Part shown: piece after piece, positions 1 to 34,493 of the stretch
How positions within the stretch are numbered: the stretch's first letter is position 1
Layout of the letters: every line of letters starts with the position of its first letter
Virus record (IMG/VR): IMGVR_UViG_3300020433_000021
Location: 1 to 34,493 of that record
DNA length: 34,493 nucleotides
Source: a virus
Strand: one strand, 5' to 3'
Notes under the pieces: model-generated
What the model was told of the DNA's origin: nothing
Seen by the model: only the letters and a program-made list of their open reading frames with translations
The model's database searches: none
Made by a program: the position numbers and the translations under genes

Positions 1-77
1 TTTTTTCGTGTGTAAAAATGCCCACACAGGATTTGCAAAGAATACGTAAGTACTATATACTGGAAAAGTGAAAAAAT
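1..77. other. Window edge, no supported gene
   Basis: The first 77 bases precede the first gene I can support. Two plus-strand frames are open from the window edge: one stops at 47-49 and the other at 69-71. Either could be the last codons of an upstream gene, but too few residues are present to recognise one. A 5-bp inverted repeat (8-12 with 23-27) is too weak to call a terminator. No TATAAATA late promoter is visible here. Confidence 0.4.
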
Positions 78-257
78 ATGACCCTTATGAAGAAGTATCA
101 AGATTCAAAAGTATCATTAAATACAGATCCAATTACGAATGAATACAAGATTACAGTACCAGAATGGGTTGTCAATGAATTTGATTGGTACGAAGATACG
201 GAATTAGTTTGGCACGTTGATGATACTGGAATTCACATACAAGAGGTAATTGAATGA
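78..257 (+). CDS. Small conserved phage protein, 59 aa, function unknown
   Basis: This 59-residue acidic protein has a middle reading VPEWVVNEFDWYEDTELVW. As I remember it, a PEW(V/I)VNEF-WYE-TEL core recurs in small proteins of T4-like cyanophages; that is recollection, not a search. The pattern (a proline, a hydrophobic helix, then a strand ending in an ILE-rich tail) loosely resembles an AbrB/SpoVT-type swapped-hairpin DNA-binding fold, which is inference only. A second ATG nine bases downstream (87) would give a 56-residue product. The stop overlaps the next start as ATGA, suggesting translational coupling. Confidence 0.7.
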   Translation: MTLMKKYQDSKVSLNTDPITNEYKITVPEWVVNEFDWYEDTELVWHVDDTGIHIQEVIE

Positions 258-424
258 AAACCTATCACATCTATTTTGATGAGCAATGTTTGTTTAAAAA
301 CTTAAATGAAAATGAGTTTCAAATAATTTGGAGTCGAATATATCACTCTTATTATGGAGAGAGAATTGCATATGAAGTAATTACGGAAGTCCCTACAGAT
401 AAACTCTATGAACATTCTTATTGA
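254..424 (+). CDS. Small hypothetical protein, 56 aa
   Basis: The start codon overlaps the previous stop (ATGA at 254-257), the usual sign of a translationally coupled phage gene. The product is short and rich in Tyr, Glu and Ile (it begins MKTYHIYFDEQCLFKNL), with alternating hydrophobic residues that suggest a small alpha/beta domain. No transmembrane segment, signal peptide or metal motif is visible. I do not recognise the family. It is called a gene because of its tight coupling and position in a collinear gene chain, not because of homology. Confidence 0.6.
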   Translation: MKTYHIYFDEQCLFKNLNENEFQIIWSRIYHSYYGERIAYEVITEVPTDKLYEHSY

Positions 425-471
425 CATTATAGATAGAATGAAGTATGATATGAATGTAATTACAACACATT

Positions 472-1368
472 ATGGCAAAAGGATTTACAGTAAAAGCGAA
501 GTCACCGAAAGTGCCGAAAGCACCAGAATGGGATTATAATTTAGCAAGACAATTAGTACGTGGAAAGACAATCGTATTTTGTTTACCAGGTCGAGGAGTA
601 TCATATACATTTCTCAAATCTTTTGTATCATTAGCATTTGATCTTGTACAGTCAGGAGCAGCAATACAGATTGCACAGGACTATTCATCAATGGTAAACT
701 TTGCAAGATGCAAATGTTTAGGAGCAAATGTACTCCGTGGACCAAAGCAGTTACCTTGGGATGGTAAACTCAATTATGATTATCAACTCTGGATTGACTC
801 AGACATTGTATTCAACACAGAGAAGTTCTATCAGTTAATACTGAATGCAATTCCAGAAGAAGCAGTTACAAAGGAAGAAGTATATGAACCATTAAAGGAT
901 GAGAAGACAGGAGAGGTTGTTAAGAATGAAGATGGAACAGAAGCAACAAAACTTGCAGGTTACAAGTTAATTGTTGACGAAGAAAAGGAAAGAAAGATTG
1001 TTGCTGGATGGTATTGCACCGAAGACGGAAAAACAACGTCAGTCGCTCACTGGTTAGATGAAGATGACTTCAGAGGAAATGGTGGAGTAATGAATCACGA
1101 AACCATTGAAAGTATCAGTAAGAGAAAGAAACCTTTCACTGTAGACTATACAGGTTTCGGTTGGTTACTGATTAAGAAAGGTGTCTTTGAAGATGAAGGA
1201 CTTCCTTATCCTTGGTTTGCTCCAAAGATGCAGATATTTGAATCAGGAGAGGTTCAGGATATGTGCGGTGAGGACGTATCTTTCTGTCTGGATGCAAAGG
1301 AAGCAGGATTTGATATCTGGTGTGATCCAAGAATTCGTGTTGGACATGAGAAGACAAGAATTATATAA
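472..1368 (+). CDS. GT2/GT-A-like glycosyltransferase
   Basis: This 298-residue protein has the layout of a GT-A fold glycosyltransferase. An N-terminal Rossmann-like strand (KTIVFCLPGRGVSY, about 32-45) is followed by a DxD motif in LWIDSDIVF (D109, D111), which in this fold binds the metal and nucleotide sugar. A C-terminal stretch around E267-D268 runs to DPRIRVGH (H292), matching the acidic catalytic region and metal-ligand His of family 2 enzymes. Residues about 135-175 are a charged, low-complexity insertion rich in Lys and Glu. There is no signal peptide or membrane helix, so a cytoplasmic role is likely. Plausible substrates are virion proteins, phage DNA bases or a host glycan; the sequence does not say which. 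The next gene begins inside its 3' end. No strong Shine-Dalgarno site precedes the ATG. Confidence 0.8.
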   Translation: MAKGFTVKAKSPKVPKAPEWDYNLARQLVRGKTIVFCLPGRGVSYTFLKSFVSLAFDLVQSGAAIQIAQDYSSMVNFARCKCLGANVLRGPKQLPWDGKLNYDYQLWIDSDIVFNTEKFYQLILNAIPEEAVTKEEVYEPLKDEKTGEVVKNEDGTEATKLAGYKLIVDEEKERKIVAGWYCTEDGKTTSVAHWLDEDDFRGNGGVMNHETIESISKRKKPFTVDYTGFGWLLIKKGVFEDEGLPYPWFAPKMQIFESGEVQDMCGEDVSFCLDAKEAGFDIWCDPRIRVGHEKTRII

Positions 1369-1555
1369 ATCACAATATCAAGTCAAATACGATATGACAC
1401 GATATAATATACTCAGAAAAGGAAAAGTCGTCTTCTGGAACGTCAGTGAGTCAGAACTCTTTGACAGACTGGAAGACTATGCAGTGGAGCAATATGTGAC
1501 AGGAGAACAGATTGCAAAAGAAATTACTTATGAACCTATCAAGGAGGAAGATTAA
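1346..1555 (+). CDS. Small acidic phage protein, 69 aa
   Basis: The gene overlaps the glycosyltransferase 3' end by 23 bases in another frame. The product starts MRRQELYKSQYQVKYDMTRY, continues with the strand-rich NILRKGKVVFWNVSESE and ends in an acidic helix FDRLEDYAVEQYVTG. I remember short cyanophage proteins with the same GKVVF...(S/T)E-E-FD-(L/M)EDL pattern, of unknown function. The start is not certain: ATG at 1394 would give 53 residues and avoid the overlap. The longer form keeps a beta strand (YQVKYD) that looks like part of the domain, so I prefer 1346. Neither start has a clear Shine-Dalgarno site. Confidence 0.65.
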   Translation: MRRQELYKSQYQVKYDMTRYNILRKGKVVFWNVSESELFDRLEDYAVEQYVTGEQIAKEITYEPIKEED

Positions 1556-1702
1556 ATGGCAAGAAAAACTGGTTTATTAGGAAGCTCTTATAACACAGAG
1601 GCAAAACCTAAAAAAACTCGACAAGGAAGAGGAAAGCATTCTAAATACTCAGCAACCTCTCGTAACTCGGCTCGTAAGAGATACCGAGGACAAGGAAAAT
1701 GA
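1556..1702 (+). CDS. Very basic small phage protein, 48 aa
   Basis: The 48-residue product is strongly basic, with about fifteen Lys and Arg residues. It begins MARKTGLLGSSYNTEAKPKK and ends NSARKRYRGQGK. The start follows the previous stop with no gap. A strong Shine-Dalgarno sequence (AAGGAGGA, 1541-1548) is embedded in the KEED codons of the preceding gene. The composition and lack of a hydrophobic core suggest a disordered nucleic-acid-binding or packaged protein (inference). I recall near-identical basic peptides in T4-like cyanophages, always annotated as hypothetical. Its stop overlaps the next start as ATGA. Confidence 0.75.
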   Translation: MARKTGLLGSSYNTEAKPKKTRQGRGKHSKYSATSRNSARKRYRGQGK

Positions 1703-1842
1703 GACTTCAAAGGATCGATAAAAACGGAAAACGTGGTCAGATACCCGTTGATATGTCAGATGACTTCTACCATAATGGAAATGAATACTGTCGTTTTCTA
1801 ATTACTGATTATCGATCTGATATTCACTTAAGAAAAAAATAA
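1699..1842 (+). CDS. Small hypothetical protein, 47 aa
   Basis: This gene is coupled at both ends: ATGA overlap with the basic protein upstream and TAATG overlap (base 1842) with the next gene. The product begins MRLQRIDKNGKRGQIPVDM and ends in basic HLRKK. The GKRGQIPVDMSDDFY stretch suggests one compact beta-rich unit. I do not recognise a function. The double coupling and the collinear setting are the evidence that it is a real gene. Confidence 0.65.
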   Translation: MRLQRIDKNGKRGQIPVDMSDDFYHNGNEYCRFLITDYRSDIHLRKK

Positions 1843-2282
1843 TGTATTGTCGAATTCGACTGAAGGACACGAACTATCAGGAATACCATAACTATCGGAT
1901 TCTTGATAGTTCTTCTTATAAACACTGTCTTGAGATATATCGTGAATATGTAACCTATAAAGGATTTACTGATGTAGTGCCGATCTTTCTGGAGGAGTTT
2001 GAATTACCTCATACGGATATTATCGGTTACTATGATGGCAATCAACTGGTTGCCTTTACTCTTGCCTATAAGTTTAAGAGTGTGAATAGTGTATGGGCAG
2101 ATCAGTTTGCTTGGAATTATAAGAATAAGAAACTGAGTTTAGGTCATATGGCAAATCAAAGTGAGATTGCAAGGTATAAAAGACTTGGTTATGATTACTA
2201 TTATTTGGGAGAAGCAGCAGATTATAAGAAAAAATTGGACGGATATGAAATTTCTAACTTCTTTGAAACATGTCAAAACTAA
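1842..2282 (+). CDS. GNAT/ATE-like acyltransferase candidate
   Basis: This 146-residue protein has the general form of a small GNAT-fold enzyme: strands at about 57-82 (HTDIIGYYDGNQLVAFTLAYKF), a WADQFAW segment, a conserved-looking SLGHMAN (99-105) and the C-terminal run ARYKRLGYDYYYLGEAADYK (110-129) followed by KLDGYE. The RLGYDYYYLGE...YK...DGYEI pattern resembles the C-terminal half of arginyl- and leucyl-tRNA-protein transferases, which use the GNAT fold to add an amino acid to protein N-termini. That resemblance is by eye and needs profile confirmation. I recall homologues in cyanophages annotated only as hypothetical. The gene overlaps its neighbours at both ends (1 base upstream, 13 downstream), so it is probably co-translated with them. 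Confidence 0.65.
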   Translation: MYCRIRLKDTNYQEYHNYRILDSSSYKHCLEIYREYVTYKGFTDVVPIFLEEFELPHTDIIGYYDGNQLVAFTLAYKFKSVNSVWADQFAWNYKNKKLSLGHMANQSEIARYKRLGYDYYYLGEAADYKKKLDGYEISNFFETCQN

Positions 2283-2926
2283 TTGCAAATTTACCAACTA
2301 AAAAGGTATGGGTAAGAAAAGAATACTTAACTGACTTTCAATCAGGTTATGGTGAGTATGTAGAGGGCATCTGGGTATGTGCCAAGTCAATTCAAGGTCG
2401 TGCATTCTATATTGAGACCTATCTACCCGAATATGGGGCAATGTACGACAAACTCCCGATCTCTGCGTTTCTATCAAGACCAGAGAAACCTGATCCAGAT
2501 ATGGATTTGGTCAATTTACAGTTCTGGAACTGTATGGACTATGATTTTACAGTCATTGTCAAGCAATTTGTCGCACCAATGGAGTGGGAACTGCGTACAA
2601 GACACTTTGGAAATCAAAAAGGACAGTATATTTGTACTTTAGATAACTATCATGGTGATTTTGACCAGATTGATGCTTCAACAAGTGAGTTACCTGATGA
2701 ACATAAGTCATTTAATCTCGTTGAATTACGAAATGGGCAGTTTGCACTCTATCCAAACAACCGTTGTCGCATCTATGACACCTCAATGACACCAGATCCA
2801 GTTAAAACACCTGATTTTAAGGTATCAACACGCATCTTTGAGGTTGAGAATGACGTTAACTGGGGTCGTTTAGGTGATTGTGACGATTATTTCTGGACAA
2901 CACCCGATGAACGACAAGAAAAGTAG
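2270..2926 (+). CDS. Conserved cyanophage protein of unknown function, 218 aa
   Basis: The protein begins MSKLIANLPTKKVWVRKEYL and contains YIETYLPEYGAMYDKLPISA. I remember this N-terminus as typical of a conserved cyanomyovirus protein without assigned function. It is rich in aromatic residues and strands, with a Trp/Tyr/Asp-rich middle (FWNCMDYDF) and an asparagine-rich turn (YPNNRCRIYD). No catalytic motif, signal peptide or membrane helix is visible. It starts 13 bases inside the preceding gene and its own end overlaps the next start. Its consistent place ahead of baseplate genes hints at a virion or assembly role, but that is inference. Confidence 0.75.
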   Translation: MSKLIANLPTKKVWVRKEYLTDFQSGYGEYVEGIWVCAKSIQGRAFYIETYLPEYGAMYDKLPISAFLSRPEKPDPDMDLVNLQFWNCMDYDFTVIVKQFVAPMEWELRTRHFGNQKGQYICTLDNYHGDFDQIDASTSELPDEHKSFNLVELRNGQFALYPNNRCRIYDTSMTPDPVKTPDFKVSTRIFEVENDVNWGRLGDCDDYFWTTPDERQEK

Positions 2927-3383
2927 GTATATTTTACATTGGATCGGTCAATTATCCAAAATTCGACCAGAATTGGGTAATTTTGCAATTTGTCCTTATG
3001 CATCAAAAGCAAATTTTAAGATTATTGAGGAAAAATTGTCTCAAATCGTACCGAATCCTGATTATGATGTTATAATTTACGTTGTTGAAGACAATATGAG
3101 TGCTCAATTCCTCTATGATGCTGTAGATGACTACAATCGGAACTATCCTGACTATAAATTCATCGCAGATCACGGAAAAACGAAGACATACATACAAGGA
3201 ATCCAAACAAGTAATGGATTTTTCAATCTTGTTCTATGTCAACCACGTAAAGAACTGACTGAAGCAAGAAAAAAACTCGCAAAAACCAATTATTACGACT
3301 ATTGGGACGAAAATTACTTAAAAGAGGTCTTAGAAGATGATTACAAAGTCGTTGAAATTCAAATTGAACCAGAATTAGAATGA
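2907..3383 (+). CDS. Conserved phage protein of unknown function, 158 aa
   Basis: I place the start at ATG 2907, giving MNDKKSRYILHWIGQLSKIR. A GTG at 2874 in the same frame would add 11 residues and increase the overlap with the upstream gene from 20 to 53 bases. The product is a probable alpha/beta domain: NFAICPYASKANFKII, then a hydrophobic strand DVIIYVVEDNMSAQFLYDAV. The C-terminus is charged and helical, rich in Lys and Glu, and ends acidic. I recall related proteins in cyanophages next to the preceding 218-residue family; no function is known to me. It overlaps speD by ATGA. Confidence 0.7.
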   Translation: MNDKKSRYILHWIGQLSKIRPELGNFAICPYASKANFKIIEEKLSQIVPNPDYDVIIYVVEDNMSAQFLYDAVDDYNRNYPDYKFIADHGKTKTYIQGIQTSNGFFNLVLCQPRKELTEARKKLAKTNYYDYWDENYLKEVLEDDYKVVEIQIEPELE

Positions 3384-3721
3384 AAAACACTCATATGGGT
3401 AAACATTTACTCGTTCAAGTCTATGATGTACCCTTTAAAAAGTTAAATGACCCTCTTAAAATCGCAAATATGATGGTTGCAGCTGTAAAAAAAGAGAATA
3501 TAAAGTTATTGAATACATTTGTACACCAATTTAAACCCTGTGGGGTGTCTTGTGTTCTTGCTTTAGCGGAAAGTCACGCTTCTTGTCACACTTGGCCTGA
3601 AAAAAACAGTGCAGCAATCGATATTTTTACCTGTGGAGATACAAATCCAAAGAAAGTTGTTCAACATATACTAGACCACTTTGATTCTGATAATATTGTG
3701 ATGGATGAATTAAGTAGATAG
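3380..3721 (+). CDS. speD: S-adenosylmethionine decarboxylase proenzyme (SpeD)
   Basis: SpeD decarboxylates S-adenosylmethionine, making the aminopropyl donor for spermidine and related polyamines. The 113-residue length fits the short class 1B prokaryotic enzymes. The proenzyme signature ALAESHASCHTWPE spans 61-74. Self-cleavage between E64 and S65 would turn S65 into the pyruvoyl cofactor. H70 and C85 (in FTCG) match the processing His68 and catalytic Cys83 of the Thermotoga maritima enzyme, at the same spacing from Ser63. All key residues are present, so the enzyme should be active. Cyanomyoviruses often carry speD as an auxiliary metabolic gene; polyamines could help DNA condensation or host translation during infection. 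The start overlaps the upstream stop (ATGA); ATG 3395 (MGKHLL) is an alternative. A late promoter lies 3 bases after the stop. Confidence 0.95.
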   Translation: MKNTHMGKHLLVQVYDVPFKKLNDPLKIANMMVAAVKKENIKLLNTFVHQFKPCGVSCVLALAESHASCHTWPEKNSAAIDIFTCGDTNPKKVVQHILDHFDSDNIVMDELSR

Positions 3722-3723
3722 GG

Positions 3724-3731
3724 TATAAATA
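3724..3731 (+). promoter_or_regulatory. T4-type late promoter (TATAAATA)
   Basis: An exact TATAAATA octamer, the -10-like element of T4 late promoters read by the gp55/gp33/gp45-type late machinery, lies 19 bases before the gene 25 start in the gap after speD. Transcription would begin roughly 6-7 bases after the box, leaving a very short leader. It would drive genes 25, 6 and the giant gene. Confidence 0.85.
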
Positions 3732-3750
3732 AATCTAAAAGTATCATTTA

Positions 3751-4152
3751 ATGGCGGTTCAACGTAAATCAAGAGGATTTAAGGATATTAGTCTGTCTTT
3801 TTCACCACATCCAGTGACGAAAGATCTTCCTGTCCTTACAAATGAACGTGCAATCTCCAGATCAGTGAGAAATTTAGTCGAAACAATTCCAACTGAACGA
3901 TTTTTTAACCCAGATCTTGGCACAGACATAAGAAATTCTTTATTCGAGAACTTTTCTCGTACAACAGTGACTATTATTGAGGATCAGGTCAAAGAAACAA
4001 TCAGAAACTTTGAACCAAGAATTGATGAGCTTCAAGTTCAGGTCGAAGGTAGACCCGATGATAATGCACTGGACATTATCGTTGCTTTTAGTATTATCGG
4101 ATTGGATATACCTTTTCAGACATTTACATTCATATTAGAACCAACGAGATAA
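3751..4152 (+). CDS. gp25: Baseplate wedge subunit gp25
   Basis: At 133 residues this matches T4 gp25 (132). It carries the gp25/GPW-family pattern: TNERAISRSVRNLVETIPTE near the N-terminus, FFNPDLGTDIRNSLFENF in the middle, then an alpha helix followed by a C-terminal strand region ending FILEPTR. In T4, gp25 joins gp6 and gp53 at the inner baseplate and helps nucleate sheath assembly. It is the first gene after the late promoter, with little visible Shine-Dalgarno sequence. Gene 6 starts one base after its stop, as expected for partners made together. Confidence 0.95.
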   Translation: MAVQRKSRGFKDISLSFSPHPVTKDLPVLTNERAISRSVRNLVETIPTERFFNPDLGTDIRNSLFENFSRTTVTIIEDQVKETIRNFEPRIDELQVQVEGRPDDNALDIIVAFSIIGLDIPFQTFTFILEPTR

Positions 4153-4153
4153 T

Positions 4154-6109
4154 ATGCCTTTTACACAGTTTACTAATTTAGACTTTGATGATATCAAAGT
4201 ACAAATAAAAGATTTTCTTAGATCAAATTCAAATTTTTCAGATTTTGACTTTGAAGGTTCAAACTTCTCTGTCCTGATTGATACACTTGCTTATAACACA
4301 TATATTAATGCATTTAATGCAAATTTAGTTGCAAATGAATCATTTTTAGACTCAGCGATCATTCGAGAGAATGTTGTTTCACTTGCAAGAAATATTGGAT
4401 ATGTACCCCGTTCAAAAACCGCTGCAATAGCAACAATTAGGTTAGATGATATAGATTTAGGAGAAACAAGTGCAAACTCAGTAACAAGTCTTATTTTACG
4501 TTCAGGTTTGATATGTATTGGATCTGCTCAAAATACAACTTTTCGATTTTCTATTCCCGATAACATAACATCAAATCGTATTGTCACCAAAGTGGTGAAC
4601 GGTGTAACTAAATCATTTGCTCAGTTTGATGATATTGTAATATACGAAGGAACTTACTTAACAAGACAGTATGAAGTCGATACATCAACTGATTTAAGGT
4701 ATATTATTGATAGTCCAAACATTGATACATCTACATTAAGAGTTTATGTTGCCAATAATACTGATACCACCATAGGAAGAAAATTTTCACAGGTTGATAA
4801 CATATTAAATCTTAGTAAAACCTCAGAAATATATTTGATACAGGAAGTTCAAGATGAAAAATATGAAATATTGTTTGGAGATGGATTTTTCGGTAAAAAG
4901 TTAGAAAGTAAACAAATTATTACTGCAACTTATATTGTTACAGATGGTGAATCTGGAAACGGTCCATCTGAATTTAGTTTTCAAGGAACATTCAACGATC
5001 AAAACGGAAATACGTTAAGTCCGTCTGATAATGTTACTGTTACTACCATTAGAAATGCTTCTAATGGGTCAGAACAAGAAGATGTATCCTCTATTAAGTA
5101 TTTTGCACCAAGACTTTACTCAGCACAATACAGGGCAGTTACACCAAGGGACTATGAGGCAATAATTGCTACAATTTTTCCACAAACTGAGTCTGTTGCA
5201 GTAATTGGAGGAGAAGAATTAGACCCCCCTCAATTTGGAAAGGTGCAAATTAGCATAAAACCAAAAAATGGTACTTTTGTATCAGATTTTGATAAAGTGC
5301 AAATTAAAAATAAATTGAAAAAATATGCAGTTGCTGGTATAAACTCAGAAATCGTTGACTTGAAGATATTGTTTGTTGAGATTGATAGTAATGTATACTA
5401 CAACCCTGCATCAGTAGCATCAGAGGTAAATTTAAGATCTGATATTATTGGAGCATTAGAATTATATTCAAAAAACGTTGAAATCAATAAATTTGGTGGA
5501 AGATTTAAGTATAGTAAAATAAATCAATTGATTGATCGTGTAGATGATGCAATCACTTCAAATATTACGAAGGTAATTATTAGAAGAGACTTAAAAGCAC
5601 TATTAAATCAATTTGCACAATATGAATTGTGTTTTGGTAATCGTTTTTACATAAATCCTGCAGGTTTTAATATAAAGAGCACTGGATTTACAATTAGTGG
5701 ATCATCGAAAGTTGCTTATCTAACTGATATTCCAAATAAAAACGCAGCAGGTGATTTAGATGGTAGTATGAAGGGAACAATTAGTGTTGTATCGAAAAAT
5801 GATAAAGGTGAACAAGTTGTTCTTGTAAAAGAGGCTGGAGGTGTTGACTATCTCAAAGGAGAAGTAATTTTAAATACGATTAATTTTACATCAACAGTTG
5901 CTGCAAACAATTTAATAGAAATTCAAGCATACCCAGAGTCAAATGATATTATTGGATTAAAAGATTTATTTGTTAGTTTTAACATTGCTAGTAGTAGCAT
6001 AAATATGAAGAAGGACGTTATTGCATCAGGAGAAGATGTTTCTGGAGTTGTATTCACAAGAGATTACTTCACCTCAAGTTACTCAAACGGAGTTTTAGAG
6101 AGGAAATAA
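4154..6109 (+). CDS. gp6: Baseplate wedge subunit gp6
   Basis: This 651-residue protein is close in length to T4 gp6 (660) and directly follows gp25, as in other marine T4-like phages. The N-terminus FTNLDFDDIKVQIKDFLRSN and the downstream SVLIDTLAYNTYINAFNANL...ESFLDSA...RENVVSLARNIGYVPRS pattern are the gp6/J-family hallmark. RAVTPRDYEAIIATIFPQTESVAVIGGEE marks the conserved mid-domain shared with contractile-tail baseplate J proteins. In T4, gp6 dimers form the iris-like inner ring that joins the wedges. An AGAGAGGA Shine-Dalgarno site in its 3' end (6097-6104) serves the next gene, so the three are likely one operon. Confidence 0.95.
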   Translation: MPFTQFTNLDFDDIKVQIKDFLRSNSNFSDFDFEGSNFSVLIDTLAYNTYINAFNANLVANESFLDSAIIRENVVSLARNIGYVPRSKTAAIATIRLDDIDLGETSANSVTSLILRSGLICIGSAQNTTFRFSIPDNITSNRIVTKVVNGVTKSFAQFDDIVIYEGTYLTRQYEVDTSTDLRYIIDSPNIDTSTLRVYVANNTDTTIGRKFSQVDNILNLSKTSEIYLIQEVQDEKYEILFGDGFFGKKLESKQIITATYIVTDGESGNGPSEFSFQGTFNDQNGNTLSPSDNVTVTTIRNASNGSEQEDVSSIKYFAPRLYSAQYRAVTPRDYEAIIATIFPQTESVAVIGGEELDPPQFGKVQISIKPKNGTFVSDFDKVQIKNKLKKYAVAGINSEIVDLKILFVEIDSNVYYNPASVASEVNLRSDIIGALELYSKNVEINKFGGRFKYSKINQLIDRVDDAITSNITKVIIRRDLKALLNQFAQYELCFGNRFYINPAGFNIKSTGFTISGSSKVAYLTDIPNKNAAGDLDGSMKGTISVVSKNDKGEQVVLVKEAGGVDYLKGEVILNTINFTSTVAANNLIEIQAYPESNDIIGLKDLFVSFNIASSSINMKKDVIASGEDVSGVVFTRDYFTSSYSNGVLERK

Positions 6110-6112
6110 TTT

Positions 6113-9100
6113 ATGTCACAAATTGACAAAAGAATAAAAGTTAACACGATTATTGAAAATCAGTTACCTGAGTTTGTTCTCTCTGATTTTCCAAATGTTT
6201 CAGAATTTTTCAAACAATATTATATCTCACAAGAATTTCAAGGGGGTTCTGGTGATTTAATTAATAATTTTGACCAATATCTTAAGGTTGACAATCTCGT
6301 TCCTGAAGTTGTAGTTGGTGTAACTACAATTACTTCATCAGTTGATATTTCCGATAAAACCATCAATGTTTCTAGCACTAAAGGTTTTCCTAAAGAATAT
6401 GGACTATTAAAAATTGATGATGAAATAATTTCATACACTGGAATAACAACAAATTCATTCACTGGTTGTATTCGTGGGTTTAGTGGTATCACAGGTTATA
6501 ATGTTGGTATATCTTCATCATTACTAGAGGTTAATAAAGAAAAATTAAAATTTGAAGAAACATCAGCGGCTAGTCACGATAATAATTCATCAGTTACAAA
6601 TTTATCTGTATTATTCATACAAGAATTTTTTAAAAAACTCAAAAAAACATTTTTACCAGGTTTAGAAAAAAATGATTTTACAGAAACATTAGATGTTGGT
6701 AATTTTATTAAATTTGCAAGATCATTTTACCAATCAAAAGGTGTTGAAGAGTCAATAAGAATATTATTCAAAGTATTATATGGTGTTGAAGCAAAAATAT
6801 TAGATTTAGAGAATAATTTAATTAAACCATCAAGTTCAGAATTTATAAGAAGAGAAGTTATAGTTGCAGATGTTGTAACTCCTGGTGGTTTACCACAAAA
6901 TTTAATTGGACAAACAATCTTTAAATCTAACGATCTTGATACAAATGCATCTGTTTCTGAAGTTGAAATATTTACTAGAGGTGGCAAATCTTTCTTTAAA
7001 ATGTCATTATTCGTAGGATTTAGTGATAGAGATTTGATACAGGGGGTATTTACTATACCAGGTAGAACAAAAACATTAGAGTCTTCATCTATAAATTCCT
7101 CAATTATTTCTGTTGACTCAACAGTAGGTTTTGGCACTACAGGAACTATAATCAGTGGATCAAATACGATTAATTATACTTCTAAATCAATTAATCAATT
7201 TTTTGGTTGCACTGGTATCAATCAAGAAATAAAAAAAGCAGATGATATAAGAGCAAATGAAACTATTTTTGGATATGAAAATGGAGATTTATCGAAAAGA
7301 GTAGATTTAAGAATAACTGGAGTATTATCAGATTTAGTTGAAGTATCTGATATTAAATTAGTCTCAGAGGGTGAAAATATATTTTCTAAAAATGTTGGTG
7401 AAAAAATATTTAATAACAAATCTAATTACAAAGAAATTTTTGCTAATTCATGGAAGTATAATACAAGTTCAAGATTTAAAATTGAAAATGATGCAGATCC
7501 ATTCATTTTGAATACTAAAATTGATAAATCATCTATCAAGAAAGGTGATCTTTTTGAATTACTAAGAAGAAATGGTCAAGATGTTCAAGCAACCTTTATA
7601 GTCGCAGATATTAACTCTGATAATTCAATTAATGTATCTGGTCTATCGACTGTTACAGGACAACAAGGATTGGTGAGTGGTCAAGAGTATGATATTCGTC
7701 GTGTAATAGAAAAAGCAAGTAGTAGTGGCGTAGAATTTGATGAGGGAAATGATAAAATTATAGCAAACGTATTGAATGTTTATACAGATGGTGATACAGA
7801 TGGTTATGTTGCTTCCAATTCATTACCTGATTATGATATCAGCACCAATATCATTAAAGAATCTTTCTTGGGTGTTGGAACAACAGTTTTAGAGGGTGCC
7901 ACAGGTAATCAATTCAGTTTTATAAATTTTGCAGTAACTGCAAAAGACAATAATAATCAACCAAGAGATATTAAATTTATTGAAGGTGATGCAGTAGTTT
8001 ATTTACCTGATGGTGATCCTATTGTTGGATTAGACACTGGAAGAGTTTATTTTGTAGATCCTCAACCAGTTCCTACAGGACAAAAAGTTACAAGTCTTGC
8101 ATTTTATAATTCTAGAAGTCAAATTGGTACTGCAAGCACAATACAATTACAAGTAGGTTCATCATCAACAACTAATCATAATTTTGTATTACAAAAACAC
8201 TCAAATAGAAAATTAAGTTCAAATAAAATTTTACGTAAGATTCCATTATCACAGAATTTATTTGTAGCATCTAAACAAGAAAGACCCTTTAATAATATAG
8301 GTATTTTAATTGATGGTGTACAAATACAATCCCCATATTCAGATGATTTAATTTATTATGGTCCAATAGATCAGGTTAATTTACAAAATGGTGGTACTGA
8401 TTACGATGTAGTAAACCCTCCCGTTATTCAGGTAGAAGCAGGTGCTGGAACAACTGCTTTAGTTGAACCTATTATAGAGGGAAGTGTTAAAAAAATATTT
8501 GTTGATCCTCAAGATTTTGATATTGAGTCAGTTACTAATATATCATTAACTGGTGGTAATGGATCTGGTTGTTTGCTTCAACCTATTTTAGGTGCAAGGT
8601 TTAGAGATTTATTTTTTGATAGTAGAAATTTATTTTTTGGTGGAAGTTTAGATATAGTTAATGAAACAATAACTTTTGATGATGATCATAATTTAGCGAA
8701 TGGTCAAAAAATATTTTACAGAAATGAGGGAAATCCTTCACTAGGAATAGGAACTGCATATGAAACTACAAATCTAATTAATGGAACTTTATCTGATGGT
8801 GATCCATATTTTGTAAGAGTAGTTAATCCTAGAACAATAAGAATTTTTAATACAGAAAGTGATGCTTTATCTGGTATAGCAGGTATTAATACAATCGGTA
8901 TAGCAACTGATACACAGTCAGCAGGTATTCACAAATTTAGAACTGAATCAGTTAATACATTATTAGATGTTAAAGTTTTAAACTCAGGTTCTGGATATCA
9001 ACATCGAAAATTAAGAGTTAATCCAGCTGGAATATCAACCACTTACAATACAATTAATTTTACAAATCATGGATTTAATCATGGAGATGTCATCGAGTAT

Positions 9101-12100
9101 TCTCCAACAGTAGGATTAGGATCAACTACTCCAAAAAATATTCAAGGATTATCTACAACTACATCTTACCATGTTTTAAAAATAGATGATAATTCATTCA
9201 AACTAGCATCAAATGAAGATAATTTTAATAGAGGTGAATTTGTTGGTTTAGGATCAACTGGTACAGGTTATCAAACATTTACATATCCTGAAATTAAGGT
9301 AAATGTACAGGTAACTTATCGAACAAATGTTACAGGAACAATCAATATCACTCCATTGGTAACTGGAAATATCATTGGATCATACTTGTATGAAAAAGGA
9401 ACTGATTATGGATCAACCATATTAAATCATCAAGTTAATCCAAAAATTGAAATACTTAATGGTAAAAATGCAGAATTAAGACCAATTATTGTAAATGGTA
9501 AAATATCTGATGTCATTGTAGCAAATCAAGGATCTGAGTATAATTCACTACCAGATGTTGAGGTAATATCAACTGGAGAGGGCACAGGAGCGATTGTAAG
9601 ACCTGTAATTACAAATGGACAGATAACAGATGCAATTGTAATTAACGCTGGTATAGGGTATAGTAGTCTCACCACAAGAGTAAAGGTTACATCTTCTGGT
9701 ATGAATGCTAAATTACAGGCAAGAGTACGTGGGTTAAATGTTAACAACAATCAAAGATTTGGAGATACTAATTTAGAGCAAAAAACATCTAAACTATCAT
9801 TTAACTTACTTGGTTATTCACAGGATACTGCAAAAATCTTTGAACCTGATACTTTTAGTTTGAAACCAAATGATGAATTTGATAAAATAGAGAATCATTC
9901 ACCAATAATTGGATGGGCATACGATGGAAATCCAATATATGGACCATTTGGTTATGAAGATCCTGATAATATTAACTCTGATCTTGTAATTATTAAATCG
10001 TCTTATAAAAAAGACAAAACCAAAGTCTTTAATAGACCTACACAGTTCACTGAAGGGTTTTTTGTAAATGATTATATCTTCGATAACAATGGTGATTTAG
10101 ATATTCATAATGGTAGATTTTGTAAAACACCTGAATTTCCAAATGGTGTTTATGCTTATTTTACAACCGTAGAAGTAGGAAGTTCATCTAATAAACTAGA
10201 GTCAGTCTATCCATACTTTATAGGAAATACATATAGATCTCCTTTCATAGAGGATAATCTAGCATTAGATCAAGATTTTGATTTTAATAATTCTAATTTG
10301 ATTAGAAATACTTATCCTTATAATGTAAGTGAAAAATTTGCTGATAATGATTTTATTATTGAGTCTTATGAGGAAATCAAACAAATTACAAATATAGAAT
10401 CAGTTCATAGTGGAATAATTGATAATATCACAATTTTAGATGGTGGTGCTGGTTATAAAGTTGGTGATCTTACTGATTTTGATAATACTGATACAGAAGG
10501 TTCTGGATTTAGTGCAGAGGTTTCTGATATTGTTGGCATTGGAATATCTAAGATAGAAACTTCATTAAGTTCATTTAATAATGCAGTATTTGTTTGGAAT
10601 TCTGACAGAGAAGTTCAAGTTAATTATCTACCATTCGTAGAAATAGATAATCAAGATGCAGTATCCGTCTCTGGATTGAGCACAACTATAGTTAATTTGA
10701 CAGGATCATTTAATGCAGGATTATCAACAGTGTCTGTCGGATTAGCAAAATCTATGGGAGTTGGTAATGTAAATGGTGTCGTAGAAGATATATTTGTTAA
10801 TGAAATACCAAATAATATTACAATCGGGGGATCCTTAAGAATTGGTGAAGGAAACAATAGAGAAACACTAAAAGTTCTTAATATTTTCAATAGAAATAAA
10901 GCAATAAGGGTATTCAGAAATTCAGGTATTGCTCATACTTTTGGTTCTAGCATTGATTCATTAACAAATAGTTTTACTATACCTGTTAGGACAAAGAAGT
11001 TTGAATCTAGTAGAAATGATATTATATTTTTTAACGCTAAACAATCTGTAGGTGTTGGTACAACAGGTATTGGTCAAAGAGTAGATACATTTATAGGAGA
11101 TATTAAAACAGAAGTAGGTCTTGTACCAAGAACCATACGCATTCCAAATCATCCATTCAAGACAGGACAAAAAGTCGGTTTATCAACATCTGATATTGAT
11201 GGTTCTAATTCTCAATTTAACGTTTCACCAACTACCTCTCCAGCTGATACGTTTACATTACCTTTTCAAGGACAAACAACAACTGATGTGTTTATCATTA
11301 AAAAAGACGAAGATCATATAGGGATTGTTACTACAGCTGCAGGTGTTGGTAATACAACTGAAGGTTTATTTTTCTTCAATAATGGAGGAGTAACTGGTGT
11401 TGGAACTAATTTATATAAACTTACAGCACAGAATACACAAGTAACTGGTGATTTTGATAAAATTATAAGCACTGTCACAACAAAAGTTGCTGCTGCAGGA
11501 ACTACTACACATAATCTTAGAAATGGTGATACTGTAGATATAACAGTGTTGCCTAATATATCTGTTGGTATAGGTACAACAACACCAATTGATGTTAGAT
11601 ATAATTCAGAATTTGAAAAATTAATTATAAATCCTATCGATTTTGTATCAAGTGATGTAGAAACTAATCGTATTGATATTGAGAATCATGGATTTAAAAC
11701 TGCAGATAAAGTTTTTTATGATGGTAATGCAACTGGTTTAGGAACTGGAGCCTATTTTGTATATAGAATTAACGATAGATATTTCCAACTAGGTAAAACA
11801 TTAAAGGATGTTACTGTTACTCCAGTTAATTTACTTCCTATCACAGCTGGAACTGGTGGTAATCAGTCTATTGCACCAATTAACCCACAAATTAAGGTTG
11901 TAAAAAATCAAAAATTAACATTTGGAATTTCAAGCACTTCATTAGCAGGATTTGATTTTAAAATATACTATGATCAAAATTTAACCAATGAATATAATAG
12001 TTCTATTGACTCGAATAATTTTAATGTAGTAGGAGTTGGAACCATTGGTATTGGCACTAATAATACTGATCCAGAGGGTGCAAGATTAAGTATAAAATTT

Positions 12101-15100
12101 ACTGAATCTTCACCAACAAAATTATATTATGGACTATCAAAAGGTGGATTTATAAGTACAACTGATACAGATGTTGAAAATAATAATGAAATCTTATTCA
12201 TTGATAGTGCTTACAATGGTAAATATAAAATTTCTAATGTTACTGATGAAACCTTTGATTTTTCACCTTTAGAACCAGAGTTTTTAAAATATGATGATAC
12301 AGACTGTGATAAAATTGAATACTCAACATCATCAGAAAATGTTTCAGGAACTATAAAAGATTTTAGAATTATTTCCTCTGGATTTAACTTCAAAAGAATT
12401 CCTAAATTTAAATCTGTAAAAAGTAAAACAGGTGTAGACGCTAATATAAAAGTTTCATCAAATGATGTTGGTAAGATAAAGAAAAGTAGAATTTTAGATA
12501 TTGGTTATGAATATTCATCGGATAAAACATTAAGTCCAGAGGCATTTATCCCTCCGATTGTTAATATTGATAATTTAGATGTCGTAACATCAGTGGAAAT
12601 AGTAAGTGGTGGATTAGATTATACAAGTGCTCCAGATTTATTAGTTTTTAATCCTGTTAAAAACATTGTCGTAAATAACAGTTCATTACAGGCAGTTGCA
12701 CCAAATCAAACTATATCAGATGTTAATGTGATCGCTCCAATTAATGGTTTAGACTCAATACAACACAGAGTAGTTGCAATCAATAATTCTAATGGAGTTG
12801 GAATAAATTCTGTTGAAACCAGTCTTAGTGGAATTGTTACTTGTTACTTAGAAACACCAACTAATGGTTTTCCAACTGAACCTTTCGCAATTAATGATGA
12901 TGTATTTGTAGAAGGAATATCACGAGTAGGAGAAGTTGGAGTATCTACACAGGGTGGTGTTGGTATAGGTACAACTGTTATACAGGGTGATGGATTTAAT
13001 TCAGAAAATTATAATTATCAATTCTTTAAAGTAGTAGATTATATAAAGGGAACTCCATCTAAACTTAAATTTAGTATTGCTGGATTAACAACGAATCCTG
13101 GTGTTGCAAAAACTTTCCAATCTGGTTTTGCTATTCTAATCAATAAAAATAAGTATCCAGATATCAGACCTATTCAAAATAGAGGTCAATTTGATTTAGG
13201 TGAGAATCTTAATGTAAATGGTGTACAAAGTGATTTATCAATTGTTGAAATAAGAGATGACTATGTAAAAGTTGATGGATTAACAATAATTAAAAATACA
13301 GATCGTATCTCTGGTAACATAAGTGGAACTTCTGCAGAAATTATTTCTTTAAATGAAAATAAAGCAAAATTTGATATTGATTTTTCAAGCAGACAGGAAT
13401 ACGGTTGGTTAGATGATACTGGAAAATTAAGTGAAGATTTCCAAGTCATACCAGATAATGATTATTATCAAAATTTATCATATTCAATTAAAAGTCCTAT
13501 CGTATGGGATCAATTAGTAAATCCTGTTAACCGTTTAGTTCATCCATCTGGATTAAAGAATTTTTCTGATACAGAGGTAAAAAATAATGTAAGAGTTGGA
13601 ATTGGAACAACAATCGAAGCTGTATCAAATTTGATAATTGATTTAATCAATGATCCAAGGAGAGTTGATGCTACAAATAATTTTGATTTTGTAAAAGATT
13701 TTAATGTATTGGAAGATGTTAATAAAAATCTTAAATCTAAACAATTACTTTTTTCTAATAAAGTATTAACTGATTTCACAAGATGTATATCTAATCGTGT
13801 TTTAGTTCATGATGATATTTCTGACAAATTTTCAAGTGTTGGTTTTGCGAATGATGATACGATTTTAGATCAAGTAACAGCAGAATTAGGGAACTATTTA
13901 ATACAAATTGTAGATCCAGATACTAATGATGCACAATTTACAGAATTAGTTGTATTAACAGATCAAACTAAAATAATATTATTTGAAAAATCAACTGATT
14001 TTACAAATGTAAGACTCGGATCCTTTAAAACAGATATAACATCAGGAAATGTTAAAAACTTACTATTTGAACCTGTTGATAAATTTACAAAAGATCATGA
14101 TTTAAAAATTCTTAAAATAAATCCTGATATTACCCAAACAAGTAGTGCTACAAATATAATAGGTAATACAAAATTATTTGGTATTAATAAAAATGCACCT
14201 AGTGGCACTGGAAACGTTACAACAACTCTTGCTGAATTTGATAAAACAGATTTTAATGCTTGTTATGCAACTGTATATGTTGAAGATAAAGTATCAAAAG
14301 ATGTAAATTATAACGAAGTAATTATTGATTTTGATGGAACAAACACTTCATTATCACAAATTTACATTGATAAAAATTTAGCAGCAAGTAATAGTGCAGT
14401 TGGTATCATAACTGCAAAATTTGAAAATGATTTAATTAAATTACAAATAATAAATGACAGAGCGAATGATTTTGAGACACGTTCAAATATAGTTGGACTT
14501 GGTACAACAACAGCAGGAATTGGTACTTATAGATTTAATGCAATAGGACAACCAGCAGGTGCTGAAAGAAGTGCTAGATTACAATCAAACTATGAGACTG
14601 GTACTAATTCTGTTATTACATATGCCTCGATATTTAAAGATTTTGATACAAGTGCAAAATCATTAGTTAGAGTTTCTACTGGTCAAACATCAGCAGTGCA
14701 TCAAATTATAACAATTCGTGATGAAAATGATGTATTGACTGTGCAGTATCCATTTGTTTCAATTGGATCAACTTCTGGTATTGGAACTTTTGGTGGTGAA
14801 GTTAATGGTAATAATATTGATCTTAAATTTTATCCAGATTCTAACTTTACATCACTTATCGAAGTTCAATCATTCAACCAGATTTTCTATACAGAGAGTG
14901 ATTTTGATAATACACCAAATGATCTTAAATATGGACCTATTACTCAAAAACTTTTCTTAGATACATTCGATGGGTTAGAGGGAAATAGAGCGAATAAAAC
15001 AAAATTTGATCTTAGGTACAAAAATATACCAATTTATGAAAAATCATTTGTTCCATCTTCAACTACGTCCACAGGTTTAGGTGTAAGTGAGACATTTAAT

Positions 15101-18100
15101 ATTCCAAATCATTTCTTTAATACAAATGAGGAATTGACTTATACACCAGACTCAACATTCATTGGTGTTGCAGGAACAGCAATATCAATTGGTGCAACAA
15201 CAAATGTTGCTGGAGTGGTTACAACTTTATTACCATCAACGGTTTATGCAAGAGCAGTAGATGAGAATAATATAAAATTATATTCTCGACCTGAATATGT
15301 TGCATCAGGACAACCTATTAATGTAACTGGATTTGGTGCTGGTAACGCTCATAAGTTAACAATGACAAAACAACTTACCAAAACCATAATTGGTTTAGAT
15401 GGAGTTGTACAACAACCAATAACATTCACTAAAATTTCTCATACCTTAGATGCAAATATTGGAGCAGGAACTTCACAATTTGTATTAAGTGGAATAAGTT
15501 CAATTAATCCAACTGATGTTTTAAGGGTAAATAACGAATTTATGGCGATTGAAAGTGTTGGTTTCGCTAGTTTACCTCAAGGTACAATAAATGATGCCAC
15601 TGATGTATCTCTTGGTATTAGTACATTACCTGTTGTTAAAGTCAAGAGGGGTGTTTTGGGAATACCTGCAACTTCACACTCACAAAATGATGTTGCGAGA
15701 ATTCATAGAGGTTCATTTAATATTATTGGAAGCACTGTTCATTTCATAGAACCACCAAAGGGAAATCAAAGATCAAGAAGAGCAGATACTAATTTACCAT
15801 TTGTGAAAGCAACCTTTAGTGGTAGAACATTCTTAAGACAAAATTATACAACTAATATGTTGTTTGATGATGTGTCTGATGACTTCACTGGTATAGGTAA
15901 AACATATTCACTAACAGTAGGTGGTGCAAATACATCTGCTGGCATAGGTTTAGGTAATGGTGTATTATTCATAAATGGAATATTCCAACAACCATCAACA
16001 TCTAATAACCCTGACGGTAATTATAACATCATAGCAGATACAACTGCTGGTATTTCAACTGTGCAGTTTACTGGTATCAAGTCTGAAAATGGACAGTTTA
16101 TAGTATCTGACTTTGATATTAATCAAAACCAAGTGCCCAGAGGTGGTATTATTGTATCACTTGCATCAACACCAGGTCTTGGGTACGCTCCACTAGTTGG
16201 TGCTAAAGCATCATTATTTAAAAATGCCGATGGTGAAATTACTGATGTAGTTGGTATTGGAACAACATCTGGAATTAGTTTAGGAATCCAAACCGCTTCT
16301 TATGATAATATTAGTGGAATTATAACAGTTACAACAGAGAAGGTACACGGTTTTGCACCAAATAGACCAAGTACAGTTCACTTAAAAGATCTTGAATTTA
16401 AATGTCCAAAAACTGTTGTTGGAACACCAACTAATGCGACATATAATCCAGCAACTGGTGTATTAGTATTAACAATCGCAAATCATGGATTGGTCAATGG
16501 TGATGCTGTAATACTTGACGATAATTCAATAGTATTCACTTGTGATAAAGATGGAAATGCAACTAACCATCCTTATCCTCGTCCTTCTGATCCTGCATCA
16601 GGTCAATATTTAACTGTAAGTAATGTAACTACAAATACATTTAGAGTAAATGTTGGTGCATCTTCTCCATCTGACCAATATGTACATACCTTTGTTTCAG
16701 CAACGACTGACGCAGTTAAAACAATTGGTGGTGGTGGATATGTCGGTGTTACAACTTCAATCTTCCAAGATCATGAAAGACCTTTATTTGTTGTAGGTAT
16801 TGTCTCAGAGAGAACATTTGAGGTTCAAGCAGGTGCAAGCACCATACCACATACTTATCAGGGTGGTGGTAATGCTATAGAGTTCTTCTCAGATAATACT
16901 TTTGGATCAGGATATCGTGGAGCAACGGTTTCAATTGGTGTTACAGATATTGCTTATGAGCATAGATTTGTAAGTGCAGGTATTGGATCTATAAAATTAG
17001 GTAATTTTAACGGTTCTTCTTACACAGCAACTGATGCAAATTATATTTCACATACAGGTAATTTAATATTAACTATACCAAATCATAATTTAACCACCAG
17101 TAACAAAATTGGTATTGACACTGGTGGAATTGTATTTAAGTGCTCTAAAGATAATTTCTTTGGAAACCATCCATATCCAAGATCAGTATCAATCACAAGT
17201 AGTCCTAATGGAGATCCTATCGCTGGTATAGTTACTGATATAACAGCTACAACAACAAATACAGTAACAATTTTTGTTGGACAAGGTGGTGGTGGTGGAA
17301 CAGGTGCAAACATAACTGCGACTGTTGGTTTGGGAGGAACTTTAGCATTTAATATTGTTTCCGCTGGAACAAGTTATGTTAATCCTGAACTGATTATTCC
17401 AGAACCAATCTATGAAAATCTTGAGGTAGAGGGTATTTCAAGAATAGGAATTGGAACTACAACCGATACAGGTGTAAACTTACTTGTTGATGTTGAGGTT
17501 GGTGCATCATCTACAACAGTTGGTATTGGATCTACATTATTTGAAATAAGTAAATTTAAAATTTCTAGACCAGGTCACTCATTTAAGAGGGGAGATAAAT
17601 TCAGACCAGTTGGATTAGTAACTGCTGCACATTTAACTGAACCAATACAAGAATTTGAATTAGAAGTAATTGATACCTTTAGGGATAAATTCTCATCTTG
17701 GCAATTTGGTGAAATTGATTATATTGATGATATTAAGAATTTACAAGATGGATCAAGAGTTAGGTTCCCATTATTCTTTAACGGACAAATTTTAAGTTTT
17801 GAAAAAGACGAGACAAATACTCAATCACAATTAATTGATCTTGATGCTGTTTTACTCATCTTTGTAAATGGTGTATTACAACAACCTGGCATTTCATATC
17901 AATTTGAGGGTGGATCTACTTTCACATTTAAAGAACCACCAAGTCCAGAGTCAGGTCCTGATTTAAACGATCATGATCATGTAGATATTTTCTTCTATAA
18001 AGGACAAGAGGGAGTTGATGTTGAAATTAAAGATATTCAAGAAGAAATAAAAACAGGTGATCAATTTAGAGTGTTAAGAAATGATGTCATTGGTATATCA

Positions 18101-19363
18101 ACTCTTGGTGATAATTCAACTCAAGAAATTAATCGTGTTGTCAAACAAATATTAGGTGCAGATCAAATAGAAACTGACGTATATACAGGTCGTGGAATAA
18201 ATGTCAATGATGAAAAACCTGTAAGATTTGAAAAACAAAAGGTAGATATTATAATCAATGGAGAAATAATACCAAAAACAAGATCATCTCTTGAACCACA
18301 AATTTATCCTACTGCAAAAATAATTGGAGATTTAACAACTACAAATGGTCCAGGCACAGGAAATGATGATGGTATTTTTGTTGATGACGCAACTTCATTC
18401 TTATTTGAAAAAGATAGATATAATCAAGCAGGTGACACTAAAGTTGATGCACTCATATCAAATGGTGAGACTACTAATGTAGGTGCAGCAGCAACAGCGA
18501 TAGTCAGTGCTACAGGAACTATTACGGATTTAGATATTACAGAGGCAGGATCAGGTTATAGTGGCACAGTTAGTGTTAAGATAAGCAGTCCTCCTGTAGT
18601 TGGAGTGGGTATTGGAACAACTGCAACAGCAACAATTAGTGTAGTCAATGGATCGATTGATAGTAGTGTAACAATTACTGATGCAGGTTTTGGATATTCT
18701 CAATCAAATCCACCACAAGTTATCATAGAAGATCCTGTATATGAAACTGAAAAAATTACAACTATTGAAAATGTTCAAGGTTTCACTGGTATAATTACAG
18801 GAATTCAACAAACAACACGAGGTTCTAATCCTTCTGCACTTAAGATTTTCTACTATGCAGTTACTAAAAATAAAGATAATCAATTAGTGGTTCAACAAGC
18901 AAACCTTCTTAAGCAAGGTTACCCTATTTTCGTAAATAAAACATCTGTAGGTGATGGAACACAATCTGTATTCGGAACAAATGCGGGTGGAACAGTGGGT
19001 ATTGGAACTACCTTCCTTGATAACATTTACATTGTTCAATTCCCACCTCATACGAATGGAGCAATCGGTTTAGTAACTGTTCATTTACATACAAATAGTA
19101 ATGCCTCAATCGCTGGTATTAATACAGAAGGTTTCTTTGATCCTGGCAATATTGGTATTACAACCTCTGTTGGTGAGTTCCATTGGGGAAGATTGTATGG
19201 AAATGATCTTAAACGTTCATCAAACCCAATTTCTATTGGTGTGACAGGATTAACAGTTGATGCAGGATTATCAACCTTCCCAACCATACAAAGAAAATAC
19301 TTTGGAGATCCTTCAGTAAGGGGTCTTAGATCTACAGGTGCACTTAGAGTATTTGGACTTTGA
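6113..19363 (+). CDS. Giant virion structural protein in the gene 7 position (4416 aa)
   Basis: The gene lies between 6 and 8, where T4 has the wedge protein gp7 (1032 residues), but is over four times as long. Residues 1-40 (MSQIDKRIKVNTIIENQLPE) and the C-terminus ending STGALRVFGL look like conserved caps of cyanophage giant structural proteins, from memory. Between them are repeated beta modules: NH-(G/x)-(F/L)...G-(D/Q)-x-(V/I) units, GxGY...PxV units, a YHYH-like domain (about 1263-1353), FxCxxD...YPR modules (about 3400-3700) and many VGIGTT strings. No enzyme active site, coiled coil or membrane segment is apparent. It has a good Shine-Dalgarno site (6097-6104). The role is probably an extended wedge or baseplate-periphery protein; gp7 equivalence rests on position. 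The reading frame is unbroken for 13 kb. Confidence 0.85.
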   Translation: MSQIDKRIKVNTIIENQLPEFVLSDFPNVSEFFKQYYISQEFQGGSGDLINNFDQYLKVDNLVPEVVVGVTTITSSVDISDKTINVSSTKGFPKEYGLLKIDDEIISYTGITTNSFTGCIRGFSGITGYNVGISSSLLEVNKEKLKFEETSAASHDNNSSVTNLSVLFIQEFFKKLKKTFLPGLEKNDFTETLDVGNFIKFARSFYQSKGVEESIRILFKVLYGVEAKILDLENNLIKPSSSEFIRREVIVADVVTPGGLPQNLIGQTIFKSNDLDTNASVSEVEIFTRGGKSFFKMSLFVGFSDRDLIQGVFTIPGRTKTLESSSINSSIISVDSTVGFGTTGTIISGSNTINYTSKSINQFFGCTGINQEIKKADDIRANETIFGYENGDLSKRVDLRITGVLSDLVEVSDIKLVSEGENIFSKNVGEKIFNNKSNYKEIFANSWKYNTSSRFKIENDADPFILNTKIDKSSIKKGDLFELLRRNGQDVQATFIVADINSDNSINVSGLSTVTGQQGLVSGQEYDIRRVIEKASSSGVEFDEGNDKIIANVLNVYTDGDTDGYVASNSLPDYDISTNIIKESFLGVGTTVLEGATGNQFSFINFAVTAKDNNNQPRDIKFIEGDAVVYLPDGDPIVGLDTGRVYFVDPQPVPTGQKVTSLAFYNSRSQIGTASTIQLQVGSSSTTNHNFVLQKHSNRKLSSNKILRKIPLSQNLFVASKQERPFNNIGILIDGVQIQSPYSDDLIYYGPIDQVNLQNGGTDYDVVNPPVIQVEAGAGTTALVEPIIEGSVKKIFVDPQDFDIESVTNISLTGGNGSGCLLQPILGARFRDLFFDSRNLFFGGSLDIVNETITFDDDHNLANGQKIFYRNEGNPSLGIGTAYETTNLINGTLSDGDPYFVRVVNPRTIRIFNTESDALSGIAGINTIGIATDTQSAGIHKFRTESVNTLLDVKVLNSGSGYQHRKLRVNPAGISTTYNTINFTNHGFNHGDVIEYSPTVGLGSTTPKNIQGLSTTTSYHVLKIDDNSFKLASNEDNFNRGEFVGLGSTGTGYQTFTYPEIKVNVQVTYRTNVTGTINITPLVTGNIIGSYLYEKGTDYGSTILNHQVNPKIEILNGKNAELRPIIVNGKISDVIVANQGSEYNSLPDVEVISTGEGTGAIVRPVITNGQITDAIVINAGIGYSSLTTRVKVTSSGMNAKLQARVRGLNVNNNQRFGDTNLEQKTSKLSFNLLGYSQDTAKIFEPDTFSLKPNDEFDKIENHSPIIGWAYDGNPIYGPFGYEDPDNINSDLVIIKSSYKKDKTKVFNRPTQFTEGFFVNDYIFDNNGDLDIHNGRFCKTPEFPNGVYAYFTTVEVGSSSNKLESVYPYFIGNTYRSPFIEDNLALDQDFDFNNSNLIRNTYPYNVSEKFADNDFIIESYEEIKQITNIESVHSGIIDNITILDGGAGYKVGDLTDFDNTDTEGSGFSAEVSDIVGIGISKIETSLSSFNNAVFVWNSDREVQVNYLPFVEIDNQDAVSVSGLSTTIVNLTGSFNAGLSTVSVGLAKSMGVGNVNGVVEDIFVNEIPNNITIGGSLRIGEGNNRETLKVLNIFNRNKAIRVFRNSGIAHTFGSSIDSLTNSFTIPVRTKKFESSRNDIIFFNAKQSVGVGTTGIGQRVDTFIGDIKTEVGLVPRTIRIPNHPFKTGQKVGLSTSDIDGSNSQFNVSPTTSPADTFTLPFQGQTTTDVFIIKKDEDHIGIVTTAAGVGNTTEGLFFFNNGGVTGVGTNLYKLTAQNTQVTGDFDKIISTVTTKVAAAGTTTHNLRNGDTVDITVLPNISVGIGTTTPIDVRYNSEFEKLIINPIDFVSSDVETNRIDIENHGFKTADKVFYDGNATGLGTGAYFVYRINDRYFQLGKTLKDVTVTPVNLLPITAGTGGNQSIAPINPQIKVVKNQKLTFGISSTSLAGFDFKIYYDQNLTNEYNSSIDSNNFNVVGVGTIGIGTNNTDPEGARLSIKFTESSPTKLYYGLSKGGFISTTDTDVENNNEILFIDSAYNGKYKISNVTDETFDFSPLEPEFLKYDDTDCDKIEYSTSSENVSGTIKDFRIISSGFNFKRIPKFKSVKSKTGVDANIKVSSNDVGKIKKSRILDIGYEYSSDKTLSPEAFIPPIVNIDNLDVVTSVEIVSGGLDYTSAPDLLVFNPVKNIVVNNSSLQAVAPNQTISDVNVIAPINGLDSIQHRVVAINNSNGVGINSVETSLSGIVTCYLETPTNGFPTEPFAINDDVFVEGISRVGEVGVSTQGGVGIGTTVIQGDGFNSENYNYQFFKVVDYIKGTPSKLKFSIAGLTTNPGVAKTFQSGFAILINKNKYPDIRPIQNRGQFDLGENLNVNGVQSDLSIVEIRDDYVKVDGLTIIKNTDRISGNISGTSAEIISLNENKAKFDIDFSSRQEYGWLDDTGKLSEDFQVIPDNDYYQNLSYSIKSPIVWDQLVNPVNRLVHPSGLKNFSDTEVKNNVRVGIGTTIEAVSNLIIDLINDPRRVDATNNFDFVKDFNVLEDVNKNLKSKQLLFSNKVLTDFTRCISNRVLVHDDISDKFSSVGFANDDTILDQVTAELGNYLIQIVDPDTNDAQFTELVVLTDQTKIILFEKSTDFTNVRLGSFKTDITSGNVKNLLFEPVDKFTKDHDLKILKINPDITQTSSATNIIGNTKLFGINKNAPSGTGNVTTTLAEFDKTDFNACYATVYVEDKVSKDVNYNEVIIDFDGTNTSLSQIYIDKNLAASNSAVGIITAKFENDLIKLQIINDRANDFETRSNIVGLGTTTAGIGTYRFNAIGQPAGAERSARLQSNYETGTNSVITYASIFKDFDTSAKSLVRVSTGQTSAVHQIITIRDENDVLTVQYPFVSIGSTSGIGTFGGEVNGNNIDLKFYPDSNFTSLIEVQSFNQIFYTESDFDNTPNDLKYGPITQKLFLDTFDGLEGNRANKTKFDLRYKNIPIYEKSFVPSSTTSTGLGVSETFNIPNHFFNTNEELTYTPDSTFIGVAGTAISIGATTNVAGVVTTLLPSTVYARAVDENNIKLYSRPEYVASGQPINVTGFGAGNAHKLTMTKQLTKTIIGLDGVVQQPITFTKISHTLDANIGAGTSQFVLSGISSINPTDVLRVNNEFMAIESVGFASLPQGTINDATDVSLGISTLPVVKVKRGVLGIPATSHSQNDVARIHRGSFNIIGSTVHFIEPPKGNQRSRRADTNLPFVKATFSGRTFLRQNYTTNMLFDDVSDDFTGIGKTYSLTVGGANTSAGIGLGNGVLFINGIFQQPSTSNNPDGNYNIIADTTAGISTVQFTGIKSENGQFIVSDFDINQNQVPRGGIIVSLASTPGLGYAPLVGAKASLFKNADGEITDVVGIGTTSGISLGIQTASYDNISGIITVTTEKVHGFAPNRPSTVHLKDLEFKCPKTVVGTPTNATYNPATGVLVLTIANHGLVNGDAVILDDNSIVFTCDKDGNATNHPYPRPSDPASGQYLTVSNVTTNTFRVNVGASSPSDQYVHTFVSATTDAVKTIGGGGYVGVTTSIFQDHERPLFVVGIVSERTFEVQAGASTIPHTYQGGGNAIEFFSDNTFGSGYRGATVSIGVTDIAYEHRFVSAGIGSIKLGNFNGSSYTATDANYISHTGNLILTIPNHNLTTSNKIGIDTGGIVFKCSKDNFFGNHPYPRSVSITSSPNGDPIAGIVTDITATTTNTVTIFVGQGGGGGTGANITATVGLGGTLAFNIVSAGTSYVNPELIIPEPIYENLEVEGISRIGIGTTTDTGVNLLVDVEVGASSTTVGIGSTLFEISKFKISRPGHSFKRGDKFRPVGLVTAAHLTEPIQEFELEVIDTFRDKFSSWQFGEIDYIDDIKNLQDGSRVRFPLFFNGQILSFEKDETNTQSQLIDLDAVLLIFVNGVLQQPGISYQFEGGSTFTFKEPPSPESGPDLNDHDHVDIFFYKGQEGVDVEIKDIQEEIKTGDQFRVLRNDVIGISTLGDNSTQEINRVVKQILGADQIETDVYTGRGINVNDEKPVRFEKQKVDIIINGEIIPKTRSSLEPQIYPTAKIIGDLTTTNGPGTGNDDGIFVDDATSFLFEKDRYNQAGDTKVDALISNGETTNVGAAATAIVSATGTITDLDITEAGSGYSGTVSVKISSPPVVGVGIGTTATATISVVNGSIDSSVTITDAGFGYSQSNPPQVIIEDPVYETEKITTIENVQGFTGIITGIQQTTRGSNPSALKIFYYAVTKNKDNQLVVQQANLLKQGYPIFVNKTSVGDGTQSVFGTNAGGTVGIGTTFLDNIYIVQFPPHTNGAIGLVTVHLHTNSNASIAGINTEGFFDPGNIGITTSVGEFHWGRLYGNDLKRSSNPISIGVTGLTVDAGLSTFPTIQRKYFGDPSVRGLRSTGALRVFGL
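8371..9735 (+). repeat. GxGY/PxV beta-module cluster in the giant protein
   Basis: Residues about 753-1207 of the giant protein carry several degenerate copies of a unit of roughly 40 residues. The pattern is: strand, (N/G)-x-G-x-(D/E/G)-Y, short turn, P-x-(V/I)-x-(V/I), G-x-G-(T/A)-x-A, strand, G-x-(I/V). Examples are NGGTDYDVVNPPVIQVEAG, NQGSEYNSLPDVEVISTGEG and NAGIGYSSLTTRVKVTSSG. Further copies occur near 12360-12650 and 18520-18740, and in three other proteins of the window. Confidence 0.7.
9901..10170 (+). other. YHYH-like domain inside the giant protein
   Basis: Residues about 1263-1353 contain GWAYDGNPIYGPFGY, the signature of YHYH-family domains, followed by DLDIHNGRFCKTPEFPNGVY and AYF. 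The eponymous YHYH is replaced by YAYF here. The domain family is known from secreted and phage proteins but has no firm biochemical role; in a virion it may be a structural or carbohydrate-facing module (inference). Confidence 0.75.
16327..17200 (+). repeat. FxCxxD...YPR repeat modules (three copies, one broken)
   Basis: Two full copies in the giant protein share the order: strand, NH(G/N)L, about 15 residues, (I)VF-x-C-x-K-D, NHPYPR. Copy 2 lies at about 16456-16620 (IVFTCDKDGNATNHPYPR) and copy 3 at about 17053-17200 (IVFKCSKDNFFGNHPYPR). A first copy at 16327-16415 has HGF...LEFKCPK but then runs straight into a new unit with no D...YPR part, which looks like a truncated repeat. Confidence 0.7.
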
Positions 19364-19375
19364 TTGATGAACCAC

Positions 19376-19383
19376 TATAAATA
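19376..19383 (+). promoter_or_regulatory. T4-type late promoter (TATAAATA)
   Basis: An exact TATAAATA lies in the 40-base gap between the giant gene and gene 8, 20 bases before the gene 8 start. The spacing is almost the same as for the gene 25 promoter. It gives gene 8 and the DUF4815 gene their own late start instead of relying on read-through of the 13-kb gene. Confidence 0.85.
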
Positions 19384-19403
19384 AAAAGAAAAGTTAAGAG
19401 TCG

Positions 19404-21008
19404 ATGCCAGCTATAGTTACTGATCAGTTTAGAATTCTAAACGCAAATAATTTTGTAGAGTCAGTCGAAAATACAAATAATTCATACTATGTCTTTGTAG
19501 GATTAGCTAATCCCAAAGGAGCAGAAAGAACTAGTAGAGTAGGATTTGGTAGAACAACTGATTGGAATGAGGATGATAAAACTCCTGCACCAGTCGATAG
19601 TTTTTCTTATCGTGCTCATGTTGGTGATACAATGAGTTTTGGTAAAAAAGTTTCGTCTGCAAATATAAGAAGGATAATAAGGAGAGTTGATTGGGTTCAG
19701 GGTCAGAGATATGAAATTTATAGAGATGATTATAGTGCATCAAATCAAAGTCCTCTAACAAAATCAAATAGATTATATGATGCAAACTACTATGTTTTAA
19801 ACTCTGATTTTAAAGTATACGTATGTATTGATAACGGATCTTCAGGAACAAATCCATTAGGTAATGTATCTCAAGATGAACCGACATTCACAGATTTAGA
19901 ACCATCAAAGGCAGGTAATAGTGGTGATGGTTTTATTTGGAAATATCTATTTACAATTTCACCAAGTGATATTGTTAAATTTGATTCAACAGAGTTTATT
20001 ACTGTTCCAAATAATTGGGCAACTAGTACAGACAGTCAGATTAGAGCAGTAAGAGAAAATGGTGACTCCAGTGTTAATAATAATCAAATAAAACATATTT
20101 ACATAGAAAATGCGGGAGCAAATTATACAAATAAAACAGATTTTGAGGTAGATATATTAGGTGATGGAACTGGTGGTAAAGCGAGAATAGATGTTGTAGA
20201 TGGAAAAATTACGAATGCAACTGTAAGTTCTGGTGGTAAAGGTTACTCATATGGTATAATTGACCTTGATAATTTAAGTAATACTGTTTCTAGCACTGAT
20301 AGAGCAAAATTAATACCTATTATTCCACCAAAATTAGGTCACGGTTCTGATGTATACACCGAATTGGGAACCGATAAAGTTATAATATATGCAAGATTTG
20401 ATGATTCGACAAATGACTTTCCAATTGACACCAAATTTTCTCAAGTAGGTGTTGTAAAAAATCCAACAAAAATTGGAACTTCCAACATTTACACAGAACA
20501 AACATTTTCTTCATTGCAAGCAATTAAATTTAGTGATACTGTAACAGGTACACCTGAAATTGGTGAGGAAATAGTTCAAACACTTTCCATTTCACCAAAT
20601 GTTGGTCAAATAGCAAATGGATATATTGCTTCTTTTGATAAGGATACAAAAGTGCTTAAATATTTTAGAGATAGATCTTTAAATTTTGCTAATACAAAAG
20701 ACCACACAGATGCTCTTGGTATATCTACAGTCGGTAGAATATATCAATTTGAGTCATCATCTCAATTAATTTCTCAAAAGGTTGGAGGATCATCAGCGTT
20801 TTCTGGAACAGTTGATACCACATTTAATGACTCCTCTGTAACTCCATCTGGAGGCAAACTCGTTAATTTAGGAGTTCAGTTCACTGGGGGATTATCTCAA
20901 CCTGAGATAAATAAAGGGTCGGGAGAAATTGTATATTTGGATAATCGACCAATAATTGTCAGAAATTCTCGACAGAAGGAAGACATTAAAATCATACTCG
21001 AATTCTAA
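19404..21008 (+). CDS. gp8: Baseplate wedge subunit gp8
   Basis: The 534-residue product begins MPAIVTDQFRILNANNFVES and continues NNSYYVFVGLANP, then WNEDDKTPAPVDS and RIIRRVDWVQGQRYEIYRDDY, the conserved N-terminal pattern of T4-like gp8 in marine phages. DGFIWKYLFTISPSDIVKF follows at about 175-195. T4 gp8 has 334 residues and forms the wedge dimer that bridges gp7, gp10 and gp6. The extra length here is partly explained by a GxGY-type beta insertion at about 231-291 (ENAGANYTNKTDFEVDILGD, then SSGGKGYSYG), the same module found in the giant protein and gp14. The gene is preceded by its own late promoter and only a weak AAGAG Shine-Dalgarno site, and is followed after 2 bases by the next gene. 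Confidence 0.92.
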   Translation: MPAIVTDQFRILNANNFVESVENTNNSYYVFVGLANPKGAERTSRVGFGRTTDWNEDDKTPAPVDSFSYRAHVGDTMSFGKKVSSANIRRIIRRVDWVQGQRYEIYRDDYSASNQSPLTKSNRLYDANYYVLNSDFKVYVCIDNGSSGTNPLGNVSQDEPTFTDLEPSKAGNSGDGFIWKYLFTISPSDIVKFDSTEFITVPNNWATSTDSQIRAVRENGDSSVNNNQIKHIYIENAGANYTNKTDFEVDILGDGTGGKARIDVVDGKITNATVSSGGKGYSYGIIDLDNLSNTVSSTDRAKLIPIIPPKLGHGSDVYTELGTDKVIIYARFDDSTNDFPIDTKFSQVGVVKNPTKIGTSNIYTEQTFSSLQAIKFSDTVTGTPEIGEEIVQTLSISPNVGQIANGYIASFDKDTKVLKYFRDRSLNFANTKDHTDALGISTVGRIYQFESSSQLISQKVGGSSAFSGTVDTTFNDSSVTPSGGKLVNLGVQFTGGLSQPEINKGSGEIVYLDNRPIIVRNSRQKEDIKIILEF

Positions 21009-21010
21009 CA

Positions 21011-24000
21011 ATGCCACAAAAGACAAACTTAAATATCAGTCCTTACTATGATGATTTTGATAAGGCAAAAAACTTTTATAAAGTTTTATTCCGACCAGGT
21101 CATCCTGTACAAGCAAGAGAACTAACTGGATTGCAATCTATATTGCAGAATCAAGTCGAGTCTTTTGGTAAACATATATTTGAAGAAGGATCAATGGTTA
21201 TACCTGGTGGTATAGAATATGATCCCGCTTATTTTGCTGTTAAAATAAACTCAACACATCTTGGCATTGATGTATCAGTTTATTTAAGTAATATTATTGC
21301 AAATAATAATGGTAAAGGAACCAGAGTAAGAGGACAGAATTCAGGTATTGTCGCAACAATTAAAAATTTCATATTACCACCAAGTGAAGGTGTTGATGAA
21401 ATTACAATTTTCGTAAAGTATGTCCAGTCTGGAAATGATGGTGAGAGTGTGGCATTTCCAAATGGAGAAGTTCTCATACTTGAAGAAAATCTAACTTACG
21501 GAAATACAACACTGAATACTGAGGAAACTATTCTTACATTAGTGCCTGAAGATGCAACTGCAGTTGGATCTGCTTTTGGTGTTAGTAAGGGTGTATATTT
21601 TGTGCGTGGAATATTTGTAGATGTAGAAACTCAATTAATAGTTCTTGATCCATATTCAAATAGTCCATCTTATAGAGTTGGTTTAGAAATAATTGAAGAA
21701 ATTGTCAATGCAAATGATGACTCATCATTATATGATAATGCAAAAGGATTTACTAATTTTGCAGCACCAGGTGCCGATAGATTTAAAATAACGACTAAAT
21801 TAGCAAAAAAATCTCTTGATGATACAAATGATACTAACTTTGTTGAACTGTTCAGAGTGAGAGATGGTCAGACAAAAAAATTACAAAATACAACAGTATA
21901 TTCAGAGATTAAAAAATATTTTGCAAAGAGAACTTTTGATGAGTCTGGAAACTATGCAGTAGAACCATTTCGTGTCAATATTCAAAATTCATTGAATGAT
22001 GAAGTAGACTCAAGAGGATTATATACATCTAACCAACTTACAGATCAAGGCAATACTCCGTCAAATGATTTGATGTGTGTAAAACTTTCACCAGGTAAAG
22101 CGTATGTAAGAGGTTTTGATGTTTATCTACCAGGCACTACAGTGGTGGACGTTGAAAAACCAAGAGATACAAAATCTGTATTATCTGCTTCTATTCCATT
22201 TAGAATGGGAAGTTTGCTTAAGGTTAATCGTGCTTATGGTACTCCGTTCATTAGTATTGGGGGTGCAGCAACAAATGTTATTGATTTATACAATAGAAGA
22301 TCTCCTTCAAATTATACTACAACAGGGAGAGGTTTAAAGATTGGACAAGCAAGAGTATATTCTTTTGGAGTTTCAGATGCTCCTTATGAAAATGATGCAA
22401 CACAATTTGATCTTCATTTATATGACATTCAAACATTTACAATCTTAAAGGTTACATCAACTAATAATGCAATAAAAGGAACTAGAGTAAGGGGTCTTAC
22501 AAGTGGTGCTGTTGCTTTTTGTGCAGAAGCAGCCAATCAACCTGCAACAGGTCATCTCACACTTGGCGAAACCACTGGAGAGTTTATTGAGGGTGAGGAA
22601 ATTGTTTTTGATGAGCAATTACATACCGTAAGAGCATCAATTACCGAAGTAAATGTTTTTGGAATTGATGATATTAAGTCAGTTTTTCAAGATTCAACAA
22701 CTTTAGGTGGTTTGGCAAAAGATTTTAGTGCTGATGCTGTTCTTTATGATCGTGTCCTACCTAATTTTTCTATTAATGACGAATTATCTTTAACATTCAA
22801 CGGTGGATCTGGAAATAGTGCTACAAACACAGCTACAGTTGCTGGTCGTAGATTTGTTGGTAAAGTTGGTATAAAAACAGATACAATTATTGGATATAGC
22901 CACACATCGGCTGATCCAGTATTTTTAAGAGTTGATAGCGTTTCTACAACACAAATATCATTAACAGGTATTCCTGCCAATGTAAATGGTGTCATGAATG
23001 GCACTCCTATACAATCTGGAACCTTAAATACTAATTTCACAATTAAAGTTCCAAAAATTGTTAAAGCAAATCAAAATGGTATTTTTGCAAGACTTCCTAA
23101 AAAGAATGTTTCAATAGTCGATACTTCAAATTCTAATTTAATAATTAGTAAACAGGTAAAAAATGTAACTGTAACTAATACTAAAGCAACACTAACAAGT
23201 GGTGCTGTGCTTGATGCATCTGCTGGCATTACAAGTGCATTCTTTGAACCATTTGATGCAGAAAAATATTCTATTCATTATGCAAATGGAATTATTGAAG
23301 ACTTAACTTCTGATCAAGTAACTTTATCAAATGGAAATAATGATATTGAATTTAGTGGATTATCTGCTGGTCCTGTAACTATTAACGTTACACTTAAAAA
23401 AGTTGGCATAAAGAGTAAACAAAAATCATTTGTAAGAAGTGAACAATTAGAAGTGACTAGAACTGCTGGAATATCTACTTCAGGAGGTCTTACACAGGAT
23501 GCTCGTTATGGTTTAAGAGTTGAAGATGAAGAGATATCATTGAATACACCTGATGTTGTTAATATTGTGGCAATTTATGAGTCTAAAACTACATCCAAAG
23601 CAACTTTAGATAAATTAACCTTTATTAATGGATTAAGTTTGAATACAAATGCAATTATCGGTGAGCGATTAGTTGGGCAAGAAAGTCGTGCAGTAGGGCA
23701 AATTGTTTCAAGAACATCAAATCAAATAGAATTTGTATATTTAAATGCAAATAAATTTGTCGTTGGTGAGCAAATTAAATTTGAAGAATCTAACATACAA
23801 ACAAATTTACAAGACATAACTACTGGTAATTATGTAAATAGAACTACTAATTATACATTAGATAAAAATCATAAACGCCAATACGCTGGTATTTCAAAAC
23901 TTGTTAGAAAAGACAATTCTCCAATACCAGGTAAAAAACTTCTTGTAATTTATAACAAATATTCAGTACCATCATCTGATAACGGTGATGTATTTACAGT

Positions 24001-27000
24001 AAATTCTTACAGTGCAAACAGATTTGAGAAAGATGTTCCATCAATTGGATTTGATAGAGCATCAGATCTTTTAGATTTTAGACCAGTTGTTAGTGATTAT
24101 AATCCTGCTTCTGATACTGGATCTCCTTTTGCATTTTCTAATCGATCATTTGTACATTCTAATCCATATATCATTACACCAAATGAGAGTTCTATATTAG
24201 GGTTTAGTTACTATCTACCAAGAATTGATAAATTAGTCATCAATCAATTTGAGGAAGTTAAATTAATTAAAGGTGAGTCATCTGATGATCCCTCTGCACC
24301 CACAGAGTTAGGTCCATCTATGGAAATTGCAGAAATTATATTACCTCCATACCTTTATAATGTTGATACTCAACCATCAATTATTATGAAGGATAATCGT
24401 AGATTTACGATGAGGGATATTGGTGCACTTGAGAAAAGAATTATAAACTTAGAAACAGTAACAACATTAAATGCTCTTGAACTTGATACTAAATCATTCC
24501 AAGTAAGAGATGCTGATGGATTAGATAGATTTAAATCAGGTTTTGCTGTTAATGATTTTAAAAACAGAGATTTTATTAATTTTGATGTAGATGGTGGTTC
24601 AAGATGTGATGTAGATGTATTTCATCGTGAATTAATTAGTGCAGTTGATTTTTGGTCAATGAGGGCAGAACTTGCAGTTAATCCTGCGATTGATACAGAT
24701 CTCGCTGACATAAATTCAAACTTACAATTATTAGATACTAATTGTAAAAAAACTGGAGATTTAATAACTCTAAATTATACAGAGGTAGATTGGTTAGACC
24801 AACCACAAGCAACAACAAAAGAAAATGTGAACCCATTTGAGGTTATTGCTTTTGCTGGTCAAGTAATAATTGATCCTCCATCAGACAACTGGGCAAGAAC
24901 AATTTATATTGACAATGTAAGAACAGAGTCAACTGGTAATAGATGGGTAGAGCAATCAAATATTGTATCCAGAAATACTACATCTGAAACAGATGTTGAT
25001 GTTCGGAGAGAGGGTGTAAGATATTCAGATGATGAATATATTATTACCACAAGAACGACAACTAATACCACTCGTACAGAAAGATCATTTACTAATGTTC
25101 TTGAGGGTAGTGCAAGAGAATATGATTACATTGATGATGTTAAGATAACTGGTAAAGCAGATCCTTATATGAGATCAAGGAATGTTTATTTTGCTGCAAA
25201 TGGATTAAAAGCAACAACCAGACACTATCATTATCTAGATAACGGTACTCCAGATATTGTTCCTAAATTGGTTGAAATTAGTATGTCATCAGGTGCATTT
25301 ATAATTTATGAAAATGCTCGTATCGAACAAGATGGTGTGCAAATAGGATATGTAAAACTACAAGCACCAAATCACAAATATGGTGATACTAATCGTCCTG
25401 ACGTTGGTGCTGGATTAGGATCTCCTTCAGTGATTGTTGAAAAATATGAAATTGATATCTATGATCGTTCAAGACCTGCACCATCAGACACATATTCAGC
25501 AACTTCTCAGTTATTGAATATTGACGTTAGTTCTTTAGCAAACTTAGAAAATTATTTTGGTTATGTTGTTAAAGGTGCAAGAATAGTAGGGGAAACAAGT
25601 GGTGCTGTTGCAACAGTTACAAGTATAGATTTATTCTCTGATAATTGGGGTGATTTAATCGGTGCATTCTTCTTTAGAGATGCAAATACTCAACCATTAC
25701 CACCTGTTGTCTTTAAATCTGGTACAAAGACGTTCAGAGTGACTGCAGCACCAGAAGGTGTAATTCCATTACCAGGCGAAACAGCACTCGCTAGTGACGC
25801 TTCTGGTACCTTTACAGGCACTGGTACAATACTAACACAGAATACATCAACTGTTCAAGTTAGAAACCCACCCGCACCTCCTCAAAGACAAAATGACATT
25901 ACATTTAATGTAACACAAAGATCAGATGTAACTAGACAATTTATTCCTGCTCCTCATAGAGATCCTCTTGCTCAATCATTTACAGTAGATGAAACTGGTG
26001 CTTTCCTAACATCATTTGATGTTTTCTTTGCGTCAAAAGATCCAAAAGCAAAATTATTTGTAGAACTAAGGCATGTAGAATTAGGAACACCAACTAGATT
26101 TCTGGTAGCAGAATATGCTCAAGTTGCATTAAATCCAAGTCAAGTCAATGTTTCTGATGATGCATCAGTTGCAACTACAATTAGTTTCCCATCACCAATT
26201 TATCTTGAACCTGAAAAAGAATATGCACTTGTATTCTTAGCACCTGCTTCTGATAAGTACGAAATGTGGTGTGCAACAATGGGTGAAAAAACAATTAGAA
26301 CAACTAATTTACCAGATGTTGAAAATGTTGTTGTAAGTAAACAATATATTGGTGGTAGTTTGTTTAAATCACAAAACGGAACCATTTGGACTGCAAGTCA
26401 ATATCAAGACTTATGTTTCAAGTTACGTAAAGCATCATTTGTTTCATCTGGAACTGCAACATTCTATAATTCATCTATTGAACCTGGTAATCTTAATACA
26501 TCTCTCTTACCTGTAAATGCTTTACGTTCTTTACCTAGAAAAGTAAAACTTGATATAGATGGATCTGGAACGAGAACGAATGCTAATTTCCCAATAGGAA
26601 GAAAAATAAGTACAAATTCTGGACAAGCATCAGACGATAATAATATTACTGGTATTATTGAAGGACAAGGTGCACCTATTGATACTAATGGATTAACAGG
26701 ATTTGAAATTGTATCTCGTGGAACAGGATATGAATTTAGTAATCCCAATAATATACCTCTAGTTTCATTAACAGGAAGTGGTGATGAAGCACAGTGTACC
26801 GTAGCTGTTACTAATGGTGTTGTTAATACTAATGGTATTTCTAATTTAACTGTAGGAAAAAATTATCAGGTTGGTGAAGTTTTAACAATTGATAACAGTG
26901 ATGCAAATGTTTTAAGTGGGCAAGGATTTAAACTTGTAGTAAAAGCGATTAATAGTACATTTGATTCTTTATTCTTAACTGATGTTCAAGGTAAAGAATT

Positions 27001-28438
27001 TATTGATAATCAACAATTAATTCAATATGGTGCATCTAATACTACAAGATCACCTGTAGCAGATGTGTTAGTAAATGGAAATTCTACTCCAATTTCTATC
27101 GGTGGTATTGAATTTGATGGTAAGACTATCGAAATAACACAGTTTAATCATGCTCACCATTCAGGTATTAACTCTGTTAGGTTGCAAAATGTTGAACCAG
27201 ATACAACTATCACACAAACAACACAAGCAATTACAGCAGATGCTACAGTTGTTTCAATCGCTGATACTACACCATTCACCTCATATAATGGTATAACAAC
27301 ACATAAGGGTGAAGCGTTGCTTGGTTCAGAAATAGTTTCTTATACAATTGGTGAAGGCACTCTTACAGTTGAGAGAGCTAAATTTGATTCACTTGCACTT
27401 CCTCATCCTGCTGGAACTGATGTACAAGTTTATGAAGCAAGTGGTATTTCATTAGTTGGTATTAATACAACATTTAGAATTTCATCTAATCCAAATAGCA
27501 TAGACTCATATTTTGTTACAGTAGATGTTGAGTCATTTACAGATCCTATTCGTGAAGGAGTTCAACAAATATGCTTTACTGGTGAAAAAGCATTTGGTGG
27601 AGCGAATATCCAAATATCTCAAAACCATCAATTTAGCACAATCAAACCACAATTTAACTGTATCACACCTGGTAAATTAACAAAAGTTAATTCTAGTGTA
27701 AGAACAGTTAGTGGAACTAGTGCAGGAGGTAATGAAGTTCCATTTATTGATCAAGGATTTGAACCAACTACACTTAATGGTACCACATTCTTCCCAACAC
27801 CAAGATTGGTTGCATCAAAAGAGAATGAAAACATCCATTTAACAGAACTTCCTAAAAATAAATCATTAACTTTAGCAATTGATATGACTTCTGGAGATCC
27901 TAATTTATCACCAGTACTTGATACTAAAAATGCTACATTTATTTTAGGGCGTAATAAGATTAATAATCCTATTGGTGTAGAAAACTATGCATCTGATACA
28001 CGGAGCACACGAATTAAAAATGATCCACATGGATCAGTATTTGTTTCAGATCCTGTATTCCTAGAACAACCAGCGACTTCATTAAAAGTTTTAGTTGGAG
28101 CAAGTGTGCAACCAGAAGCAGACTTTAGAGTGTACTATCGTTTGTATAGTTCTGATTCATCTGAGGTTTCAACTACATACAGAGCATTTCCTGGATATAA
28201 AAACTTGAAAGATATTGATGGTGATGGTTTTGGTGATGATATAATAGATCTTGGATTAAATGATGGAAGAGCAGACGCTCCTGTTAAATCTAACAGAATA
28301 AATGAATTTTCAGAATATCAATTTACAGTTGATAATTTACCAGAGTTTGATGGATTTGCTATTAAAATTGTTATGAGTTCAACTAATGAGTCAACTCCAG
28401 TTAAAATTAAAGATTACAGAGTAATTGCATTAGCATAA
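21011..28438 (+). CDS. Large DUF4815-type virion structural protein (2475 aa)
   Basis: The N-terminus (KVLFRPGHPVQARELTGLQS, then NQVESFGKHIFEEGSMVIPG, residues about 24-66) is the signature I associate with DUF4815, a domain of large T4-like cyanophage structural proteins. Landmarks further on are DPYMRSRNVYFAANGLK (about 1385-1401), DPLAQSFTVDETGAFLTSFD (about 1652-1671), a GxGY-type beta segment (about 1897-1960), an LGSEIVSYTIGEGTLTVERA unit near 2100 and an acidic DIDGDGFGDD loop at 2401-2410 that could bind calcium. Its place after gene 8 matches T4 genes 9 and 10 (fibre socket and wedge pin), so a role at the baseplate rim or fibre attachment is likely. This is positional inference. 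The stop overlaps the next start (TAATG). Confidence 0.85.
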   Translation: MPQKTNLNISPYYDDFDKAKNFYKVLFRPGHPVQARELTGLQSILQNQVESFGKHIFEEGSMVIPGGIEYDPAYFAVKINSTHLGIDVSVYLSNIIANNNGKGTRVRGQNSGIVATIKNFILPPSEGVDEITIFVKYVQSGNDGESVAFPNGEVLILEENLTYGNTTLNTEETILTLVPEDATAVGSAFGVSKGVYFVRGIFVDVETQLIVLDPYSNSPSYRVGLEIIEEIVNANDDSSLYDNAKGFTNFAAPGADRFKITTKLAKKSLDDTNDTNFVELFRVRDGQTKKLQNTTVYSEIKKYFAKRTFDESGNYAVEPFRVNIQNSLNDEVDSRGLYTSNQLTDQGNTPSNDLMCVKLSPGKAYVRGFDVYLPGTTVVDVEKPRDTKSVLSASIPFRMGSLLKVNRAYGTPFISIGGAATNVIDLYNRRSPSNYTTTGRGLKIGQARVYSFGVSDAPYENDATQFDLHLYDIQTFTILKVTSTNNAIKGTRVRGLTSGAVAFCAEAANQPATGHLTLGETTGEFIEGEEIVFDEQLHTVRASITEVNVFGIDDIKSVFQDSTTLGGLAKDFSADAVLYDRVLPNFSINDELSLTFNGGSGNSATNTATVAGRRFVGKVGIKTDTIIGYSHTSADPVFLRVDSVSTTQISLTGIPANVNGVMNGTPIQSGTLNTNFTIKVPKIVKANQNGIFARLPKKNVSIVDTSNSNLIISKQVKNVTVTNTKATLTSGAVLDASAGITSAFFEPFDAEKYSIHYANGIIEDLTSDQVTLSNGNNDIEFSGLSAGPVTINVTLKKVGIKSKQKSFVRSEQLEVTRTAGISTSGGLTQDARYGLRVEDEEISLNTPDVVNIVAIYESKTTSKATLDKLTFINGLSLNTNAIIGERLVGQESRAVGQIVSRTSNQIEFVYLNANKFVVGEQIKFEESNIQTNLQDITTGNYVNRTTNYTLDKNHKRQYAGISKLVRKDNSPIPGKKLLVIYNKYSVPSSDNGDVFTVNSYSANRFEKDVPSIGFDRASDLLDFRPVVSDYNPASDTGSPFAFSNRSFVHSNPYIITPNESSILGFSYYLPRIDKLVINQFEEVKLIKGESSDDPSAPTELGPSMEIAEIILPPYLYNVDTQPSIIMKDNRRFTMRDIGALEKRIINLETVTTLNALELDTKSFQVRDADGLDRFKSGFAVNDFKNRDFINFDVDGGSRCDVDVFHRELISAVDFWSMRAELAVNPAIDTDLADINSNLQLLDTNCKKTGDLITLNYTEVDWLDQPQATTKENVNPFEVIAFAGQVIIDPPSDNWARTIYIDNVRTESTGNRWVEQSNIVSRNTTSETDVDVRREGVRYSDDEYIITTRTTTNTTRTERSFTNVLEGSAREYDYIDDVKITGKADPYMRSRNVYFAANGLKATTRHYHYLDNGTPDIVPKLVEISMSSGAFIIYENARIEQDGVQIGYVKLQAPNHKYGDTNRPDVGAGLGSPSVIVEKYEIDIYDRSRPAPSDTYSATSQLLNIDVSSLANLENYFGYVVKGARIVGETSGAVATVTSIDLFSDNWGDLIGAFFFRDANTQPLPPVVFKSGTKTFRVTAAPEGVIPLPGETALASDASGTFTGTGTILTQNTSTVQVRNPPAPPQRQNDITFNVTQRSDVTRQFIPAPHRDPLAQSFTVDETGAFLTSFDVFFASKDPKAKLFVELRHVELGTPTRFLVAEYAQVALNPSQVNVSDDASVATTISFPSPIYLEPEKEYALVFLAPASDKYEMWCATMGEKTIRTTNLPDVENVVVSKQYIGGSLFKSQNGTIWTASQYQDLCFKLRKASFVSSGTATFYNSSIEPGNLNTSLLPVNALRSLPRKVKLDIDGSGTRTNANFPIGRKISTNSGQASDDNNITGIIEGQGAPIDTNGLTGFEIVSRGTGYEFSNPNNIPLVSLTGSGDEAQCTVAVTNGVVNTNGISNLTVGKNYQVGEVLTIDNSDANVLSGQGFKLVVKAINSTFDSLFLTDVQGKEFIDNQQLIQYGASNTTRSPVADVLVNGNSTPISIGGIEFDGKTIEITQFNHAHHSGINSVRLQNVEPDTTITQTTQAITADATVVSIADTTPFTSYNGITTHKGEALLGSEIVSYTIGEGTLTVERAKFDSLALPHPAGTDVQVYEASGISLVGINTTFRISSNPNSIDSYFVTVDVESFTDPIREGVQQICFTGEKAFGGANIQISQNHQFSTIKPQFNCITPGKLTKVNSSVRTVSGTSAGGNEVPFIDQGFEPTTLNGTTFFPTPRLVASKENENIHLTELPKNKSLTLAIDMTSGDPNLSPVLDTKNATFILGRNKINNPIGVENYASDTRSTRIKNDPHGSVFVSDPVFLEQPATSLKVLVGASVQPEADFRVYYRLYSSDSSEVSTTYRAFPGYKNLKDIDGDGFGDDIIDLGLNDGRADAPVKSNRINEFSEYQFTVDNLPEFDGFAIKIVMSSTNESTPVKIKDYRVIALA

Positions 28439-28650
28439 TGTCTAAAATGATACCAGTTGAAGGTCATAAGAATCTTCATCGTGATAAAGATACTAACGCT
28501 ATTCTTAATAGTGATAGAATTGGTTATGAAAATTATATCCGTATGAGGAACAAAAATAAAGATAGAGAGACAGAAATGAAATCTATGAAAGAAGAGATTG
28601 AAGAACTCAAGTCTTTGTTAAATAAACTTGCCTCAAAGATAACGTCATAG
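28438..28650 (+). CDS. Small phage protein with C-terminal coiled coil, 70 aa
   Basis: The start overlaps the stop of the DUF4815 gene by one base (TAATG), so translation is probably coupled. The N-terminal half reads MSKMIPVEGHKNLHRD and then a short NAILNSDRIGYENYI segment. The C-terminal half (about 38-68) is a heptad-like, strongly charged helix containing MKEEIEELKSLLNKLASK, consistent with a short coiled coil. I recall similar short proteins with an MIPVEGH start in this position of cyanophage genomes. The role is unknown; a coiled coil beside baseplate genes suggests a small assembly factor or oligomerisation peptide. Confidence 0.8.
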   Translation: MSKMIPVEGHKNLHRDKDTNAILNSDRIGYENYIRMRNKNKDRETEMKSMKEEIEELKSLLNKLASKITS

Positions 28651-28654
28651 TAAA

Positions 28655-28662
28655 TATAAATA
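28655..28662 (+). promoter_or_regulatory. T4-type late promoter (TATAAATA)
   Basis: The third exact TATAAATA lies in the 39-base gap after the coiled-coil gene, 27 bases before the next ATG at 28690. It would start transcription of the fibre-like genes. With no later gap of similar size before gene 16, genes 13 to 16 probably depend on it too. Confidence 0.85.
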
Positions 28663-28689
28663 CTTTTTAGATCTGAATTGCTTATCTAG

Positions 28690-28920
28690 ATGGCAGATAT
28701 AAAAGTCAGAGTAGGACAACAGAATGCCACAAGGGTGATTTCATCTCTGGCAGGTGCCCAAACTCTATCATTAACAGAATTAAGTGACGTGAACGTAGTT
28801 GGAACCTTACAAAACGGTATGGTTCTAGTTTATAATGGTGTAACTAAAAAATTTGATACAACCTTAGAATTAACGCCAGGTGCAGCACAGAATTTAGACA
28901 TCAACGGAGGAAATTTCTGA
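28690..28920 (+). CDS. Mini virion structural protein, 76 aa
   Basis: This short protein begins MADIKVRVGQQNATRVISSL, an N-terminus I remember from cyanophage structural or fibre proteins. It continues with LSLTELSDVNVVGTLQNGMV and VYNGVTKKFDT, a 'feature is defined by name and value' type strand pattern often seen in fibre anchors. It ends INGGNF, close to the LDGGTF end of the next protein, so it may be a shortened paralogue or an anchor peptide that keeps only both ends. The gga gga codons of that tail form the Shine-Dalgarno site of the next gene (28906-28911). No enzymatic motif is visible. Confidence 0.8.
   Translation: MADIKVRVGQQNATRVISSLAGAQTLSLTELSDVNVVGTLQNGMVLVYNGVTKKFDTTLELTPGAAQNLDINGGNF
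28906..28911 (+). promoter_or_regulatory. GGAGGA ribosome binding site inside a coding tail
   Basis: GGAGGA encodes Gly-Gly of the INGGNF tail of the 76-residue protein and sits exactly 10 bases before the ATG at 28922. It is one of the strongest Shine-Dalgarno matches in the window. Confidence 0.8.
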
Positions 28921-28921
28921 A

Positions 28922-30559
28922 ATGGCTAGTATAATTAGAATCAAACGATCATCGGGTACAGCCAAACCTGCTAGTTTGAACTGGGGTGAGATGGCGTATG
29001 TCACTGGTATTGGTAGTTTTGGTGGCACAAATCAATACAAGGACAGAGTTTTTCTAGGAGATGATGGTACAAATGTTAATCCTATAGCAGGACATTTTTA
29101 TACGTCGATGATGGAACACGCTGCTGGTACGATAGCAGGTGTGACAAATGCTCGTAATAGTGATGGTGGTATTGTAGCAATTCTTGATAGTGATCGAAAG
29201 GTAGATTTGTGGAATGTAGATAATATAAGAATTGATGCTAATACTTTATCTTCAACTGATACAGATGGTGATATAATTATTAATCCTAATGGTGCTGGTG
29301 AGATAATGGTTCCTGATGACACTAAACTTGGATTTGGTGGAGGTGTAAATGGAACAGCTGCTTCTGATGCAACTATAGAATATGATGAGAATGGAACAGA
29401 TGAATTAAGATTTGCTGGAGCAGATGTAAGATTTACTAGCAATAAGGTAACTATTGATAATACATTAGTTCTTTCAGGTGATGCTACATTTGATAAGATA
29501 AAGATTGATGATAATGTCATTTCTTCTATCTCTGGTTCAGATAACAAGATATTCATTGACCCATTTCCTGATGGTTTAAGTAATGAGGGTGATGTAATCA
29601 TCAAGGGTAACTTACAAGTTGATGGTACTACTACAACTGTTAACTCAACACAATCAACTGTTAACGATCCGATAATGACAGTTGGTGATGTTACCAGTAC
29701 TAGAACTGTAATGCAAACAGTTGCTAGTGGTGTTTCCACTGCAATTTTAGATGATGTAGTTGGTATTGCTCAAAATGATTTAGTTGCTGGAACAGGATTA
29801 CCTAATAGCGGTGTTACAACTGTTACTGCAATTAATCCAGGTGCGAAGATGATTACCTTTACAGGTACTACAACTTCAGGAATTTCCACTGGATCTCAGT
29901 TTACAATTACACATGCAACTGATACTAATACAGACCGTGGATTAAGTTTTAAATATAATACTGCATCTGGAACAGCAAATCAAAAGGATGGTTTCTTTGG
30001 ATTTGATGATAGTTCAATTGCTTCAAGCACTGCTGGTGCTGGAAATCATGGCACACACGGTGATGACAGTCGTAGATGGACTTATGTTCCTGACGCTACG
30101 ATTAATGCTAGTGTTGTATCTGGTACAAAAGGATTCTTAGATATTAAAGGTATCTACTATCAGTCTGGTGACTTTAATTCAGGTGGTGTTGTTTGGTTTG
30201 ATGATACTGGTTTACAGAGATCTACAAATAATCCTGCGTCTCCTGTAACAACATCAAAACAAGTATTAACTGCTATTACTAAAAACACTTTAGCATTAAG
30301 TGCAGCGATTACTGCTGCTGCAGGAGATATAATTAAACAGGACGTTACTGGTGCCTTTGGTATTGTAGAAAGTGGAGTAACTGGTGCGACATCAGTTAAT
30401 TTGATTGGTGTTGAAGGTACATTTAATACATCTGCCAATTTAAGAAAAGAGGGAAATAGTGGTGCGATAGCAAATCTATCATCAGTTCCTAACACTGTTA
30501 GTGTGATATATACAAACAAACCACATTGGACATCGACTCTCGATGGAGGAACTTTCTAA
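28922..30559 (+). CDS. Tail-fibre-like virion structural protein, 545 aa
   Basis: The N-terminus (MASIIRIKRSSGTAKPASLN, WGEMAY) matches the anchor segment of cyanophage fibre-like proteins, followed by DRVFLGDDG. The middle has repeated short strands (DGDIIINPNGAGEIMVPDD, VTIDNTLVLSGDATFDKIKI) and then NLQVDGTTTTVNSTQSTVND, a sequence type common in trimeric fibre shafts. The later RGLSFKY...DGFFGFDDSS, RRWTYVPDATIN and GFLDIKGIYY segments look like a distal beta domain. It ends LDGGTF. The position matches T4 genes 11, 12 and wac (short fibre and whisker region), so it may be a short fibre or whisker-type component; host-range involvement is possible but unproven. No His-rich receptor tip like that of gp12 is visible. 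Confidence 0.82.
   Translation: MASIIRIKRSSGTAKPASLNWGEMAYVTGIGSFGGTNQYKDRVFLGDDGTNVNPIAGHFYTSMMEHAAGTIAGVTNARNSDGGIVAILDSDRKVDLWNVDNIRIDANTLSSTDTDGDIIINPNGAGEIMVPDDTKLGFGGGVNGTAASDATIEYDENGTDELRFAGADVRFTSNKVTIDNTLVLSGDATFDKIKIDDNVISSISGSDNKIFIDPFPDGLSNEGDVIIKGNLQVDGTTTTVNSTQSTVNDPIMTVGDVTSTRTVMQTVASGVSTAILDDVVGIAQNDLVAGTGLPNSGVTTVTAINPGAKMITFTGTTTSGISTGSQFTITHATDTNTDRGLSFKYNTASGTANQKDGFFGFDDSSIASSTAGAGNHGTHGDDSRRWTYVPDATINASVVSGTKGFLDIKGIYYQSGDFNSGGVVWFDDTGLQRSTNNPASPVTTSKQVLTAITKNTLALSAAITAAAGDIIKQDVTGAFGIVESGVTGATSVNLIGVEGTFNTSANLRKEGNSGAIANLSSVPNTVSVIYTNKPHWTSTLDGGTF
30545..30550 (+). promoter_or_regulatory. GGAGGA ribosome binding site that decides the next start
   Basis: GGAGGA encodes Gly-Gly of the LDGGTF tail of the fibre-like protein and lies 10 bases before ATG 30561. 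An in-frame ATG at 30543 sits before this site and has no comparable Shine-Dalgarno sequence, so 30561 is the better start. Confidence 0.8.
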
Positions 30560-30560
30560 T

Positions 30561-30737
30561 ATGCAACCAAACAGTGAAGTGGACGTTAATGTACTAGTCA
30601 ACTTATATCATTCTAAATTAGCAGCAGCGTTAAATCAAAATGTTTTACTAGAGGCAAAATTACAAACTCTAAAAAATGATTTTGAAAAAGAACGTAATGA
30701 ATATCTTGAAGAAATTGCAAATCTTAAGGGTGAATAA
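30561..30737 (+). CDS. Small coiled-coil phage protein, 58 aa
   Basis: I choose ATG 30561 because a strong GGAGGA Shine-Dalgarno site lies 10 bases upstream; the earlier in-frame ATG (30543) would put that site inside the gene. The product begins MQPNSEVDVNVLVNLYHSKL and is almost wholly helical, with heptad-like hydrophobic spacing across LLEAKLQTLKNDFEKERNEY and LEEIANL, so a coiled coil is likely. Similar short helical peptides lie just before gene 13 in cyanophages, as I remember them. It overlaps gene 13 by one base (TAATG). The function is unknown; a small oligomeric assembly factor is a guess. Confidence 0.75.
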   Translation: MQPNSEVDVNVLVNLYHSKLAAALNQNVLLEAKLQTLKNDFEKERNEYLEEIANLKGE

Positions 30738-31561
30738 TGAAACCAAGCAATAGAGGACAACTTATAAATTACGGTTTGCGTCAACTAGGAGCTCCTGTAT
30801 TAGAAATTAATATAGATGATGATCAATTACATGATGCAGTTGATGATACAGTACAGATATACCAAGAACGTCACTATAATGGTATTGAGAGAATGTACCT
30901 CAAACATAAATTTTCGCAAGATGATCTTGATAGAGGAAAGGCATCAGGTACAACTGGAGTTGGAATAGTAACTACAACTGGTATATCAACTTCAAATGTA
31001 ACAGTTCAAAGTGATTTTTATGAAACTTCAAATTTTTTAGCAGTTCCAGATAATATATTAGGAGTAAATAAAATATTTAAATTTGATAGTAGTTCCATTT
31101 CTGGTGGAATGTTTAGTATTAAGTATCAATTGTTTTTAAATGATTTGTATTATTTTAATTCAGTGAATTTACTACAATATGCAATGACAAAGACTTACTT
31201 AGAGGATATTGATCATTTACTAACAACTGAAAAACAAATCAGATTTAATATGAGACAAAACAGATTATATTTAGATATTGATTGGTCAGCACAACAATTA
31301 GATGATTTTATTGTTATTGATTGTTTTCGTGCAATAGACACTGAAGAAATTTATAATGCTCCTTTTGTTAAAAGATATTTTACTGCATTAATTAAAAAAC
31401 AATGGGGAGCAAATCTATTAAAATTTAGAGGAACAAAACTACCTGGTGGTATTGAACTTAATGGTAGAGAGATTTATGATGAGGGTGTTAAAGAATTACA
31501 AGAATTGAGAGATAGATCATCAATGGATTACGAAATGCCTCCCCTTGATTTTATTGGGTGA
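30737..31561 (+). CDS. gp13: Neck protein gp13
   Basis: The 274-residue protein starts MKPSNRGQLINYGLRQLGAP and then VLEINIDDDQLHDAVDDTVQ...IYQERHYNGIERMYL, the conserved gp13 N-terminal pattern of T4-like phages (T4 gp13 has 309 residues). LLTTEKQIRFNMRQNRLYLDID and the C-terminal KKQWGANLLKFRGTKLPGG also fit. In T4, gp13 binds the portal-proximal end of the neck and with gp14 closes the filled head for tail joining. A Gly/Thr-rich loop (TTGVGIVTTTGIST, about 73-86) looks like a small insertion of the VGIGTT type seen in the giant protein. Translation is coupled to the upstream coiled-coil gene. Confidence 0.92.
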   Translation: MKPSNRGQLINYGLRQLGAPVLEINIDDDQLHDAVDDTVQIYQERHYNGIERMYLKHKFSQDDLDRGKASGTTGVGIVTTTGISTSNVTVQSDFYETSNFLAVPDNILGVNKIFKFDSSSISGGMFSIKYQLFLNDLYYFNSVNLLQYAMTKTYLEDIDHLLTTEKQIRFNMRQNRLYLDIDWSAQQLDDFIVIDCFRAIDTEEIYNAPFVKRYFTALIKKQWGANLLKFRGTKLPGGIELNGREIYDEGVKELQELRDRSSMDYEMPPLDFIG

Positions 31562-31567
31562 TGAATA

Positions 31568-32980
31568 ATGGCATTAAATCCGTACTTTCAACAAGGGACT
31601 CAAGGTGAGCAGAGATTAGTACAAGATCTGATTAACGAGCATCTTAGACTTTATGGAATAGAGGTCACATATATTCCAAGAAAATTTGTCAATAAATCAA
31701 CAATTATTGAAGAAGTTACTGCATCTAAGTTTGATGATAACTTTGCAGTGGAAATGTATGTTAATTCTTATGATGGATATTCAGGTGCTGGTGATGTTTT
31801 AACAAAATTTGGTATGAGTTTAAGAGATGAAGTTGAATTAACCGTATCAAAAGAGAGGTTTGAAGAATTTATCGCTCCTTTTATGGTATCATCAGATGAT
31901 ATTGAACTTGCTTCAAGACCAAGAGAAGGAGATTTAGTATTCTTTCCACTAGGTCAAAGACTATTTGAAATTAAGTTTGTTGAGCATGAGGATCCATTCT
32001 ATCAACTTGGAAAGAATTATGTTTATAAACTTAAGTGTGAACTATTCGAGTATGAGGACGAGGTTATTGATACTTCGATTGACCTTATTGATACTCAGGT
32101 TCAAGATGAAGGATATATTGCTACTCTTCAACTTATCGGTGTTGGTAGAACCGCAACAGCGACTCCAATTTTAGGTTCTGGTTATATTCGTGAAATATTC
32201 TTGAACAATGATGGTTCTGGATTTACAGGAACTCCAACTGTTGCAATTAGTACATCACCTAGTGGTCTATCTGGAGATAATGCAACTGCTGTAGCATTTA
32301 CAACTGAGAGAGCAGGAGTTAGATCTGTAGAAAAGATACTATTGACTAACGCTGGTTCAAATTATACAACTCCACCTATTATTACAATTTCTGGTGGTGG
32401 TGGAACAGGTGCTGCTGCAACTTGTTCGATTAATACAGCATCTAACGGTGTTGTTAGATTTGTAATGACCGATAATGGCATTGGTTTTGGAACTGTTCCA
32501 ACTGTTACTGTTGATGCTCCTGCAGCTGGTATTGCAAGTGACCGTGCAATTGGTATTGCTTCTATCGGTGATGCTGGTGGATTTAATCGTGTCAATTCTA
32601 TATTTGTACAAAACGCTGGTATTGGATATACTGCTACTCTACCAACTGTTACAATTTCAGATCCTGAAACAATTAGTGGAATTGGTACATATCTATTCAA
32701 TGAAACCATCGAAGGACAGAGATCAAAAACTAGAGCAATAGTCAAAAATTGGGATCAAGATACTGGAATATTATCTATTTCCAATGTTGGCATTGGAACA
32801 ACTACACTTGGTTTCTTCAAAGGAGAGGATATTAAAGGTCTTACATCGGGTGCTTTATTCAGTGTAGGAATTTATGATAGGGATGATAGTACCGATAAAT
32901 ATAATGAAGGTGACATATTTGAGACGGAGGCAGACGCTATTCTCGATTTCACGGAGTCTAATCCATTTGGTACATTCTAA
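31568..32980 (+). CDS. gp14: Neck protein gp14 with four-repeat beta insertion
   Basis: Residues 1-190 match the gp14 neck fold: NPYFQQGTQGEQRLVQDLIN, HLRLYGIEVTYIPRKFV and a conserved RLFEIKFVEHEDPFYQLGK...YVYKLKCELFEYEDE block. T4 gp14 has 256 residues; this one has 470. The extra length is mainly four tandem GxG(Y/F) beta repeats at about 207-367, followed by a C-terminal region (LFNETIEGQRSKTRAIVKNW) that resumes a gp14-like end and finishes NPFGTF. In T4, gp14 forms a hexameric ring between gp13 and the tail; the repeats would probably decorate the outside of the collar. Its stop overlaps the gene 15 start (TAATG). Confidence 0.92.
   Translation: MALNPYFQQGTQGEQRLVQDLINEHLRLYGIEVTYIPRKFVNKSTIIEEVTASKFDDNFAVEMYVNSYDGYSGAGDVLTKFGMSLRDEVELTVSKERFEEFIAPFMVSSDDIELASRPREGDLVFFPLGQRLFEIKFVEHEDPFYQLGKNYVYKLKCELFEYEDEVIDTSIDLIDTQVQDEGYIATLQLIGVGRTATATPILGSGYIREIFLNNDGSGFTGTPTVAISTSPSGLSGDNATAVAFTTERAGVRSVEKILLTNAGSNYTTPPIITISGGGGTGAAATCSINTASNGVVRFVMTDNGIGFGTVPTVTVDAPAAGIASDRAIGIASIGDAGGFNRVNSIFVQNAGIGYTATLPTVTISDPETISGIGTYLFNETIEGQRSKTRAIVKNWDQDTGILSISNVGIGTTTLGFFKGEDIKGLTSGALFSVGIYDRDDSTDKYNEGDIFETEADAILDFTESNPFGTF
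32186..32668 (+). repeat. Four tandem GxG(Y/F) beta repeats in gp14
   Basis: Four units of about 45 residues follow one pattern. Their cores are NNDGSGFTGTPTVAIS, NAGSNYTTPPIITISGGGG, DNGIGFGTVPTVTVDAP and NAGIGYTATLPTVTIS, each preceded by a (V/I)-x-x-I-x-(V/L) strand. The same unit appears in the giant protein, gp8 and the DUF4815 protein. Confidence 0.85.
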
Positions 32981-33831
32981 TGTTAGGAAATTACTTTTAT
33001 CACGAAATAATAAGAAAAACAGTCATTGCATTTGGTACACTGTTTAATGATATTCATGTGCGTCACGATGATCAAGCAGGTAATCCATTATCAGAAATTA
33101 AAGTTCCAGTTGCATATGGTCCGAGACAAAAGTTTCTTGCAAGAATCCAACAACAACCAGAATTAAATAAAGCAACTCAAATTACATTGCCAAGAATGTC
33201 TTTTGAGATAACAAGTATTTCATATGATGCTTCACGAAAGGCAGGTATAACTCAAACATTTAAGGCAGCGGATAGTACTGACGGTAATAAAATGAAAAAG
33301 GTGTTTATGCCTGTGCCATACAATTTAGGATTTGAATTAAATATTTTGGTCAAGTTGCAAGATGATGGATTACAAATTTTAGAACAAATATTACCTTTCT
33401 TTCAACCAGGTTTTAATTTATCAATAGATTTAGTTAAATCAATTGGAGAGAAGAGAGATGTGCCTATGATATTAAACGGTATTTCACAACAAGATGATTA
33501 CGAAGGTGATTTTTCTACTCGAAGAGCATTGATATACACATTATCATTTACTGCAAAAACCTTTATGTTTGGTCATATTGCAAAAACACCCGAAGGACTT
33601 ATTCGCAAAGTTCAAGTGGATTACTATTCAGATACAAACACAAGAACAGCAAAGAGAGAACAAAGATATACTGTGGTACCAAAAGCGAAAAAGGATTATA
33701 ACGATGATGGTGTTATAGATACACAAGATGAACCATTTATCGAACCAGGTGATGATTTTGGATTCACTGAAACAAGTTCCTTCTTTGGTGACGGTAAAGA
33801 ATTTGCACCTGCTCGAAATCAGGATCTATAA
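32980..33831 (+). CDS. gp15: Tail sheath stabiliser / tail terminator gp15
   Basis: The 283-residue protein (T4 gp15: 272) starts MLGNYFYHEIIRKTVIAFGT and contains LFNDIHVRH, VPVAYGPRQKFLARI, LPRMSFEITSISYD, the PVPYNLGFELNILVK block and LPFFQPGFNLSIDL, all typical of gp15. In T4, gp15 caps the tail tube and sheath and docks to the gp14 neck. The C-terminus carries DYNDDGVIDTQD (239-250), a textbook EF-hand/dockerin-like calcium loop (D-x-N-x-D-G-x-I-D-x-x-D). It then ends in an acidic, Phe-rich tail. The gene overlaps gene 14 by one base and gene 16 follows after two bases. Confidence 0.93.
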   Translation: MLGNYFYHEIIRKTVIAFGTLFNDIHVRHDDQAGNPLSEIKVPVAYGPRQKFLARIQQQPELNKATQITLPRMSFEITSISYDASRKAGITQTFKAADSTDGNKMKKVFMPVPYNLGFELNILVKLQDDGLQILEQILPFFQPGFNLSIDLVKSIGEKRDVPMILNGISQQDDYEGDFSTRRALIYTLSFTAKTFMFGHIAKTPEGLIRKVQVDYYSDTNTRTAKREQRYTVVPKAKKDYNDDGVIDTQDEPFIEPGDDFGFTETSSFFGDGKEFAPARNQDL

Positions 33832-33833
33832 TC

Positions 33834-34265
33834 ATGAAAAACTCATATGATTCCTTAAACGATACATTCAACACAGAACCAGTTGAAGCAAATGCTATTA
33901 CAAAAGAAGATAATCGGAAAAATAACTTACAAAAACTTACTGATGATGTTAGTAAGGATTATGATTATACTCGTGGTAATCTCTACTCTTTAATTGAGAA
34001 AGGACAGGAAGCAATAAATGGTATAATGGAAGTTGCAGGTGAAACTGCAAGTCCAAGAGCATATGAAGTAGCTGGTCAGTTAATTAAAAGTGTTGCAGAT
34101 AGCACGGATAAGTTAATGGATTTGCAAAAAAAATTAAAAGAGATAGATGAAGATAGTCCCAAAAAACAAAATACAGTCACTAATAATGCATTATTTGTTG
34201 GATCTACAAGTGAGTTATCAAAAATGATAAAAGATGGTTTACTAAATAATAATAGCTCTGAATAG
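33834..34265 (+). CDS. gp16: Terminase small subunit gp16
   Basis: The 143-residue product (T4 gp16: 164) has the expected plan: a polar N-terminus, a central helical core DYDYTRGNLYSLIEKGQEAI and then SPRAYEVAGQLIKSVADSTD with an adjoining charged helix MDLQKKLKEI (coiled coil, about 75-105). The C-terminal NALFVGSTSELSKMIK matches the gp16 tail of marine T4-like phages. Small terminase forms a ring that recognises concatemeric DNA and stimulates the gp17 nuclease/ATPase. Gene 17 would normally follow; here one more small gene starts first. Confidence 0.9.
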   Translation: MKNSYDSLNDTFNTEPVEANAITKEDNRKNNLQKLTDDVSKDYDYTRGNLYSLIEKGQEAINGIMEVAGETASPRAYEVAGQLIKSVADSTDKLMDLQKKLKEIDEDSPKKQNTVTNNALFVGSTSELSKMIKDGLLNNNSSE

Positions 34266-34272
34266 TCTGTAG

Positions 34273-34493
34273 ATGGGAAAGACTTCCTGTAAAAAAGGAC
34301 AATACTATTGTAACACTGACAAAAAGTGTAAACCCATCCCTGATGGATATAAAGTTCGTGAAGATGGATTTTTAGTTTCAGAGGGATCGAATCCTCGTAT
34401 CCCAAGAAAAGCAGGACAACCTGCAAAATCAAAAAAACATTCTGATTTATATACTGATGAAGATCCTAAAGGAACTATTCATGGACTTGGTTT
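34273..34493 (+). CDS. Cys-containing phage protein, partial (runs off window)
   Basis: Only the first 73 residues are visible. The N-terminus MGKTSCKKGQYYCNTDKKCK has cysteines at 6, 13 and 19, followed by PIPDGYKV. The visible end contains HSDLYTDEDPKGTIHGLG. From memory, C-K-x-G-x-YYC...KKCKPIP and DLYTDE-PKGTI-GLGF strings recur in marine T4-like virus proteins of unknown role. Three cysteines in a reducing cytoplasm suggest a small metal-binding knot or a late-formed disulfide in virions, which is inference. The ATG begins 7 bases after the gp16 stop with no clear Shine-Dalgarno site. The gene 17 large terminase is expected just beyond the window. Confidence 0.75.
   Translation, partial: MGKTSCKKGQYYCNTDKKCKPIPDGYKVREDGFLVSEGSNPRIPRKAGQPAKSKKHSDLYTDEDPKGTIHGLG

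Follow-up and report, generated by a model that had tools for sequence, protein, structure and literature searches.

Shine–Dalgarno (SD) sites that lie inside the last codons of an upstream gene are a known phenomenon (Eyre-Walker 1996; Palleja et al. 2009, PMC2784483), and the usual distance between the SD site and the start codon is 4–11 nt (Palleja et al. 2009, PMC2784483). Marine T4-like phages carry pairs of short and long fibre-associated genes in which this arrangement can be examined. Prochlorococcus phage P-SSM2 encodes the tandem pair PSSM2_117/PSSM2_118 (T4-GC 113/114; PHROG 13853/15769) before gp13-gp14-gp15, with protein ends NGGNF and DGGTF. The adjoining short and long genes PHM1_092/PHM1_093 of P-HM1 (Eurybiavirus) end in VNGGSF and IDGGTF. 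Related tails are found in the short and long fibre pairs of the Methylophilales phage Melnitz (LNGGTF and IDGGTYS) and the pelagiphage Mosig (INAGAF and IDGGSF), both of which are listed under Kyanoviridae.

The locus described here was compared with these pairs. Its gene junctions very probably combine two superimposed layers, namely a conserved protein tail and, where the next gene is close, Gly codons of that tail which act as the SD site of this gene.

Data sets and classification

Relatives of P545, P76 and gp15 (80 each; see below for the proteins) were taken from IMG/VR; additional sets were centred on P-HM1, ACG-2014f, Melnitz and DSL-LC03. Eight seed proteins served to gather all related open reading frames (ORFs), and the presence of the tail was not a selection criterion. 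Tails (243 representatives) fell into three classes according to how far the next start lay from the two Gly codons: ≤10 nt (near), 11–14 nt, and ≥15 nt or none (far). The next start was assigned mechanically as the first ATG opening a long enough frame, and a few assignments may be wrong. The codon test was repeated on protein clusters as a control for relatedness, because codon choice is inherited by descent.

Setting of the locus

The window, that is, the whole stretch of 34,493 nt that was analysed (IMG/VR record IMGVR_UViG_3300020433_000021), is a 34.5-kb virus contig covering a P-SSM2-like structural region (Kyanoviridae, Salacisavirus). Its gene order, gp25-gp6-gp7-gp8-large structural protein-small protein-P76-P545-small protein-gp13-gp14-gp15-gp16, is that of P-SSM2. 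P76 is a short fibre-associated protein of 76 aa ending in LDINGGNF (28690..28920, + strand; assigned as an ORF), a homologue of PSSM2_117 (T4-GC 113) with 73.7 % identity. P545 is a fibre-like protein of 545 aa ending in STLDGGTF (28922..30559, + strand), a homologue of PSSM2_118 (T4-GC 114; 61 % identity) and of PHM1_093; it matches PHROG 15769 with an E value of 1.5e-120. The two homologous proteins, short and long, in tandem and before gp13-gp15, form a fibre pair of the P-SSM2 type, and their NGGNF and DGGTF tails are identical to those of P-SSM2. The downstream small gene (30561..30737, + strand) encodes 58 aa from ATG 30561 and begins MQPNSEVDVNVL...

Synechococcus phage DSL-LC03 (L210:7548-8879) encodes one 443-aa protein in which a P76-like N-terminus is fused to a P545-like remainder; the fusion replaces the NGGNF-stop-ATG junction. 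The P-HM1 pair sits upstream of a gp7-annotated gene and not before gp13 as in the window.

The two junctions

The tail INGGNF and its stop are encoded at 28900..28920 (+ strand; sequence aac gga gga aat ttc tga), and LDGGTF and its stop at 30539..30559 (+ strand; sequence gat gga gga act ttc taa). As stated in the preliminary description, both Gly pairs are spelled gga gga, and each GGAGGA lies 10 nt 5′ of the next ATG. The hexamer at 28906..28911 (+ strand) is the candidate SD site of the P545 gene (ATG 28922), and that at 30545..30550 (+ strand) is the candidate SD site of the next small gene (ATG 30561). The + strand of the window has eight copies of GGAGGA, of which those at 28906, 30545 and 1543 (AAGGAGGAAGATTAAATGG) sit just 5′ of an ATG.

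At 28906 and 30545 the sequence contains a GGAGG core complementary to the anti-SD. The distances of 10 nt for GGAGGA and 11 nt for GGAGG at both junctions are at the upper edge of the 4–11 nt interval of Palleja et al. (2009). Across the tails, too, the distance from core to start was at the long end (9–11 nt or more). The 3′ end of the 16S rRNA carries CCUCC in cyanobacteria.

A version of the downstream gene with 64 aa opens at an extra in-frame ATG at 30543, which is created by the gat-gga overlap. Equivalents of this ATG are absent from 26 of 50 relatives because their Asp codon is GAC. The conserved sequence M-x-x-N-[SN]-EVD[VI]N in relatives of the downstream small gene begins at ATG 30561, the conserved start.

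The identical spacing of the two junctions, which the preliminary description had pointed out, did not hold up in relatives. GGAGGA stood at 10 nt in both genes in only three of 46 P76/P545 pairs, the window included, and the two spacings were equal in only 10 of the 46. The identical hexamer and spacing of the two junctions in the window are a coincidence and are not conserved.

The two junctions are also similar over 19 nt, and the shared GGAGGA-A-x-TTTCT-x-A might be the mark of a recent duplication or of a cassette recombination junction, with neither layer under selection. The DSL-LC03 fusion would agree with this, since it implies that genes fuse or split at this boundary. The relatives argue against it: their junction DNA varies (GGAGGT, GGGGGA, GGTGGT, TTT or TTC) while the residues are constant, all three stop codons and spacers of 8–21 nt are used, and the pattern occurred only at these two genes in nine P-SSM2-like contigs that were scanned whole. 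Such an origin is therefore regarded as very improbable.

Conservation of the tail as a protein motif

Among distinct relatives with an alignable C-terminus, every one of P76 (70/70), P545 (97/97), PHM1_092 (39/39) and PHM1_093 (54/54) had the GG-x-[F/Y] end, as did 20 of 21 members of Mel91 and 18 of 22 of ACG86. The preliminary description had proposed that GG-x-F is kept because its loss would silence the downstream gene, so that the Gly-Gly tail would mainly be a by-product of the SD site. This was not upheld: the tail was just as constant where the next start was 15–70 nt away or absent (PHM1_093, Mel91 and PSSM2_118) and where, with one clade excepted, the codons were not SD-like. Conservation of the motif is therefore at the protein level. 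It extends to the final F/Y and to the D/N before the Gly pair, residues that lie outside the SD sequence. Furthermore, four of the 22 distinct ACG86 members lack the first Gly (DAGFF, DCGFF) despite an overlap of the next ATG with the stop, so the GG is dispensable to the neighbouring gene. In the alignment of P545 with PHM1_093, a block of about 80 residues before the tail is missing in PHM1_093 and DSL-type relatives, and P-x-W-[S/T]-x-T-[I/L]-D-G-G is kept despite this.

Two points speak for the by-product explanation. Near-spaced tails almost always have GGA or GGG first, and two unrelated small proteins, of P-RSM4 (L221, 48749-48763; 59 aa) and P-SSM7 (L222, 43262-43276; 96 aa), end in GG-x-F, and in each a GGAGGN precedes the overlapping ATG by 8 nt; in these two proteins the SD site may be the real cause of Gly-Gly. 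For the fibre proteins the far-spaced families largely refute the explanation, and it is considered improbable.

GG-x-F was also considered as a general rule of the cassette and was rejected: in 18 records (phage genomes and contigs) real tails were found almost only at these fibre genes, and two unrelated small proteins with such tails were found outside them. No internal copies of [D/N]GG-type motifs were found in other proteins of the window. A G-x-[F/Y] end like that of the fibre tails occurs in gp14 (window 31568-32980) and its P-SSM2-like relatives, which end in NPFG-[S/T/N]-[F/Y]; there is no SD-like sequence before the gp15 start, and gp14 of other cyanophages runs past NPFG or ends otherwise. 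Searches of the open-licence literature, on the literal motif as well as on a C-terminal motif of cyanophage fibres, returned nothing relevant, and the C-terminal GG-x-[F/Y] motif itself appears to be undescribed.

Codon choice and distance to the next start

The first Gly codon was GGA or GGG (purine-first) in 112 of 116 tails at ≤10 nt (97 %), in 20 of 38 at 11–14 nt and in 20 of 89 at ≥15 nt or with no next gene (22 %); the near/far contrast gave a Fisher value of 5e-31 on representatives. When the P545 clade was left out, eight of 76 far tails were purine-first (10.5 %), and internal Gly-Gly pairs of the same proteins gave 118 of 1126 (10.5 %). Among near-spaced representatives GGA or GGG came first throughout in P76 (43/43) and P545 (35/35). 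At the level of protein clusters, the near versus far ratios were 11:1 versus 2:7 at 50 % identity (p=0.002) and 14:1 versus 8:17 at 70 % identity (p=0.0002). Codon choice thus shifted only with a close gene, the far clade of P545 excepted, and the earlier suggestion that the Gly codons carry a signal at the nucleotide level is supported by these counts.

The preliminary description had also called for a comparison with tails that have no close downstream start, where tails equally common and with unbiased Gly codons would mean a protein motif selected for itself. This comparison went against preservation of the ending for the sake of the neighbouring gene: far tails were no less constant, and their codons reverted to GGT/GGC first, with one clade excepted.

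Alternatively, only the motif would be conserved, and the spelling GGA GGA would play no part in initiation and simply reflect codon usage or chance. GGA is common in the window (353 of 877 Gly codons), and GGA GGA alone is not rare. The proportion of purine-first pairs, 10.5 % internally against 97 % in near tails, contradicts this reading, as does the use of rare codons: GGG came first in 16 of 22 near PHM1_092 and 14 of 43 near P76 representatives, and makes up about 1.5–5 % of internal Gly codons there. This alternative is accordingly given very little credence. Internal Gly-Gly pairs of the P545, PHM1_093 and MelFib proteins strongly avoid GGA/GGG first, which would fit a tendency to keep SD-like sequence out of gene interiors.

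The codon switch can be followed within single loci. In 26 of 30 loci of P-HM1 relatives the short gene was purine-first with a start 8–10 nt after, and the adjoining long gene was GGT-first with a start at ≥11 nt. P-HM1 itself differs from the window in that only the codons of the short gene are in SD position (GGAGGT, with a start that overlaps the stop); the long gene has GGT GGT and the next start is 18 nt past the stop. PSSM2_118 differs from P545 in its codons GGG GGT and in a next ATG that follows the stop by 12 nt, which leaves the tail outside SD position. In Melnitz the spacers are long and the Gly codons non-SD; the fibre gene has GGT GGC, and the next start follows its stop by 16 nt. 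For each far start of the Melnitz-type short gene the spacer contains a separate AGGAG/AAGG-type site. The homologous Mosig fibre ends in IDGGSF with GGA GGT and a next start that overlaps the stop; comparison of the two genes indicates an independent codon switch.

Exceptions to the codon switch

Of the 13 representatives of the far clade of P545 (P-SSM2 type), 11 had GGG as the first Gly codon, with the next ATG 15–21 nt away. This clade is one lineage, and GGG may reflect its history or a residual function. An excess of GGG in the tail was observed in L063, L066, L067, L070, L074-L079, L082 and P-SSM2 (L003), where GGG accounts for about 1.4 % of internal Gly codons. GGT came first in PHM1_093 relatives at 11–14 nt and in one at 9 nt, and in three of 14 ACG86 representatives with an overlapping next start. 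Comparisons of near and far tails within the single families P545 and PHM1_093 did not reach significance, because most of the variation in codon class and spacing lies between families, and so does the contrast.

Structure and domain searches

In the predicted models (AlphaFold) of P76 and P545 the tail lies in low-confidence stretches, which are too weak to place it. The monomer model of P545 is of low confidence (pLDDT 60, pTM 0.27) and gave weak partial matches to phage tail structure, endosialidases and tailspikes, a loose fibre/tailspike resemblance only. Beyond fibre-like folds the models gave no functional hint, the Pfam search gave nothing above cut-off, and a search of solved structures gave weak matches only, one of them to a tail fibre protein.

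Proposed explanation and comparison with known systems

In the two-layer explanation, G-G-x-[F/Y]-COOH, often preceded by W-[S/T]-x-T-[I/L]-D, is a conserved C-terminal protein motif of a fibre-associated pair of T4-like marine phages, comprising one short (about 55–130 aa) and one long protein; we infer that the tail serves fibre assembly or docking. Where the next start follows the Gly codons by about 8–13 nt, these are mostly GGA- or GGG-first and give GGAGG(N) or GGGGG(N), which would pair with the anti-SD of the host and aid the start of the next gene. Pairing of the ribosome with the Gly codons of the tail is predicted from complementarity and distance. Where the next gene is farther away, the Gly codons go back to the ordinary, SD-avoiding GGT/GGC-first choice, and the spacer holds the SD-like site of that gene, if there is one. 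The protein motif would set where an SD site could sit, and synonymous choice would decide its presence.

A broader suggestion is more doubtful and is put forward tentatively: GG-x-[F/Y]-COOH might be an undescribed docking or assembly signal of marine T4-like fibre proteins with a common partner, to which the end of gp14 is possibly related, its Gly-Gly offering a ready SD site by synonymous change alone.

The locus draws attention to a short motif at the C-terminus of ocean phage fibres and provides a natural experiment on overlapping codes, in which the same motif with and without a gene start at SD distance separates protein constraints from ribosome-binding constraints. It also advises caution, as conserved DNA at a gene end should not be called regulatory, nor a protein tail a regulatory by-product, without such a comparison. 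In contrast to the known SD sites in coding ends, the two codons here encode an independently conserved C-terminal motif, so that cases with a gene close by can be set against cases without one.
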